64,000 nucleotides of DNA, from positions 1-64,000 of the forward strand of contig CAMZBA010000004.1 in assembly GCA_947304395.1 (NCBI GenBank), in the 5' to 3' direction. This document shows positions 1-64,000 of this stretch, piece after piece (the first letter of the stretch is position 1; the number at the start of each line of letters is the position of its first letter). The notes beneath the pieces were generated by a model. The model saw only the letters and a program-made list of their open reading frames with translations. It was not told the origin of the DNA and did not search any database. The DNA comes from an uncultured Candidatus Saccharibacteria bacterium (GTDB lineage Bacteria > Patescibacteriota > Saccharimonadia > Saccharimonadales > Saccharimonadaceae). The position numbers were made by a program, and so were the translations under genes.

Positions 1-80
1 ATCACATCATGACATTGTCGACCTGTTATAGCGAAACCGAACGCGTAGTTCTACACGCGAAACTAATTAAACGCTCGGCA

Positions 81-107
81 AAAAATTAGCCCGAAGACGC
101 CAACTCA
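81..107 (-). terminator. Weak hairpin terminator after small membrane gene
   Basis: On the minus strand a 7-bp stem with two G-U pairs and an eight-base loop containing TTCG is followed by a T run just after the stop at 114. The remaining bases 1-80 hold a short hairpin at 41-58 and no gene that I can support. Confidence 0.5.
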
Positions 108-113
108 GCGTAT

Positions 114-521
114 TTATACAAGCCTTATATTTAAAATCCACGTCGTAAAGGTGCCGAAGTCTATACTCCCCACACACAAGTCATCATAATAAAAAAATAT
201 ATTATAGGCATTCGGAGCAACAAAATTAACTAAAAGGCCGACATGAAGTGCAATAAAAGTTATCAACGCCAATTTTAAAAGTACCGACGAGTGTTTTAGG
301 TTGGATTTTAACATATTGCGTGCCGCTAAGATTGTCCCAACTAAAAATACCAAGACATAGATAATAAAATAAAATTGTGCGATCCTATGTCCAGCTTCGG
401 TGCATGAATTTATTCCCCGAATAATTGCATAAACAATCCCTCCACAAGCTATGACCATAACGGCGATAGGCAGAGTTAACTTCTTTTTTTTAGTGCTTTT
501 GTCGTCATTATGTCTATTCAT
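114..521 (-). CDS. Small multi-pass membrane protein, function unknown
   Basis: A 135-residue protein with a Lys-rich N-terminal tail (residues 8-15) followed by about four hydrophobic segments (roughly 17-35, 48-66, 79-100 and 104-130). It has no recognisable catalytic motif. It lies downstream of leuS on the same strand, but a strong terminator at 552-583 separates them, and a TATAAT box 11 nt before its ATG suggests its own promoter and a very short leader. A small integral membrane protein of unknown role is all the sequence supports; the reading frame itself is convincing because the hydrophobic pattern is regular and the start is well placed. Confidence 0.7.
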   Translation of the reverse strand: MNRHNDDKSTKKKKLTLPIAVMVIACGGIVYAIIRGINSCTEAGHRIAQFYFIIYVLVFLVGTILAARNMLKSNLKHSSVLLKLALITFIALHVGLLVNFVAPNAYNIFFYYDDLCVGSIDFGTFTTWILNIRLV

Positions 522-551
522 AATCTTATTTTATTATAATCTTTGAGTTTT

Positions 552-583
552 AAAAAACACCCCGTGCGTAGACGCACGGGGGT
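552..583 (-). terminator. leuS rho-independent terminator
   Basis: Minus-strand stem CCCCGTGCGT/ACGCACGGGG with a two-base loop, followed by a T-rich run. It lies 22 bases past the leuS stop. Confidence 0.92.
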
Positions 584-604
584 TTGAAAAACTCTTCAGT
601 TACA

Positions 605-3415
605 TTATTTAATAACAATATTTACAAGATGTGTCTTTGGAATAACGATAACTTTAATAATCTCCTTGCCGTCAGTAAAGGATTTAATTTTTTCGTTAGC
701 TTTAGCGTACTCCTCAAGTTTCTCTTTATCCTCTGCATCCTTAGCGGAAACCATGATTCGCGCACGAAGCTTACCGTTAACCTGGACAACCATCTCAACT
801 TCATCGGCTACAAGATGTTTCTCGTCCCATTTTGGCCAAACATCGTCAGACTTAAGCTCTTCGAGCATTTCCGAAGCGAGATGCGGCGCAAATGGCTTCA
901 ACAGCTTTGCAAGTACAACGAGATCTTCCTTATTAGCGCCGTTCTTATACAGTTCGTTCACAAACTCCATTAAGGCCGCGACCGCAGTGTTGAAATTGTT
1001 GCGATGCATATCTTCGGTGACTTTCTTGATGGTCTTGTGGCGATAAGCAAGATTCTTGTCTTCTTTGATATATTTTTTATCGAAAGTCAAAGTCCAGCAG
1101 CGATTTAAGAAACGGTAAACACCACCGATTGCCTCGGTACTCCAGGCGGCATCCATATTGTATGGACCGATAAATAATTCGTAGGTACGAAGAGTGTCGG
1201 CGCCATAGCCCTGATTTATTACGTCGAGCGGGTCAATTACGTTCCCCTTAGACTTGGACATTTTCTTGCCATCTGGCGCGTTGATATAACCATTATAAAG
1301 CAACTTCTTGATTGGCTCGCGGAAGTTTAAATAGCCTTCATCGGCAAAGAATTTGCACCAGAAGCGCACATAGAGCAAATGCGCCACGGCGTGGTCGCCA
1401 CCACAATAAATGTCGGTTGGCGCCCAGAAATTGACTTTCTTTGGATCCCAAGCCTTCTTCTTATTGTGTGGATCAGTATAGCGCCAGAGATACCAGCTAG
1501 AACAGGCATAGCCATCGAGCGTGTCGGTCTCGCGCGTCATTTTTTCGCCATTGATGGTGACTTCCATGAATTCTTTCGACTTTGCCAAAGCGCTACGCCC
1601 AGAAGAGTCTGGTTTATAATCGTCGATTTTTGGCAACATGACCGGAAGCTGGTCTTCTGGAATTGCATGAGGATTACCCTGCTTATCGTAAGCAATCGGG
1701 ATTGGGCAACCCCAATAGCGTTGACGAGAAATCAGCCAATCGCGCATGCGATAGGTAACTTTAGTTTTGCCAAGTTTCTTCTTTTCGAGCCAAGCAATGA
1801 TGCGCTCGCCGGCGATAGAATGTTCGAGGCCATCATATTCGCCAGAATTGATGAGAATTCCGGCCTCCGCCATTGCGCAAGGGTTCTTATAATAGCTGAA
1901 CGTCTTCGCGTGGAGTTCGTCTTTAACTTTTGCGAGAACTTCTTTTTCGGAGAGCCATTCAATTTCAAATTTTTCATCTGCCTCTAGCTGTTGCTTGACG
2001 CGCTTATCCGACTTCAGCCTAAACGCGAAGCAATAAATGTCCTTTTCGATGTACTCTTTGCGATTAGCCGCATAGTAATTGTGATGAATACGTGGAGTTT
2101 CTGTGATTAATTCCAGGTCGGTATAACCAGTTTCTTCGCGAATTTCACGACGCGCACACTCCTCAGGAGTCTCGCCCTTCTCGCCACTGCCACCTACAAA
2201 TAAGTGCCAATCGCGACCATCAGTCTTACTCCAATCTAATGCAAGGTATTTCTTTGTGTCGGGATCGTAAATGACGGCAACCGTCCCCCAGCTCTTTTTC
2301 TTTGCACCCTCGTGAGCCTCGCCGGTAACCTCTTCGATAACTTGACGAATTGGTAGATCGAATTTTTTAGCAAATTCGTAGTCGCGAGTATCATGCGCTG
2401 GCACGGCCATAATGGCACCCTCGCCATAGCCGGCAAGGACATAATCCGCCACCCAAATTGGAAGTTTCTCGTTATTGATTGGATTAACCGCATAAGCGCC
2501 AGTAAAGACACCTGTCTTCTTCTTGTTCTCTTGGCGTTCAATTTCAGACTTCTTAATAGCGTCTGCGCAATATTTTTCAACTTTTGCTTTTTCTTTAGTA
2601 GCAACAATCTTCTGAATGAGCGGATGCTCTGGCGCCAACACTAAGAAAGTAGCTCCAAAGAGCGTGTCTGGGCGCGTCGTAAATACCGTAATAGACTCAT
2701 TCGAGCCGTCGACATGAAAAGTTATTTCCGCACCTTCACTACGACCAATCCAGTTTTTCTGCATGGTTTTGATTTTGTCCGGCCAGTCAAGCGCATCGAT
2801 TTCGTCAAGTAATTCATCAGCATAAGCGGTAATCTTGAAGAACCACTGTTTCATCTTCTTCTTCTCGACTTCGTGACCACAGCGCCAGCAGCAACCGTTT
2901 TCCACCTGCTCATTCGCAAGCACGGTTTGGTCGACCGGACACCACCACTGATAGCTTTCCGCCTGATATGCTAAACCTTTTTTGAAGAGCTGTAGGAAGC
3001 ACCACTGAGTCCATTTGTAATATTCTGGATCCGACGTATTAATTTCGCGCGACCAATCAATCGCATAGCCAAGACGCTTTGCCTGTTTGCGGAAATTATC
3101 TATGTTAGTTTTTGTAACTTCTTGTGGCGAAATACCAGTTTTAATGGCGTAGTTCTCTGCTGGTAAGCCAAAAGTATCGTAACCAAACGGGCGCAAGACA
3201 TTCATTTCCTGCTGCGTATAGAAGCGGGCTAGACAATCGACGATAGAGAAGTTGCGGACGTGGCCAACATGAAGGCCAGCTCCAGACGGATACGGGAACA
3301 TCTCCGCAAGGTACATTTTTGGACGATTATCGTTGTCTTTGGCGGCAAAAGGTTTCTCTTTTTCCCAACGCTTTTGCCATTTTTCTTCTATTTTCAGTGG
3401 ATCATAATGGCTCAT
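605..3415 (-). CDS. leuS: Leucyl-tRNA synthetase with inserted Nudix domain
   Basis: Class I leucine-tRNA ligase, 936 residues; charges tRNA-Leu with leucine in the cytoplasm. Visible signatures: the HIGH motif as HVGH at 49-52, the zinc-knuckle-like CCWRCG at about 175-180, the CP1 editing domain from about 225 with a TTRPDT motif at 246-251, SRQRYWG at 563-569, KMSKS at 718-722, and a C-terminal anticodon-binding region. The unusual part is residues about 376-500, a complete Nudix fold inserted after VPAHDTRDYEFAKKF of the editing domain, with a perfect Nudix box (G409, E415, R423-E424, E427-E428, G430). The synthetase sequence resumes at INSGEYDGLEH. A TAAAAT box 9 nt before the ATG and no Shine-Dalgarno suggest a short or absent leader. 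Confidence 0.97.
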   Translation of the reverse strand: MSHYDPLKIEEKWQKRWEKEKPFAAKDNDNRPKMYLAEMFPYPSGAGLHVGHVRNFSIVDCLARFYTQQEMNVLRPFGYDTFGLPAENYAIKTGISPQEVTKTNIDNFRKQAKRLGYAIDWSREINTSDPEYYKWTQWCFLQLFKKGLAYQAESYQWWCPVDQTVLANEQVENGCCWRCGHEVEKKKMKQWFFKITAYADELLDEIDALDWPDKIKTMQKNWIGRSEGAEITFHVDGSNESITVFTTRPDTLFGATFLVLAPEHPLIQKIVATKEKAKVEKYCADAIKKSEIERQENKKKTGVFTGAYAVNPINNEKLPIWVADYVLAGYGEGAIMAVPAHDTRDYEFAKKFDLPIRQVIEEVTGEAHEGAKKKSWGTVAVIYDPDTKKYLALDWSKTDGRDWHLFVGGSGEKGETPEECARREIREETGYTDLELITETPRIHHNYYAANRKEYIEKDIYCFAFRLKSDKRVKQQLEADEKFEIEWLSEKEVLAKVKDELHAKTFSYYKNPCAMAEAGILINSGEYDGLEHSIAGERIIAWLEKKKLGKTKVTYRMRDWLISRQRYWGCPIPIAYDKQGNPHAIPEDQLPVMLPKIDDYKPDSSGRSALAKSKEFMEVTINGEKMTRETDTLDGYACSSWYLWRYTDPHNKKKAWDPKKVNFWAPTDIYCGGDHAVAHLLYVRFWCKFFADEGYLNFREPIKKLLYNGYINAPDGKKMSKSKGNVIDPLDVINQGYGADTLRTYELFIGPYNMDAAWSTEAIGGVYRFLNRCWTLTFDKKYIKEDKNLAYRHKTIKKVTEDMHRNNFNTAVAALMEFVNELYKNGANKEDLVVLAKLLKPFAPHLASEMLEELKSDDVWPKWDEKHLVADEVEMVVQVNGKLRARIMVSAKDAEDKEKLEEYAKANEKIKSFTDGKEIIKVIVIPKTHLVNIVIK

Positions 3416-3464
3416 AATTTCTATATTTTACTCTATTTTATAAGAGGTGTAAAATGCTTATGAT

Positions 3465-3495
3465 TTAACACAAAATAGAATTCATAGTGTATAAT
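3465..3495 (+). promoter_or_regulatory. Promoter for penicillin-binding protein gene
   Basis: TTAACA at 3465-3470 and TATAAT at 3490-3495, spacing 19. The -10 box ends 6 nt before the ATG at 3502, so the transcript would begin at or next to the start codon. The box also overlaps a GTG at 3487, which argues against that upstream start. Confidence 0.7.
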
Positions 3496-3501
3496 GAAGT
3501 A

Positions 3502-6234
3502 ATGGCAAAACTTAAAACTGCGAGTAATAAGAAAAAAGCCATCAACTCTTCAAGCAAACATGAGGTCAAGAAATCGGCCAAGAAGAGTGGGATGAGCTTG
3601 TATTCAAACCTAGCTTACAAGCGTCGCGTTAAAGAAGATATGCGCGCTCGCAAAAAAGCTGAGGAATTAGCAAAGCTACCAAAGAACCCGATTTTGCGCT
3701 TCTTTGCAAGGTTAAGGCCGGATCGTGTTTTTAAAGCAATCTTCTCCAAACAAGGAATGATTCGTATTCTGAAATTTATTGTCGTCTGTATATTATTGAT
3801 GATTATTGCTGTTGGGGGTCTCTTCCTTTACTTCAAGAAAGATTTGTCCGAGATTGATCCAGAAGAGTTGGCTAGCCGAGTGCAAAATACCGTTAATACC
3901 TATTATGACCGTAACGGAGAGTTATTGTGGGAAGATCGCGGTAGCGGCGACTATCGCCTCGTAGTAGACGGCAGCGACATTTCTACTTATATGCGCCAAG
4001 CAACCGTGGCGATTGAGGATAAAAATTTCTACAATCACGCCGGTATCGACCTCAGCGGTATTGCCCGCGCCGTATATGTGACCGTATTAAAGCGCGGCAG
4101 CGTACAAGGTGGCTCTACTCTTACTCAGCAGTTGATTAAGCAAGTATATTTCTCCGATGAAGCAAAGGACCGTTCCTTCTCTGGTATTCCACGTAAGATC
4201 AAGGAGATGATTCTTGCCATTGAGGTCGAGAAAATGTACGACAAAGAGCAGATTATTACTCTGTATCTAAACGAGTCCCCATATGGCGGCCGTCGCAATG
4301 GCGTCGAATCCGCTGCGCAAACTTATTTTAATAAGAGTGCAAAAGATTTGGATTTAGCCGAGTCAGCCCTACTTGCCGCTATTCCGAACAACCCTGGCGT
4401 ATTGAATCCATATAATTCGGACGGAAACGAAGCCTTAATAAATCGCCAACACTTGGTACTAAATGCAATGGTTGACATGGGCTATATTTCCAAAGAGGAA
4501 GCTAAAAAGGCAAAAGAGATTGATATTCTCGACAGAATTCAGCCTGAACAGAATCAATACGCAGGCATGAAGGCCCCTTGGTTCGTGCTTGAAGTACGCT
4601 CTCAGCTAGAGCAAAAATATGGCATTAAGATTATGCGCGAAGGCGGCTTCTCAATAAAGACCACCTTGGATTATCGTGCACAAAAGATTGGCGAAGCTGC
4701 TGTAAAAGCTGGTCAAAAGGTCTTCTCTATAAACGGCGCCGATAATGCCGCTCTCGTGTCGGTCGATGTCGAAACTGGCCAAGTTATATCAATGGTCGGC
4801 AGTGTTGACTGGAATAAGCAAGGCTATGGGCAAGTAAATGCTACAACTTCGCTATTGGAGCCAGCCTCCTCTATCAAACCGATTCTCGACTATACACCTC
4901 TCTTTATGAAGCGCAATGGCGTGAACTATGCGCCTGGCACAATTTTACGCGACGAAAACATCAACTCAATCTATTGCGCAGGGACTTATGGTAACTGTAG
5001 CGTCAAGAATTATGACGGTAGATTTTATGGGAATATTACCATTCGGAAATCGCTCGCCGGCTCGTTAAATATTGCCGCAATTAAAGCACTTTACATTAAT
5101 GGTATCGACAATAGCCTAAAGGTGGCGCATGATTTGGGCGATAAGTCTTATTGCGCGAATGGTGAAGTTGCCGGCCTCTCTATGGCAATCGGTGGCGGTT
5201 GTTCGGTTCGACCGGTCGAACATGCCAATGCGTATGCTAGCCTTGCACGCGGAGGCGTCTATAAGGACTTAACTTACTGGCTCGAAATTAAAAACTCGAC
5301 CGGCGACGTGATTGATGCATGGGAAGATACGAAAGGCACTCGCGTTGTCGATGATCAGGTTGCCTATATGACCATGAGTATCCTTACGGATTGCAATGCT
5401 CGCACTTTCACCTTCGGTTCATTAGCATACAATCGCGGCTTCTGTTCAAACTCGAACGATGTCGTGTTCGGCTCAAAGACGGGAACTTCAGAAAACGGTA
5501 AAGGTCGCGCTAAGGATACTTGGATTATGACGGTCTCGCCAGTTCTCGCAACTGCGATTTGGAGCGGTAATCATGACGGCTCACCTCTCTGGAACGATAC
5601 TCACGATATTTGTTTCGCAATTAGTTCGGCTTACATTAGCCCAGTTCACAATGAAGTATATGCAAAAGATGGAAAGTGGAAGAAAGGACAGAACTTTGAG
5701 GTTCCAAATGGTATTAAACATACAACAATTAATGGCGTATATGACTACTGGCCAAGTTGGTATACTCAAAAGAGTTCGGGGATATCCACAACCGAGAAAA
5801 CTTTTGACCGCATAAGCAAGAAACTTGCTACTAGTTGTACTCCGGCGGAAACTAAAGTGAATGCTGACGTGACAAAAATAATTGATCCAATGACAAAAAA
5901 AGAAAGCTTTACGGCAGGTGAATACAACCCTAACGCCAACGACGACGTTCACAGTTGTGACGACAAGCGCCCGACGGCATCAATCAGCGTAACAAGCTCT
6001 GGTAGCGAGGAAGACGAGTCGGCAAGCTGGACTATCTCCGCAACGGCGAACTTTGGCACCTTTGAACTAGAAAGTTACACTCTCGTCGTGAACGGCCAGA
6101 CCGTCAAGAGTGGCGGAATGGGAGCCTCTGGTGGTACTGCGGAATATATAACGACAACGAAACCGACCAGTATCAGCTTCAAGGTGACAGACCGAGCCGG
6201 CTACACAACAACAGCAACTGGCGCAGCGGAATAA
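3502..6234 (+). CDS. Bifunctional penicillin-binding protein (class A PBP)
   Basis: Peptidoglycan glycosyltransferase plus transpeptidase of about 910 residues, anchored in the membrane and acting outside the cell. From the ATG at 3502: a basic cytoplasmic tail of about 85 residues, one membrane segment (about 89-110), a GT51 glycosyltransferase domain with the catalytic Glu in EDKNFYNH (E172), and a transpeptidase domain with SSIK (S456-K459), SLN (521-523) and KTG (659-661). The C-terminal region of about 150 residues is Ser/Thr-rich and looks like a small beta-sandwich domain. An in-frame GTG at 3487 would add five residues but overlaps the TATAAT box, so the ATG is preferred. It is transcribed divergently from leuS and ends at a hairpin shared with the convergent PIN-TRAM gene. 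Confidence 0.95.
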   Translation: MAKLKTASNKKKAINSSSKHEVKKSAKKSGMSLYSNLAYKRRVKEDMRARKKAEELAKLPKNPILRFFARLRPDRVFKAIFSKQGMIRILKFIVVCILLMIIAVGGLFLYFKKDLSEIDPEELASRVQNTVNTYYDRNGELLWEDRGSGDYRLVVDGSDISTYMRQATVAIEDKNFYNHAGIDLSGIARAVYVTVLKRGSVQGGSTLTQQLIKQVYFSDEAKDRSFSGIPRKIKEMILAIEVEKMYDKEQIITLYLNESPYGGRRNGVESAAQTYFNKSAKDLDLAESALLAAIPNNPGVLNPYNSDGNEALINRQHLVLNAMVDMGYISKEEAKKAKEIDILDRIQPEQNQYAGMKAPWFVLEVRSQLEQKYGIKIMREGGFSIKTTLDYRAQKIGEAAVKAGQKVFSINGADNAALVSVDVETGQVISMVGSVDWNKQGYGQVNATTSLLEPASSIKPILDYTPLFMKRNGVNYAPGTILRDENINSIYCAGTYGNCSVKNYDGRFYGNITIRKSLAGSLNIAAIKALYINGIDNSLKVAHDLGDKSYCANGEVAGLSMAIGGGCSVRPVEHANAYASLARGGVYKDLTYWLEIKNSTGDVIDAWEDTKGTRVVDDQVAYMTMSILTDCNARTFTFGSLAYNRGFCSNSNDVVFGSKTGTSENGKGRAKDTWIMTVSPVLATAIWSGNHDGSPLWNDTHDICFAISSAYISPVHNEVYAKDGKWKKGQNFEVPNGIKHTTINGVYDYWPSWYTQKSSGISTTEKTFDRISKKLATSCTPAETKVNADVTKIIDPMTKKESFTAGEYNPNANDDVHSCDDKRPTASISVTSSGSEEDESASWTISATANFGTFELESYTLVVNGQTVKSGGMGASGGTAEYITTTKPTSISFKVTDRAGYTTTATGAAE

Positions 6235-6248
6235 AACCTTGCACACAA

Positions 6249-6275
6249 GAAATCCCCCTTATCGGGGGATTTTTG
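6249..6275. terminator. Bidirectional terminator
   Basis: Stem AAATCCCCC/GGGGGATTT with a four-base loop, followed by T on the plus strand and preceded by A on the other. It serves the convergent PBP and PIN-TRAM genes. Confidence 0.88.
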
Positions 6276-7049
6276 CTATTTCTTGGTTGTTTTCGATCTT
6301 CGACCAAGCGAATGTTTTTTACTTTGCTTTCTCTTCTTGGCTGGTTGCGCTTCCGTAATTTTTGCAAACATCATCTTGCCCGCATTAGTCTGCAGATAAC
6401 GTACAAACTCAATTTCAATGCTCTGGTTCTTACCAGCATAGCGTTCCGCGTTATCGACAACAACCATCGTGCCGTCTGGCAAATATGCCACTCCCTGATG
6501 CGCATTGCTACCAGCGCTAATTATCTTGACATGAAGTTTGTCGCCAGGTAAGTATTCACTGCGTAGACCTTGTGCGAGGTCGTTAATATTAATCGCATCG
6601 ACTTTCTCTGTAGCGGCAACCTTGGTCAAATTGAAGTCATTGGTCAAAATAATACCATGGTGTTCTTTAGCTAGTTCAATTAACCGCTCGTCGACCTTAA
6701 CCCTGCTATCTTCGTCGGCATATATTTCTACGTGCGACAGTTCTATACGCTCAAGCTCATTCGCAACATCCATGCCGAAGCGCGCACGGGCACGTTTTTC
6801 AGCATCAGAACCGTCGGCTAATAGTTGCAATTCGCGGATTACCGAGCGCGGGATTAAGACATTATCCCCCAAAAAGCCTGCCTTTGCGACAGACAGAATA
6901 CGCCCATCCATTAAGGTTGACGTATCAACAAATACTTTTCGCCTCTCCACACCACCGATACGCGCATTCTTGCTAGAGAATTCTTTTACCGCAATTGCGG
7001 TAGTTTCTGCAAGAATTATAAATAATAAAATAATAATAAATAAGTCCAT
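6276..7049 (-). CDS. Membrane-anchored PIN-TRAM domain protein (YacL-like)
   Basis: A 257-residue protein with an N-terminal hydrophobic segment (about 2-20), a PIN nuclease domain (about 38-155; VFVDTSTLMDGRI, the acidic EL and DFNLTKVA blocks), a TRAM RNA-binding domain (about 165-230) and a basic Lys/Arg-rich tail. The order resembles YacL-type proteins of Gram-positive bacteria, in which the membrane part is longer. It probably acts on RNA at the membrane; the substrate cannot be told. Its promoter is a TATAAT (plus strand 7059-7064) 9 nt before the ATG, without a ribosome site. Confidence 0.85.
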   Translation of the reverse strand: MDLFIIILLFIILAETTAIAVKEFSSKNARIGGVERRKVFVDTSTLMDGRILSVAKAGFLGDNVLIPRSVIRELQLLADGSDAEKRARARFGMDVANELERIELSHVEIYADEDSRVKVDERLIELAKEHHGIILTNDFNLTKVAATEKVDAININDLAQGLRSEYLPGDKLHVKIISAGSNAHQGVAYLPDGTMVVVDNAERYAGKNQSIEIEFVRYLQTNAGKMMFAKITEAQPAKKRKQSKKHSLGRRSKTTKK

Positions 7050-7096
7050 ACGGTTATTATTATATAATTTTTGTAGATAATTTCAAGTACACACAA

Positions 7097-7126
7097 AAAA
7101 ACACCCCAGATGAGGGTGTTTTTATA
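7097..7126. terminator. ldh terminator
   Basis: Hairpin AACACCC/GGGTGTT with a seven-base loop, T run on both strands. It ends the ldh transcript and separates it from the PIN-TRAM promoter. Confidence 0.85.
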
Positions 7127-7133
7127 GTCTATA

Positions 7134-8045
7134 TTAGCTCTCAGCTTCTTTGATTGCTTCTTGAAGCGCCTTGATGCTCTTATTGAACTTTTCCTGTTCT
7201 TCATGGTCGAGCTTGATACCAATGCGACGTACTATGCCCTGACGCCCCACTACTGCAGGAAAACCGTTATAAGTATTGCTCATTTCATCATAGCTACTGA
7301 CTGGCAAAATACGCTGCTCATCGTTTAGGATACAATTCGTAATCGAAGCCATACAGCTGCCAATACCATAATAGGTCGCGCCCTTCTTTTCAATTATCGT
7401 ATACGCCTCTTTACGCGCATAATCTTCAATGTCGTTGAGCTCTTCTTTGCTTAGTAGATCCATGATTGGCTGGCAACCCACGTTTGCACTGCTCCAGATT
7501 GCAAATTCAGTATCACCATGTTCGCCAACTTGATAGGCGTGAACGTTCTTTGGATGAACATGCAAACGCTGGCTGAGGCGGAAGCGCAGGCGGGCAGAAT
7601 CTAGCACGGTGCCAGAACCGATTACGCGTTCGGCTGGAAGACCAGAATAGCGCCAAGTAAGATATGTAAGAACGTCCATAGGATTGCTAACTACTAAGAA
7701 GATACCATCAAAGCCAGATGCCATAATTTGGCCAATCATATCCTTAAATATTGCAGCGTTTTTCTTCAACAAGTCCATACGGGTTTCGCCAGGCTTCTGT
7801 GGGACTCCCGCAGTAATTACGACCATGTCGCAGTCGCCAGCATCGGCATACGTGCCACTTCGGATTTTTAGATAGCTTGGCGATACCGCTAAAGTGTCAC
7901 GCAAGTCAATTGCTTCGCCCTCGGCGTCTTCCGTGTTAATATCTACGAGAACAAGCTCGTTCACATTCGTGCGTTGATGTACCAAAGCGTAGCCGAAGCT
8001 CATGCCCACATTGCCAGTACCAACGATCATTACTTTATTTGCCAT
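7134..8045 (-). CDS. ldh: L-lactate dehydrogenase
   Basis: NAD-dependent L-lactate dehydrogenase, 303 residues, cytoplasmic; reduces pyruvate to lactate and reoxidises NADH at the end of fermentation. Visible: the nucleotide fold GTGNVG near residue 10, the acidic NAD-ribose site LVDIN, the substrate-specificity loop with Gln and catalytic Arg (QKPGETR; Gln marks lactate rather than malate dehydrogenase), NPMD, the catalytic His in GEHGD, and the C-terminal substrate helix. Full length for the family. It has its own promoter-like TATAAA upstream and an AAAGGG stretch that could act as a weak ribosome site. Lactate formation fits a fermentative, host-dependent cell. Confidence 0.97.
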   Translation of the reverse strand: MANKVMIVGTGNVGMSFGYALVHQRTNVNELVLVDINTEDAEGEAIDLRDTLAVSPSYLKIRSGTYADAGDCDMVVITAGVPQKPGETRMDLLKKNAAIFKDMIGQIMASGFDGIFLVVSNPMDVLTYLTWRYSGLPAERVIGSGTVLDSARLRFRLSQRLHVHPKNVHAYQVGEHGDTEFAIWSSANVGCQPIMDLLSKEELNDIEDYARKEAYTIIEKKGATYYGIGSCMASITNCILNDEQRILPVSSYDEMSNTYNGFPAVVGRQGIVRRIGIKLDHEEQEKFNKSIKALQEAIKEAES

Positions 8046-8097
8046 TTGTTTTGATGCCCTTTTTGACTTATATATTTATATTAGCATAAACAGTTTA

Positions 8098-8946
8098 TTA
8101 AATAAACGTCCATTGATTGGCGCCAAGGGCCCGAACGACGCCTTTTAATTCAAGGGTGGTCATATTGCGGTTGAGGCTAGCAGTGTCCATGCCAAGAGTA
8201 CGAGCAATCTCCTCGCCATCGCGAGACCCTTCGCGAATTAATCTAACTATTTCAGACTGTTCTGTAGATAATTTCGCAATGGCACATGTCTGCACCTTAA
8301 TGCCAAAGACATCTCTAATGAAGCTATCGAAGTCGACATAAGCGTGCGCATATTGAAGCATATTATTACAGCCTCGCGACATTGGCCGATTAATATCGCC
8401 CGGAACGACATAGAGTTCTCTGCCTTGCTCGTTAGCATAAGAAGCGGTCGTCATGGTACCAGAGCGCACTGACGCCTCTACTACCACAACGGCTTTCGCA
8501 AGGCCGGTAACTATTCGGTTTCGTTCCAAAAAATGATAAGCGCGCGTTTCGTGACCGACGGGATATTCGGAGATGATAGCTCCTTTTTCCAAAATTCGCT
8601 CCGCCAGACCACTATTACTGCGAGGGTATATTTGATCAATAGGAGTGCCCAACACCGCTACCGTCACTCCGCCGGCGTCAAGACAACCACGATGAGCGCA
8701 AGCGTCTATCCCGTACGCCAACCCGCTAACTACGATTATGCCCATCTTAGCCAAATCATGTGCTAGTTTGTAGGCTATTTGTTCGCCATATTTAGTAGCC
8801 CTGCGACTGCCAACTATTGCCACCACGCCGCCATCAAAAACTGGCTCTGGAATAGTTCCACGATATCATAATCGAGCCGGCGGGTCCGAAATGAGTAAAA
8901 GCGGTGATATTAATTTTTCGTTAAAATTACATTCCTGATAATTCAT
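8098..8946 (-). pseudogene. dprA: DprA DNA-processing protein, interrupted by in-frame TGA
   Basis: DprA loads RecA on incoming single-stranded DNA during transformation. The Rossmann domain (VAIVGSRRATKYG, SGLAYGIDACAHRG, the SGTMTTASYA and VPG blocks) and a C-terminal winged helix (about the last 60 residues) are intact. The reading frame begins at the ATG at 8946 (MNYQECNFNEKL...), reads 26 codons ending DPPARL, then meets TGA at 8866-8868, and continues without shift into YRGTIPEP and the Rossmann core. In homologues this position is usually aromatic (Y, F or W), so TGG to TGA is the simplest origin. A shorter product from a GTG at 8826 is possible. It may be a pseudogene, a strain variant, a sequence error or a recoded codon. 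Its ATG follows lysS by 49 nt. Confidence 0.85.
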
Positions 8947-8995
8947 ACAATTAATGTATAATTATCGTTTATTTCGAGAAAGCATGAACGTAATA

Positions 8996-10426
8996 TTATT
9001 CATCGCGACGCATTGGTGGGAACGGTACACCTTCACGAGCCGACACGCCCTCGAAGAGCCAGAAATTGCGTTCGGAATTACCCCAACCACAAGTTGGCGG
9101 CATACCATACTCAAGCATCTCTACGAAGTCCATATCGAGCATTTGCGCCTCGTCATCTCCCGCATCGCGCATAGCCTGCTGACGCTGGAAGCGCTCTAGC
9201 TGGTCGATTGGATCATTTAGCTCCGAGAATCCATTGCCCATTTCCGTGCCGAAAATAACGGGATGAAAACGTTCAGTAACGCGCGGATCTTCCGCATGTT
9301 TCTTTGCTAGCGGCGACAATTCAACGGGCTCATGAATTAGCCAGAATGGCCCAGCAGATTTTTTACGAATAATCTTCCATAGATAATCGAGCAGACGCGA
9401 AGCTTCAGCTTTTTCGTCAAATTTTACACCATTCTTGCGCAAAATCTCATGTATCTTCTTAATATCTGGATTAAATACGTCAATATCGAAATTATCTTTG
9501 ATAATATCAGCAAAAGTAATCTTTGGCCATTCGCAGTCGAGATCCACTTTCATGCCTTCGTGCTCGAATTGAAGTGTGCCCCAAGTTTCTTTGCAGACAT
9601 ATTTAATCATTTCTTCGTAGAGAGCCATACCCTCTTCGTAATCTTGATATGCCGCATATGATTCCATTGCGACATGTTCTGGAAGATGTTCTTCGTCCAT
9701 GCCTTCATTACGAAAACGTGGCCCAATATCGTAAACGCGCTCATAACCACCGCCGATTAGGCGTTTGAGAGGGAGCTCATGCGAAATACGAAGATAGAAA
9801 TCCTGATTGAGTGCATCCATATGAGTCACGAATGGGTTCGCATCGGCACCGCCCGTAGTGACTTCGAGCACTGGGATATTTATTTCGACAAAACCGTGGT
9901 CGTTCAAAAACTGACGGGTCGCAGTCCAGAATTTGGAACGGCGTATAAAACGTTCGCGAACTTCTGGGTTTACTGCCATATCGACATAGCGACGACGTAA
10001 GCGCTCTTCCTTATTCGTAAAGCCATCACGTCCAGGAAGAGGTCGCAATGCTTTCGTTAGAATCCGTGGCATATCACAGAATACGGAAATCTCATCAGTT
10101 TTAGTGCGACCAACTTTTCCAGCTGCCTCTAGATAATCGCCCGTATCAAGTTTTTTCGTAAATTTGGCGGCCGCGTCTTTCAGAAAGATTTGGATTTGAC
10201 CAGAGTCGTCAGCAATTACCGCAAAAGCCAACTTACCAAAGCTTCGTATGCTGGCAATTCGGCCGGCAACACAAACGTCCTTGTCGACATACTTATCATA
10301 ACTCTTAAGAATATCCCCGATTTTAGTATTACGGTTGGAATGTGCTGGATACGGATCGATACCCTCCGCCCGGAGTTCATTTAATTTGCGAATTCTTTCA
10401 TCGCGAAAATCTTTAAGAGTTGCCAT
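8996..10426 (-). CDS. lysS: Lysyl-tRNA synthetase, class II
   Basis: Cytoplasmic lysine-tRNA ligase, 476 residues, near the usual length. It has an N-terminal OB-fold anticodon-binding domain (about 55-150; VAGRIASIRSFGKLAFA) and a class II catalytic core: motif 1 around RERFIRRSKFW, motif 2 IGPRFRNEGMDEEHLPE with the conserved Arg and Glu, and a motif 3 region near the C-terminus, degenerate for the usual GxGxGxDR since the end reads GVSAREGVPFPPMRRDE. That variant is shared with some LysRS-like enzymes, so I keep lysS but note the divergence. A TATAAG box sits two bases before the ATG. Confidence 0.93.
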   Translation of the reverse strand: MATLKDFRDERIRKLNELRAEGIDPYPAHSNRNTKIGDILKSYDKYVDKDVCVAGRIASIRSFGKLAFAVIADDSGQIQIFLKDAAAKFTKKLDTGDYLEAAGKVGRTKTDEISVFCDMPRILTKALRPLPGRDGFTNKEERLRRRYVDMAVNPEVRERFIRRSKFWTATRQFLNDHGFVEINIPVLEVTTGGADANPFVTHMDALNQDFYLRISHELPLKRLIGGGYERVYDIGPRFRNEGMDEEHLPEHVAMESYAAYQDYEEGMALYEEMIKYVCKETWGTLQFEHEGMKVDLDCEWPKITFADIIKDNFDIDVFNPDIKKIHEILRKNGVKFDEKAEASRLLDYLWKIIRKKSAGPFWLIHEPVELSPLAKKHAEDPRVTERFHPVIFGTEMGNGFSELNDPIDQLERFQRQQAMRDAGDDEAQMLDMDFVEMLEYGMPPTCGWGNSERNFWLFEGVSAREGVPFPPMRRDE

Positions 10427-10511
10427 AACTTATATCATAACATCATTTTACTGATTAGTCGAGATTACAGCATGCGTTTTACGATATTTGTATGCTCGAT
10501 ACTGCCAAAAT

Positions 10512-10556
10512 AGGAGGGGCGACGAGTAAAATGACTTTCTTCTCATCGCCCTCCTT
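10512..10556 (-). terminator. ABC transporter gene terminator
   Basis: Long minus-strand stem GGAGGGCGATGAG/CTCGTCGCCCCTCC with one G-U pair, then TATTTT. It follows the stop of the ABC gene within 50 bases. Confidence 0.8.
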
Positions 10557-10560
10557 TCGT

Positions 10561-12363
10561 TTAGTCTTTATTGTCTAAAAAGGCACCAGATTGGCGCGAC
10601 CATAAGTGTTGGTATGCACCATTTCGTTTTAATAGTTGCTGATGCGTGCCCTGCTCTATTATTTTACCATCTTCGAGCACGACAATACGATCTAGACTCG
10701 CGATCGTAGAAAGGCGATGCGCCACAACTATACTTGTACGCCCTTTCATTAGTTTAACTAATGCGTCTTGGATTAGCGCTTCCGACTCGGAGTCGAGCGC
10801 CGATGTAGCTTCGTCGAGGACAAGAATTGGAGCATCTTTCAAGATAGCTCGTGCAATCGCAACGCGCTGACGTTGGCCGCCCGATAGTTTTATACCGCGC
10901 TCGCCGACAAGAGTGTCGTAGCCGTCTGGTAAATCCTTGATAAAATCGTGCGCATTTGCCAATTTAGCCGCACGCACTATTTCTTCTCGCGAAGCATCTG
11001 GGCGAGCGTATGCTATATTGTCCGCAATGCTACGATGGAACAGCGCGGTTTCTTGTGGCACATATGCAATTGCTTCGCGTAGGCTTACTTGTTGAACCTC
11101 GCTTACGTTCTGGTTGTCGATTAAAATCTCACCTTTCTGAACATCTGCGAAGCGTAGTAGTAATTTTGTAAGAGTAGTCTTGCCCGAACCGGAAATGCCA
11201 ACCAAGCCAATGCGCTCGCCAGGCCGCACATTCAATGAGAAATTCTCGAATATAGGATTCTTGGCATCGGCGTGCTTAAAGGTAATGTCTTTGAACTCAA
11301 TACCACCCTTGTTTGGATTCAGTTGCTTTGCATCAATAGCATCTCGGACAACGTCTTCCGTGTCGAGTATCTTTGTCATCTCGTAAGCATCGCCAAAAAC
11401 GCGGTTAATATGCTTAAAGATACCGTTGATGTCCCACAGCTCGCCAATTATGTTCATGGAGTAAGTCACGATGAGGATAAGCGTAGAGATCGATAAACCA
11501 AAGACTGGAACGCCGATTATCATAAAGACAACTAGAATTGCGATGATGCCGATGTTAACAAAGTTAAACATCAGATCACGCTTCATTGTTGCGCTCATCT
11601 GCGCAATACCTGCGTTATAGCTAGCGCGATTAAAATTGGCATAGCGGCGACGTTCATGCGATTCGCGACCATACGATTTAACCGATAAGATATTTGAGAT
11701 TGAATCGGCTAACTGCCCCGTCTGCCTGCTTTCCGCCTCCGCCTGTTCTTTGCTTAAGTGCGAAATGCGACCAAAAGTTAGAGCGGACCACGCAACATAT
11801 ATTCCGATAAAGACTAATAAGCCCACAACGAAGAGCGGTACGCGCGGAGCGAGCACGATGATAACCGACACTAGCATCGATACGAAATAGAGGATTTCAA
11901 AAACCAAGAGATCGAAGAAACGCTCAAAAGAACCGATGAATTTGTTCGTTTGCGACACTAACGAGCCAGAAAAACGGTCGCTATGAAAGCGCATCGACTG
12001 CGAGCTAATCGCATTAAAACAAAGTGTGCCGAGATCATAAAGTACCTTTAATTCGAATTTCCAGGCCCAATATACGCGAAGCCAGCCAAGAATAGCACTA
12101 CCGCCCAAATAAAGGCCAATTAGCGCTAAGCCTTGCGGCAACAGTACCGGCACAAATTGATCATTCGGAAGCCCAGCCGAAATCGCGTCGATCATGTTGG
12201 CAAAGATTAATGGTATTAAAGTTGTGCGAATCAGTACGACGATTGGCGTCGATATAATCGTGCCAATTGCGTACCATTTATACTTTTTGGAACATTGCCA
12301 ATAGTAGTACAGCGTGCGCTTCGCAACCGACGCGCGCTGCTTGCTATTTTGTTTCGTTGTCAT
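10561..12363 (-). CDS. ABC exporter, fused permease and ATPase (MsbA/LmrA type)
   Basis: A half-transporter of 600 residues expected to work as a homodimer in the membrane, exporting a lipid, peptide or drug. About six membrane helices occupy residues 35-320; the ATPase follows with Walker A GISGSGKTT, the Q-loop YVPQETALF, the signature LSGGQRQR, Walker B ILVLDEATSALD and the H-loop VVAHRLST. The substrate cannot be inferred. It stands alone, with lysS upstream and greA downstream in its own unit on the same strand, and ends at a strong hairpin. Confidence 0.93.
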   Translation of the reverse strand: MTTKQNSKQRASVAKRTLYYYWQCSKKYKWYAIGTIISTPIVVLIRTTLIPLIFANMIDAISAGLPNDQFVPVLLPQGLALIGLYLGGSAILGWLRVYWAWKFELKVLYDLGTLCFNAISSQSMRFHSDRFSGSLVSQTNKFIGSFERFFDLLVFEILYFVSMLVSVIIVLAPRVPLFVVGLLVFIGIYVAWSALTFGRISHLSKEQAEAESRQTGQLADSISNILSVKSYGRESHERRRYANFNRASYNAGIAQMSATMKRDLMFNFVNIGIIAILVVFMIIGVPVFGLSISTLILIVTYSMNIIGELWDINGIFKHINRVFGDAYEMTKILDTEDVVRDAIDAKQLNPNKGGIEFKDITFKHADAKNPIFENFSLNVRPGERIGLVGISGSGKTTLTKLLLRFADVQKGEILIDNQNVSEVQQVSLREAIAYVPQETALFHRSIADNIAYARPDASREEIVRAAKLANAHDFIKDLPDGYDTLVGERGIKLSGGQRQRVAIARAILKDAPILVLDEATSALDSESEALIQDALVKLMKGRTSIVVAHRLSTIASLDRIVVLEDGKIIEQGTHQQLLKRNGAYQHLWSRQSGAFLDNKD

Positions 12364-12393
12364 ATATCTCCTCTTAATGTTTATTCGCGCATA

Positions 12394-12436
12394 TAAAAAC
12401 GCGCCGTTTATTGATAAATCGACGCGTTTTAAAGAA
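12394..12436 (-). terminator. greA terminator
   Basis: Minus-strand stem AAACGCG/CGCGTTT extended by an inner TTTAT/ATAAA pairing, then a T run. It follows the greA stop directly. Confidence 0.82.
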
Positions 12437-12441
12437 ATTCT

Positions 12442-12888
12442 TTAGTTAATGGCAGTAACTTTGAAGACTTTACCGTTTGGTAGGACCGCTTCTTCGCCAA
12501 CCTTCTTGCCGAGAATAGCTTTCCCGATAGGCGACTCGTCGCTAATCTTTCCTTCGAGCGGGTTCGCCTCTACGGCCCCAACAAGCGTGTATTGGCTAGC
12601 CTTGCCGGCCGACTCGAGAGAAACTATGCTACCCATAGTAACTTTTTGTTTACTGCCGCTTTTTATAATCTTTGCATGAAGCAAGATATCTTGAATTTCT
12701 AAAATGCGTCCTTCGACTACTTTTTGCTCTCCGCGAGCAGCGCTGTAGTCTTCGTTTTCGCTAAGGTCGCCATACGAACGAGCGAGAGCAATTTTCTCGG
12801 CGATTTCTGGACGACGCGCGATAAGTTGTTTTAGTTCTTTTTCTAAATCTTTACGACCTTCTGCTGTAATACTAACTGTCTTAGCCAT
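12442..12888 (-). CDS. greA: Transcription elongation factor GreA
   Basis: A 148-residue protein that rescues backtracked RNA polymerase by stimulating transcript cleavage. The N-terminal coiled coil carries the acidic tip SYGDLSENEDY, followed by the FKBP-like C-terminal domain ending in PNGKVFKVTAI. The start chosen is the ATG at 12888, preceded by a clear AAGGAGG site; an upstream in-frame ATG would place this site inside the gene. proS lies 46 bases upstream on the same strand, so the two probably share a transcript, with the ribosome site serving an internal cistron. Confidence 0.96.
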   Translation of the reverse strand: MAKTVSITAEGRKDLEKELKQLIARRPEIAEKIALARSYGDLSENEDYSAARGEQKVVEGRILEIQDILLHAKIIKSGSKQKVTMGSIVSLESAGKASQYTLVGAVEANPLEGKISDESPIGKAILGKKVGEEAVLPNGKVFKVTAIN

Positions 12889-12934
12889 ATGTCCTCCTTC
12901 CCCTTTAAACATAATCGGGAATTCGTGTTAATTT

Positions 12935-14170
12935 CTAAGAAAGTTTACTAGTAAACTCGTCTAAGGTCAAGAGTTTTGTTTCACCTGTTTTACGTTCTTT
13001 TATTTCGACTTTTCCGTCTGCTAAAGTTTTATCGCTAATGACTACGCGGACCGGGATTCCCATTAGCTCCGCATCGGCGAATTTCTCGCCTGTACGTGCG
13101 TTTTCGCGGTCATCCAGCAAAACATCCTCTGGAGCCATATCGTGTAGCTCTGTGGCCTTTTTTATGCCCTCTTCGCCAATACCAATAAGATAATACTTGT
13201 ATGGAGCGATTTCCTCCGGCCAGATTAGTCCTTTATCGTCACTGAGCTTTTCGGCAATTACGCCCATCACGCGACTCGGTCCTATCCCGTAACTGCCCAT
13301 AAAGACTTTTTGCCGTTTGCCGTCTTCGTCGTTAAAACAAAGATCTAGAGCGTCTGAATATTTATAGCCAAGGGTAAAGATATTTCCCACTTCCGCTGCT
13401 TTGCATTTTTCAAGATTCTTTTTATCGAGTCCGAGATCTTTTAGTGTTTCGTCAGTATAAACCTCTTCGTTGACAGCAATTCTCTTCTCGCGGTCGAGAT
13501 AAATTATATCCTCGCCAGCGTCACACAAGGTTTGGAATTCGTCACTAAATTTACTAAACGACCCGCCAGACGCAAAGGTGCGGAATGTACTGTCGCCAAT
13601 ACCCAAACGGTCGAAGATTTTAAGATACGTCTCTGACACTTTTTCGTAGAATAAGTCGTGCTGTTCGCGGTTTTTGCTAAAGCTATATAGATCCTTCATT
13701 AGGAATTCTCGCGTACGCATGATACCTGACTTGGCGCGTAGCTCATTACGGAATTTGGTCTGGAACTGATACGCATAAATGGGGAGATCTTTATAGCTAG
13801 AGATAAATGTTTTCATTAAATGCGTTAGCGCCTCTTCATGTGTCGTAGCAAGGCCGAGTTCGCCGCCGGCGTTCAGCTTCGTCTTAAACCAAACATCCAA
13901 AACTTTATCATCCCAACGTCCGCTCGCTACCCAGGCATCCTTTGGCTGCAAGCTAGTCATACGAAGCTCTTCGCCGCCAATCGCATTAATCTCTTCGCGA
14001 ATAACCTGAACAATTTTATCCAAAGTGCGCATGCCGAGAGGTAAGTAATCATAAACTCCGGCCATCTCTTTATAGATATATCCGGCACGCAAAAGGTATT
14101 TCGCACTTCGGCTAACTTCGTCGGCCGGTGCGTTTTTCGTGGTTTTAGTAAATGATTGACTTAGCTTCAT
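12935..14170 (-). CDS. proS: Prolyl-tRNA synthetase, short form without INS editing domain
   Basis: Class II proline-tRNA ligase, 411 residues. The catalytic core is clear (LLRAGYIYKEMAGVYDYLPLG, RMTSLQPKDAW, LATTHEEALTHL, FRNELRAKSGIMRTREFLMKD, and the motif 3 block GSYGIGPSRVMG), and an anticodon-binding domain of about 95 residues closes the protein. Typical bacterial enzymes of about 570 residues carry a roughly 180-residue INS domain between motifs 2 and 3 that deacylates Ala-tRNA-Pro; here motif 2 leads to motif 3 through a short linker only. Any removal of Ala-tRNA-Pro would need a separate protein. It is upstream of greA. Confidence 0.95.
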   Translation of the reverse strand: MKLSQSFTKTTKNAPADEVSRSAKYLLRAGYIYKEMAGVYDYLPLGMRTLDKIVQVIREEINAIGGEELRMTSLQPKDAWVASGRWDDKVLDVWFKTKLNAGGELGLATTHEEALTHLMKTFISSYKDLPIYAYQFQTKFRNELRAKSGIMRTREFLMKDLYSFSKNREQHDLFYEKVSETYLKIFDRLGIGDSTFRTFASGGSFSKFSDEFQTLCDAGEDIIYLDREKRIAVNEEVYTDETLKDLGLDKKNLEKCKAAEVGNIFTLGYKYSDALDLCFNDEDGKRQKVFMGSYGIGPSRVMGVIAEKLSDDKGLIWPEEIAPYKYYLIGIGEEGIKKATELHDMAPEDVLLDDRENARTGEKFADAELMGIPVRVVISDKTLADGKVEIKERKTGETKLLTLDEFTSKLS

Positions 14171-14231
14171 AATTATTATCCTATCATAGATTTAATACTT
14201 TACAAAAGAGTTTTTTATTGTCTGCTAGTGC

Positions 14232-16475
14232 TTATGCTAGATTATCGTACTCTTCGACCGAGGAGATAAGTAGCTCACGGCCCTTATTGCCACTTGCCGA
14301 CTCGCCTACTATACCTAGGTCTGAAAGTTCGTCGATAATTGCTGCCGCACGACCATAGCCGATGCGCAAACGACGTTGCAAAAGTGATGTCGAAATTTTT
14401 CCTTCACGAAGTGCAACTTCTACAGCTTGGCGTTTAATATCGCCACCGCCGCCGCCCATGTCGACGCCAACGCCAGCCGCTCCTTTACCACCAAGAACAA
14501 CGGTCTGGGAGGTAACTTCATTATTGTAGTTAGCGGGTGCTTGTTGACGTAAGAAATCGGTGACCTTGGCTATCTCTGGGTCGCTCAAGAACGCGCCCTG
14601 AACGCGTAGCGGCTTTCCCATCATCTCAGTAGTGAGAAAGAGCATGTCGCCTGAGCCGAGTAGTTTTTCAGCACCGCCCATGTCGAGCATAACGCGCGAG
14701 TCGGTATTGTTGTTCACCGCAAAGGCGATACGTCCCGGGATATTAGCTTTTATTAAACCGGTAACAACTTTAACTTCTGGACGCTGAGTAGCAAGAACAA
14801 GATGAATGCCAGCAGCGCGGCCTTTTTGGGCGATACGTACGATCAAAGTTTCAAGTTCTTTCCCCGCCATCATCATGAGATCCGCCATCTCGTCCACTAT
14901 CACAACAATATATGGCATTTTACCATTGTCGTGCTTCTGCTCGTTCCCGTCTTCATCCGTAATGGCAACCGGGGCTCCCTCTTTTGCCATTTTTTCATTA
15001 TAGTCGACAATATTCTTTACGCGCACATCCTTCATGGTCGTATAGCGCGACTCCATTTCTTTGACTGCCCACTGCATAGCGCTGAGAGCTTCGGAAACGT
15101 TAGTTATCACTGGTGCCAATAGATGCGGAATTGCGTCATAAGCAGCCATTTCTACCTGTTTTGGGTCTATGATAATCAACCGCAAATCCGCCGGAGAGTT
15201 ATGATAAAGCATAGACGTAATCAAGGTATTTGTCATGACGGACTTACCAGAACCAGTTGTACCGGCAATTAATAGATGCGGCATTTTAGCCAAGTTGCCC
15301 ATAATTGGACGGCCAGAAATATCTTTGCCGACCGCAAACGCGAGCGGTTTGTCGGCAATAATCTTGTGCCACTCATTAGACTTCAGTAATTCATGTAAAC
15401 CAACACTAGCAGCTTTATTGTTTGGAATTTCGATGCCAACCGTGCGAGTTCCGGGAATTGGAGCTTCGATGCGGATTTTATCCTTTGCTAGATTTAAGGC
15501 TAAATCGCGATCTAAGGTGGCAATTTTGCTAACCTTCACCCCTGCGGGCGGACGAAGCGTATATTGCGTAATGCGGGGGCCAACATTGGCTCCTTCTACC
15601 TCAACATTAATTCCGAATTGCTCGAGCGTGTCTTTGATAATGGCGGCGTTGCTGTGGGTGTCGCCAGGATCAGCAGGAGAGCGTTTTTTGCTAAGAAGAT
15701 CCATTGGCGGCATTTCCCAGTTCGGGTCATTGACTGCTAATAGAGTAGTCGGCTCGTCGACGACTGCCGGTTTTTCTTCGCTAGTAGACTTCTTCGCAAG
15801 GAGGCCATGTTTTTCTTTCTTGTGGTCGGCAATTTCAACATTTGAGTTAACCTTAAAATTCTTCAGGCCGTCATCGTCGCCATCGTCAATATTACGACCG
15901 ACCGTAGCGCGTCGCATAACTTTTGCGTTTTTGGCATCCTCCTCGTTCTTGCTAGTCCTGAAAATAGAGCTGATTTTACGGAATAAAGCAGCAGGGGTTT
16001 CCGCATACATGAATAATGCGGTAATTAATATCAGTACCACATAAGCAAAAATCGCAACACCGTTGCCGAGCGTTTTGACGGCAACGCTATTTAAACCATC
16101 GCCGATGACGCCACCGGTAGGAGGCTCTTTGCCGTAGCTGGGCACGCCAAAAATCCCGCAAAACCAGAAAATCATTAAAGCCGAGGCAACCCAAACGCTA
16201 GCATCGAGGCGATTATTCTGTGCGCGAAAAATCATGACAGCTAGATAGGTTAGCAAAAATGGGAATAAGTAGGTGGTATATCCAAAGATTTTCAGAAACA
16301 CATCATTAACATTCTGAAGAACAACGCCACCCTTCCCCATCCACGTAACTACGAATACGATCGCCACGCAGATCATCAATAGGGCCATTATTTGGCGCCA
16401 AAAACCTCCGGGTAGTTCGTGTGAGCTAGTAACTTCTTGTGTCTTTTTCCTTCTTCCGCGTTTTTTTGTTGCCAT
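14232..16475 (-). CDS. ftsK: DNA translocase FtsK/SpoIIIE
   Basis: Septal DNA pump, 747 residues. It has a basic N-terminus, four membrane segments (about 27-165), a charged linker, the alpha/beta motor with Walker A GTTGSGKS and Walker B VVIVDEMADLMM, the conserved LATQRP block, and a C-terminal gamma winged-helix domain (about the last 65 residues; KISTSLLQRRLRIGYGRAA) that reads orienting DNA motifs. It moves chromosome ends through the closing septum. The promoter is a TATAAT 8 nt before the ATG (plus strand 16484-16489) with no ribosome site. Confidence 0.96.
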   Translation of the reverse strand: MATKKRGRRKKTQEVTSSHELPGGFWRQIMALLMICVAIVFVVTWMGKGGVVLQNVNDVFLKIFGYTTYLFPFLLTYLAVMIFRAQNNRLDASVWVASALMIFWFCGIFGVPSYGKEPPTGGVIGDGLNSVAVKTLGNGVAIFAYVVLILITALFMYAETPAALFRKISSIFRTSKNEEDAKNAKVMRRATVGRNIDDGDDDGLKNFKVNSNVEIADHKKEKHGLLAKKSTSEEKPAVVDEPTTLLAVNDPNWEMPPMDLLSKKRSPADPGDTHSNAAIIKDTLEQFGINVEVEGANVGPRITQYTLRPPAGVKVSKIATLDRDLALNLAKDKIRIEAPIPGTRTVGIEIPNNKAASVGLHELLKSNEWHKIIADKPLAFAVGKDISGRPIMGNLAKMPHLLIAGTTGSGKSVMTNTLITSMLYHNSPADLRLIIIDPKQVEMAAYDAIPHLLAPVITNVSEALSAMQWAVKEMESRYTTMKDVRVKNIVDYNEKMAKEGAPVAITDEDGNEQKHDNGKMPYIVVIVDEMADLMMMAGKELETLIVRIAQKGRAAGIHLVLATQRPEVKVVTGLIKANIPGRIAFAVNNNTDSRVMLDMGGAEKLLGSGDMLFLTTEMMGKPLRVQGAFLSDPEIAKVTDFLRQQAPANYNNEVTSQTVVLGGKGAAGVGVDMGGGGGDIKRQAVEVALREGKISTSLLQRRLRIGYGRAAAIIDELSDLGIVGESASGNKGRELLISSVEEYDNLA

Positions 16476-16496
16476 ATGTGGGTATTATATCATAAA

Positions 16497-16531
16497 AAAT
16501 AGGGGGAAAGCATAAGCTTTCTCCCTATCAA
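16497..16531 (-). terminator. Terminator of 230-aa membrane protein gene
   Basis: Minus-strand stem ATAGGGAGAAAGC/GCTTTCCCCCTAT, small loop, followed by TTTTTT. Confidence 0.9.
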
Positions 16532-16547
16532 AAGGCTGTTTTATATT

Positions 16548-17240
16548 CTACTTAAAGAGGTCTAAAACTTTGCTATAGTCATAGTCGTCGTAATCGTCAT
16601 AGTCATACTTGCTGCTTTTACCGTAAAACTTAACGAGTAATTGTACGAATACGAGAATAAATGCAATTATTGCAATGCCGGCTGCTGCAATGCTAACAAT
16701 GCGCAAGATGGAGGTTTTGCCGGCAGCGATTTGCTTACCGATGAACCACATCGCACATGCGCCAATAGCGCTAATAAGCGTTGGCAAGAAGCTATTAAGC
16801 CATAGTTCGCCTTGATCAAAGCTTTTGCCGCGCCCAAGCGACATCAATGAGTAAAGTGCAATTCCTATCATATCGATGGCATACACTATGACAAATCCCA
16901 AAAATAGTTTGGAAATATTGCCCCAGGATTTCTTCATCGCTTCCGCGTCAGTAACCTTGCCAATGGTGACCAAGCCAAATATACCAAATGCTACCGCAAA
17001 TAGTACCGTTAGCAACAATGTTGGCGCCGCAGCATTACTTCCCATGAAGCGGCCAAAGAATGGAATCGAAAAGGTCCATTTCTTCGTAAAACCCGCAATA
17101 GCGGAAAAGATTGCGCTATATCCGAGGAATAGCGACAACGCAATAGCCCAGGCATTTACGGCCGACAAGCTTTTGCGCTCTAGTTTAATAGTAGGCATCT
17201 TTACCGGTTCCACAACTGGCTGATTAGATGTTTCTGCCAT
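16548..17240 (-). CDS. Multi-pass membrane protein, unknown
   Basis: A 230-residue protein with about five hydrophobic segments (roughly 30-50, 72-95, 110-130, 145-165 and 178-205) and a C-terminal tail of repeated Tyr-Asp units (YDYDDYDDYDYS). I do not recognise the family. It is monocistronic: the pnp terminator lies upstream and its own terminator follows. A GGAG site lies 8 nt before the ATG, and a TATAAT is placed further upstream, so it has a conventional leader. The Tyr/Asp tail on a compact membrane protein is unusual and could be a cytoplasmic or metal-contacting segment; this is a guess. Confidence 0.75.
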   Translation of the reverse strand: MAETSNQPVVEPVKMPTIKLERKSLSAVNAWAIALSLFLGYSAIFSAIAGFTKKWTFSIPFFGRFMGSNAAAPTLLLTVLFAVAFGIFGLVTIGKVTDAEAMKKSWGNISKLFLGFVIVYAIDMIGIALYSLMSLGRGKSFDQGELWLNSFLPTLISAIGACAMWFIGKQIAAGKTSILRIVSIAAAGIAIIAFILVFVQLLVKFYGKSSKYDYDDYDDYDYSKVLDLFK

Positions 17241-17277
17241 ATTTACTCCATATTAATTATGCTATTATTATATACCA

Positions 17278-17306
17278 AAAATATCCAGCTGATGCTGGAT
17301 ATTTTT
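17278..17306 (-). terminator. pnp terminator
   Basis: Hairpin AATATCCAGC/GCTGGATATT with a TGAT-type loop, T run on the plus strand and A/T-rich flank on the other; it probably works in both directions and lies 17 bases past the pnp stop. Confidence 0.85.
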
Positions 17307-17322
17307 TGAGTCATATCACATA

Positions 17323-19509
17323 TTAGGATTTTTGATCTACGCCCTTCATAGATAGGCTGAGGCGACCTTTGTCGTCAATTGCATCAAGGCGAACATTAAT
17401 CTCGTCGCCAACCTGCAAGGCATCAGTAACTTTAGCAAGTCGCTTATCGCTAATCTGCGAAATATGCAACATACCATCGATGCCTGGAAGAATATTCACA
17501 AAAGCACCAAAGTCTTTAATTGAGACAACTTTGCCTTTATAAATCTTGCCCGGTTCCGGTTCCTCGACGAGTGATTTAATCCAATTCAGGGCTTTTTCAA
17601 TCTTTTCCGTGTCCGCAGCAGCTACGGTAACTAAACCATTCTCCTCAATGTTAATCTCGGCGCCCGTTTCGGTCGTAATCTTATTAATAGTCTCGCCGCC
17701 TTTACCAATAATTGTACCAATCTTGTCTGGATTGACCATGAGTTTTTCGATGCGTGGAGCATATGGGCTGAGATGATCGCGTGGTCCGTTGAGCACCGAT
17801 AGCATATGTTTCATAATAAACATACGACCATCATGCGCTTTCTTGATAGCTTCCGAAAGAACGCTAACTGGAAGACCATGAACCTTCATATCCATCTGGA
17901 GGGCTGTAATACCTTCAGTAGTACCAGTAACCTTGAAATCCATATCGCCAGCAAAATCTTCAGCATCCATGAGATCGGTCAAGACGTATGGCTTGTCGCC
18001 ATCCATCATGAGTCCCATCGCAACACCGGAAACAGGACGCTTAAGTGGAACGCCGGCATCCATCAAAGCGAGACATGAGCTACAAGTAGCAGCCATCGAG
18101 GTTGAGCCGTTCTGAGACATAATCTCAGTGACGCTACGGATGGCATATGGGAAATCTTCCTCGCTCGGGAGTACTGGCATAAGAGCACGTTCAGCAAGAT
18201 AGCCGTGGCCGATTTCGCGGCGGCCTGGGCTACCTATGCGACCAATTTCGCCGACTGTATAGCTTGGCGCATTATAGTGGTGCATATAACGGCGGGTGCC
18301 ATCAGTAACTTCCATTGTATCTACCAACTGAGCATAGCTAAGAGGCGCCAATGTAACAATATTCATAGCCTGAGTTACACCACGCGTAAATAGACTGGAA
18401 CCGTGCGTACGTGGCAAAATGCCAACTTGCGAGCTCAATGGGCGAACTTCATCTAGTTTGCGACCGTCTGGACGAATACCATCTTCAATAATATGTTTAC
18501 GAACGTCTTTCTTGACGGCAAGTTCGAAAGCTTCAGAATAATCTGCGCGGAAGTGTTCATCGTAATACTCGGTCTTAGTAGTCATCTTTTCTTCGTCAGA
18601 CATTTTGTCGGTCACGCCAGCCTCTTCGTCGGTGATTTCTTGGGCAAATTCATCATGCATTTGCCATTTAATCTCGTCGATAAGCTGGTTACGCTCGACG
18701 GTATTTTGAGTACGAAGGTTGTCGCCAAGCTTGCCAACCATCCATTTATCGACTTTAGCCTGGACCTCTTCGCTCGGTAGAACAAGAGTGTATTCTTTTT
18801 CTTCAACGCCAATTTTTTCGCGAAGCTCATTTTGAAGCTTGATGGCCGGCTGAATCATCTTTAGCCCCCATTCGAGACCGCCAATAATAACATCCTCTGG
18901 AACCTCATTTGCGCCAGCTTCAACCATCGTGATGCCAGAATCTTTACCGGCAACCACGAGATCAAGATCGGAAGCTTCGCGCTCTTCTGGAGTAAGAAAT
19001 GCTTTATACTCACCGTCAACGCGGCCAATGCGTAAACCAGCAATTGGGCCATCGAATGGAATACCGGCAAGCATAAGGGCGCTAGAAGCGGCAATCATTG
19101 CAATGACATCTGGGCGAAAGTTTGGATCCATCGAAAGTACGGTTGTAACAACCTGGACTTCTTGACGATAACCCTTCGGGAATAACGGACGGATTGGGCG
19201 ATCGATTAGGCGTCCGACTAGGACGGCATTATCAGAAGGCTTCCCCTCGCGCTTAATGAATTTACTGCTACTAATTTTGCCAGAAGCATAATATTTTTCC
19301 TCATAATCAATCGATAACGGGAAGAAATCTTGCACGACCGGCTTAGTCCCAACTACAACAGAGCCAAGAACGACCGTATCGCCATAAGTAACAAGCACCG
19401 ATGACGTAGTACGGAAGCCGACACGATTAACTTCTAGACCGAGCTCGCGACCGCAAAAATCAGTTTCCAACTTGAAAGTTTTCTTTCCGCTGGGGTTGAT
19501 AATTTCCAT
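17323..19509 (-). CDS. pnp: Polynucleotide phosphorylase
   Basis: Phosphorolytic 3'-5' exoribonuclease of 728 residues, which degrades RNA to nucleoside diphosphates as a trimeric ring. Two RNase PH domains are visible (GDTVVLGSVV with FFPLSIDYEEKYYASGKI near the start; a second copy from about 340 with GSSLFTRGVTQAM and MDAEDFAGDMDFKVTG), an all-helical linker, a KH domain with GTIIGKGGETI (about 580-640) and an S1 domain (about 645-720; GKVVSIKDFGAFVNILPGIDGMLHIS). A GAAAGGAAA site precedes the ATG. The leader of about 100 nt folds into a long hairpin, described separately. Confidence 0.97.
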   Translation of the reverse strand: MEIINPSGKKTFKLETDFCGRELGLEVNRVGFRTTSSVLVTYGDTVVLGSVVVGTKPVVQDFFPLSIDYEEKYYASGKISSSKFIKREGKPSDNAVLVGRLIDRPIRPLFPKGYRQEVQVVTTVLSMDPNFRPDVIAMIAASSALMLAGIPFDGPIAGLRIGRVDGEYKAFLTPEEREASDLDLVVAGKDSGITMVEAGANEVPEDVIIGGLEWGLKMIQPAIKLQNELREKIGVEEKEYTLVLPSEEVQAKVDKWMVGKLGDNLRTQNTVERNQLIDEIKWQMHDEFAQEITDEEAGVTDKMSDEEKMTTKTEYYDEHFRADYSEAFELAVKKDVRKHIIEDGIRPDGRKLDEVRPLSSQVGILPRTHGSSLFTRGVTQAMNIVTLAPLSYAQLVDTMEVTDGTRRYMHHYNAPSYTVGEIGRIGSPGRREIGHGYLAERALMPVLPSEEDFPYAIRSVTEIMSQNGSTSMAATCSSCLALMDAGVPLKRPVSGVAMGLMMDGDKPYVLTDLMDAEDFAGDMDFKVTGTTEGITALQMDMKVHGLPVSVLSEAIKKAHDGRMFIMKHMLSVLNGPRDHLSPYAPRIEKLMVNPDKIGTIIGKGGETINKITTETGAEINIEENGLVTVAAADTEKIEKALNWIKSLVEEPEPGKIYKGKVVSIKDFGAFVNILPGIDGMLHISQISDKRLAKVTDALQVGDEINVRLDAIDDKGRLSLSMKGVDQKS

Positions 19510-19524
19510 TGTATTTCCTTTCTT

Positions 19525-19592
19525 CGAGAAAATAATAAGTATCCGTTGCCGTAGTAGTCTACTACCGCTAAAGGGTATCTATCATTTTCTCG
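19525..19592 (-). promoter_or_regulatory. Long stem-loop in pnp 5' leader
   Basis: On the minus-strand transcript, bases 19592-19573 pair with 19544-19525 in an 18-of-20 stem (CGAGAAAAT/ATTTTCTCG outermost). The enclosed loop contains the palindrome GTAGTAGACTACTAC, which can form a second hairpin. The promoter is an extended -10, TGCTATAAT, at 19619-19611. In E. coli the pnp leader also folds into a long duplex that RNase III cuts so that PNPase can repress its own mRNA; the same logic here is an inference from the shape. Confidence 0.8.
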
Positions 19593-19623
19593 ATATTTGA
19601 TACTTGGTCTATTATAGCATAGA

Positions 19624-19652
19624 TTGACAAATAATGTTTTTTGTGATTAAAT
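19624..19652 (+). promoter_or_regulatory. Promoter of 19.7-kb cassette gene
   Basis: TTGACA at 19624-19629, 17-base spacer, TTAAAT at 19647-19652. The start codon lies about 45 bases on, leaving a leader with GGAGGTG. It diverges from, and nearly overlaps, the pnp promoter. Confidence 0.75.
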
Positions 19653-19696
19653 TACATAGTTGCATTTAATCCAGCTTTACCACATGGAGGTGGAAA

Positions 19697-20362
19697 ATGG
19701 AAGGTACGTTTAAGACTAGTAGAACCGAGATCGTTGTGCCGACGGATAGCCTCGGAATGGACCAAGACAGAGTGCTTGAAGCGTGGAAAAAAGTGCGCGG
19801 CGATAATATTGCCACCATGCGCATCGCTCACGAGGACGATGGGGTACATCTTTTGCTCTACCCTTTCGTTAATGACGATGTAGATGCGCTCAAGCCGGCC
19901 CCGACGGACATTAATTGGTTCCGTCGTTTAATTATGCCAGGGATCATACCGATAGCGAGCGTCGATAGTAATTGTCTGACTCGCAGGGCGATCGTCGAGG
20001 ATTATTGGATCCCGATAAAGAACTGTCGCGAAGCGGCATCTGTGCTTAGGCCGTGTGGTAAACGAAAGGACCTGACGGACGATGAGCGCGCAGATCTCCA
20101 GTACATCGTAATGTACGTCATGAGCGCGGGTACCCAGACAACAATGGAGTTCTGTATCGACAATAGAGCTCACCGGAAAGCTGGAGGCATGGAGCCGGAC
20201 CGTTGGGTAACCCACATGCTTGACGTCGCGGTCGAGCTGCTCGCGGAATCTCTGCGCCGCGTCATTGAGGAAGCAGATCCGCATACTTTGGCTGCAGCAG
20301 CCATGATGAATGAGCTCTCAGCAGCATTCGCAGACGAACTGGGCGGTCTTAATATTCTCTAA
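19697..20362 (+). CDS. Orphan cassette protein, unknown (221 aa)
   Basis: A soluble 221-residue protein with no signal peptide or membrane segment and no motif I recognise. The N-terminal half contains a probable mixed alpha/beta domain (PIASVDSNCLTRRAIVEDYW); the C-terminal half is helical, ending in an Ala-rich helix (HTLAAAAMMNELSAAFADEL). It has a consensus promoter, a GGAGGTG ribosome site 7 nt before the ATG and a strong terminator, so it is a free-standing unit. Its codon use (GAC, GAG, CGG, AGA) is richer in G and C than the surrounding genes. It lies between rpsO and pnp, which are adjacent in most bacteria, and is on the opposite strand to both, consistent with insertion. Confidence 0.78.
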   Translation: MEGTFKTSRTEIVVPTDSLGMDQDRVLEAWKKVRGDNIATMRIAHEDDGVHLLLYPFVNDDVDALKPAPTDINWFRRLIMPGIIPIASVDSNCLTRRAIVEDYWIPIKNCREAASVLRPCGKRKDLTDDERADLQYIVMYVMSAGTQTTMEFCIDNRAHRKAGGMEPDRWVTHMLDVAVELLAESLRRVIEEADPHTLAAAAMMNELSAAFADELGGLNIL

Positions 20363-20381
20363 TTAAAATCTACTAGTCTGT

Positions 20382-20421
20382 CCCCGGCCCCTCAGCACTT
20401 CGTGCGCGGGCCGGGTTTTTC
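20382..20421 (+). terminator. Terminator of 19.7-kb cassette gene
   Basis: Stem CCCGGCCC/GGGCCGGG capped by an inner GCAC/GTGC hairpin with TTC, then TTTTT. Confidence 0.92.
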
Positions 20422-20469
20422 TTGTTTGAAAATAATTGCTTATCGCATTTCTATCTTATGTGCAACAAA

Positions 20470-20500
20470 AATCCGACCCCTTTGAGGAGTCGGATTCATA
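20470..20500 (-). terminator. rpsO terminator
   Basis: Minus-strand stem AATCCGAC/GTCGGATT with inner CCTC pairing, followed by TTTTG. Confidence 0.85.
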
Positions 20501-20509
20501 TAGCGATTA

Positions 20510-20776
20510 TTATTTACGAAGTCCGAGTTTCGCGACGGTAGCTTTGTAAGCCTCGAAATCAGTACGTTCAAGATACTTGAGAAGTTTCTTGCGTTGACCA
20601 ACCATTTGAATAAGACCGCGTTTAGCCATGAAGTCGTGCTTATTGGCCTTGACGTGCTCGGTAACTTCTTTGATACGTTCAGTCAAAATCGCAACCTGCA
20701 CCTCTGGGGAACCGACGTCCTTATCACTACGAGCGAGCTTCTTGATCGCCTTAGCCTTGTTATCTTTTGTAATCAT
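20510..20776 (-). CDS. rpsO: 30S ribosomal protein S15
   Basis: S15, 88 residues, binds 16S rRNA at the central domain early in 30S assembly. The conserved GSPEVQVAILTERI and the LIQMVGQRKKLLKYL helices are plain. An extended -10 (TGTTAAAAT) lies 9 nt before the ATG without a ribosome site, so the mRNA is probably leaderless. In many bacteria rpsO and pnp are neighbours; here an orphan gene and two terminators lie between them. Confidence 0.98.
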   Translation of the reverse strand: MITKDNKAKAIKKLARSDKDVGSPEVQVAILTERIKEVTEHVKANKHDFMAKRGLIQMVGQRKKLLKYLERTDFEAYKATVAKLGLRK

Positions 20777-20814
20777 ATTGCGTAAATTTTAACACAGAAG
20801 TAGATAAGATGCAA

Positions 20815-21258
20815 CTATTTCCCTTTTCTTCTGCCGACGTAGCCCACGACCGCACCAATATAGCTGCCGACCATATTAAACTGTGCCATCCATACGACCA
20901 ATAAGATGAAATCAAGTGGATAATCACTGGCTATACAGCTATCATGGGTAGTGCAAAGAGTCAGACCATGGTTGATACAGATATTGATGAGCATGCCGAC
21001 CAGTGTAAGCAGAATTTGCGCAACGATAAGCGACAAGACAAGACCTAATGGCTTCATCTTGGTCTGGTCTGAAACCTTTTTACCAAGGAAGAAATTCAAA
21101 AAATTCAGAATCGGAATCACCCAAAACGTCAAAAACACCAGGTAAAAACGCTGCGACAGCGCGATATATAAAATCAAATCACAAACAAGCGCTACAATTG
21201 CACAGGTCTTGGCATAATCATATTTTTGTTTAGTCTTTTTGCTAGTCTTTTTACTCAT
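20815..21258 (-). CDS. Four-helix membrane protein, unknown
   Basis: A 147-residue protein with a Lys-rich N-terminus (MSKKTSKKTKQK) and four hydrophobic segments (about 18-36, 41-58, 70-92 and 112-138). Two Cys (about 102 and 108) flank a short extracellular or periplasmic loop and could form a disulphide. Its start lies 9 bases after the radA stop on the same strand, so it is probably co-transcribed with radA, although a functional link to DNA repair is not evident. Family not recognised. Confidence 0.75.
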   Translation of the reverse strand: MSKKTSKKTKQKYDYAKTCAIVALVCDLILYIALSQRFYLVFLTFWVIPILNFLNFFLGKKVSDQTKMKPLGLVLSLIVAQILLTLVGMLINICINHGLTLCTTHDSCIASDYPLDFILLVVWMAQFNMVGSYIGAVVGYVGRRKGK

Positions 21259-21267
21259 ACTTATAGT

Positions 21268-22629
21268 TTATTTATTATTCATATATTTAACCAGGGCTGA
21301 GCGGAGGTCTTTGACTGGCAGAACGAATTTATCCTTGATAGTAGCTGGCGCAATCGCATTCTTGAAACCAAGCTTCTTCGCCTCGGCAATGCGACGATCA
21401 GGTGCTACTACACTTCGGATCTCCCCGCCAAGACCAACTTCGCCAAACACGACAACTTTTTCGTCTAGCTTCCGCGCCGCTGCCGCGCTAGCGATAGCCA
21501 TACAAATAGCCAAATCGGCTGCAGAATCGTTTAGGCGTAGACCGCCAACTACATTGATAAAAATGTCTTTGTCTTGAAGTTTTAACTTAGTGCGCTTCTC
21601 TAAGACCGCAATTAGCAGATTGAGACGATTCAAATCAAAGCCAGACGCCGTACGTTTTGGATAACCGAAGTTAGTCGGATTAACCAATGCCTGGATTTCT
21701 ACTAAAAGCGGCCGCGCACCTTCAATAGTGGCCATAATAATACTGCCGTCCGTATTTTGACGCTCAGAAAGAAGCGCCTCGGATGGATTCTTAACCTCCG
21801 AAAGACCTTTATCGGCCATTTCGAATATTGCCACTTCTGCCGTAGAGCCAAAACGGTTTTTTACGGCGCGAACAGTCTTAAAACCACCATAGCGGTCGCC
21901 TTCGAAATTGAGCACAACATCTACAAGATGCTCGAGAACCTTCGGTCCAGCCAGAGTGCCGTCTTTTGTAACGTGGCCAACGATAATAACTGCAGTATTG
22001 CTAGTCTTCGCAGCACGTATTATTAGGTTACCACAACCGCTAACCTGACTAACCGTACCTGGGGCCGAGCTAATTTCCGCTAGGCTTAGGGTCTGAATAG
22101 AGTCAACTATCACAAGTTCATACTCGCCTTCCTCGATAGTCTTTGCTATATCATTGCCAGATGTCGAGCTAGCAAAATGCAACTGTCCCGAGGCGGCACC
22201 AAGGCGGACAGCGCGCATTTTTACTTGACTAGCCGACTCCTCGCCAGAAACATAAAGAACTTTATGATTATCATTGGATATTTTTGCGCAAATTTGCATT
22301 AGCAAGGTAGATTTGCCGATACCCGGTTGCCCCGCAAGCAAGCTAACCGAGCCTAATAGTATACCGCCACCCAGAACAGTATTAAGATCTAAAAAGCCAG
22401 TAGATAAACGCCCGCCAATATCAGTCGACTCGATAGTATTAATCGAGACTGCTTGTAATTTTTTACCAGAAACTGCGCCACGCGCGAGTGCGCCCTTTAT
22501 TTCTTGCTCGGTAGGCACAACCTGCTCAAGCAGGGTATTCCATTCGCCACAGTTTTCGCAACGACCTGCCCATTTTGCATAGCTAGCGCCACATTTTTGA
22601 CAAACATACCTCGACTTTTGTTTAACCAT
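21268..22629 (-). CDS. radA: DNA repair protein RadA
   Basis: RadA/Sms branch-migration ATPase, 453 residues, which extends heteroduplex during recombination and transformation. An N-terminal C4 zinc finger (C10, C13, C24, C27), a RecA-like core with Walker A GQPGIGKST, the RadA-specific KNRFG block (about 250), and a C-terminal Lon-like domain (from about 275). Full length and intact, unlike the other competence-related gene in the window, dprA. TAAACT six bases before the ATG, with no ribosome site, suggests a leaderless start. Confidence 0.97.
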   Translation of the reverse strand: MVKQKSRYVCQKCGASYAKWAGRCENCGEWNTLLEQVVPTEQEIKGALARGAVSGKKLQAVSINTIESTDIGGRLSTGFLDLNTVLGGGILLGSVSLLAGQPGIGKSTLLMQICAKISNDNHKVLYVSGEESASQVKMRAVRLGAASGQLHFASSTSGNDIAKTIEEGEYELVIVDSIQTLSLAEISSAPGTVSQVSGCGNLIIRAAKTSNTAVIIVGHVTKDGTLAGPKVLEHLVDVVLNFEGDRYGGFKTVRAVKNRFGSTAEVAIFEMADKGLSEVKNPSEALLSERQNTDGSIIMATIEGARPLLVEIQALVNPTNFGYPKRTASGFDLNRLNLLIAVLEKRTKLKLQDKDIFINVVGGLRLNDSAADLAICMAIASAAAARKLDEKVVVFGEVGLGGEIRSVVAPDRRIAEAKKLGFKNAIAPATIKDKFVLPVKDLRSALVKYMNNK

Positions 22630-22695
22630 ATTTACAGTTTAGCATGCGAGTTTGCCAGAAATAAGCATCAGCTTGGTAGTGTCAGCGGTCGCCTA

Positions 22696-22724
22696 TTGAA
22701 TAATTGCATGTTTGATGGTATAAT
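22696..22724 (+). promoter_or_regulatory. Promoter of lipoprotein cassette gene
   Basis: TTGAAT at 22696-22701, 17-base spacer, TATAAT at 22719-22724; the ATG follows after about 45 bases. Confidence 0.75.
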
Positions 22725-22768
22725 AGATAAACTAGTACCTTAATAGCTTGGAGAAGGAGGATGCAATA

Positions 22769-23497
22769 ATGAAAAAATATGCAATTGTATTACTGGTAAT
22801 CGCGCTGGCACTTTGCGGTTGCGGGGACAGACGGCCTGCCGCCGCTTACGGTGGCGACGACAGACTCGAGGCGCGCACAGAGCAGGAAGGGCCTGAGGAT
22901 TACGAGGACTATGCCGAGACGGGAGAGCCCGAAAACGACGATGGCCATACTGGTCCGTTCGCCGAGCCCAAAGGCTACACTGACGAAGAACTCAAAGAAA
23001 TAGAGGACCTCTTCGACGCAGCGGACAAGTGGCAGAAGAAATACGCCAAGACGTTCACGTCGGACTATTATGAAGACTACATCGTAGAAGCGGATGGCGA
23101 AAGCTATATCGATTTGACCAAGGCGTTCCATGATATCGAGATCGATGCGCGTTTCCACGAGGACAGCAATATAATAGAGCTTGTTCCCGATCACGATGTC
23201 GGACCTGTCGCGTTCGATATAACGATCAATTGTCAAGGCACCAATAAGGGGAACTATTGCGAAGGATACATCTGCTTCTTCTTCAATGATCAGCTGATGA
23301 CCGACATGGACGGCGTGTTGCCCCAGACCGGGAAGGATGTCTATGTTCCTACGGTCAATGTATTGGTTGATGATGTCCCCTACATGTTCAACACTATGTC
23401 GTTCAATGAGATAAGCGATTTCATCCGATGGGAGCTGAACCGCCCGCTCAATAACCTCAAGGACATGGTTGGGGTTGGCAAAGATAACATCACCTGA
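22769..23497 (+). CDS. Acidic secreted lipoprotein, orphan cassette
   Basis: A 242-residue protein starting MKKYAIVLLVIALALCGCG: a short positive N-terminus, hydrophobic core and a lipobox-like LCGC, so it is probably lipid-anchored on the outer face of the membrane. After the Cys comes an Asp/Glu-rich flexible stretch of about 60 residues, then a compact mixed domain (about 90-240) with Cys at about 155 and 163. Start chosen by GGAGAAGGAGG before the ATG. It has its own promoter, ends with TGA and is followed by a perfect hairpin terminator. Codon use (GAC, AGA, CGG) differs from the neighbouring radA and clpP. Exposed and acidic, it may contact a host cell; this is inference. Confidence 0.8.
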   Translation: MKKYAIVLLVIALALCGCGDRRPAAAYGGDDRLEARTEQEGPEDYEDYAETGEPENDDGHTGPFAEPKGYTDEELKEIEDLFDAADKWQKKYAKTFTSDYYEDYIVEADGESYIDLTKAFHDIEIDARFHEDSNIIELVPDHDVGPVAFDITINCQGTNKGNYCEGYICFFFNDQLMTDMDGVLPQTGKDVYVPTVNVLVDDVPYMFNTMSFNEISDFIRWELNRPLNNLKDMVGVGKDNIT

Positions 23498-23525
23498 TCT
23501 TATTCTCTGAGTAAAAAACAAAACA

Positions 23526-23556
23526 CCCGCGCTAGCGATAGCGCGGGACTTTTTTG
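23526..23556 (+). terminator. Terminator of lipoprotein cassette
   Basis: Perfect nine-base stem CCCGCGCTA/TAGCGCGGG with GCGA loop, then ACTTTTTT. Confidence 0.93.
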
Positions 23557-23568
23557 GCTTTCTTGCGG

Positions 23569-24159
23569 TTACTTAATCACCTCGTCGATAATGCCATATT
23601 TTTGCGCCTCTTCGGCGGACATCCAATTGTCGCGATCCATATCCTTCTCGACGGTTTTAACATCTTTGCCAGTATTCTTCGACATAATATCAATAGTGAG
23701 TTTCTTGAGGTATACTCCCTCTCGGAGAGCAATTTCTTGATCGGTAATTTTGCCTTTTGTGCCCGAGCTTGGTTGGTGAATCATAATGCGAGCATTCGGC
23801 AAGGCGTAACGCTTTCCTTTTGCGCCAGACGCTAGGAGTAGAGCGCCCATTGAGGCTTGCAAACCAATGCCGATAGTTTGAACGTCTGGTTCTATATAGT
23901 TCATCGTATCAATAATCGCGAGGCCATCATAAACCGATCCACCAGGCGAATTGATGTATAATTTAATATCCTTCTTCGGATCTTCGTAAGCCAAATGCAA
24001 CAGCTGTGCAATTACAATATTGGCAGTCTGCGGGGTCACTTCGTCGCCCATAAAGATGACGCGCTCCTTTAGAAGGCGCGAATATATATCATAAGCCCGT
24101 TCGCCGCGGTTTGTTTCTTCAACCACGGTCGGGACTAAATAATCCTTAACCTGTTCCAT
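23569..24159 (-). CDS. clpP: ATP-dependent Clp protease proteolytic subunit
   Basis: Serine peptidase of 196 residues that forms a 14-mer chamber and works with ClpC (27306-29780). Catalytic Ser103 (QASMGA), His128 (IMIHQP) and an Asp near 173 (KDMDRD) are visible, with the YINSPGGSV handle region. The ATG at 24159 is chosen; an upstream GTG at 24183 lies inside the CIRCE operator and is unlikely. The operator 17 nt before the ATG predicts repression by HrcA and induction by unfolded protein stress. Confidence 0.97.
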
Positions 24160-24176
24160 ATCTTTATGATATATGT

Positions 24177-24203
24177 TTAGCACTCACAAGTCAAGAGTGC
24201 TAA
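24177..24203 (-). promoter_or_regulatory. CIRCE operator (HrcA) before clpP
   Basis: Perfect inverted repeat TTAGCACTC-N9-GAGTGCTAA, spacer ACAAGTCAA. This is the exact consensus of the HrcA-binding CIRCE element. It abuts the stop codon of the upstream metallopeptidase gene. Confidence 0.95.
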
Positions 24204-25304
24204 TCACCGTTTAGTGATGTCTTCTTCTTTTTTGAAGTTACTATTAATACTGCCGTAGAGCTCGTCTGAGCGAGCGACATTTTGATTATATAGTTTTACA
24301 ATCTCGTTTGCTTCATCGACTAACTTTGAAAGTTTTTGGTATTCCTCATTTAGCGACGCTTGACGCGCCACAAGCGCGGCACGGTCCGCATTAAATGAGC
24401 CTCGGTCTGCATAATATCCATCGCTGGCACGGCGATTAAAAACGTCAATATCGCTAGCTAATTTTTCAGACTTTTTGTGATACGACTCGGTAAGCGAATC
24501 GATTTGCGCCCTCATGCTATTTATTTTATTTAGCTGCTCATTCATTTCGTTTTGCAGTGAAACAAACTTGCCGTTATAAGCTTCAAAATACGAATAGATT
24601 TTATCGTGATTTTTGAAGACTTTGCCGTAATGATCTCGAAGATCTTGCGGCAATTCGGACGGTTTTAGCTCGACGCCAATTATGGAATGAAGCTCATCCA
24701 CGAAGTTTTCTTCAGAATAAGTCTTCATATGTTCCTTAAGCTGCCCCTCATGTGTTTCGTATACGCGTCGCAATATTGGCTCTAGTTTTTCTTTCGTGTA
24801 TGGTTTCTCCCGATGCCAATACGCATGAAGTAGCTCGTGCGCAAGCACAGCCTCCTTTATGCCATTCAGTTCTTCATTCGTAACGTCATAAACATAAATA
24901 TGCCAGTCGTCATAACAGCCCAATACCGAAGTCTCGGCCGTAACTGCTGGGCAGCTACGATTGAAATCGTCCGCATTTTGGAGCTCGGCCTTTGAAGCTC
25001 GAACAATGCGAGTTCCTTTTTTGGTTAGTTCAATATTTTCGATTGCCTGCGCCATCTCAGTGCTAGGCTGATACGACAGGCTAGTAAAGTCGTCTATAAT
25101 TGCCTGATAGTCGAGAAAATATACTAGCGTCGCTCCAACACAAAACGATATTACCCACGAGAAAATATGCTTTTTTACGGATTTTTTCTTAGCTGGCTTC
25201 GACCCCGCCGTAGGAGCCATCTGAGCTTCGGATGTCGTGTCGTTTTTGGACAGACCTTCATTGCTAGATATTATAGGTTGTGTCTGATTTGGAACTGGAT
25301 TCAT
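24204..25304 (-). CDS. Membrane-anchored putative zinc metallopeptidase with coiled coil
   Basis: A 366-residue protein with a Lys-rich cytoplasmic start, one membrane segment (about 46-64) and a long external part. HELLH at 156-160 (AHELLHAYWH) matches the HExxH zinc-peptidase motif, followed by acidic helices that could give a third ligand. Residues about 245-345 form a probable coiled coil. Cys118 and Cys130 could form a disulphide outside. It is the only backbone gene in the window that ends with TGA. It lies just downstream of the 641-aa unknown (22-base gap), suggesting a shared transcript. The peptidase role is inferred from the motif alone. Confidence 0.8.
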   Translation of the reverse strand: MNPVPNQTQPIISSNEGLSKNDTTSEAQMAPTAGSKPAKKKSVKKHIFSWVISFCVGATLVYFLDYQAIIDDFTSLSYQPSTEMAQAIENIELTKKGTRIVRASKAELQNADDFNRSCPAVTAETSVLGCYDDWHIYVYDVTNEELNGIKEAVLAHELLHAYWHREKPYTKEKLEPILRRVYETHEGQLKEHMKTYSEENFVDELHSIIGVELKPSELPQDLRDHYGKVFKNHDKIYSYFEAYNGKFVSLQNEMNEQLNKINSMRAQIDSLTESYHKKSEKLASDIDVFNRRASDGYYADRGSFNADRAALVARQASLNEEYQKLSKLVDEANEIVKLYNQNVARSDELYGSINSNFKKEEDITKR

Positions 25305-25326
25305 TTAATAATTCTCTGGGTAGCCT

Positions 25327-27252
25327 TTAGGCAGCGGCTAGTTCTGGATCTTGATTAGCCGAATCGTCAACGGTCGTCTCCGACTCGTCCTCGTATGGTA
25401 AAGCGCCACCTAAAAACTTTACCATAGCCTCAAGAGCCGGCAACACTTTTTCGCCAATGAAAGTTGACTCTTTGCGGTAATAATTGGTTTCCCCCTGGAC
25501 AAATACGGAGCTATCAAAGTCATAATGAAGATCATCTCCGTATGCACGATTATACCAGTTGGCGCTTTTGTCGAGTTTTTCTTGGCTTTTCTTAATTAAC
25601 TTGCATAACCTAGCAAGCCTCGAGGCTGGAAATGTACTCTTTCCGTAATCAGGAGACGTTACGGCTAAAGCGCTTATATTGTTCCCGTAATTACGGTATA
25701 CATACTCTCGAACATCCTGCGGTATTTCTGGTGCACCCTCTCGATTTACGCAAAGTACCTCGTTCATGTAATCTTCTGGCGTACGCTCCAGCGCATGCTT
25801 AATTGCTTGATACTCTCTATTAGCCTTCAGTGCGCTTTCATGAAGCGCTAATCCGGTGTTTTCATGTCGTTCAGCTAATTCTCCCCGCGTAATCATGAGC
25901 TTTGTCATTATTGCGCGTTGCTCATCAGTGAACTCGCCTCTATCTGCGGCGTCACCTTTTTTGCGCATCTCATCCGCCTCGGCTTCGAGCTGGTCAGCAT
26001 ATTCCTCGCGGCTCAATCCCGTTCTCTCGAGTCTCTTCTGGATGGCCGGGGGGAGCTCGCCGTCTCCGCGCAATATCTTAACGCGAGCGCGATGGCTAGC
26101 CTCCATAGTATAGAAGCGTTCTGCTATCTGAGCCTCATTTGGCCTTTCTTTCAAGAGCATCTCTATTATTTGATCTGGCAAATCTTCAGTGGGCGTCCCT
26201 TCTCGCAAAAGTCCTGCTATCTCCATACGCTGCTTGTAGTTAGCTTCAAAATCGTCTCGATTTTTGCGATCAATCCTAGCTCTATCTAGCGCATTTACAT
26301 AGTTATGCAGTTCTTTTCCCCGTTCAGAGAATTGTTCCAGAAACCGCCAATCCTCTCTAGATAGCCCACCGCTTGCTTCTTTGCTTTGCATTATTTTCAA
26401 TAGTGATTTGCGCCGGGCGTCACTGTCGCTGCCGCCTTCAACATCGTCATTTAGCATATCCATAAGCTTTAGGTTTCGCTCAATGCGCAATGCTCCGCCT
26501 AGAATTGGCGGCTTATGCTTGCGCATTTCGAGAGTGCCGCTGTAGCCTTCTTGCTCGATTTTGTTCTTTATATAGCTAACCATTTCAAAGTACGAACCAC
26601 TCGTGCGGCTATCGTTGCAAAGCGCGTAATATTCTTTTACATTTGCAAGCGTTTCTTGATCGGAAATCATCATAAGTTTATAGCCATAACTATCCGCAAG
26701 CTCAGTATTACCGGATTCTAGAGCAGTCTTCTTTTTCTCCTCCAACATGTCTTCGATTTCGCACAATACGCCAATTTTTGACATTGGGCGGTCCTCTGGA
26801 GCCATATCGGTAATATGAGCCTGATAGTCTTCATAAATATCAAAAGCTTCTTTTCGCGTTAGAGCACGACCGCTGCTTGGACAGGTGTTTAGAATATCAA
26901 TATACCGTTCTACGAAGCGCACTCGCTCGCGGTTCTTCTCTGGGAGACTATCGAGCATCTCCTTCTTAGTCTTAGCATCGATCTTATAATATAGTAGTTT
27001 ATATTCTAGTGTGGCAGTTTGATGGTCCAGTTCACTCTCTTGCTCTCCTGGATCAAGGTCGAGTGCCTCTTCTTCTGAAGTATTCGCTTCCTCATTGTTT
27101 CGACCACTAGTCTCGCGTTTTTTCTTAGGTAAAAGATTAGAAAAGTTAATAGGGCTCTTTTTCGTCTTTTCCGCCGTGTCGCGGAAAAACCACTTATCAT
27201 CATTATTAGTGCCGTCGAGTTCCCGTATCGTATCTTCGAAGGATTGCCTCAT
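25327..27252 (-). CDS. Large charged helical protein, unknown
   Basis: A 641-residue soluble protein, strongly charged and helical throughout, with acidic ends, an Asp/Glu-rich segment near 50-75 and repeated ERxxEE-type stretches. It has no signal peptide, membrane segment or recognisable domain. A TATAAT box and an AGGAG site precede the ATG. clpC lies immediately upstream on the same strand (clpC stop at 27306, this start at 27252) and the membrane metallopeptidase downstream. The flanking of this protein by a Clp ATPase and a peptidase may indicate a protein-quality-control or secretion setting, but the sequence shows no direct proof. Confidence 0.75.
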   Translation of the reverse strand: MRQSFEDTIRELDGTNNDDKWFFRDTAEKTKKSPINFSNLLPKKKRETSGRNNEEANTSEEEALDLDPGEQESELDHQTATLEYKLLYYKIDAKTKKEMLDSLPEKNRERVRFVERYIDILNTCPSSGRALTRKEAFDIYEDYQAHITDMAPEDRPMSKIGVLCEIEDMLEEKKKTALESGNTELADSYGYKLMMISDQETLANVKEYYALCNDSRTSGSYFEMVSYIKNKIEQEGYSGTLEMRKHKPPILGGALRIERNLKLMDMLNDDVEGGSDSDARRKSLLKIMQSKEASGGLSREDWRFLEQFSERGKELHNYVNALDRARIDRKNRDDFEANYKQRMEIAGLLREGTPTEDLPDQIIEMLLKERPNEAQIAERFYTMEASHRARVKILRGDGELPPAIQKRLERTGLSREEYADQLEAEADEMRKKGDAADRGEFTDEQRAIMTKLMITRGELAERHENTGLALHESALKANREYQAIKHALERTPEDYMNEVLCVNREGAPEIPQDVREYVYRNYGNNISALAVTSPDYGKSTFPASRLARLCKLIKKSQEKLDKSANWYNRAYGDDLHYDFDSSVFVQGETNYYRKESTFIGEKVLPALEAMVKFLGGALPYEDESETTVDDSANQDPELAAA

Positions 27253-27305
27253 TAAAATATTACTCCTAGCTAGATTCCCTTAAGTAATATTATACACGAT
27301 TGCGC

Positions 27306-29780
27306 TTATTCTTTGGCTAAGGAAAATATAAATTTGTCTTTTTTGAAGTCAATTTTAGCAATGTCGCCTTTATTTAATTTGCCAGCAAGAAGATTATCCG
27401 CAATAAGACTCTCGACGTTGTCTTCGATCTGACGGCGAAGTGGGCGAGCGCCATTTTTTGCGTCATAGCCTTTATCGATTAATTCCTTTTTTGCCGACGG
27501 CGTTAACTGTAGGCCGACCGACTTGGTCGCTAGACGCTTCTTGAGGTCTTCAATCATATTGTCAAAAATGCGCTCAACATTCTTCTCGCTGAGGGCGTTG
27601 AATGTGACGATTGAATCAAAACGATTGACTAATTCTGGGCGCATCAATTTGCGCAAAGCCTTCATCGCACTAGCCTCATTAGCGGCGTGTTCAGCCTCAA
27701 GTGCCTTAGCGTCTTTTTTGGTCTTTGCCGAAAAGCCCATCTCGTTTTCGCGATACATTTCTTCCGCGCCAAGGTTGCTAGTCAAAATAATAATCGCATT
27801 ATTAAACTTGACCTTAGTCCCATGTCCGTCAGTCAAAGTACCATCTTCAAGAATCTGTAACAAAATATTAAATACGTCTGGATGAGCTTTTTCAATCTCA
27901 TCAAATAATACTACCGAATATGGGCGGTGGCGAATTTGCTCCGTAAGCTTGCCGCCATCGTCGTAGCCAATATAGCCAGCCGGCGCACCGACAAGTCGAC
28001 TAACATTATGCTTTTCGCCAAACTCAGACATATCGATCTTTATCAACGAATCCTCGCCGCCAAATACCTCACGCGCAATAACTTTTGCCAATTCCGTTTT
28101 GCCGACACCAGTAGGGCCCATAAAGATAAATGAACCAATTGGACGATGTAGATCCGCAATTCCTGAGCGTCCGCGGCGAATCGCTTTACTAACGGCCTTG
28201 ATTGCCTCATCTTGGCCAATAATATCTTTACTCAAGTGCTTCTCTAGATTTACTAAAATCTCCTGCTCGGAACCATGCACGCGACTAACTGGAATGCCAG
28301 TTTTTAGGCTAATTGCCGTCGCAAGATCGTCCGACGTAACGGCTGGTGCCTCATCCAACTTTTTGTTGGCTTTTTCTAGCTTTTTTAACTCTTCTTCTAT
28401 TTGCGCAGCGCGCGTTTTATACATGGCCGCCTTTTCGTAGTCTTCTTTTTCGGCAGCCGCTTCGATTTTAGACTCGAGGTCGGCAAGTTCAATTTTATTC
28501 TTTTTATATGCGCTGCCGCCTTTTTTGTCCAACGAAACCCGCGCGATCGCGCTGGCCTCATCAATCACATCAATTACTTTGTCGGGCATGAAACGATCTG
28601 AAATGTAGCGTTCAGACAAAGTTATAGCTTCTTCGAGAATATCGTCAGAGATAGTAACTTGGTGATACTTCTCGTAATGAGCCTTGATGCCCTTTAAAAT
28701 TCGCAGAGTAATTGTTGGCGATGGCTCGTTCACCATCACGGTTTGGAAGCGACGTGCGAGAGCTTTGTCTTTTTCGATTCCTTTACGATATTCATCGAGC
28801 GTAGTGGCGCCGATTAATTTAAGCTGATTGCGCGCAAGGGCTGGCTTCAAGATGTTCGCAGCGTCCATGCCGCCCTCAGCCGAACCGGCGCCAGATAGTA
28901 AATGCAACTCATCAATAAATAGAATTACCGAATCATCACCGGTCGCCTCATCGATAATACCCTTAATGCGCTCCTCAAATTCGCCGCGAAATTTTGTGCC
29001 GGCAACAACGGAACTAAGATCTACCTGGAAAATACGCTTGCCGATAAGCTTATCTGGGACGTCGTTCTTTGCCACGCGCATCGCTAAACCTTCCACGATA
29101 GCCGTCTTGCCGACACCTGCCTCGCCAATCAAAACTGGATTAGATTTCGTACGGCGACAAAGTACAGTAACGGCACGTTCAATTTCTTGCTCGCGACCAA
29201 TTACAGTATCGAGCCGCCCCTCTTTTGCCTCGGTAGTTAAATCCGTGCCATATTTGCTCAAGAAACGGTAGCCCGAACGCTTACCGGCCTTACGCTTTTG
29301 CTCTTCAATCTTTGCTTCACTAGCTTGTTTTTCGACTAATTCCTCGATATTTTCGGCAAGAGACTGAAGGTCGACGTCTAGTTTATCTAGCAATACGGAG
29401 GCGCGGGAGTTTGGCTGGCGAACTAGAGCGTAAATAATATGCTCTGTGCCGACAATATCTAATCCGTTTTCTTTCGCAAAGTTCAAGGACATCCTAAGCG
29501 TCAATACTGTTGCCTCAGAGAGGGACATCATTGCCATTGGGGCAGCAGGCACATCTACGGCGACTTTGCCCTGTGCACGTTCGACCTGGTCAATGTCCAC
29601 GCCGTTCTCGCGAAGAAGTCTCGCGCCGGTACTTGTATCTTGAGCTAAAATACCCATCAAAAGATGCTCAGTGCCCATATATCCCTGATTGTAGCGTTTA
29701 CTGTAAAAATCCGCCTTTTGCAGCGCAAAACGAGCGTTTTCGCTGAGGTGGTTCATAATCTCACTAAATTCATCTACCAT
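27306..29780 (-). CDS. clpC: ATP-dependent Clp protease ATPase subunit ClpC
   Basis: AAA+ unfoldase of 824 residues that feeds substrates to ClpP. Two N-terminal Clp_N repeats (about 8-150), AAA1 with Walker A GEAGVGKT (about 220) and Walker B ILFIDELH, a UVR/coiled middle segment (about 415-465), AAA2 with Walker A GPTGVGKT (about 560) and VVLFDEIEKAHPDV, and a C-terminal ClpB-D2 small domain. The middle segment is that of ClpC rather than ClpB. A CIRCE operator lies 22 bases before the ATG, so ClpC and ClpP are predicted to be induced together. Confidence 0.97.
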   Translation of the reverse strand: MVDEFSEIMNHLSENARFALQKADFYSKRYNQGYMGTEHLLMGILAQDTSTGARLLRENGVDIDQVERAQGKVAVDVPAAPMAMMSLSEATVLTLRMSLNFAKENGLDIVGTEHIIYALVRQPNSRASVLLDKLDVDLQSLAENIEELVEKQASEAKIEEQKRKAGKRSGYRFLSKYGTDLTTEAKEGRLDTVIGREQEIERAVTVLCRRTKSNPVLIGEAGVGKTAIVEGLAMRVAKNDVPDKLIGKRIFQVDLSSVVAGTKFRGEFEERIKGIIDEATGDDSVILFIDELHLLSGAGSAEGGMDAANILKPALARNQLKLIGATTLDEYRKGIEKDKALARRFQTVMVNEPSPTITLRILKGIKAHYEKYHQVTISDDILEEAITLSERYISDRFMPDKVIDVIDEASAIARVSLDKKGGSAYKKNKIELADLESKIEAAAEKEDYEKAAMYKTRAAQIEEELKKLEKANKKLDEAPAVTSDDLATAISLKTGIPVSRVHGSEQEILVNLEKHLSKDIIGQDEAIKAVSKAIRRGRSGIADLHRPIGSFIFMGPTGVGKTELAKVIAREVFGGEDSLIKIDMSEFGEKHNVSRLVGAPAGYIGYDDGGKLTEQIRHRPYSVVLFDEIEKAHPDVFNILLQILEDGTLTDGHGTKVKFNNAIIILTSNLGAEEMYRENEMGFSAKTKKDAKALEAEHAANEASAMKALRKLMRPELVNRFDSIVTFNALSEKNVERIFDNMIEDLKKRLATKSVGLQLTPSAKKELIDKGYDAKNGARPLRRQIEDNVESLIADNLLAGKLNKGDIAKIDFKKDKFIFSLAKE

Positions 29781-29802
29781 ATGTACCCCTTATTGTATGC
29801 TT

Positions 29803-29829
29803 TTAGCACTCGCAAGTCAAGAGTGCTAA
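29803..29829 (-). promoter_or_regulatory. CIRCE operator (HrcA) before clpC
   Basis: Perfect TTAGCACTC-N9-GAGTGCTAA with spacer GCAAGTCAA, differing from the clpP operator by one base. It also ends three bases before the -35 box of the divergent cassette gene at 29931, so that gene could respond too. Confidence 0.95.
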
Positions 29830-29832
29830 AAG

Positions 29833-29861
29833 ATTGACTTTTTATTCCGTTTGTGCTATAA
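29833..29861 (+). promoter_or_regulatory. Promoter of 29.9-kb cassette gene
   Basis: TTGACT at 29833-29838, 17-base spacer, TATAAT at 29856-29861 with an upstream TGC (extended -10). The leader contains a small CACC/GGTG hairpin and ends in AAAGGAGGGG. Confidence 0.85.
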
Positions 29862-29930
29862 TGATAATATTGGATACTACTAATCCCTGCACCTTAACGG
29901 TGACTACATTATTATAAAGGAGGGGCCTAT

Positions 29931-30455
29931 ATGAAAAAGGGCGAAAGACTTGCTTTCTTCATCGTAGTGATATTATTTTCTATCGCACTCGGGCTAAGCG
30001 CGAAGCTGGTCAAGATTGGCTACGACAGCTACGTGGCTGCTAGAGAAGCCAAAGAAACTGAAGAGATCGAAAAGACCAACAGATGGCGGGATGTGCCTAA
30101 GCACGGTACGAAAGATCCCGTGAATCCCGACTACGTTTCGCCTATGGATCCCGACGCTGGTCCGCAGGGGACAAATCCCGATAATGCAGATTACGGCGGC
30201 GGCAGCAACGTTCACAACAACACGGAGGAGTCGATCGAACCGGACTTTGAAGAACCCGAGTCCGACGAGTGGTACCTCTAGATCCCGAACCGCCGAAGGA
30301 GGAACACGGTTCCGACTCGAACGCCGACGACAAAGAGGACGACGAGGGCCACGAAGAGGAGGCCGAAAAAAGATCCGCCGCTAGTCGAATCAGGCACAAG
30401 CCAGAAGTCGAGCGCGCATGATTATACGGACAGAATGTTCGATGCGCCCGAATGA
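29931..30455 (+). pseudogene. Membrane-anchored acidic orphan protein with two frame changes
   Basis: The gene starts at an ATG behind AAAGGAGGGG and encodes a basic start, one membrane segment (about 7-27) and an acidic, Pro/Asn-rich tail ending at TAG 30279-30281 (116 residues). Coding character continues beyond: the -1 frame from about 30272 reads VPLDPEPPKEEHG and then Asp/Glu-rich sequence, and near the six-A run at 30366-30371 the original frame resumes as KDPPLVESG through to TGA at 30453-30455, ten bases before the terminator. One missing base in the G run at about 30271 and one extra A at about 30366 would give a single protein of about 174 residues. Homopolymer sequencing errors, true mutations or frameshifting are all possible. 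Confidence 0.8.
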
Positions 30456-30467
30456 GTCACCGATCAA

Positions 30468-30495
30468 GCTCCAGTCAGCCGACTGGAGCTTTTTC
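30468..30495 (+). terminator. Terminator of 29.9-kb cassette gene
   Basis: Perfect ten-base stem AGCTCCAGTC/GACTGGAGCT with a three-base loop, then TTTT. It fits a gene end at 30455 rather than at 30281. Confidence 0.92.
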
Positions 30496-30524
30496 ATGTT
30501 TTTATTACAACACTTTTGGTGAGG

Positions 30525-33604
<3,080 letters not shown>

Positions 33605-33618
<14 letters not shown>

Positions 33619-34486
33619 TTTCGAGCCTTTCTATACGTGCTTCAATTGGCGGATGAGTCGAGAAAAAACGGCTCAATACAGATTTTTTCAGTGGATTAGA
33701 AATATACATCGCCTCGGTCGCTACGTTTTGCTGGCGCATTGGGCGATTGTGTGCATCGAGTTTGCGCAAAGCGTTTATCATATCGTCCGCATTGCCGATT
33801 AACGAGGCCGAAGATGCATCCGCAAGGTATTCACGCTGGCGCGAGACGGCCAATTGAACAACCGTTGCGACCAGTGGCGACAAAACCAGAACGCATAATA
33901 CAAACAACATGCCGATTGGCGAATTATCCTCCTCTTCGCGGTCGCTATACCAAAGAACACGAAGCCCAAAATCCGACAGCAATCCAACCAGACAGGTCAA
34001 GCCAAAAGTTATCGTACTAATGCGAATATCGTAATTGCGCACATGCGACATTTCGTGCCCAAGTACCGCGCGAAGCTCTTTATCGTCCATTATGTCGAGC
34101 AATCCGCGCGTAACGGCAATCGCCGAATGCTGTGGATCACGGCCAGTCGCAAAAGCGTTTGGCGCCGAGTCGTTAATGATATATAGGCGCGGCGTTGGGA
34201 TTTTTGCGTTTTCGGCCAAAGATCCGACGATGCGGAAATATCGCGATCCTTCGTCTGGATTAGCCTCCTTTGCGCCGGCACTAACTAGAGCGATTTTGTC
34301 GGAAAAGAAATATTGAAATATTGCATAGCCCGCCGATAGAATTGCGCACCATATTAGGATAGCTGGATTATTTGAAAGCCATGCAAATAGCCAGCCAATT
34401 AAGCTAATTATTGCTACAAAAACAAACATAATTAATATTGTATTAATTTTGTTTTGTGCAATTTGCTTTTGCAAAGCTACTGCCAT
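33605..34486 (-). CDS. htpX: Membrane zinc protease HtpX (M48)
   Basis: HtpX-type M48 peptidase, 293 residues, which degrades damaged membrane proteins. Two N-terminal membrane segments (about 18-37 and 41-60), the zinc motif HEMSH at 144-148, two further membrane segments (about 160-220), and the third ligand Glu in the REYLADASSA stretch. Full length. It starts a compact operon with the 368-aa membrane protein and ligA. Together with ClpCP and the 24.2-kb metallopeptidase it gives three proteolytic systems in the window. Confidence 0.94.
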
Positions 34487-34503
34487 GTCTTAATTATAGC
34501 ATT

Positions 34504-36648
34504 TTAGAGTTTTTTGAGGTAGTTGCAGCCGTAAGCATAGTTTGAACAGTATAGAAAATCGCCATGTTTCCCGCGTTTTCGAATCAATTCGCCTGTATGG
34601 CATTTCGGACAAAGCCTGCCGTAAGCCTCCTTGATGTGGTTGGAAATTTCAAATATAAATGGCGATGGATTTTTGCGATTAGCAATTAAATATGTGGCCT
34701 CGCGCGCCCGCGTAATTGCTACATAAAACAGTCGTCGTTCTTCCGCAAAAGGAAAATTGTCTTCCTTAGACAGCATAGCATCTAGAATCGGGTCAGACTC
34801 ACGCGTCGCCGGCATGCCCATCATGTCTGAATTCATATTTAAGACAATAACAATGTCGCGCGTGATGCCTTTCGATTTGTGCATTGAGCAAAATTCGAGC
34901 TTTAAAGTACGTGCCGGGTTCGTTTTGTCGCATCATATCACGTCATAAATGTCTGATCCGCCGTCGCGTTTTTTAATTCTGAATGCATCTGACTCAATTC
35001 GTTTTATGTCGTGATTATAGCGTGATATGAGCTGCAGACTTTTTTGTTTTACTTTACCGTAACCGTATTTTGTGATTAATTCTTGCAGAATGATGACTAG
35101 CGACTCCGCATCCTGTCCAAAAGTCTTTCCGTTAGGCTTATTTAATATGATGCTTATCGTAGTTTTAGCGCTCTGAGTATTTTTGACTAATTTATGCGAC
35201 TGCATGGGGTTGCGCTGTATGAAATCGCAACTAATTTTAATCGTCGGCTCGCCAAAGCGATGCGTTGATTCGATAAAGCTACGGCGAGTTCTTAGTTCGA
35301 AAGTTTTCTCAAAATTATTTATTAGCGATAAGTCGCTGCCCGTAAACCGGTAGATCGACTGCCAATCATCGCCAACGGCAAACAGCTTGCAGCCTGGATT
35401 TTTATGCAAAATAGAATGCACCAACATGCAACGATTGCGCGAAAGATCCTGAACTTCATCGAGCAATATATATTTATACCCTACTGAGCAATCTGCAATA
35501 TTATCGATGGATTCTTTTGCAGCGTTTATCATGTCTGCGAAATCATAGCACCGTTCGTGTTGCAGCATTTTTTCGTAGGCATAATAAACGCGTTGATATA
35601 TCGATAAAAATAAATCATTTCGACGTTGGGAGTATTTTTCATCACTTTTTAAACGCTGTTTAATATCCGTAAAATCATAAAGGCCATTTTTGTGTAATGA
35701 TAAAATGTTTTGTAGCATACCATAAAAACCATCTAGTTCTTTGGCATAATATTGATTTTGGGACATTTCTTGATAAACTTCACAATCATCGCGACGATGA
35801 ACATTTATCCGAAAACGTTTTAGCTCTTCGGTGAGATATTGAAAAATCGATAAGTCATTTCAGCGCCAGGATGGCAAAATTATATAACTTGTATGGTTGC
35901 GCATATGCAAATTCTGACGCCACTTTATATCGCGCATATAGCTAGGACCATAAATGCTATGCCCTTTTTGGTTAATAATGAAATAATCCAAATAAATATT
36001 CCGCGGAGTTTTTATCGTGAAGCTAGGCTGATATTTTTCGTCACAGAATGGATATTGGCACTCGTGCACATGCGGCAAGTTGTTAACGTATAGCCAATTA
36101 GCTAATAATTGCTCATCCTTTGTACGGATAAAGCTACCCGACTGCTCAAAAAGCGCATGTCGCAAGTAGATTCGATTAAAATTAATACGCCCAGAATGAG
36201 TTTGTACCCCTGCGGGACTGCTTGGTGCGGAATAGAAAAACAGAATAAAGTCCACGACCGCACGCGCAAAGTCCGCATCGTGTTTAATTAGAAACTCTAC
36301 GTAACTACGAATAAAAGTCGCAATGCCCGTGTCGCTAAGAAGCTTTTTGAGCCCCAAGCCAGAATAGTCCGCATCTTTCAAAATGCTATTACCAAGACTA
36401 TGAAAAGTATGAATATTAATCCCTTTTATATCGCAACGCTCTTTTAGCTCAGATACTGTTTTTTGCGTGAAAGAGATGACCAATATCCGTTCGGCCGGAA
36501 TATCTAACTCGCGGTTCAAGTAATCTATCTTTGCCAATAGACTCATAGTCTTGCCGCTGCCAGCCGATGCTAATACAAGTTGAGCATCCTCACACGCTAC
36601 GACTGCTTCAATCTGCTGACGATCTAGTACGCAGCCACTATTCGACAT
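34504..36648 (-). pseudogene. UvrD/Rep-like superfamily I helicase with two in-frame TGA codons
   Basis: Read through in one frame from the ATG at 36648, this encodes about 714 residues of a superfamily I DNA helicase: Q-motif and Walker A (LASAGSGKT), motif Ia-like SFTQKTV, motif II LLDEVQDLS, motif III GDDWQSIYRFTG, motif V HKSKG, motif VI EERRLFYVAITRAR, and a C-terminal zinc ribbon of topoisomerase type (CPKC...CSNYAYGC). TGA codons at 35860-35862 and 34933-34935 break it into three pieces with no frame shift. No other damage is seen, and all helicase motifs are preserved, which is unusual for an old pseudogene. It may be recently inactivated, recoded, or wrongly sequenced. The upstream ATG at 36705 is less likely as a start. 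Confidence 0.82.
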
Positions 36649-36973
36649 TTTTTGCCTGCAAGCATACCGCAAATATAGCCAATTGTGACAACGCCTTAAA
36701 AGCATGACTAATCATACGCAAAAACGTCGCCATCGACTGGGGCGAGGAGAAAGGAGCTGCGCGCAAAGTATGGACATGTCCGAAAAAGAAATATAGATTT
36801 TACCAAATAATAAACGACGCAACTTCCAAATGAGCTGATAATACTTCGCACGCATAACTTAAATATAAAAAATCTTCAAAAATAAAAAAGCATCAGCATA
36901 ATAGAAGTATTATAATGAAGGCAACCAGAATATCGCGGCTCACACAAAAGAGATGGAAAGGAGGTGAAAAGCT
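36649..36973 (+). other. Gene-poor stretch with possible gene remnant and promoter
   Basis: Between the helicase and the 37.0-kb cassette gene. A TATAAT at about 36910-36915 with no clear -35 probably drives the cassette gene. Bases about 36709-36833 (+) have an open frame that reads like protein (IDWGEEKG, VWTCPKKKYRFYQ) but no start codon, so it may be the tail of a lost gene. Nothing else is evident. Confidence 0.35.
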
Positions 36974-37432
36974 GTGATAGGAGCACATTTCGAAGATGTC
37001 GCGAATCAAACCCTCAAGAATGCTGGAGAGTACGCTAGTACTTTAAAAATGTCACGTTATATAGTGTGCCTGAATGTATTGAAGCCTCCCGAGATCAATG
37101 GTGGCATTCAGACACTCAATCCGGTATACTCCAAGACGGTCGCTTCTGACGATGCTGAAATCAGTGAGGGATTCTGCATAGTCGTACAATTCCGCACCGC
37201 CCAAAAGCACCGTAGTATTTTTTACTATATTGGCGATAAACCCATGAGATGGGGAGAATCTCCGCTGGTGGCGAAACATGCCAAGTTTACAGAGGAGGGG
37301 ACAACATACTCTGTTGCTGTGGGGGTAATAGGCGGGACCGCCAAAGAAAACGCATCGATGGCCGACAAAATTTTCAATGTAATCGGGCGGAACAATATCG
37401 ATTTGCGCGACATTAGACTCCTTGGCGATTAA
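36974..37432 (+). CDS. Orphan cassette protein, unknown (152 aa)
   Basis: A soluble 152-residue protein beginning at GTG, chosen because AAAGGAGGTG lies at ideal distance (7 nt) and no ATG is near. It appears to be a single alpha/beta domain: an N-terminal helix, several strands (YIVCLNVL, GFCIVVQFR, SIFYYIGD, TYSVAVGVIGG) and a helix near the end (SMADKIFNVIG). No known motif is visible. It converges with the next orphan gene (37548-38093), with which it shares a loose pattern of strands followed by a helix, but similarity is too weak to claim homology. It ends at TAA with a hairpin terminator. Confidence 0.75.
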   Translation: MIGAHFEDVANQTLKNAGEYASTLKMSRYIVCLNVLKPPEINGGIQTLNPVYSKTVASDDAEISEGFCIVVQFRTAQKHRSIFYYIGDKPMRWGESPLVAKHAKFTEEGTTYSVAVGVIGGTAKENASMADKIFNVIGRNNIDLRDIRLLGD

Positions 37433-37444
37433 ACAACCAGGAGT

Positions 37445-37475
37445 AGCCGACCCTGCACAGAGTCGGCTTTTTTAT
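37445..37475 (+). terminator. Terminator of 37.0-kb cassette gene
   Basis: Stem AGCCGAC/GTCGGCT, then TTTTTT. Confidence 0.9.
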
Positions 37476-37483
37476 TCTTGAAA

Positions 37484-37516
37484 AATCCCCCAAACCTTGT
37501 CTCGATTTTGGGGGGA
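37484..37516 (-). terminator. Terminator of 37.5-kb cassette gene
   Basis: Stem of C/G runs (CCCCAAA/TTTGGGG) closing about 12 bases; on the minus strand it is followed by GATTTTT. It probably works for the minus-strand orphan gene. Confidence 0.75.
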
Positions 37517-37520
37517 AAAG

Positions 37521-37531
37521 TAACTATAGTT
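37521..37531. repeat. Direct repeat TAACTATAGTT, left copy
   Basis: Eleven bases, containing the palindrome AACTATAGTT, identical to 38120-38130. The two copies bracket the orphan gene 37548-38093. Confidence 0.6.
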
Positions 37532-37547
37532 GTTACCATAGGAACAT

Positions 37548-38093
37548 TCAAGACAGCTCAATGCAATAAATCGATGAGCGATCCAGAAGAGTCCCATAGG
37601 CCCTTTTGACGTACGGATCGGATTCAAAGAGATTTCTTAAGCTTCCGCGGCGAAAATGTGGCAGACATTCATTGATCAAATCTACAATTTCACGCATCAT
37701 GGCTAATTCGTCGATCCTATGATTAGACTGGCTATTCGGGGACGGCTCTATCGCTACTACTATGTGACCATAGGAGCGTTTATTTGATCCGACATCCAGG
37801 ATTAACCCTGGCGCCTCGCGCGTGTCGAAAAATAAGAGCGAATGCGACTTCTTAGCAGACGTTGCTATCTTTGTAGTCCGGTGCAGGAGATGTTCCCTTA
37901 TTCCATCTGCCTGAGGGCAATGACTGGCAGACTTAACCGAAACGTAGCGCGGGAAAGATGCGCTATTATTAATATCACCATCAATCGCAACAGCAACGGC
38001 GGCTTTTGATGTGGTTACCATGTCAAAAATACGCTGCGTCAAGGCAACGAACTGATTAGATAAAGAATCGAGTGTTTCCTTTTTTCTGTCCAT
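37548..38093 (-). CDS. Orphan cassette protein, unknown (181 aa)
   Basis: A soluble 181-residue protein. The ATG at 38093 is preferred over an upstream in-frame ATG because GGAGGTG lies directly before it. An N-terminal helix is followed by strands (AAVAVAID, YVSVKSA, SLLFFDT, GLILDVG, HIVVAIEP) and two C-terminal helices with a basic FRRGSLRNLF stretch. No family recognised. It ends with TGA. A TATAGT-type box lies upstream within the right copy of an 11-base repeat. Codon use (AGA, CGG) is like the other cassette genes. Confidence 0.75.
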   Translation of the reverse strand: MDRKKETLDSLSNQFVALTQRIFDMVTTSKAAVAVAIDGDINNSASFPRYVSVKSASHCPQADGIREHLLHRTTKIATSAKKSHSLLFFDTREAPGLILDVGSNKRSYGHIVVAIEPSPNSQSNHRIDELAMMREIVDLINECLPHFRRGSLRNLFESDPYVKRAYGTLLDRSSIYCIELS

Positions 38094-38119
38094 GTAGCAC
38101 CTCCAGACAAAAAACAACA

Positions 38120-38130
38120 TAACTATAGTT
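38120..38130. repeat. Direct repeat TAACTATAGTT, right copy
   Basis: Identical to 37521-37531. It also overlaps a TATAGT that could serve as -10 box for the minus-strand orphan gene, so it may be an operator rather than an insertion mark. Confidence 0.55.
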
Positions 38131-38211
38131 TTCTAAAGAACGAAAAAGCACCTTATGCTTAAGTCCGTTTTACAGAATAACATTTATACGCCCATATGAC
38201 AACCGAGTAGA

Positions 38212-38240
38212 TTGACTTTTCATATAAACTGTGATATAAT
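38212..38240 (+). promoter_or_regulatory. Consensus promoter of leader ORF and MFS gene
   Basis: TTGACT at 38212-38217, exactly 17 bases, TATAAT at 38235-38240. The leader ATG starts 6 bases later, so it should be translated from a leaderless 5' end. Confidence 0.88.
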
Positions 38241-38246
38241 TACCTT

Positions 38247-38348
38247 ATGAATATTAATGTTTTTGCATACTGGTTCTACGTTGTAGCTGCCGCCCTTGCA
38301 GGCGTGCATTTTGCTACGCTTCGTATTCCTGTTGCAGAAACTGTCTAA
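38247..38348 (+). CDS. Leader peptide (33 aa) ahead of MFS exporter
   Basis: A 33-codon frame, ATG at 38247 to TAA at 38346, product MNINVFAYWFYVVAAALAGV and then HFATLRIPVAETV; hydrophobic, one possible membrane helix. A consensus promoter places the transcript start at its ATG. It is followed 11 bases later by arms of competing hairpins (38360-38445) and by the MFS gene at 38488. This arrangement matches translational attenuators of resistance genes, where a ribosome halted in a short leader changes RNA folding. It could instead be a small membrane protein in its own right. No Shine-Dalgarno. Confidence 0.72.
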   Translation: MNINVFAYWFYVVAAALAGVHFATLRIPVAETV

Positions 38349-38359
38349 TTCTTGTAAAA

Positions 38360-38483
38360 CTAGATAAGTTTCAAAAGCGACTTATCTAGGAAAATCATCT
38401 CTCTATCGCCTTTGAAGTTTATCTAGCCGTATAAAAAAGACGGCTGGCACTTTAATAATATACGCAACTTGAAAAGGAGGGAT
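38360..38483 (+). promoter_or_regulatory. Alternating hairpins and masked ribosome site (candidate attenuator)
   Basis: Arm 1 (38360-38369, CTAGATAAGT) pairs perfectly over ten bases with arm 2 (38380-38389), or, extended to 38372, over 13 bases including two G-U with arm 3 (38414-38426); the two cannot coexist. A further stem AGCCGT/ACGGCT (38425-38430 with 38440-38445) overlaps arm 3. Between arms 2 and 3, ATCTCTCT at 38397-38404 can pair over eight bases (two G-U) with GGAGGGAT at 38476-38483, the ribosome site of the MFS gene. There is no T run after any stem, so control would be on translation. Confidence 0.7.
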
Positions 38484-38487
38484 TCTA

Positions 38488-39654
38488 ATGCGTAAAAATG
38501 ATCCAATGCGCAACTTGCGTCTAGTTATTCTAGAATCGGCGGTGACGGCTGGAATATTAGCCGTGCCGATTATGACACCGTTCTATTTAAGCATCGGCCT
38601 GAGCCAGGAGCAAATTGCGATGTCGCAGATGGCTTTTACGGCCGCCACGATGATTCTCAATCTTCCCTTAGGTTGGGTAGCTGATCGCTTCAGCCGTAAG
38701 TGGGCCAACGTTATTGGCGACTCAATAGTGGCTATCTCGCTGTTGCTCTACTCTACGGCTCAGAGTTTCTGGTTTGTTGTCCTTTGCGAAACGCTCTGCG
38801 GAGTAGGAAACGCTCTTTCACAGGGAGTAGATTCGTCTCTTCTGAAGCATTTCTCGGAGAAAGTTGACGACTCCGGCCAAATATTCAGGAGTAAATACGC
38901 CAAGATGGCCTCTTGGCGCCAGATTGCAACACTAACCATACTACTGCTTGGCGGGCCGATTGGTGCAATCAGCTTTCGCTTAGCTATAGCAGCATCGGCC
39001 GTAAACCATTTCGTGGGCGCTTTTGTCAGCCTACTAATCGTTGATGACAGCGAGCGGCTCGGCGCAACGAGTAATCCGCTTTCGGAGATTGCGGCATTGG
39101 TAAAGCGAAACATAAACAATCGCAAACTTAGAGTTCGCATTGCCGCCTATGCGGTAGCGCGCGAAATTACGCATGGCATTATTTGGGTTTTTACACCATT
39201 GATGCTCCGAGTCGGCGTTCCGTTGGCTGTAGTCTCAGTAGGCTGGGCAATTAATTTCGCTGTAGCATATCTGGGAACTAGACTTGCGCGCCGATTTGCG
39301 CCAAAAATGAAAGATTGGCAGCTGTTTATCGCGCCAATTGCACTAATTAGTTTCGCGAGCGCGATAATGTATCTCAACCTAAACACTGCGACCATTTGCC
39401 TCTATGCCTGCTTCGGGTTAGCGCAGGGCTGGAGTTCTGCTACGATGATGCCGCTTGTAAAAGAGCAGACCCGTGCGGCCGAGCAAAGCTCAGTCGAATC
39501 TTTGGCGCGCGTCATCGCCCAGCTGCTCTATATAGTAGCAGTGTGGGCAATTAACCGCGCAGCGGACATTCGATTGGAGTATTCTCTGCTGGCAACAATA
39601 GCTATTTTCGTGCCGCTCGCCATCCCGATCGTCTTGAAGTTGCGTAAAGAATAA
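38488..39654 (+). CDS. Major facilitator superfamily exporter
   Basis: A 388-residue transporter with about 12 membrane segments in two halves. Motif A, GWVADRFSRKWA, lies between segments 2 and 3 (about 62-73); the second half starts near residue 215 after a basic loop (KRNINNRKLRVR). Proton-driven drug or metabolite efflux is the usual role of such proteins with this motif; the substrate is not evident. A GGAGG site precedes the ATG, and upstream lies a leader ORF with competing hairpins, suggesting drug-inducible expression. Codon use resembles the backbone genes rather than the cassettes. Confidence 0.92.
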   Translation: MRKNDPMRNLRLVILESAVTAGILAVPIMTPFYLSIGLSQEQIAMSQMAFTAATMILNLPLGWVADRFSRKWANVIGDSIVAISLLLYSTAQSFWFVVLCETLCGVGNALSQGVDSSLLKHFSEKVDDSGQIFRSKYAKMASWRQIATLTILLLGGPIGAISFRLAIAASAVNHFVGAFVSLLIVDDSERLGATSNPLSEIAALVKRNINNRKLRVRIAAYAVAREITHGIIWVFTPLMLRVGVPLAVVSVGWAINFAVAYLGTRLARRFAPKMKDWQLFIAPIALISFASAIMYLNLNTATICLYACFGLAQGWSSATMMPLVKEQTRAAEQSSVESLARVIAQLLYIVAVWAINRAADIRLEYSLLATIAIFVPLAIPIVLKLRKE

Positions 39655-39659
39655 AAACC

Positions 39660-39689
39660 ATCCCCAACCGTATAGTTGGGGATTTTTTA
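39660..39689 (+). terminator. MFS gene terminator
   Basis: Stem ATCCCCAAC/GTTGGGGAT, six-base loop, then TTTTT. Confidence 0.92.
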
Positions 39690-39692
39690 TGG

Positions 39693-39698
39693 TATAAT
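39693..39698 (+). promoter_or_regulatory. -10 box of tRNA-Cys/tRNA-Leu
   Basis: TATAAT eight bases before the tRNA-Cys 5' end; the -35 region overlaps the MFS terminator. Confidence 0.65.
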
Positions 39699-39706
39699 GT
39701 TCGCAT

Positions 39707-39780
39707 GGTGCGTTGGCGGAGCAGTTACGCAGAGGTCTGCAAAACCTCCTAGACCAGTGCAACTCTGGTACGCACCTCCA
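39707..39780 (+). tRNA. tRNA-Cys (GCA), CCA encoded, altered elbow
   Basis: A full cloverleaf of 74 bases: acceptor GGTGCGT/ACGCACC, D-stem GCG/CGC, anticodon stem GAGGT/ACCTC with loop CTGCAAA (anticodon GCA), T-stem ACCAG/CTGGT, discriminator T and encoded CCA. It aligns position by position with E. coli tRNA-Cys. Two elbow positions differ from nearly all tRNAs: the D-loop has A at 18 rather than G, and the T-loop reads TGCAACT, giving G at 55 rather than U. These two bases normally pair with each other (G18-pseudoU55). Confidence 0.95.
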
Positions 39781-39794
39781 CAATTGCTGTGCCT

Positions 39795-39881
39795 GCCCGA
39801 GTGGCGGAATTGGTATACGCGGCGGACTTAAAATCCGCTTCCTTTACCGGATTATGAGTTCGAGTCTCATCTCGGGCACCA
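39795..39881 (+). tRNA. tRNA-Leu (TAA), CCA encoded
   Basis: A class II tRNA of 87 bases: acceptor GCCCGAG/CTCGGGC, anticodon arm GCGGA CTTAAAA TCCGC (anticodon TAA), long variable arm (about CTTCCTTTACCGGATT), T-loop TTCGAGT of standard form, discriminator A and encoded CCA. It lies 14 bases after tRNA-Cys and is probably cut from the same precursor. Confidence 0.96.
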
Positions 39882-39887
39882 GACAAA

Positions 39888-39915
39888 AGATGACCCATTG
39901 GCGGTCGTTTTTTGT
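39888..39915 (+). terminator. Terminator of tRNA pair
   Basis: Short stem around GACC/GGTC, followed by TTTTTT, 7 bases past the tRNA-Leu end. Confidence 0.7.
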
Positions 39916-39925
39916 ATTTCTATGA

Positions 39926-39952
39926 CATAAAAAAGAGGCGCGAGGGGCGCCC
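39926..39952 (-). terminator. Distal terminator of uppS transcript
   Basis: On the minus strand GGCGC/GCGCC followed by TCTTTTTT. Between it and the uppS stop another hairpin, GGGCC-TTC-GGCCT, appears in the 3' untranslated region. Confidence 0.72.
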
Positions 39953-40000
39953 CTGTAATGTTGAGCCCTGGTTGATTCGCTAGCGCATATTGCGCCAATA

Positions 40001-40027
40001 GATAAGGCCGAAGGCCCTATTTTTTAA
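40001..40027 (+). terminator. Plus-strand hairpin terminator facing uppS
   Basis: AAGGCC-GAA-GGCCCTA then TTTTTT on the plus strand. No plus-strand gene precedes it directly; it may stop read-through from the tRNA unit. Confidence 0.65.
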
Positions 40028-40740
40028 CTTTTAATACTGCCAAAGCGGCGATCGCGAGATGTATATTCTATTATCGCTTGGTCAAAGTCGGCCTCATGAA
40101 AATCTGGGAATTTAGTTTCGGGAAAATAAAATTCCGCATAAGAGTTTTGCCAGAGTAGAAAATTGCTTAGGCGGAGTTCGCCGCTAGTGCGAATCATTAA
40201 ATCAATGTCTGGCAAATCGTGATAGAGGTAGTGGCGAAAGTCGTCATCATTAAGCTCGTCTACGTCAACACCCGATTTTACGATCTTTTTCACCGCATCC
40301 ATAATTTCCGCACGACCGCCATAGTTCATGCAAAAGTTCACAATACCGCCAGTATTATTTTTCGTAGCCTCGATTAGTTCGTCTCGCGCCTTGATTACTG
40401 ATTTTGGAAGTGGGGCATCCCGGCCGGAAAAGACTACTTTAATATTATCCTCCATAAATATCTTGAGTTCTTTTCTGTACATCAAGATAAAGAGATCCAT
40501 CAGGTGGCCAACTTCTTCACTGGGGCGCTTAAAATTCTCCGTCGAGAGAACATAAAGGCTTAATACTTTTACGCCGCGCGACATTATATAACGCAGAAGC
40601 GTGCGCATGTTATTATAACCAGCATCGTGCCCTTTGATTCGTGGCAAACCTCGCTCTTTTGCCCAACGACCATTGCCGTCAACAATAATAGCTACATGAT
40701 TGGGGACCTTTAGTTGCGAATAATCTACCGCAGTGTCCAT
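40024..40740 (-). CDS. uppS: Undecaprenyl diphosphate synthase (cis-prenyltransferase)
   Basis: Makes undecaprenyl diphosphate, the lipid carrier for peptidoglycan precursors, by adding isopentenyl units to farnesyl diphosphate; 238 residues, usual length. The catalytic block AIIVDGNGRWAKERGLPRIKGH (Asp and Arg/His for diphosphate) is near residue 17, followed by LSLYVLSTENFKRP, IRTSGELRLSNFLLWQ and YAEFYFPE. The promoter is TATAAT 8 nt before the ATG (plus strand 40749-40754). Presence of this gene fits the wall-synthesis genes elsewhere in the window. Confidence 0.97.
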   Translation of the reverse strand: MDTAVDYSQLKVPNHVAIIVDGNGRWAKERGLPRIKGHDAGYNNMRTLLRYIMSRGVKVLSLYVLSTENFKRPSEEVGHLMDLFILMYRKELKIFMEDNIKVVFSGRDAPLPKSVIKARDELIEATKNNTGGIVNFCMNYGGRAEIMDAVKKIVKSGVDVDELNDDDFRHYLYHDLPDIDLMIRTSGELRLSNFLLWQNSYAEFYFPETKFPDFHEADFDQAIIEYTSRDRRFGSIKS

Positions 40741-40807
40741 ATACTGTTATTATATAACATTTGGTCCAGTACAACACTTTAAACTTGCGTTTTGGCGCGA
40801 AGTAGCA

Positions 40808-40813
40808 TATAAT
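40808..40813 (+). promoter_or_regulatory. -10 box of tRNA-Gly
   Basis: TATAAT eleven bases before the tRNA 5' end. Confidence 0.65.
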
Positions 40814-40824
40814 CATGTAAGCGA

Positions 40825-40900
40825 GCGGGTTTAGCTCAGTTGTTAGAGCGCTTCCTTGCCAAGGAAGAGGTCGAGAGTTAGAGTCTCTTAACCCGCACCA
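40825..40900 (+). tRNA. tRNA-Gly (GCC), CCA encoded, altered elbow
   Basis: A 76-base cloverleaf: acceptor GCGGGTT/AACCCGC, D-stem GCTC/GAGC, anticodon arm CTTCC TTGCCAA GGAAG (GCC), T-stem GAGAG/CTCTT, discriminator A, encoded CCA. The D-loop reads AGTTGTTA where AGTTGGTA is usual, so position 19 is U, and the T-loop reads TTAGAGT, so position 56 is A. The G19-C56 elbow pair is thus replaced by U19-A56. A terminator follows within 10 bases. Confidence 0.95.
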
Positions 40901-40908
40901 CAAAGAAG

Positions 40909-40936
40909 GACGTCGTAAGACGCCGTTTTTTGTGCC
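40909..40936 (+). terminator. tRNA-Gly terminator
   Basis: Stem GGACGTC/GACGCC-like with GTAA loop, then GTTTTTTG. Confidence 0.75.
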
Positions 40937-40965
40937 TTGAGTTTGCTCAAACAAGAACCCACACC

Positions 40966-40993
40966 TTGACTATTCAAGCTTTTATGCTATGAT
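40966..40993 (+). promoter_or_regulatory. Promoter of 41.0-kb cassette gene
   Basis: TTGACT at 40966-40971, 16-base spacer, TATGAT at 40988-40993 with TGC in front (extended -10). Confidence 0.78.
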
Positions 40994-41046
40994 AATAATG
41001 AGACACTAATTTTGCACATTTATAGCCAGAGATAAAGGAGCGATAT

Positions 41047-42360
41047 ATGCCGAAAGAACTTAAAGAATTAGACCGCGAATTCTTCGCGAGAACAGTAGCC
41101 GAATTACCCGCATATAAAAGATTGCAGTCACTATTCAAAATGAATGGTTACACGTTTGGAAGATACATAAAGCACAGTATTGAACCTGGCCTACCGATAA
41201 GCAGCGCTCCAGTCGAAATAGTCAAAGACTACCTCGCCTCAACGCTATCAACATTCGATAAAAGCCAAGTAAATTACGTGGCGAGCCACCCAACAACTTT
41301 CGACAAGGATTTTTACAAGAACCTTGTCGCATCAAAATATAGCGTACTGTCGGGGCCTAATAATGTTTTTGAATGGATGCCAGAAGAGATCCTCGATGAG
41401 GAGCTCGTAATGTGCGCTATATTCGAGACGAGCAAAGAAGGCTCCAGAGAGGCGCATGATGACTATGCCGATTGGTTTTTCTCCGTACACAAGAGAAAGC
41501 CGGAACTGCTTACATATGATATGTACGCCACATGTGCTAGGCTGTACGAAGCTAGGCGCAACGGCGAGAGTAAATTCCTCGCAATCACGCCAGATAGTTA
41601 TCGCACACAGGAATACTATGCAGCAATCTGTACGACTAAAGCGCCTAACATAACAGCAGACGTCCCGGAAGCCGTCCTGACGGCCACTTTTCTTGCTTCA
41701 TTGTTGCTGATTGATACAGAGAATGTTATCGGTTTTACCGAAGAGATTCTTGAAAGAAGCATCTACGTGTCTGAACTTCAGACATATGTAAGGATTTGGC
41801 GTCTTTCCCTAATGATTGACGGGGACTCTATTCTGTACATTCCTCTTAACGAGGAAAGGATAGAATATTGCAAGAAAAACTTCAGAAAGGGTTTCTGCGA
41901 ATATTCAAGTTTCAAAGACCGTTATTATAGATATAAATACGGTGGCCCCCTGAATGAGTTCGAGAAGGTCGCGGGAAGTCTCGGCATTAACGAAGTATGC
42001 AACATAGCAACCGGCATCTCGATTGGCCCGGAAAAGGATTTATCCAAGAAAACTCCGTCAGGGCTTTGTAGGTTGCCACTTCGGTCACGCTACAATGTGC
42101 CCGAGGAATACTTCTCGCTATACGACAAGGACGAATATCTTGCGGCAGTTTATCGGGCGATCGGTATAAGAGTCGACGACACTAAGGCGGACTACAATTA
42201 CTATTATGTCGAGTTACCGGACGGCATATCCGTAGTTCAAGACGCGGCTGGTACATATCGCCTTACGATGGGCGAGGAGACCGTTCTTTGCTATTGCGAT
42301 GATGGTCCCATCTACGACAGGCGAGCAGTATATGTTACGAAAATCCTTATTTCGCTCTAG
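41047..42360 (+). CDS. Large orphan cassette protein, unknown (437 aa)
   Basis: A soluble 437-residue protein with no signal peptide, membrane segment or known motif. Residues 1-300 look helical with regularly spaced aromatic and acidic residues (ADWFFSVHKRKPELLTY, TPDSYRTQEYYAAI), suggesting an alpha-helical repeat; the C-terminal 100 residues look like strands (YYYVELPDGISVVQ, TYRLTMGEETVLCY). The gene has a promoter, a leader of about 50 bases with AAAGGAG, and its own terminator. AGA and AGG are common Arg codons here (for example around 41080-41170), unlike the nearby uppS. It is the largest of six similar stand-alone orphan genes. Confidence 0.78.
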   Translation: MPKELKELDREFFARTVAELPAYKRLQSLFKMNGYTFGRYIKHSIEPGLPISSAPVEIVKDYLASTLSTFDKSQVNYVASHPTTFDKDFYKNLVASKYSVLSGPNNVFEWMPEEILDEELVMCAIFETSKEGSREAHDDYADWFFSVHKRKPELLTYDMYATCARLYEARRNGESKFLAITPDSYRTQEYYAAICTTKAPNITADVPEAVLTATFLASLLLIDTENVIGFTEEILERSIYVSELQTYVRIWRLSLMIDGDSILYIPLNEERIEYCKKNFRKGFCEYSSFKDRYYRYKYGGPLNEFEKVAGSLGINEVCNIATGISIGPEKDLSKKTPSGLCRLPLRSRYNVPEEYFSLYDKDEYLAAVYRAIGIRVDDTKADYNYYYVELPDGISVVQDAAGTYRLTMGEETVLCYCDDGPIYDRRAVYVTKILISL

Positions 42361-42369
42361 GCCAGCAAC

Positions 42370-42395
42370 TGACCCTGTATGGGGTCAGTTTTTAA
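42370..42395 (+). terminator. Terminator of 41.0-kb cassette gene
   Basis: Stem AACTGACCC/GGGTCAGTT with TGTATG-type loop, then TTT. Confidence 0.9.
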
Positions 42396-42401
42396 TGTCT
42401 T

Positions 42402-43025
42402 TTACAAGTCGTCGTCAGTATATTCGTCACTCTTATGGCTATTTTGACTCTTTTTAACGGTTTTTGCCTCTTCCCCTATATGATTGCGCTTTGCATAATC
42501 TTTGTACCACTTTTCGTACCCTTTGTGGGCAAATAGTAGGTAGTAGATTATATTCACTAAGATTACCAACGGCAACAATACCAAAATAAGATACACGGCC
42601 TCAACCGCCACTATTACAGCCTCGCCAAAGACTGCCGCTAAATCGGCCGTTAATATCGCTACAAAAGAAAAACCGAAGAAGCTTACCAAGATTAGACAGA
42701 TTAATCCTATCAAGAGCGCCCAACCAAAGGCGTTGGGCGGGTTCATCTTCATTCTCATATATCGAGCCCCCAGAATTGCCAACCCGAACGAAGCAATAAA
42801 CGTGGCGGCATGTACAGCTAACTGATTAACAGAATATGAATTTTTACTAATAAAGAAGCTTACGATTGCAAGTAGGCCAAAAACCATGCCCGCTATGCCG
42901 ACTACCCCCATGCTAAGACCCATTCGATAAACGCCAACTACAGCTTTTTTATATCGCTCAGGAATATGCTCGAGCACCGATGCTTCTATTCGGTCTAGAG
43001 AGCTTCTTCGTTTCGAACTACTCAT
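42402..43025 (-). CDS. Multi-pass membrane protein, unknown
   Basis: About 207 residues from the ATG at 43025, preferred because TATACT lies exactly 6 bases before it, the spacing seen for other genes here; the longer frame would place the promoter inside the gene. Four membrane segments (about 33-55, 62-82, 95-120 and 135-165) follow a basic N-terminus, and the C-terminal 50 residues are charged (KGYEKWYKDYAKRNH, then KKSQNSHKSDEYTDDDL). No family recognised. It stands alone between the 41.0-kb cassette and the redox operon. Confidence 0.75.
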   Translation of the reverse strand: MSSSKRRSSLDRIEASVLEHIPERYKKAVVGVYRMGLSMGVVGIAGMVFGLLAIVSFFISKNSYSVNQLAVHAATFIASFGLAILGARYMRMKMNPPNAFGWALLIGLICLILVSFFGFSFVAILTADLAAVFGEAVIVAVEAVYLILVLLPLVILVNIIYYLLFAHKGYEKWYKDYAKRNHIGEEAKTVKKSQNSHKSDEYTDDDL

Positions 43026-43045
43026 AGTAAAAGTATAACAGAAAT

Positions 43046-43127
43046 AAAAAATACCCCATTGGGGCATTTTATACACTATCTCCCTAGACCGCTCGGGCGA
43101 TCTCTCAAATTCGTCCGAACAAGTTCT
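43046..43127 (-). ncRNA. Candidate small RNA with tRNA-like D-arm
   Basis: In a 300-base gap. A promoter on the minus strand (TTGACA at 43161-43156, 16 bases, TAAAAT at 43139-43134) leads into about 80 bases that end in a hairpin TGCCCC/GGGGTA followed by TTTTTT. The RNA contains GATCGC-CCGA-GCGGTC, and the stretch around 43100-43080 reads like the 5' part of a class II tRNA (GAGAGAT, then CCC-GAGCGGTCTA-GGG as a D-arm), but no anticodon or T-arm follows. It ends just before the promoter of the 42.4-kb gene, so it could also be that gene's attenuator. Confidence 0.5.
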
Positions 43128-43133
43128 ACTTTT

Positions 43134-43161
43134 ATTTTAACGCAAGCATTTTTAGTGTCAA
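43134..43161 (-). promoter_or_regulatory. Promoter of candidate small RNA
   Basis: TTGACA-N16-TAAAAT on the minus strand with nothing but the small RNA candidate downstream. Confidence 0.6.
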
Positions 43162-43325
43162 CATTGACTTTCATGTTTTTTATTGTTTTGTTATTTTAAT
43201 TTTAACAGAGGTAATAATTCGAAATCTATTGACATTCCATTTTTTTATCGTGAAATATATTTACACTTCAGCACGCCTTTTGATTGATGTTGTGATAAAA
43301 TAAAGATATTCACTAAGGAGGTTAA

Positions 43326-43715
43326 ATGAAACAAGAAGGGCTAAAGTTTTACCGTTGTAATACTTGCGGCAATTTGTTTTTGACGATAATTGATCCAAAT
43401 ATTACTCCCACATGTTGCGGCTCGAGCATGGAAATTCTTGAGGCAAACAAAGTTCATGAGGGTGCCGAAAAGCATGCCCCTATCATTGAAATCAATCACG
43501 ACGAAGTAAAGGTTAAGGTCGGAATACAGCCACATCCAATGTCGGCCGAGCACCGAATAGAATGGATTGCTCTAACTGACGGCAGTAGTGTAAATATTCA
43601 AAAGCTAAGCCTTTCTTCCGAGCCGGTTGCTACATTTAGCGGCATGAAGCGCGACGGGAAATTCCGCGCCTACTCATTCTGCAATATTCATGGTTTATGG
43701 ACTTCAGAAAAATAA
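43326..43715 (+). CDS. dfx: Desulfoferrodoxin-type superoxide reductase
   Basis: Reduces superoxide to peroxide without forming oxygen; 129 residues. The N-terminal desulforedoxin-like domain has Cys ligands in CNTC and CC (about residues 11-31) for the first iron; the neelaredoxin domain carries the His/Cys ligands of the active iron: His49 in EKHAP, the two His in QPHPMSAEH, and Cys plus His in SFCNIHGLW near the end. AAGGAGG precedes the ATG. It heads a three-gene unit whose members overlap (18 and 17 bases), followed by a membrane CPTC protein and a DsbA-like thioredoxin. The role is protection of a small, mostly fermentative cell against oxygen. Confidence 0.95.
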   Translation: MKQEGLKFYRCNTCGNLFLTIIDPNITPTCCGSSMEILEANKVHEGAEKHAPIIEINHDEVKVKVGIQPHPMSAEHRIEWIALTDGSSVNIQKLSLSSEPVATFSGMKRDGKFRAYSFCNIHGLWTSEK

Positions 43716-44332
43716 ACAAAAAGATTTATAATTTTGCTACTACAGTTGTCGACCGTGCGAAGTTCGCTTTTGTTAGTATCGGTTACCTATTCAGAAAGCC
43801 TCGATATTTAGTAGTTTTTATAATATCCTTATTCGTGTCTCTATATCTGTTGAGCTTTTTTAAGGATGGGACGGGAAACTGGCTACTTCTCTGTTCGGGC
43901 TTGCCGTTGGGTGCGAAAATAGAGGTCTTAGGGCGCGTAGCACTAAAGATTCTAGATAACTTTGCCGATTTTTATGGCATATTAATTATTCTTATGTCGA
44001 TACTTCAGGCGCTAACAATAATGCTATTAGTTTTCACCTGGCGGAATCGCGAAAAGGATTCTGCAATTGACGGCGCAAGCACAGGTGGGATAGGTGCAAT
44101 ATTTGGATTCGTCGCCTTAGGCTGCCCAACTTGCGGCATTTCTATCTTGGCACCGATTTTCACTGCTATAGCGGGTGCTGGCGCAATTGCGGTCGCAGAA
44201 AACGTCAGTCGCGTGCTAATCATACTGGCTTTCGTTTTATTGATTTATACTGTAATAAAGTTGGGATACGTCAGTTTCATCACAATTGGCGCTAAGAAAT
44301 ATAAGGAGAAAAAACATGCAAAGAGCAATTAG
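43697..44332 (+). CDS. Membrane protein with conserved CPTC motif
   Basis: A 211-residue protein with four or five membrane segments (about 35-52, 58-70, 92-112, 130-158 and 165-190). A CPTC motif lies at about 149-152 in the fourth segment (ALGCPTCGISILAPIFTAI). CPxC pairs of this kind occur in redox or metal carriers of the membrane. The gene overlaps both the superoxide reductase gene and the DsbA-like gene, so the three are translated together; transfer of electrons or handling of a metal for the neighbouring periplasmic thioredoxin is a reasonable inference. I cannot place it in a named family with confidence. Confidence 0.8.
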   Translation: MDFRKINKKIYNFATTVVDRAKFAFVSIGYLFRKPRYLVVFIISLFVSLYLLSFFKDGTGNWLLLCSGLPLGAKIEVLGRVALKILDNFADFYGILIILMSILQALTIMLLVFTWRNREKDSAIDGASTGGIGAIFGFVALGCPTCGISILAPIFTAIAGAGAIAVAENVSRVLIILAFVLLIYTVIKLGYVSFITIGAKKYKEKKHAKSN

Positions 44333-45059
44333 AGTGGTCGCCATTCTGTTAGCGGTCGGTTTTTTATTTGCTTTAATTATGTACAACACTATGAATCCGC
44401 CCAAGCCAGAAACATTGGTCTGGAATCAGGGAATGACACTAGGCAATGCCGAAGAAGCAGAACATTTCTTTTATGACTATACCGATATCATGTGTCCTTA
44501 CTGTGACAAATTTGCATTAGCAATGGACGAGCATTTGGAGGACTTTAAAAAAGAGTACGTCGAGGATAAGAAAGTCTTCTACGAATTAAGACTAACTGCC
44601 CTCCTAGCCGGTTTTCATCCCGGAGAAGCGGCCGTAGTCGAGAACAGTACCAATTCTGCATCGGCGGGCTATTGTGCGGCCGAACAAGGTAAATTCTGGG
44701 AATGGTACGGCTGGATCTTGAAAAAGCTGAATAACGATTATTTCTCAAAAGGCATTGGCGATAGCGCTACGGCCACCGAACATATTCCCCAACTTGACGT
44801 TGAATATTTTACTAAGGTTGGCGACAAAATTGAAGGACTAGATGGAGAAAAGCTTCTTAGCTGCACAGAAAGCGACGAGGCGCGGGCGGCGATTGGAAAG
44901 AATACCGATAGGGCTGCCAAAATTGTTCAGGGCGGATTGCCATACTACGTCTTCAATACTTACGTTTCGCCAGGATTTGATGGCAACTGGGAAGTCGAGC
45001 ACGACTGGAAAAGTGCAAAAATGTTGTTCGATGCCGGGATTGCTAGTAAGAAGAAATAA
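44316..45059 (+). CDS. DsbA/thioredoxin-like exported oxidoreductase
   Basis: A 247-residue protein with an N-terminal hydrophobic segment (about 4-23; signal anchor) and a thioredoxin-fold domain with CPYC at about 60-63 (DIMCPYCDKFA), the typical DsbA-type active site, a helical insert with a second Cys pair candidate (GYCAAEQ; LLSCTES), and the cis-Pro loop GLPYYVF. It likely oxidises thiols in exported proteins. The ATG at 44316 behind AAGGAG is chosen; it overlaps the upstream gene by 17 bases. It completes the redox operon with the superoxide reductase and the membrane CPTC protein. Confidence 0.92.
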   Translation: MQRAIRVVAILLAVGFLFALIMYNTMNPPKPETLVWNQGMTLGNAEEAEHFFYDYTDIMCPYCDKFALAMDEHLEDFKKEYVEDKKVFYELRLTALLAGFHPGEAAVVENSTNSASAGYCAAEQGKFWEWYGWILKKLNNDYFSKGIGDSATATEHIPQLDVEYFTKVGDKIEGLDGEKLLSCTESDEARAAIGKNTDRAAKIVQGGLPYYVFNTYVSPGFDGNWEVEHDWKSAKMLFDAGIASKKK

Positions 45060-45067
45060 AGATAAAT

Positions 45068-45105
45068 ACAAAAAAGACGCTATCGCATGATGGCGTCTTT
45101 TTTTA
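45068..45105. terminator. Redox operon terminator
   Basis: AAAAAAGACGCTATC/GATGGCGTCTTTTTTT; long stem with T runs on both strands, shared with the convergent SPFH gene. Confidence 0.9.
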
Positions 45106-45119
45106 TCTAACCTCTCGGC

Positions 45120-45872
45120 CTAGGACATCTTGCTGATAATGCCCTTGATATCGTTCGGCAAGAAGACGACCGTCTTTTGAGATGGATCGGAAGAGATCTT
45201 TTCCAAAGTCTGAAGAGTACGAATCTGAATACCGCCAGGCGTATTCGCCAAAAGATGAGCCGCTTCCGCAACTGCTTTTGCGGAAGCCTTCTCACCATCC
45301 GCCACGATAATAGCAGCACGACGTTCACGCTCAGCTTCTGCCTGTTTCGCCATGGCGCGTTTCATGTCGCCCGGAAGCTCAATATTTTGAAGCTTAACGT
45401 TCTCAATATCAATACCCCATTTATCCGTTTCTTTATCAACAATCTCTTTAATCTGGGCAGAGATTTCATCGCGCTTACTAAGAAGCTCATCAAGTTCAAA
45501 GTTACCAGTAATGTCGCGCAATGCCGCCTGCGCAAAGTTAGTGGTAGCATAAATATAGTTAGTAGTTTCGAGCAAAGCTTTGCCTGGGTCGAGTACACGG
45601 AAATACACAATCGCATCCACACCAACAGTGACGTTATCTTTTGTGATTACTTCCTGCTTTGGTACATCGATTGGAGTGGTACGCACATCTACGCGTTGCA
45701 TTGTTTGAATATACGGAATAATAACGCGCAAGCCTGGCCCCTTGATACCAGAAAACTTACCGAGAGTAAATACGACGCCGCGCTCAAACTGACGCACGAT
45801 ACGCATTCCCGGGATAACTACTAATATGATTAATAATATTATGATGCCAAATATGACTTCAATGCCTTCCAT
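45120..45872 (-). CDS. SPFH/stomatin-like membrane protein
   Basis: A 250-residue SPFH (band 7) protein from the ATG at 45872, which has AAGGAG before it. One N-terminal membrane segment (about 4-22), the SPFH domain (about 24-190; ERGVVFTLGKFSGIKGPGL, YFRVLDPGKALL), and an Ala/Glu-rich helical region that probably drives oligomer formation (AKQAEAERERRAAIIVADGEKASA). Such proteins form large rings that organise membranes or guard FtsH-type proteases. No NfeD-like partner gene is adjacent. The start upstream at 45899 lacks a ribosome site. Confidence 0.93.
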   Translation of the reverse strand: MEGIEVIFGIIILLIILVVIPGMRIVRQFERGVVFTLGKFSGIKGPGLRVIIPYIQTMQRVDVRTTPIDVPKQEVITKDNVTVGVDAIVYFRVLDPGKALLETTNYIYATTNFAQAALRDITGNFELDELLSKRDEISAQIKEIVDKETDKWGIDIENVKLQNIELPGDMKRAMAKQAEAERERRAAIIVADGEKASAKAVAEAAHLLANTPGGIQIRTLQTLEKISSDPSQKTVVFLPNDIKGIISKMS

Positions 45873-45948
45873 TGATTTCTCCTTATTGCTTAAGTACATT
45901 TTATCAGAAAAAGTATATACAAGTATATTATGTTAAAATCAAAAAGTA

Positions 45949-46641
45949 ATGAGTAGGGTTTTGCTACTAGATGACACTGACGACTTGAATACCGTTGGTC
46001 AACTTGGCTCGATTTTAGCCAAACTCGCCAAGAACGGAGTCAAGATTGTTGACGGTTTCATAATTCCAATTGACCAGAAAATAGAATTCGGCATGAGTAA
46101 CGAAATATTGGCTGCTTTCGACCGCTTGGGCACAGAGCGCGTAATTCTCCGCTCCTCCATTAATTCTCAGACTTATGACACAGAGACGCTTCGAGATATC
46201 TATCGGGACAGCCTCCTAGGCGCAATCAGCTACTTGCGGCAAAACAATGCTAGACGCGGGCATTCGGCAGCGGTAATAGTACAACGTGATCTCAACGCTG
46301 AGTTGGCCGGCACAATTCACTCAATTAATCCAGTCACAATGAGCCCAGATGAAGAAATGGTCGAGGCGCACCTATGGATGAATCGCACTGTTCTTGGCGG
46401 AGAATCGGAGCCAGACATGTTAATAATCAACAAACGAACTGGCGCACTTTCGCTCGAGAGTGAGGAGGAGGCAGAAATCTGTCTTGGTCCAAAACAGATA
46501 TCGCAACTGCACGCAATGGTTAGAAAGATAGAAGATCGCCTAAAATGCGATGTTAGCGTAGATTGGGCATACGATAATGGAAAACTTTATGTTTTACGTG
46601 CCCGCCCAATAACCAATAAGACACTTGAAAGGTTTGAATAA
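45949..46641 (+). CDS. Truncated PEP-synthase/PPDK N-terminal-like protein
   Basis: A 230-residue protein matching parts of the ATP-binding domain of phosphoenolpyruvate synthase or pyruvate phosphate dikinase: VILRSSINSQ (usually RSSAxxED), VIVQRDLNAELAGTIHSINPVT (the Q-x-M-V and sGv-FT-NP block), and VDWAYDNGKLYVLRARPIT (the E-W-x-G-x-LY-LQARPIT end). The full domain is about 330 residues and the swivelling His and catalytic barrel are absent, so it cannot be a complete synthase. It may be a stand-alone nucleotide-binding protein. Its TAA is directly followed by the ATG of the double-Nudix gene. TGTTAAAAT 9 nt before the ATG suggests a leaderless start. Confidence 0.8.
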   Translation: MSRVLLLDDTDDLNTVGQLGSILAKLAKNGVKIVDGFIIPIDQKIEFGMSNEILAAFDRLGTERVILRSSINSQTYDTETLRDIYRDSLLGAISYLRQNNARRGHSAAVIVQRDLNAELAGTIHSINPVTMSPDEEMVEAHLWMNRTVLGGESEPDMLIINKRTGALSLESEEEAEICLGPKQISQLHAMVRKIEDRLKCDVSVDWAYDNGKLYVLRARPITNKTLERFE

Positions 46642-47643
46642 ATGCGTCATACAACTCTCATGCTTCTCAAAAAAGACGGAAAGCTCCTCTTGGGGCTTAA
46701 AAAACGTGGATTTGGCCTAGGGAAAATTAACGGCATTGGTGGCAAAGTCGAAGAGGGAGAAAGCGTCGAAGCCGCAGCGGTGCGCGAAACATTTGAAGAG
46801 ATTGGCGTTAATGTATCCGAAATGGAACACATGGCCGACATCGTTTTTGACAATCTGTATTACAAAGGCGTACCTGAAAGCCACATGATGCATATTTTTA
46901 TCGGCACGAAATGGTCCGGCAAGCCAATCGAAACAGATGAAATAAAGCCACAGTGGTTTAATATCTCCGATTTACCATATGATCGAATGTGGATTGACGA
47001 TACGCATTGGCTGCCAGAAGTGCTACGCGAAAACAAGGTGGAAGCATGGTTCCATTTTAATGAGAAAGATGTATTTACGGATTTTTGGGTAAAGAAATTA
47101 CCAGAAGAATGCGTATCGCGAATCACAGATGAAAATGTCGGCCAGAACAACACTGGCGAAGATTCCTCTACTTTTGAAGAGAAAGAGGGCGCACGTGCCA
47201 TACTGACGAACGAAAAGGGACAAATAGCACTAATCCATGCCGTTAATAAAGGTTGGTATAAACTGCCTGGCGGCGGACGCAATAAAGATGAGCTGGTTTA
47301 CCAATGCCTCGAACGCGAGCTGTTGGAAGAAACCGGCTATAAGATTAAAGACATCGAGCCGCTCGGAGTGGAGATTAATGTCCGCAGCCAATGGCGAATG
47401 ATTGGCAAGGCATTTCTATTCACCTGTAAAACAGATAAGTTTATCGGAAAGCAACCGATGGCAGATGAGATAGAAGATGGCGATACGTTGGAATGGTTTG
47501 ATTCTTTCGACGAGGCGATTCGAGCTCTAGAGTCGGTTAAGCTTGATAAGATTGGCTTTTATGGCGCATACTTCTTTACAAGAAGAGAAATCGACACACT
47601 GAAATATGCCAAAAGAAAATTTGAACGAGAGCGACACGCGTAG
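46642..47643 (+). CDS. Double Nudix hydrolase (MutT-like fusion)
   Basis: A 333-residue protein with two complete Nudix domains. The first (about 1-140) has GGKVEEGESVEAAAVRETFEEIGV, resembling human MTH1 in its GGK-VEEGE and in LGLKKRGFGLGKINGIGG, so it may clean oxidised purine nucleotides. The second (about 180-325) has a Nudix box of the form GGGRNKDELVYQCLEREL followed by LEETGY. Both have all the metal-binding Glu. A spacer of about 40 residues, acidic and Ser/Thr-rich, joins them. It overlaps rarA by 38 bases. Substrates are unknown; nucleotide-pool cleaning next to a replication-fork protein is a coherent reading. Confidence 0.92.
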   Translation: MRHTTLMLLKKDGKLLLGLKKRGFGLGKINGIGGKVEEGESVEAAAVRETFEEIGVNVSEMEHMADIVFDNLYYKGVPESHMMHIFIGTKWSGKPIETDEIKPQWFNISDLPYDRMWIDDTHWLPEVLRENKVEAWFHFNEKDVFTDFWVKKLPEECVSRITDENVGQNNTGEDSSTFEEKEGARAILTNEKGQIALIHAVNKGWYKLPGGGRNKDELVYQCLERELLEETGYKIKDIEPLGVEINVRSQWRMIGKAFLFTCKTDKFIGKQPMADEIEDGDTLEWFDSFDEAIRALESVKLDKIGFYGAYFFTRREIDTLKYAKRKFERERHA

Positions 47644-48805
47644 GCCACTAGCCGAGCGAATGCGACCACAAAAACTCGAAGATGTACTTGGCCAAGATGA
47701 AATAATTGGCGAAGGTAAAATTTTGACGGAAATCGTGCGAAAACAGGAGCCAGTCAATATTATCTTCTGGGGTCCGCCCGGTACAGGCAAAACTACTTTA
47801 TCACGCATTATTGCAAAAGAATTTAAGGCAGATTTCATCGAAATCTCAGCCGTCACGGCTGGCAAGAAGGATGTCGAGAAGGTGGTTGAACGCGCCAAGC
47901 AAAATTGGAACCTAAAGACGCGCACTGTATTGTTCGTGGATGAAATTCATCGTTTTAACAAAGCTCAGCAGGACGCCTTTCTGCCCCATGTCGAGAGTGG
48001 ACTGATTACACTGATTGGGGCGACGACCGAGAATCCTAGCTTTGAAGTAATATCTCCCCTGCTCTCACGTAGCCGCGTTGTAATTGTTAAGCATTTATCC
48101 AAGAAGGACATCGTCGAAGTATTGAAGCGCGCAATCAAAGCAGAAAAGGCAACTAAACGCGTTTCGAAGGATGCAATTGACTATCTGGCAGAGTTATCTG
48201 GTGGCGATGCAAGGAGTGCTCTTGGAGATTTAGAACTAGCCCTAAGCCTTTCAAATAAGATTGGCATCGAGGAAGTCAAAGAAGCTGCAGGCCGCAAAGT
48301 GCCCGGATACGATAAGAAGGGCGACATGCATTATGATACAATTTCAGCATTCATAAAATCTATGCGTGGTGGCGATGCGGATGCGGCACTCTATTATCTC
48401 GCTCGTATGGTTCAAGCTGGCGAAGATCCGAAATTTATTGCACGTAGAATGGTAATATTTGCCTCAGAGGATATCGGCCTTGCTGGCAACGGCGCGCTTG
48501 GTTTAGCATTGAATGCTTTTATGGCGGTAGAACGAATCGGTATGCCAGAGAGCGGTCTGATTTTAGCGCACGTTGTAACCGCTTTGGCGAAATCAAAGAA
48601 ATCTCGTCAAACTACAGATGCTTGGTATGCTGCGCAAGATTTAGCGCGCAAATCGCCGAATCTACCCGTGCCAATTTGGCTTCGCAATGCCCCAACCAAG
48701 CTGATGAAAGATCTTGGCTTTGGTAAGGGACAAAAATGGGAAGCCGGCTTTAAGTTAGACAAGAATTACCTTCCCGATGAAATAAAAGACGCTAAAATTC
48801 TATAA
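47606..48805 (+). CDS. rarA: Replication-associated recombination protein RarA (MgsA)
   Basis: AAA+ clamp-loader-like ATPase of 399 residues acting at stalled forks. Walker [10 protein letters not shown] (about 56-64), Walker [16 protein letters not shown], sensor 1 GATTENPSF, arginine-finger region LLSRSRVV, and the C-terminal tetramerisation domain with [26 protein letters not shown] and the ending HLP-like NYLPDEIKD. Full length. It overlaps the upstream Nudix gene and, at its 3' end, the convergent yggU gene by 14 bases. Confidence 0.97.
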
Positions 48806-49010
48806 TTTTTTGACGCGATTTTGCGCCGGAGACAATCGATATTTGCGTCTTGGCGACATGAAACTCGTCAGATATCAATTCAAACAGAGCCTTATTTGCT
48901 TCGCCGTCGTGCGCGCGGGCATGCAAAAAGGCGACATAGCTGCCGTCTTCCTGCTTTTCGAGACGCGTTATTCCCTTTGTGCCAGGTTTGACACACACGG
49001 AGATTCGCAT
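48792..49010 (-). CDS. YggU family (DUF167) protein
   Basis: A 72-residue protein of the UPF0235/YggU family; role unknown. The characteristic run is seen: VKPGTKGITRL (usually VxPxAxxx), YVAFLHARAHDGEANKAL (AxPxdGkANxxl), and the closing [13 protein letters not shown] (GxxsRxKxv). Its 3' end overlaps rarA, and galU follows upstream on the same strand at 4 bases. Confidence 0.9.
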   Translation of the reverse strand: MRISVCVKPGTKGITRLEKQEDGSYVAFLHARAHDGEANKALFELISDEFHVAKTQISIVSGAKSRQKIIEF

Positions 49011-49013
49011 TAA

Positions 49014-49850
49014 TTATTTCCCGCAAATTACATTATTAGCGTGTAGCCACCCCTCCATGGAGCCGCCGTCGAGATATTCGCCCTTAATCGGTACAACATG
49101 GATTTTGCCGCCAGCTTTAATGTGCTCAATAATTGGGTCGGTAATAAGATATTCTTGGTCTTTGGGGCCAAAATCATTATCCTTACAATACTTTACGACG
49201 CGCTGCAAAAGTTCGGTAGACATAATGAATTTACTAATACTAATCATATTGCTAGGCGCATCTTCACGCTTTGGCTTTTCATAAATCCCGGTTAAGAGGC
49301 CTTTTTCGACTTTTAGAACGCCGTAACGCTCGATAGTATCCATCGAAACTTCCGATGCGAGCATAGCGGAATCACTATCATCTTTAATATAATCTGCTAG
49401 ACGCGCTAAGTCGGAAGAGCCGTCTTTGTTGTACACGAAGTCGTCTCCCATTAGCACCATGCACGGCTCTTCGATGCCAAACTCTTCAACTACTTGCGCA
49501 ACTGGCTCAGCATTGCCATAGCGTTTATCTACATCTTTTTGTGCGAAGAAATGCAAAGTTAGACCGTCGTGATTGGTGTCAGTTAGCGATAGCTTATCTT
49601 CCTTACCGCGCGCAACAAGATAATTATTCAATGCAGCGTTTTCTTCATAATAGGCTTTTATTTGCGAGAAAGGCTTCTCGTCAATCACGATATAAGCCTC
49701 TTTAATTCCAGCCTTGGCGCAATCTTCTACAACATAATCAGCAAGTGGACGATTCCCAATTGGAAGCATAGCCTTTTCGACGACTTTCGTGATTGGCAAA
49801 CGACGCGTACCCCAACCAGCCACAGGAATGATTGCTTTATTGATCTGCAT
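49014..49850 (-). CDS. galU: UTP-glucose-1-phosphate uridylyltransferase
   Basis: Forms UDP-glucose from UTP and glucose-1-phosphate; 278 residues, near normal length. The nucleotidyl-transfer signature is present in a variant form, AGWGTRRLPITKVVEKAMLPI (Trp for the usual Leu/Met and Val-Glu for Lys-Glu), followed by VLMGDDFVYN (the DD motif) and GVLKVEKG. AGGAG-like GGAGAAAA lies before the ATG. UDP-glucose would serve surface glycan or lipid sugar synthesis. Forms a unit with yggU. Confidence 0.93.
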   Translation of the reverse strand: MQINKAIIPVAGWGTRRLPITKVVEKAMLPIGNRPLADYVVEDCAKAGIKEAYIVIDEKPFSQIKAYYEENAALNNYLVARGKEDKLSLTDTNHDGLTLHFFAQKDVDKRYGNAEPVAQVVEEFGIEEPCMVLMGDDFVYNKDGSSDLARLADYIKDDSDSAMLASEVSMDTIERYGVLKVEKGLLTGIYEKPKREDAPSNMISISKFIMSTELLQRVVKYCKDNDFGPKDQEYLITDPIIEHIKAGGKIHVVPIKGEYLDGGSMEGWLHANNVICGK

Positions 49851-49894
49851 GAGGTTTTTTCTCCGTTACAATTTGTGTTATTTTAGCATTTTAT

Positions 49895-51472
49895 CTATGC
49901 TTCTTCAATAATGCTCGGCAACCAAGCTTCGTCTGGCTCTTCGCCTAAAAGCATCGCGATTGTCGAGGCAAGGTTGGCAAGACCGCGGTCACCCTTGCTG
50001 AGCCGATACTTACTAGCGTTATCGGTCTCGTCAACAAAGATACACGGTACGCGATTAGTCGTGTGTGACGTCTTGGGCGTGCCGTCAGTATCCGCAAGCT
50101 CTTCAGCGTTGCCATGATCGGCAGTAATTACCGTAATGCCTCCGAGCTTATTAACGGCGTCAACTATGCGCTTTAATGAGATGTCGATTGCTTCCATGGC
50201 CGTAATAGTTGCCTCCATGTCGGCAAAGTGACCAACCATATCGCCACCTGGATAGTTGATGCGCAAGAAATCATATTTTTGTGATTCAATGGCCGCCAGT
50301 AGTTTGTCGGTGATTTCGGCTGACTTCATCCAAGGACGCGTATCAAAAGGTTCTAGGTAGGATGGAACTTCTTCCTCGACTTCTCCTTCCGGAACCTCGT
50401 AGCTATTACCATTGAAGTAATAGGTAATATGCCCAAATTTGACAGTTTCCGAAACGGCATATTGCTTCTTCCCTCGGCTAGCAAGATGCTTCGTGAGTGT
50501 ATGTTTAAAGACCGGCGAGCCCACCAAGACATGCTCTGGCACATGCAAATCTTCGTTATACTCGGTCATGCCAGCAAAATATACGTCTGGACGCTTAACG
50601 CGATCAAAATGCGGAAAATCATTATAGGTGAAGGCCTGGGCCATTTCAATAGCGCGGTCAGCACGAAAATCGATATAAACTACCGCATCGCCGTCTTGAA
50701 TTTTACCAATCGGCTCGCCATCCTTAGCAATCACAAAAGCAGGCATATATTGATCTTGCAGGTCTTTTGTCTCCTTGCGGAAAGTTTCAATGGCCTCAGT
50801 GGCGCTTGCGAACTGGCGCCCTTCGCCAAGCACATGCGTATGCCACCCTTTCTCGACCATACCCCAGTCATTTTCATAACGATCACAGGTAATTACCATA
50901 CGGCCACCGCCAGAGGCAATCTTGTAATCTGGGTCGCCCAGCTCGTGGACGAACTTCTCTAGACGCTGAATATATTTTGGCTCACTGTGCGGCGGCACGT
51001 CGCGGCCGTCAATCAAAGCATGTACGCGAATGCGCTCAATGCCGTCCTTTTGTGCTTGCGCCATCATTTTTTCAAGATGGGAAATATTTGAATGAACATT
51101 ACCATCACTAAAGATCCCCATAAAATGCAAAGTTGAATTGTTTTGATGAATCCGCTCGACTATATCGAGCCAAGTTTTTGTATTAAATATTTCACCCGTA
51201 TTAACATCATTCTCAACAGCAGCCGAACGTTGCAAGACGATTTCGCCGGCACCCATCGCATTGTGCCCAACCTCAGAGTTGCCCATGTCGCCCTTTGGTA
51301 TGCCAACATATTCGCCCGCGGCGCCTAGCTTGGCGGTTGGATATTTCTCCATTAACGAATGTAATGTTTCAAGATGTGCCTGCTTTACAGCGTTATACTT
51401 TTCATTGTCGGATAGGCCCACGCCATCCATAACGACCAGTACTACTGGGCCTTTATAATTCAACTTGCTCAT
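49895..51472 (-). CDS. gpmI: 2,3-bisphosphoglycerate-independent phosphoglycerate mutase
   Basis: Converts 3- to 2-phosphoglycerate in glycolysis; about 525 residues from the ATG at 51472, preferred because AAAAGGAAAT lies before it. The alkaline-phosphatase-like metal site (VVMDGVGLS), the catalytic Ser in GNSEVGHN (about residue 62), HALIDGRDVPPHS, CDRYEND, and the second metal cluster with GDMVGHFAD and TADHGNAEEL are all visible. Full length. It sits between galU and a divergently transcribed Sua5-like gene. Confidence 0.97.
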   Translation of the reverse strand: MSKLNYKGPVVLVVMDGVGLSDNEKYNAVKQAHLETLHSLMEKYPTAKLGAAGEYVGIPKGDMGNSEVGHNAMGAGEIVLQRSAAVENDVNTGEIFNTKTWLDIVERIHQNNSTLHFMGIFSDGNVHSNISHLEKMMAQAQKDGIERIRVHALIDGRDVPPHSEPKYIQRLEKFVHELGDPDYKIASGGGRMVITCDRYENDWGMVEKGWHTHVLGEGRQFASATEAIETFRKETKDLQDQYMPAFVIAKDGEPIGKIQDGDAVVYIDFRADRAIEMAQAFTYNDFPHFDRVKRPDVYFAGMTEYNEDLHVPEHVLVGSPVFKHTLTKHLASRGKKQYAVSETVKFGHITYYFNGNSYEVPEGEVEEEVPSYLEPFDTRPWMKSAEITDKLLAAIESQKYDFLRINYPGGDMVGHFADMEATITAMEAIDISLKRIVDAVNKLGGITVITADHGNAEELADTDGTPKTSHTTNRVPCIFVDETDNASKYRLSKGDRGLANLASTIAMLLGEEPDEAWLPSIIEEA

Positions 51473-51553
51473 ATTTCCTTTTTTAGCATTAGCTTTTCTT
51501 AATTTTAGCATAGCTTCAGTAGCGATCTTATCTTGACTTTTTTGCTTTTTTGT

Positions 51554-51561
51554 GCTATAAT
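51554..51561 (+). promoter_or_regulatory. Extended -10 promoter of Sua5-like gene
   Basis: TGCTATAAT (TG at 51553-51554 with TATAAT at 51556-51561); the ATG is 9 bases further on, so the leader is minimal. Confidence 0.75.
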
Positions 51562-51570
51562 GGGGTTGTT

Positions 51571-52161
51571 ATGAGGTATGTTTCGCAAAAAAGAATAGAG
51601 GATGCTAAAAAGGCCCTAAACAGGGGTGATGTTTTGGCTGTTCCAACCGAAAGCTTCTATGGCTTAACCGCAAAATTAGACAATACGGCAGCTATTCGTA
51701 AACTATTAGACCTTAAAAATCGCCAAATCGATAGTGCAAAAATTTTAACATTGCTAGTTGCCGATGTGGACGATATCAAGAAATATGCATCCATCGACCG
51801 CAAGACACTCAATACGGCGCGACATTATTTCCCCGGCGAACTTACCCTAATTCTGCCAAAGCATCAAGCATTAAAGCACCCCTATTTTGACCATTTCGAA
51901 ACAGTCGGAGTTAGGATTCCTGAACACAAATACCTATTAGAGCTTATACGCGCGACTGGACCACTACTAATCATAGGCGCAACTCCTCACGGTGAAGCAC
52001 CCTGCCGCAGTGGTAAGCATGTCGCCGAGGTATTCCCTAAAGTCGACAGCATCGTTGAAGGTGAGTCAGACGGTAATATTCCACCCACAGTAATAGACTG
52101 GACGGAGAGCGAACCGATGCCGATTCGCCAAGGCGGTCTATTGATTGTGCGCTACGCCTAG
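51571..52161 (+). CDS. YrdC/Sua5-like threonylcarbamoyl-AMP synthase
   Basis: YrdC domain, 196 residues, for the first step of t6A tRNA modification. Motifs: the substrate pocket PTESFYGLTAKLDNTAAIRKLLDLKNR (PT-T-YGL and the later K-R), the FPGELTLILP strand (usually WPGPLTLIL), and VGVRIPEHKYLLELI. The normally conserved SAN(x)SG signature appears as GATPHGEAPCRSG, so the active site is changed in part. The start at 51571 fits the promoter; an upstream ATG lies at 51550, inside the -10 box. It converges with the next gene with a one-base gap. Confidence 0.9.
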   Translation: MRYVSQKRIEDAKKALNRGDVLAVPTESFYGLTAKLDNTAAIRKLLDLKNRQIDSAKILTLLVADVDDIKKYASIDRKTLNTARHYFPGELTLILPKHQALKHPYFDHFETVGVRIPEHKYLLELIRATGPLLIIGATPHGEAPCRSGKHVAEVFPKVDSIVEGESDGNIPPTVIDWTESEPMPIRQGGLLIVRYA

Positions 52162-52162
52162 G

Positions 52163-52780
52163 TTACAATTCTGTTACTACAGAATCGTCTTTTAGTTTTT
52201 TATCTTTTAATCGTGGACTCTGTTCGTATATTAGTCGGCAGACATGCATGGCGGCCTCTTTATCGCTACTTAGGCTAAAATGACTGGTGCGATTGAAACA
52301 ATCCTCGACGACAAGCATTTTGCCGTCCGTATTATGCGCATCGCCCGTTACATACGAATTCGTAATATCCTCCAGACGCATGATAGTACTAGGATTATCT
52401 AAGTCAACAATATACTTGTAGTTAAAGCGAAATCCGTCATGTTCGTACACGGCCTTGCCTTTAGCGACCTCATTGATAACTTCCGTTAATTGTTTTACGT
52501 CCTTAAAAACACGGAAAACTGGATCATTCGTCACTACGCTATCGTTTATGGCTGGAGCAATAAAGCGTCTCCAAATAATAAAATAATCAACAATGAAGCT
52601 TGCTATTACGCCGATCGCAAGCAGCGCAATAGCAACAGCCAGTTGCTTCATTGCGCCCGGTACGGCGCAAAACGTGAGTAAAAATATCGACGGCATAATT
52701 AGCATCGTTAAGGCATACGAAAAGATTTCTTTCCGATGGTTTGATCTGATTTTTTTAATAATATCTTGCTCGGTATACAT
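52163..52780 (-). CDS. Two-helix membrane protein, unknown
   Basis: A 205-residue protein: short N-terminal region, two membrane segments (about 24-42 and 46-68) and a soluble C-terminal domain of about 130 residues with strands (VYEHDGFRFNYKYIVDLD, DGKMLVVEDCF). Its start lies 6 bases after TATAAT, and the 15-base context TATAATTAGCTTATG is identical to that of the gene at 57083-58888. Family not recognised. Confidence 0.72.
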   Translation of the reverse strand: MYTEQDIIKKIRSNHRKEIFSYALTMLIMPSIFLLTFCAVPGAMKQLAVAIALLAIGVIASFIVDYFIIWRRFIAPAINDSVVTNDPVFRVFKDVKQLTEVINEVAKGKAVYEHDGFRFNYKYIVDLDNPSTIMRLEDITNSYVTGDAHNTDGKMLVVEDCFNRTSHFSLSSDKEAAMHVCRLIYEQSPRLKDKKLKDDSVVTEL

Positions 52781-52828
52781 AAGCTAATTATATAACAAGC
52801 GTCCGTTAGCTACGATTGCCTTCGCTGT

Positions 52829-52973
52829 AAAAAGAACCGAATTGCTTCGGTTCTTTTTCGCTGTTACGCGCCCACCCAGGGGCACATTGGTTTGTTTTAA
52901 TCCGCTGTTTATTTTTGTTTCTAGTCTCCACACTTTCCACATTTTCAGTGGAACCCCGTGAAGCGTACCAGCT
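52829..52973 (-). ncRNA. Candidate structured RNA, about 145 nt
   Basis: In the 266-base gap between the membrane gene and obg. A minus-strand promoter (TTGACG at 53009-53004, 18 bases, TTAATA at 52985-52980) is followed by a transcript that ends at a perfect hairpin (AAAGAACCGAA/TTCGGTTCTTT, TTTTT). The 5' part (GCTG, TACGC, GGGG) pairs in order with the 3' part (CCCC, GCGTA, CAGC), forming a long closing stem with internal loops, and a perfect hairpin TTCCAC/GTGGAA (52953-52935) lies inside. Long stem with a central bubble recalls 6S RNA, but no diagnostic sequence is seen, and SRP, RNase P and tmRNA signatures are absent. Confidence 0.55.
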
Positions 52974-53046
52974 TGAATCTATTAAAGCAATTTAAAGCAT
53001 AAACGTCAAGGGATTTATTACAAAAAAGATGTTGTATTTTTTACCT

Positions 53047-54210
53047 TTAATCGTCAAACTCGCTGAATTCATCTTCTGCGTCTGCCATCGAGTCAAGCGT
53101 AATAATCGTGTTGCGGTCACCTTTTTGATAACGCTCGTGGCGCGGGCGATGCTTGCGCTCGGTTTGCTCTAGCGTGATTACTGGAATATCTTCTACTTCC
53201 TCTTCGACTTCTTGCGCGGCTTCAACTTTGGATGCCTCGATTATTTGCCACAACTCACGCAATACTTCCGTAAGACCCTGATGGGCGGAAGCGGAGATTT
53301 TCATAATCTTTGCATCAGGATTTCGATCCAAAATGGACTTCATCTGCATTCCGATAATTTCCTCATCAACGCCTTCAGTCTTGGTAAGAACGACTAGTTC
53401 TGGGCGCTCGGCGAGCTCGGCAGAATAATTAGCAAGCTCTGTGCGGATGTCCGCGTAGGCCTTGCCGGCGTCATCATTGTAGATATCTATCAGATGAAGC
53501 AGTACCTTCGTACGCTCAACATGGCGCAAGAAACGATCACCAAGGCCTTTACCTTCAGATGCGCCCTCAATTAGCCCTGGAATATCCGCAATCAAAATAC
53601 CGTGGTCGTCGATTTTGGCAACACCGAGATTTGGCGTAATAGTAGTAAATGGATAATCGGCAATTTCGGGGGTAGCATTGCTAACTACGGAAAGGAAAGT
53701 AGACTTGCCGGCATTCGGAAAGCCAATTAGACCAACATCGGCCAAGAGTTTTAGTTCTAACTCGGCATCGAAAGCCTCACCGGGATTACCGAGCTCGGCA
53801 ATCTTTGGGACTTGGCGCGTACTGGAGCGAAAATGCCAGTTGCCATAACCGCCATCACCACCATGCGCAACGATTGCGCGCTCTTCGTCGCGAGTAAGGT
53901 CGGCTACTATTTCACCGTCGCGTTTAACAACTGTGCCAATCGGTACTTTTACGATTAAATCTTTGCCGGATTTACCAGAGGATTTCTGGCTAGAGCCAGC
54001 TTTGCCATCTTCGGCGATTAGTTTCGGCTGGAAACGAAAGTCTATTAGGGTGTCGCAATCTTTACTGGCAACAAAAACCACGTCGCCACCTTTGCCACCA
54101 TCGCCACCGTCTGGGCCTCCCTTTGGAATATAGATTTCATGGCGAAAAGAAATTGCGCCATTCCCGCCCTTGCCGGCTTTGATATAAACTTTCGCTGTAT
54201 CAACAAACAT
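53047..54210 (-). CDS. obg: GTPase Obg/CgtA
   Basis: Ribosome-assembly GTPase, 387 residues. The Gly-rich Obg fold (about 1-157; GGNGAISFRHEIYIPKGGPDGGDGGKGGD), the G domain with G1 GFPNAGKST, G3 DIPGLIEG and G4 LTKTEG, and a charged tail with an acidic stretch (EVEEEVEDIP) and Arg/His-rich section in place of the OCT domain. Conserved and essential in nearly all bacteria. TGTTAAAAT lies 9 nt before the ATG, with no ribosome site. Confidence 0.97.
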   Translation of the reverse strand: MFVDTAKVYIKAGKGGNGAISFRHEIYIPKGGPDGGDGGKGGDVVFVASKDCDTLIDFRFQPKLIAEDGKAGSSQKSSGKSGKDLIVKVPIGTVVKRDGEIVADLTRDEERAIVAHGGDGGYGNWHFRSSTRQVPKIAELGNPGEAFDAELELKLLADVGLIGFPNAGKSTFLSVVSNATPEIADYPFTTITPNLGVAKIDDHGILIADIPGLIEGASEGKGLGDRFLRHVERTKVLLHLIDIYNDDAGKAYADIRTELANYSAELAERPELVVLTKTEGVDEEIIGMQMKSILDRNPDAKIMKISASAHQGLTEVLRELWQIIEASKVEAAQEVEEEVEDIPVITLEQTERKHRPRHERYQKGDRNTIITLDSMADAEDEFSEFDD

Positions 54211-54259
54211 AATGTTTATATTTTAACATATTTTGCACTCTTTATCAAAGTGCGACAGA

Positions 54260-55429
54260 CTATTTGTGTTCGTAAATATAGTTATATTTGAGAGCGTCAG
54301 ACCAATTCATCGTTGATTGATAAACGTGATTAAACATACCGTTTGGTCCAGCATAGTTCATCTCTTGAATAGTAATAGATTTTCCTGGATCAACACCTAC
54401 GACGATGCCAACGTGGCCATAATATCCACCCATAGACTGCATCACGGCGCCGTATTGTGGCGTGCGGCCGGTCTTATAGGAGCCGCCAAGGGTATAGAGC
54501 CAAGAACTAGCATTGCCAATAGCGCCCTTTGGAAGCCAGTAATTCGATGGCATATTATTGCGACGCCAATACCATGCAAACCAGGTACAGTTACCAAAAG
54601 CGCCAGGGTTGCCCTGCCCAGAAGTCTTGTAGTATACCGAACTCCAATAGGCGTAGCTACCAACTTCGACCATATTGTGACGATCACCAGAGTCGCCAGA
54701 GTATGAATAGTTATAAGCGGGCCTATAGGTTGTTACGGGTTTTGGCGCGACATATTCTGGGCGTTCTTTTTCGGGAAGCGTACCGCCTGGGAGCAATACC
54801 AAGGAACCAACCGTCAATTCCGAATCTTCAAGGTCGTTGCGAGAAATCATCTCTTCTTTATTGGCCTGATATTTCTTCACGATGCCGTCGATCGTATCGC
54901 CTTTTTTGACCTTATAGACGATGCCGGGAACGCTTGGAAGATATAAGGTAGCACCCTCTTTAAGGGCTTCGGTTTTGAGGCCATTACTCCAGCGAACCTG
55001 GTCCTTGGTCACATTTACAAGACTATACTTCACGAGGATAGCAGTAATCGTCTCATTGGCAGCTACAGTATGCTTAATGACGCCGCGCGAATAGCTGGAG
55101 GTGTCGATAATGTTTGGTTTATCAATAATTTGGCTACTGGTAGTATCGGTAGTACCAGTAGTCTCATAGAGAGTGTTAACCGTAACGTAGCTCTCGTTGA
55201 TAGTCGTAGTTGACGGAAGCGAAACTGAGCTAGCAATATTGGCAACCGTATAAGATTCAGAAACTTGGTCGGACGTAATCTTAAAATCCGAATTGCCAAA
55301 ATTAGCCGCAATCGGCGTACGAATCGTCTCGTCTGTCGTGCGCGAACCATAAATCATTACACCTAAAATCACCGCGAAAGCAATTGTGTATGGTAATAAT
55401 TTTGTAATTAAAAGTTGGAATCTTTTCAT
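54260..55429 (-). CDS. Secreted LysM-CHAP peptidoglycan hydrolase
   Basis: A 389-residue wall enzyme: an N-terminal membrane anchor (about 12-28), a Thr/Ser-rich flexible region, two LysM-like domains (about 120-170 and 172-216; VKKGDTIDGIVKKYQANKEE), a Tyr/Pro-rich linker and a C-terminal CHAP domain (about 260-389) with the catalytic Cys in GNCTWFAWYW and His in GHVGIVVG. CHAP enzymes cut amide bonds in peptidoglycan; here it may remodel the cell's own wall or that of a host bacterium. It has its own promoter and a leader with two hairpins (separate entry). Genes for wall metabolism follow: mltG lies just upstream. Confidence 0.92.
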   Translation of the reverse strand: MKRFQLLITKLLPYTIAFAVILGVMIYGSRTTDETIRTPIAANFGNSDFKITSDQVSESYTVANIASSVSLPSTTTINESYVTVNTLYETTGTTDTTSSQIIDKPNIIDTSSYSRGVIKHTVAANETITAILVKYSLVNVTKDQVRWSNGLKTEALKEGATLYLPSVPGIVYKVKKGDTIDGIVKKYQANKEEMISRNDLEDSELTVGSLVLLPGGTLPEKERPEYVAPKPVTTYRPAYNYSYSGDSGDRHNMVEVGSYAYWSSVYYKTSGQGNPGAFGNCTWFAWYWRRNNMPSNYWLPKGAIGNASSWLYTLGGSYKTGRTPQYGAVMQSMGGYYGHVGIVVGVDPGKSITIQEMNYAGPNGMFNHVYQSTMNWSDALKYNYIYEHK

Positions 55430-55439
55430 AACTAAACGA

Positions 55440-55510
55440 CGCTACCCCCACCGTAGCGAGCCTAAGCCGGCATAATATGCTTATGCTAGCTAAAAGCTTC
55501 TTCTATTATA
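55440..55510 (-). promoter_or_regulatory. Promoter and structured leader of LysM-CHAP gene
   Basis: TATAAT at 55510-55505 with TGG in front (extended -10). The leader of about 75 bases contains the hairpins GCATAA/TTATGC (55486-55470) and CGCTAC/GTAGCG (55458-55440), the latter 10 bases before the ATG. No ribosome site is visible. Some wall-hydrolase leaders in other bacteria contain c-di-AMP riboswitches, but this one is too short and lacks that consensus. Confidence 0.55.
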
Positions 55511-55525
55511 CCATAGTACTTATTA

Positions 55526-56638
55526 CTAGAATATCTCGCACAGGTCGCCACAATAATTACGGATGTTCGCTTCGTGTTCCGCGGCAGTGTGTGCATAGTA
55601 CATCTTGACCTTGCCATCAGCGTCATAGCCAGAAATGAAATAAAGATAGTCCGTATTGCTTGGATTAGCTGCTGCTAATAATGCCGTTTTGCCTGGACTA
55701 GAAATCGGCGTAGGCGGAAGCCCTTGGCATTTGCGTGAATTCCATGGGCAAGGCGTAGTCTCTAGATATGACATGTCGGATTTATCGCGATTAGGGTTAG
55801 CCTGGTTAGCGTAATATGCAATAATCGCATCAGAACCAAGCACGATATTTTTCGAAAGGCGCGTCAGAAATACTTGCGCCACAGTCTGCTGATCCACCGC
55901 ACTCATTACGCCTGCTTCACCTTGCACGACCGAGGCGAGCGTAATGCCTTGATGGAGCGTGAGGCCCTTGGACTTATACTTTGCCTCAAGGCCGTTATCT
56001 TTAACTACTTGATACATTTCATCAAAGGTACGCACTAGGACATCTTCAACGGAGGCGCTAGCATAGAATTCGTAAGTATCACCATAAACATAACCTTCGA
56101 GCGACGCACTAGCCGGTTTGCTCTTTAATAACGGATGATCGTATTGTTTCTTGAAAGCTGCATCGATTTCTTCGGCCTTATAACCAGCTTCTAATAGGCG
56201 CCCGCGCACCGCGGTCATAGTGCCACCAGGCAGGAAAGTAATCCGAAAAGTCTTAGCTTTTGCTCCTTCATTGAATCTTTTGACGATTTCCTTCACGTCC
56301 ATATCTTTGGAAAGTGTATAGGTGCCAGTCTTCAAAGTTTGGTCCGTCGCCTCGAGCTTCATATAAACACGAAAAGCCAGAGCCGATCTAATAATGCCCT
56401 CCTGCTCTAATTTATTGGCGATACTCGTCGTAGATTCACCCTCGTCAATTACGAAACTTGAAGTTTGACAGTTTTCGCCAGCGCATTTTTCAGCCTCGAT
56501 GGCAGTGATTTGTTTTTTATACCAAAGTACCGAGAAGATAGCCGCCGCAATTGCTAACGCTAGAAAAAACAGCAAAATGAAGCCAAAAATACGAAGACCT
56601 TTATGCTTCTTTTTGCCCGGTAAACTATTCTGTTCCAT
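55526..56638 (-). CDS. mltG: Endolytic transglycosylase MltG (YceG)
   Basis: Membrane-anchored lytic transglycosylase, 370 residues, which cuts new glycan strands and sets their length. One membrane segment (about 15-37), an external LysM-like part (SFVIDEGESTTSIANKLEQEGII), and the YceG catalytic domain with QGEAG carrying the probable catalytic Glu (about 246-250), FLTRL, LGSDAIIAYY, TPCPWNSRKCQGLPPTPIS and YLYFIS. The Cys pairs C58/C63 and C298/C304 (approximate) may form disulphides outside the cell. It overlaps ruvX by 14 bases. Confidence 0.95.
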   Translation of the reverse strand: MEQNSLPGKKKHKGLRIFGFILLFFLALAIAAAIFSVLWYKKQITAIEAEKCAGENCQTSSFVIDEGESTTSIANKLEQEGIIRSALAFRVYMKLEATDQTLKTGTYTLSKDMDVKEIVKRFNEGAKAKTFRITFLPGGTMTAVRGRLLEAGYKAEEIDAAFKKQYDHPLLKSKPASASLEGYVYGDTYEFYASASVEDVLVRTFDEMYQVVKDNGLEAKYKSKGLTLHQGITLASVVQGEAGVMSAVDQQTVAQVFLTRLSKNIVLGSDAIIAYYANQANPNRDKSDMSYLETTPCPWNSRKCQGLPPTPISSPGKTALLAAANPSNTDYLYFISGYDADGKVKMYYAHTAAEHEANIRNYCGDLCEIF

Positions 56639-57083
56639 TTAACTCCTTTTCTAAATCATTAAAATTTGCACTCTCAATAAAATCTTGCAGGATAATTGCC
56701 GCTGCTTCCGCATCAACCTTCCCCGCTGCGCGTTCAGCGCGACTAATATTATCTCCAAAATGCGCCTCGGCCATCACAGAGGTAAGCGATTCGTCCTGAA
56801 ATTTTACAAGAGGTTCTTTCTGCTCATGCTTGACAAAATAGTCTTTTAGTGCTATAATGAAGTTATCTACTATTTTTGTCTGTTCCGTTTCTTCCCCTTG
56901 ATTATTACGAGGTAATCCCGATACGATTAAGTCGGCTTTTTCGAGTCGAAATTGCTTGGCAATTTCAGCCATCTCGTTGCCATCAACCGGGATCATGCCA
57001 CGCGGAATAGCAATGCGGACTTTCGTGTCCGCAAATGCTACGCCAATGCGCTTAGTGCCAATATCTAAAGCTAAAATGCGCAT
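56625..57083 (-). CDS. ruvX: Pre-16S rRNA nuclease / RuvX (YqgF)
   Basis: RNase H-fold nuclease of 152 residues. The YqgF signature is clear: LALDIGTKRIGVAFAD at the start, LIVSGLPRN, and the acidic ending DAEAAAIILQDFIE. It matures the 5' end of 16S rRNA in E. coli. It overlaps mltG by 14 bases and abuts the surface protein by one base, so the three share a transcript; a yqgF-mltG pairing is common in many bacteria. Confidence 0.95.
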   Translation of the reverse strand: MRILALDIGTKRIGVAFADTKVRIAIPRGMIPVDGNEMAEIAKQFRLEKADLIVSGLPRNNQGEETEQTKIVDNFIIALKDYFVKHEQKEPLVKFQDESLTSVMAEAHFGDNISRAERAAGKVDAEAAAIILQDFIESANFNDLEKELNGTE

Positions 57084-58888
57084 TATTCTACTGTTATCTC
57101 GAAGGTGACTTTATTTGGGTCGCTCGGTACGGAAGTTACCCAGAAGTATGAAGTATCTACCTTGACTTCGCTGATGCCCTTAATAGATTTAAGAAGCGAC
57201 TGCACTTCGCCAATTTTTTTGCCGAGCGACTTATCAGAAACCATTTGTTCAGTGACTTCTGGACCAGTTTTTACGACGGTCTTTAGCCTACCAACATATT
57301 TGTTGTCTTCTTTCTTGAAGGAGTCGATATAGACTTTATTGTCTTCGCCGTCTTCACTCGATACGCCAGTCGAGTAGATGGTTTGCGTATCATCGCCAAT
57401 TTCTGTTTTCGCTTCAATAAATTTACTAAGGTCATCACGTTTTACGGCAAAAATAGTATATTTAATTTCCTTAATCACCTTCGGTTTGATTCCGTCTTTT
57501 ACTTCCTCATTAATAGATGGAGATGCGGTTATTTTGCCGCTAGTTGCCGTGAAGCTCTTCTCGATTAGTAAGTATTCGTTGCTGAATTGGCTAGCAAGCT
57601 CCTCGCGAGCATCGGATTCACCCTCACCCTCTAGGCCAGCTTCAGCCGTCTCGACGTCTTTTTGGGAAACGACTTTGACTTTTTTGCTCGTGCCGCCCGT
57701 CATAGCAGTGCCGGATACGTTGAAGGCTTTGCTAGTAGACAAGCTAGACGACCAACCAGAGTTTTTAGCTTCGATATTATACTTTTCGCCATTACTCTTC
57801 GCCACGACACTGATAGAGCCGGACGAGATTACGCTTTTGAGAGTATAAGTACATTTTTGATTAAAGAATCCACCCGTACAATGCTTGTTTACCTGCCCGC
57901 TATTATTTACATCAACATTAACCGAGCCGCCCACCGATGTAACATAAGTCAGCCCGTCATTAGTAAACTCTGTACCGGCCGGAATAGAAAAGACCGCTTC
58001 GCTCTCATTACTAATCACCGTGCCGGCTGGACGCGTAACCGTAATCGAACCCGTCGCCTTAGTGCCCTTATCCACTTCTCCAGTGGCAACAAACTCCGTC
58101 TCGGCAGTCTTAGTCAAAGTTTTTTGCTCGATGAAGAATATGCCGTCTTCTGGCTTCGCTTTAGTCTCGTCGGTTACAAAAGTAATGCTCTCGTTGAAGT
58201 TTTGGGCAATAGTTTTAATCTTTACGGAGATTTTTGCAGCCGGGGCAATACTAAAGGCCCAGAAGCCGATGCCAAAAATGAGCAATATCGCAATAACCGC
58301 AATTATGATTGGCGTGCGAACCTTCTTAAAGTCAGGGATATTCTTGTTGGCTTTTTTCTTGGCAGATTTCTTTTCTTCTTCGTCATCGTCGAAATCGTCA
58401 TCATCTAGCTCTAAGTCCGCTTCTTTGCGCTTTGAGGCTGCGGCCGCCTTTGCACTGCTTTCTTTCTTGACGGGAATCTTTTTAGGTTCTTCCTCTATTA
58501 CATCGTCATCATTACTATCGTTAGGGTCGTCATCTTCTTTAGTCACCTCTTCATTATCGTTCTCATCGGCGTCGTCTTTTTTCTCATCACCAAATTCCTC
58601 CGTATCCATATCAGACGGCAGTTTTGGTTTACTCTGCAGAGTGCGAGCCGTTGGCATCTTTACGTTCTCAGCAAGTTTCAAAAGTGATTCGTCGGAAGTA
58701 ATCAGAACAACAGCCTTGCCGGCTTGGCGAGAAGTCTTGGCGATTAACTTAAAGTTGACAGCGCTACGCAAAACGCCAGCTTTCTTGGGCGGCACTAGAG
58801 CAACGATTTTATTCTTTGCGCTTTTAATATTAGCCAGGATATCGGTAATATCATCCTCAGGCTCGATGTAGATGACGTCTTTATTCAT
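57083..58888 (-). CDS. Single-pass acidic surface protein, Patescibacteria type
   Basis: A 601-residue protein with a cytoplasmic N-terminal domain (about 1-90; IYIEPEDDITDILANIKSAKNKIVALVPP), a low-complexity Asp/Glu/Lys section (about 95-185), one membrane segment (about 190-212) and an external region of about 385 residues rich in strands, with repeated Ser/Thr/Val patterns (GSITVTRPAGTVISNE, FSIPAGTEFT). I recall proteins of this layout in many CPR genomes, often labelled baseplate-J-like, and an attachment or surface-organising role is plausible but unproven. Two Cys (about 338 and 345) may form a disulphide outside. The upstream TATAATTAGCTTATG matches that of the 52.2-kb gene exactly. 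Confidence 0.82.
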   Translation of the reverse strand: MNKDVIYIEPEDDITDILANIKSAKNKIVALVPPKKAGVLRSAVNFKLIAKTSRQAGKAVVLITSDESLLKLAENVKMPTARTLQSKPKLPSDMDTEEFGDEKKDDADENDNEEVTKEDDDPNDSNDDDVIEEEPKKIPVKKESSAKAAAASKRKEADLELDDDDFDDDEEEKKSAKKKANKNIPDFKKVRTPIIIAVIAILLIFGIGFWAFSIAPAAKISVKIKTIAQNFNESITFVTDETKAKPEDGIFFIEQKTLTKTAETEFVATGEVDKGTKATGSITVTRPAGTVISNESEAVFSIPAGTEFTNDGLTYVTSVGGSVNVDVNNSGQVNKHCTGGFFNQKCTYTLKSVISSGSISVVAKSNGEKYNIEAKNSGWSSSLSTSKAFNVSGTAMTGGTSKKVKVVSQKDVETAEAGLEGEGESDAREELASQFSNEYLLIEKSFTATSGKITASPSINEEVKDGIKPKVIKEIKYTIFAVKRDDLSKFIEAKTEIGDDTQTIYSTGVSSEDGEDNKVYIDSFKKEDNKYVGRLKTVVKTGPEVTEQMVSDKSLGKKIGEVQSLLKSIKGISEVKVDTSYFWVTSVPSDPNKVTFEITVE

Positions 58889-58958
58889 AAGCTAATTATA
58901 TCTCATGAATGAAAAATAGCGCAAATCATGAAGATGTTTATGCTAAAATAGCTACAGT

Positions 58959-60203
58959 ATGAGTTTCTGGAACAAGACAAAAAAGGTGGATGCGTCTTCA
59001 GCAGAGCAGCCAGAACGTAGCGAGTCGACAGCGTCTCGTGAAAATCTAAATGAATTAGTATTGCAGTCTATCCATGAGGGAGTTATTATCGTAGGCCCAG
59101 ATGGTAATATCCGTTTGGCTAACCCGTCTTTTTGTGAACTAACTGGGCGTAGCTTGTCCGAGCTAAACCGCGTTTATTATGATTCTGTAATTAATTTGCT
59201 TGATAAAACTGGCAACCGCGTTCCAGAAGGGCGCAACCCAATCAATATCGCACTCAAAAACAAAGAGTACGGCGAGAATCGTGAGCTTGGCATCGTAGCG
59301 GCAGACAGTAATAAAAATACCCCCGTTTCAATTATTATTACTCCTACTCGCGAAGAAAAACCAAGCCTAGTTGTAACATTTCGCGACATCGCTCAAGAAT
59401 TAAAGGAAGAGCGTGAGCGTAGCGAGTTTATTTCAACGGCCAGCCACGAAATGCGCACGCCGGTTGCTAGCATAGAGGGGTATCTAGGATTAGCGATGAA
59501 TCCATCAACCGCCACCGTAGATGAGCGAGGTATGGAATATCTTGAAAAAGCCCACCAGGCATCACGGCATTTGGGACGGCTATTCCAAGATTTACTCGAT
59601 ACAACAAAGCTAGATGATGGGCAAATCGAGCCACGTATGGAGCCGGTTGATATTGTAGCGTTAGTAAAAAGCATCTCCGATGGACAAATTCCAAACATTA
59701 CCGCAAAGGGCCTAGGCTACCAATTCGGTAGCGGCTCCGTGGATCAACAACTTAGTGGCGGAAAACGCATTGATCAGTTAGTGTACGCGTCTGTAGATCA
59801 AGACTTTTTGCGCGAAGTTATGAATAATCTGATTGAGAATGCTATAAAATATACCCCCGCCGGGTGGGTGACAGTAAATGTGCGTGCAGATAATTACAAT
59901 GTCCAAATTATCGTTGAAGATACGGGCATTGGTGTGCCACGCGAGGAATTAACGCATATTTTTCAGAAATTCTACCGCGTAGACAACCGCGAGACGCGCG
60001 AGATTGGTGGTACTGGCCTTGGTTTATATTTAGTTAAGCAACGCGTTGAGGCAATGAATGGGCGCATTTGGGCCGAGAGCGAAGCGGGCAAAGGAACACG
60101 CTTTATCGTGCTCTTTCCGCGAATTTCCGAAGATACTTATCGGCAGCAGAGATTCTACATTGATAATCAGCAAGCGCAAAGCCGTGAAAATGTAGATTTT
60201 TAA
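58959..60203 (+). CDS. Cytoplasmic PAS histidine kinase
   Basis: A 414-residue kinase without membrane segments. PAS domain (about 30-150; SIHEGVIIVGPDGNIRLANPSFCELTG), HisKA with the phosphorylated His163 in STASHEMRTPVA, and HATPase_c (about 265-395) with the N box NNLIENAIKYTP, G1 DTGIGVP, F box KFYRVDN and G2 GGTGLGLYLVKQ. Lack of membrane helices means it senses an internal signal, perhaps redox or ligand through PAS. TGCTAAAAT lies 9 nt before the ATG. The response-regulator gene follows 28 bases later with its own -10 box. Confidence 0.95.
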   Translation: MSFWNKTKKVDASSAEQPERSESTASRENLNELVLQSIHEGVIIVGPDGNIRLANPSFCELTGRSLSELNRVYYDSVINLLDKTGNRVPEGRNPINIALKNKEYGENRELGIVAADSNKNTPVSIIITPTREEKPSLVVTFRDIAQELKEERERSEFISTASHEMRTPVASIEGYLGLAMNPSTATVDERGMEYLEKAHQASRHLGRLFQDLLDTTKLDDGQIEPRMEPVDIVALVKSISDGQIPNITAKGLGYQFGSGSVDQQLSGGKRIDQLVYASVDQDFLREVMNNLIENAIKYTPAGWVTVNVRADNYNVQIIVEDTGIGVPREELTHIFQKFYRVDNRETREIGGTGLGLYLVKQRVEAMNGRIWAESEAGKGTRFIVLFPRISEDTYRQQRFYIDNQQAQSRENVDF

Positions 60204-60231
60204 GCTTAAATGGAATATAATAAGCGTCAGT

Positions 60232-62136
60232 ATGGCCAAAATTATGTTAGTAGAGGACGATAAGTCCTTACAAGAAATCTATAGCATCAGGTTGGTCGCC
60301 GAAGGATATGATATCGCTAGGGCGGATGATGGTGAGGAAGCTCTCGCTAAGGCCGTCCAGGAAAAACCAGATCTCATCATTGCAGATGTAATGATGCCTA
60401 AAATTTCTGGTTTCGACATGTTGGACATTCTTCGTTCTCAGCCTGAAACTCAAAATATTAAAGTAATCATGATGACGGCGCTCTCTAGCGACGATCAGCG
60501 GCAGCGCGGCGAAACGCTCGGAGCGGAACGCTATCTTGTAAAATCGCAAGTTGGTATCGAAGACGTCATTAATGCAGTGCACGAAGTGCTCGGAGATGCT
60601 CCGAATGCAAACGCAAAAGCAAATATGCAGACCGCTTCGAATATCTCTACAGCCACAGCGCCAGCACAGGCGGCGCCAATACCAGACCCAAATGCCGCTG
60701 CAGCTTCATTAGCAGCTGTTCCAACGACCCCAACTACAACAATTCAACCAACAAACCCCGCCGCTGGACCGGCGCCGATGCCACAACAGACACAACAACC
60801 GACACCCCAAGATCCAAACGGAGGAGTTTCGGCAAATTTTAATCAAGCCCCTATTGCTATGCCGGGCGCGATTCCTGCTATGCAAAGCATGGCAAATCAG
60901 GCAATAGGGGCAACCCCAGCGCCCATGGCTCAAACAACTACGCAAATAGCAAACCCGATGGTCGGAGCAATGCAAGTACCCGCGACACAAATAGCTCAGG
61001 CGACAGTGCCGATGCAGGCCGCAGCGCCACAAGTACCACAGCAAACGATGCAGCCTGCAAGTTTTACGGTCGCGGCTCCACCAATTCCGCAACTTGCGCC
61101 AAACGCGCCAGTTCCGACGGTGCCATTACCAATGCCGCCGATCCCGCCGCAACTCTTACAGCAATATATGCAGCAAGGTAGCGTCTTACAGACGCCCGAC
61201 CGCGTGCTACCAAATGTGCAACTATCTGCTGCAATCCAAGCAGCAGAAGCCAATGCGCGAATGCGGAACGAGCAAAAGCAAGAGTCGGCCGAGCAAAAAA
61301 CGGCAGGCGGCGAGCGTATCATTCAACCAATCCACGATCCCAATATGGACGCCATGCGCGAACAGATGCAGAAACGGATGGCTGATATTCTGGGCGATGA
61401 CACGGACACGGATGCGAACCCTGCCATGATTACTACGAAAACCGCAAAGAAAGTTGCGGTTGGTCCAATGAAAGTGCCAACCGCCGAACAGGCAGCATCA
61501 AAGGTGCCAGAGGCAGGTCTACCGCCAGAAACGCAGCAATCGCCCGTCGAGCAAGCGAAGAAAGTGAACCTATCTCCAGATACAAGCAAGCAACAAGATT
61601 TAGTCAAAGCACAACTAAAGGCTCAGCCGACCGAAGACAATTCAGAGACCACTAATTCCCCTCAAGTGTCCACTGAAGCCGATACTGTTCCACAAGAGCA
61701 GAAAGACGAAGCAAAGGCTCAGAATGATACCGAAGAACCGAAGCAAGAAGCACCTGCGAATAACGATGGCGAATTGAGCACTACAAAAACTGACAACTCG
61801 CCAGAAGAGGTAGTGGTAGCGATACAGCCAGGATACATTGCGCAACTAGAGGACGAACTTGCCGAAGACAGCAAGAATGACGCAAATAAGAGCATGGCTG
61901 AGCGTATGGCGGACGAATTAAAAGACGATGAAATCACATTGGCAGCTAAACAAAAGGCCGAAACAGCTCCCAGTACGCCAGTCGAAGAAAAAATTATCGT
62001 CCCAGGAGAACAGAAGCTGGACCAATCCATAGCAAATAGCCCGAACTTTCAAAGCGCCATAAGCTCTGAAGAAATAGAAGATCAAAATGCCGTGGCTTCA
62101 ACCTCGCAATTGACTCCTCTACAACCAGGGGCATAG
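60232..62136 (+). CDS. Response regulator receiver domain with long disordered tail
   Basis: A 634-residue protein. The receiver domain occupies about 1-122 with acidic pocket D9-D10, phospho-acceptor Asp52 (IIADVMMP), Thr82 (MMTAL) and Lys104 (YLVKS). The remaining 500 residues contain no recognisable domain: first a Pro/Gln/Ala/Met-rich stretch to about 330, then alternating Glu/Lys/Gln-rich and Pro-rich segments. It has no DNA-binding helix-turn-helix, so output must be through protein contact. It probably pairs with the adjacent kinase. TATAAT sits 10 nt before the ATG. Confidence 0.93.
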   Translation: MAKIMLVEDDKSLQEIYSIRLVAEGYDIARADDGEEALAKAVQEKPDLIIADVMMPKISGFDMLDILRSQPETQNIKVIMMTALSSDDQRQRGETLGAERYLVKSQVGIEDVINAVHEVLGDAPNANAKANMQTASNISTATAPAQAAPIPDPNAAAASLAAVPTTPTTTIQPTNPAAGPAPMPQQTQQPTPQDPNGGVSANFNQAPIAMPGAIPAMQSMANQAIGATPAPMAQTTTQIANPMVGAMQVPATQIAQATVPMQAAAPQVPQQTMQPASFTVAAPPIPQLAPNAPVPTVPLPMPPIPPQLLQQYMQQGSVLQTPDRVLPNVQLSAAIQAAEANARMRNEQKQESAEQKTAGGERIIQPIHDPNMDAMREQMQKRMADILGDDTDTDANPAMITTKTAKKVAVGPMKVPTAEQAASKVPEAGLPPETQQSPVEQAKKVNLSPDTSKQQDLVKAQLKAQPTEDNSETTNSPQVSTEADTVPQEQKDEAKAQNDTEEPKQEAPANNDGELSTTKTDNSPEEVVVAIQPGYIAQLEDELAEDSKNDANKSMAERMADELKDDEITLAAKQKAETAPSTPVEEKIIVPGEQKLDQSIANSPNFQSAISSEEIEDQNAVASTSQLTPLQPGA

Positions 62137-62150
62137 TGATTATTACCTAA

Positions 62151-62828
62151 ATGGTTGAACAAAGACTTAATAAATATCTTGCAACAAATTTCGGCGTATC
62201 TCGGCGCGAAGCGGATTTTTTGATAGAAAAAGGTAGAGTATTGATTAACGATAAGGCAGCGGCAATTGGCCAGCGCGTCGGCGACGATGACGTGGTGAAA
62301 GTTGATGGGAAGAAAATCAAAAAACAAAAGTTAAGCTATCTGGCCCTTAATAAGCCTGCTGGCTACGTATGTAGTCGCAAACGTCAAGGTAGTACCCCGA
62401 CAATATACGAATTACTTCCTCCCGAATTAAAAAGCTTCAAGAGCGTAGGGAGGCTCGATAAAGATTCTTCTGGGCTAATTATACTAACTAATGACGGCGA
62501 TTTCGCTTTTGAAATGACGCATCCGAAGTTCTACAAAACAAAAAAGTATACCGTTACCCTAGATCGTGAATTGGCGCCATTGCATCAACAAATGATTGCC
62601 GATTTTGGCATTAAGCTAAACGATGGCGTGAGCAAAATGGAGCTCGAGCGTCTAGACGATAGTCGAACAAGATGGGACGTAACATTACATGAAGGCCGCA
62701 ACCGTCAGATACGTCGCACTTTTGACGCTCTGGGTTATAAAGTAGTTAGTTTGCACCGCTACCAATTTGACAATTACTCTCTATCTGGACTAAAGCCCGG
62801 CCAATGGGTTGAAGTGCCAAAGAAATAA
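62151..62828 (+). CDS. RsuA/RluB-family pseudouridine synthase
   Basis: A 225-residue enzyme converting a specific rRNA uridine to pseudouridine. An N-terminal S4 RNA-binding domain (about 4-60; RLNKYLATNFGVSRREADFLIEKGRVLIN), the catalytic domain with the Asp in GRLDKDSSGLIILTNDG (about 100), and the closing GRNRQIRRTFDALGYKVVSLHR. It could be RsuA- or RluB-like; which position is modified cannot be told. It starts 14 bases after the response regulator. Confidence 0.95.
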   Translation: MVEQRLNKYLATNFGVSRREADFLIEKGRVLINDKAAAIGQRVGDDDVVKVDGKKIKKQKLSYLALNKPAGYVCSRKRQGSTPTIYELLPPELKSFKSVGRLDKDSSGLIILTNDGDFAFEMTHPKFYKTKKYTVTLDRELAPLHQQMIADFGIKLNDGVSKMELERLDDSRTRWDVTLHEGRNRQIRRTFDALGYKVVSLHRYQFDNYSLSGLKPGQWVEVPKK

Positions 62829-62852
62829 CACCGCATCGGTGTTATTTTTTAA
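62826..62852. terminator. Bidirectional terminator between rsuA-type gene and ftsA-like gene
   Basis: Stem AATAACACCG/CGGTGTTATT with CAT loop, then TTTTTT on the plus strand and A/T on the other. Confidence 0.9.
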
Positions 62853-64000
62853 TTAATTCCTTAAAAGGCGCGCCAATTTAGCACGAAAGCTGTTGCTGTC
62901 AGTTCCGACTAAAGTATCGATGCCGACTCTTAACAGCCCCATGGCGGTTACAAAAGTGTGATCGAGTTCTCGGTCGGTGTCGTTTATGATTCCCGCCACA
63001 TCATTCGGATCAATCAGCGAAACAATTGGGCGGCGTGAAAACGGCAAGCCTTTATACCAGTCACTGGTAGCTAGCGTTTCTGGAATTTCCGCCAAGCTTG
63101 CACCACCGCCACAAAGCAGAATCTGTCCAGGCATCGTTTCGACCTGATCAAATTCTTCAAGAGCCAACTCGACACCAGATTGCCAAACCTCTAGGTTACG
63201 TGCGATCGCTAAGTCAAATTTGTGTCGCACTTCTGGCTTCATATTAGGGCTATCAGCAAGTAATTTGAGTTTTTCAGCATCGTCAAAACTGAGACCAAGC
63301 CTATTTGCAATCTGATTCGTAAATGAGCGCCCACCGATTGAGAACATTTTTGTACCCTCAACGCCACCATCGTCAACGATTGCAATATCAGTAGTGCCAC
63401 CGCCAACATCCATTACGATGCCAGAAAAGCTTGAATCAATATCGTCACCCAGACACGCACGGCAGACCGCAAACGGCTCTACGGCTACTGTTACTAGATC
63501 TAGCTGCAGCTCATCACAAACACGTTCAATGGCCGAAATATGCACAAGTGGCGCGAAAGCGGTATATATCTGCACGACAACATCTTTGCCCTTAAAGCCA
63601 ATTGGATTAGCGACTTTGTAGCCATCGATTCGCAACGACACGAGCGCGGAGTTTATGAGGCGAACTTCAACGTCAGGATTATTAGTTTCGACTGCCACCT
63701 CACGACGCGCACGTTCGCCGGCCTTTTGCTGAACCTTTTTGATGATTTGGTTCATTTCTTCCTCGGTAATTGGCTTTGTGGCATCAGAGCGGCGGTATTT
63801 AATAGAGGCTGTATTGCCTTTTATTAATTCCCCCGCAATACCAACAACCACTTCCTTTGCGCGGACTCCCGCCATTTTTTCGGCTTTATAAAGCGCCTCC
63901 TCGCACGTTTTTACGACGCCCGGAATGTCCGCAATGGCCCCAGAAAAGATATTAGTTGGTGCCTCGTGCGCTTTGCCAACTCCGACAATATGAATGCCAT
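62853..64000 (-). CDS. FtsA-like cell-division ATPase (5' end beyond window)
   Basis: Actin-like ATPase of the FtsA group, at least 382 residues here; the frame runs open to the last base. It reads IHIVGVGKAHEAPTN ... EEALYKAEKMAGVRAKEVVVGIAG, the typical FtsA N-terminal region, followed by the 1C-like section and the ATP-site blocks DVGGGTTDIAIV and LCGGGASLAEIP. The C-terminus (KLARLLRN) could be the amphipathic membrane helix. FtsA tethers FtsZ to the membrane. A PilM-like homologue is an alternative. Whether the true start is close beyond the edge is unknown. Confidence 0.9.
   Translation of the reverse strand, partial: GIHIVGVGKAHEAPTNIFSGAIADIPGVVKTCEEALYKAEKMAGVRAKEVVVGIAGELIKGNTASIKYRRSDATKPITEEEMNQIIKKVQQKAGERARREVAVETNNPDVEVRLINSALVSLRIDGYKVANPIGFKGKDVVVQIYTAFAPLVHISAIERVCDELQLDLVTVAVEPFAVCRACLGDDIDSSFSGIVMDVGGGTTDIAIVDDGGVEGTKMFSIGGRSFTNQIANRLGLSFDDAEKLKLLADSPNMKPEVRHKFDLAIARNLEVWQSGVELALEEFDQVETMPGQILLCGGGASLAEIPETLATSDWYKGLPFSRRPIVSLIDPNDVAGIINDTDRELDHTFVTAMGLLRVGIDTLVGTDSNSFRAKLARLLRN

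Follow-up and report, generated by a model that had tools for sequence, protein, structure and literature searches.

The locus and its features

The element described here lies ahead of a gene for an MFS transporter in the window, by which we mean the whole stretch of 64,000 nucleotides from an uncultured Candidatus Saccharibacteria bacterium that was analyzed. Its features are as follows:

38212..38240 (+): promoter with TTGACT (38212-38217), a 17-base spacer and TATAAT (38235-38240), from the sequence
at or next to 38247 (+): predicted transcription start, from the promoter position
38247..38348 (+): leader ORF of 33 codons, predicted to be leaderless, MNINVFAYWFYVVAAALAGVHFATLRIPVAETV; conserved in orthologs
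38259..38267 (+): arm -1, GUUUUUGCA; from the MFE fold and from duplex energy against re-paired arms
38333..38347 (+): arm 0, UGCAGAAACUGUCUA, at the 3' end of the leader (final codons and stop); from 0:1 covariation in relatives
38360..38379 (+): arm 1, CUAGAUAAGUUUCAAAAGCG, partner common to arms 0, 2 and 3; from sequence and covariation
38380..38389 (+): arm 2, ACUUAUCUAG, counterpart of the 3' terminator arm of relatives, here without U-run; conserved pairing
38397..38404 (+): anti-Shine-Dalgarno element, AUCUCUCU, just 5' of arm 3; from the MFE fold
38407..38426 (+): arm 3, CGCCUUUGAAGUUUAUCUAG, with which arm 1 can form a long alternative helix; conserved pairing and covariation
38423..38447 (+): hairpin 4, CUAGCCGU...ACGGCUGG, sharing CUAG with arm 3; from the MFE fold and conservation
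38474..38483 (+): Shine-Dalgarno (SD) sequence of the MFS gene, AAGGAGGGAU, from the sequence
38488..39654 (+): MFS transporter gene, 388 aa; Pfam MFS_1, 9.5e-19

The original prediction had a consensus promoter start the transcript right at the 33-codon ORF, and the sequence is in line with this: the leader ATG (38247) lies six bases 3' of the -10 box, at the normal distance of a transcription start. Its description of the pairings was reproduced as well. Arm 1 begins at 38360, eleven bases past the leader TAA, and pairs either with arm 2 (CTAGATAAGT, 38360-38369, with ACTTATCTAG, 38380-38389; ten perfect pairs) or with arm 3 (CTAGATAAGTTTC with GAAGTTTATCTAG, 38414-38426; 13 pairs including two G-U), the latter helix extending to 19 of 20 pairs between 38360-38379 and 38407-38426. 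The SD region can pair over eight bases with ATCTCTCT (38397-38404), a pairing that is present in the MFE fold, and no T-run follows any stem of the window element. A further pairing over nine bases, between GUUUUUGCA (38259-38267) and UGCAGAAAC (38333-38341), joins arms -1 and 0 and is also part of the MFE fold. The MFE of -75 kcal/mol compares with -58.5 +/- 4.4 kcal/mol for shuffled sequences (z -3.7; 0 of 200 shuffles).

The MFS protein carries motif A (GWVADRFSRK) and a GGPIG segment that we take to resemble antiporter motif C. Its nearest NCBIfam models, TetA(P) and the HP1165 effluxers, match weakly, as does NorA. We regard the pump as a generic MFS_1 protein with a probable role in drug efflux. 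Two unremarkable tRNA genes lie 3' of the pump gene (window 39707-39878).

The leader ORF

For many ordinary genes of the window, the ATG is preceded at a distance of 5-9 bases by a TATAAT-like box, and a Shine-Dalgarno sequence is absent; examples are:

3486-6231 (+): gene with this arrangement
14234-16475 (-): gene with this arrangement
33607-34486 (-): gene with this arrangement
40026-40740 (-): gene with this arrangement
52165-52780 (-): gene with this arrangement
57085-58888 (-): gene with this arrangement

Leaderless transcripts thus look common in this genome, and the view that the leader is unusual in being leaderless has to be given up. Judged by the position of its promoter, the leader itself probably starts without a 5' untranslated region, and the -10 box lies 6-7 bases 5' of the leader ATG in nearly all pump orthologs.

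Of 46 aligned elements, 45 have their leader stop 3-16 bases past arm 0, a result that is in part due to selection, since leader starts were picked among the ORFs ending near arm 0. Likewise, frame 0 is open in 68 of 68 leaders and the other frames in 4 of 68, again partly by selection. The automatic leader start is doubtful for L120 and L125, and that of L079 was set by hand; L125 was left out of the -1:0 duplex test and of the ribosome-position calculation for terminator-type elements. Within close groups, codons 10-28 show a pN/pS of about 0.39, and the middle codons show an excess of third-position changes. The leader ORF is thus conserved with a signal of purifying selection, and we predict that it is translated. 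The reading frame into which arm 0 falls differs between lineages, so this arm is conserved as RNA.

Conservation and occurrence

The MFS protein was detected in 63 of 295 genomes of the family at E <= 0.001, a count that takes in distant MFS proteins. Its nearest orthologs, 97-91% identical, occur in Candidatus Saccharibacteria MAGs. Among the better-matching loci, for which upstream DNA was inspected, the leader, arms 0-3 and hairpin 4 are present in nearly all clear orthologs with upstream DNA (about 37-97% identity). The original prediction had staked itself on arms and leader frame being kept by relatives that keep the pump, and both are kept. In 24 orthologous leaders of close relatives arms 0-3 are nearly invariant and the middle of the leader drifts; arms 1 and 2 are paired there in 100% of cells, and arms 1 and 3 in 97.5% of cells in close relatives. 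Because the arms hardly vary, covariation is scarce in the close group of the window. Arms 2 and 3 are fused into one in the group L021-L026 and L044. The element is absent at L023 and at the distant or partial homologs L045, L048 and L049, and also before a 50% identical pump homolog (L147) in a record named Erysipelotrichaceae, a finding due either to transfer of the gene or to misbinning of the contig.

The 1:2 helix forms an intrinsic terminator in eleven orthologs that are less closely related, as exemplified by GTCTCCGACAAAGGAGACTTTTTTT at L033. From such terminator-type orthologs the covariance model R2 was built, and R3 is a wider model. Matches, a few false ones included in each count, were obtained in 29 of 393 genomes of the order, 38 of 393 genomes of the class and 11 of 380 genomes of the phylum, so that other families, other orders and other classes are represented. 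The element of the window is the top R3 match within the window (38315-38456, E 0.019). No Rfam family matched above its gathering score. Five matches (L092, L097, L117, L118, L127) were dropped because they are plain terminators that lack both a leader and a matching gene, and reverse-strand matches on L071, L072, L078 and L079 are palindrome artefacts. Once plain terminators are removed, and with L114 and L115 set apart, the downstream gene encodes either an MFS transporter or, at 27 loci, an acetyltransferase of the GNAT type; Pfam Acetyltransf_3 was confirmed for the eight of these that were tested, and evident similarity served to assign the rest. L114 (G430:C16:80834-83069) is a second element-like match directly 3' of the attenuator-controlled MFS gene of L095, and the product of the gene that follows it, 389 aa long, matches no Pfam family.

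Covariation of the arms

Over 31 aligned elements, 84% of cells are paired in the 0:1 helix (7 of 10 pairs with double changes), 95.8% in the 1:2 or terminator helix (6 of 9 pairs) and 87.8% in the 1:3 helix (10 of 15 pairs). Covariation scores of all three exceeded those of all 500 shuffles (0/500), which ignore kinship between the sequences, and of all slid versions. Since the 1:2 helix and hairpin 4 guided the fitting of the alignment, these two are favored by it, and 0:1 and 1:3 are not. An independent MAFFT alignment (A1) agrees in showing covariation of arm 1 with each of arms 0, 2 and 3.

Complementarity to arm 0 is also present in arm -1, located at roughly codons 3-9. Over 77 elements, native -1:0 duplexes have a mean energy of -12.4 kcal/mol, compared with -7.7 kcal/mol (sd 0.28) for re-paired arms (0 of 2000 as low). 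The three arms proposed originally are real, but there are five in all: arms -1 and 0 had been overlooked, and with them the 0:1 pairing.

As in attenuators of the vmlR/bmrB type, the 0:1 and 1:2 helices are mutually exclusive, and both covary here; the -1:0 duplex corresponds to an anti-antiterminator that a stalled ribosome could cover, with a position dependence that is computed. An intrinsic terminator precedes the gene in most relatives but not in the window element, which has no U-run. In terminator-type elements such as L079, L070 and others, arm 1 contains CCUCC, which resembles the 16S rRNA anti-Shine-Dalgarno, and GGAGG is present in both arm 2 and arm 3; the arms could consequently also hinder ribosome binding. 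Hairpin 4 is found in nearly all terminator-type elements too. Together with a UUUAC-like motif 3' of it (window 38423-38456 and counterparts) it is conserved across many lineages.

Computed effect of ribosome position

Folding was calculated with a 30-base block standing for the ribosome. Placing the A site at codons 4-11 lowered the mean terminator probability over 44 terminator-type elements to about 0.55, compared with 0.87 without ribosome and 0.93 with the ribosome at the stop codon; for several terminator-type elements the computed result was independent of ribosome position. For the group of the window, with the RNA ending at arm 1, the computed 0:1 pairing was 0.34 without ribosome, 0.8 for codons 1-12 and 0.0 at the stop. 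These calculations support a switch that would be ON for a stall over codons 1-13 and OFF without ribosome or with a ribosome at the stop. Thus only an early-stalled ribosome should induce.

Without ribosome, the SD in the clade of the window is paired to the anti-SD region or to the 5' part of arm 3 with a mean probability of 0.62 (up to 0.99), and no clear anti-SD was found in group B (L018-L020, L028-L031) and some others. Masking of the SD in the uninduced fold, which marks erm/cat systems, is predicted for the window and for the majority of its clade, group B excepted. In full-length RNAs of this clade with a ribosome at codon 7, equilibrium folding still favors 1:2 for many of the sequences, and on average the opening of the SD is hardly altered. 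As equilibrium folding by itself yields no ON state here, a co-transcriptional step was considered, and the ON state of the clade rests on a kinetic argument.

Proposed mechanism and alternatives

The comparison of relatives establishes a conserved predicted start and stop of the leader and conserved arms -1/0/1/2/3 with covariation, and a leader-peptide attenuator with mutually exclusive pairings before the MFS gene, as originally proposed, is well supported. We put the probability that it is a cis-acting, ribosome-sensing attenuator working by the full scheme that follows at roughly 0.8. The leaderless mRNA would begin with the leader of about 33 codons. If no ribosome is present, arm -1 would hold arm 0, leaving arm 1 to pair with arm 2, and a ribosome that reads to the stop would cover arm 0 and lead to 1:2 again. 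A ribosome stalled over the first 13 codons or so would instead cover arm -1, so that arm 0 captures the newly made arm 1 and blocks 1:2. Because 1:2 is an intrinsic terminator in most lineages, we read -1:0, 0:1 and 1:2 as anti-antiterminator, antiterminator and terminator, and a stall would there permit read-through into the MFS pump or GNAT acetyltransferase gene. In the clade of the window, 1:2 lacks the U-run and would leave arm 3 and the anti-SD free, masking the SD of the pump; upon a stall, 0:1 would keep arm 1 off arm 2 until arm 3 is made, and 1:3 would then use up arm 3 and open the SD. This opening step is the weakest of the scheme, since the equilibrium calculation shows no opening on average. 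Given the anti-SD element beside arm 3 and the loss of the U-run, the output of this clade is probably translation. The claim that control acts on translation is thus likely to hold for this clade, but not for most relatives, which have a true terminator.

The original prediction favored a translational attenuator of the erm/cat type, in which a ribosome held near the end of the leader would hide arm 1, release arm 2 and alter access to the pump SD, here taken as opening it. SD masking and the missing T-run in the clade of the window fit this reading, and in a few members (L012, L013, L010, L008) a ribosome at the stop does move 1:2 to 1:3 in the calculation. However, in the window itself the SD stays masked with a ribosome in this position, while in terminator-type relatives such a ribosome masks arm 0, abolishes the covarying 0:1 pairing and gives OFF; the activating position would be the first 13 or so codons. 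Since it also leaves arms -1 and 0 without a role, we consider activation by a late stall unlikely.

Stalling from the lack of one charged tRNA, as in trp attenuation, would share the series of protector, antiterminator and terminator, and most leaders in the clade of the window have TAC TGG at codons 8-9. Yet the leaders as a whole share no repeated or conserved amino acid, and no conserved amino-acid codon run was found in their first 13 codons. A queuosine-type signal in NAY codons was considered and rejected, as base composition accounts for the overrepresented Asn, His and Tyr codons. With pumps and acetyltransferases downstream rather than biosynthesis genes, an amino-acid attenuator is very improbable. 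Equally improbable is a riboswitch or protein-binding leader for which the ORF would be irrelevant. The strong conservation of the RNA suits it, as do hairpin 4 and arm 3, to which the attenuator scheme gives no role in terminator-type elements. Against it, the ORF is open in all leaders, begins at the predicted transcript start, ends next to arm 0 and has the third-position excess described above, and the RNA has neither an Rfam family nor a large conserved aptamer-like core besides the arms.

Returning to the ribosome-sensing attenuator with its early stall, ribosome-targeting compounds are its likely signal, because pumps and acetyltransferases lie downstream; induction by drugs that stall the ribosome is hence plausible. 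On balance we also find it probable that the elements represent a phylum-wide CPR family of leaderless ribosome-arrest attenuators, in which one element is transferable between unrelated resistance-type genes (MFS, GNAT), the arm 1 strand is contested by three partners, and the clade of the window has changed its output from termination to Shine-Dalgarno masking.

Such a conserved attenuator would mean that reduced CPR epibionts sense trouble at their own ribosomes by RNA alone. It would mark the pumps and acetyltransferases as candidate intrinsic defences and give a handle on what inhibits CPR ribosomes, perhaps products of their actinobacterial hosts. The same switch driving either termination or translation would form a natural series. 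Almost nothing is known of gene regulation in CPR bacteria. As the switch stands before pumps and acetyltransferases in CPR lineages both near and far, its role there may be that of a general detector of ribosome trouble.

Comparison with known systems

This kind of regulation is already known. New, as far as we searched, are the family and its hosts, the competition of three partners for arm 1 and the apparent switch in output: no leader-peptide attenuator in Saccharibacteria or CPR/Patescibacteria was found in the open-licence papers covered. In the translational attenuators of ermC and cat-86, a leader peptide controls access to the SD of a resistance gene, as it probably does in the clade of the window. 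However, those systems are not known to have an arm like arm 3 or an anti-antiterminator over the first codons, and the relatives of the window element are terminator-based. We know of no anti-antiterminator series in the polycysteine sORFs of mycobacteria. These resemble the present leaders in that a leaderless short ORF serves as attenuator, and leaderless attenuator ORFs are thus known from that group, but they sense cysteine through Cys codons (Canestrari 2020, cited in PMC13236596).

Closer likenesses exist in Bacillus subtilis. The bmrB-bmrCD system, induced by ribosome-targeting antibiotics, combines a leader peptide with anti-antiterminator, antiterminator and terminator ahead of a multidrug transporter; that transporter is of the ABC type, and the structures lie within the leader ORF (PMC4191407). 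In the vmlR leader, too, a stall brings about an antiterminator instead of an intrinsic terminator before a resistance gene, the uORF lies inside the anti-antiterminator, and an added SD sequestration is relieved in the induced fold (PMC9226507). In contrast to the vmlR uORF, a tripeptide with its own SD ahead of an ABC-F gene (PMC9226507), the leader described here has about 33 codons, is predicted to be leaderless, is followed by one strand with three competing partners (arms 0, 2 and 3), and would control MFS or GNAT genes in CPR bacteria.
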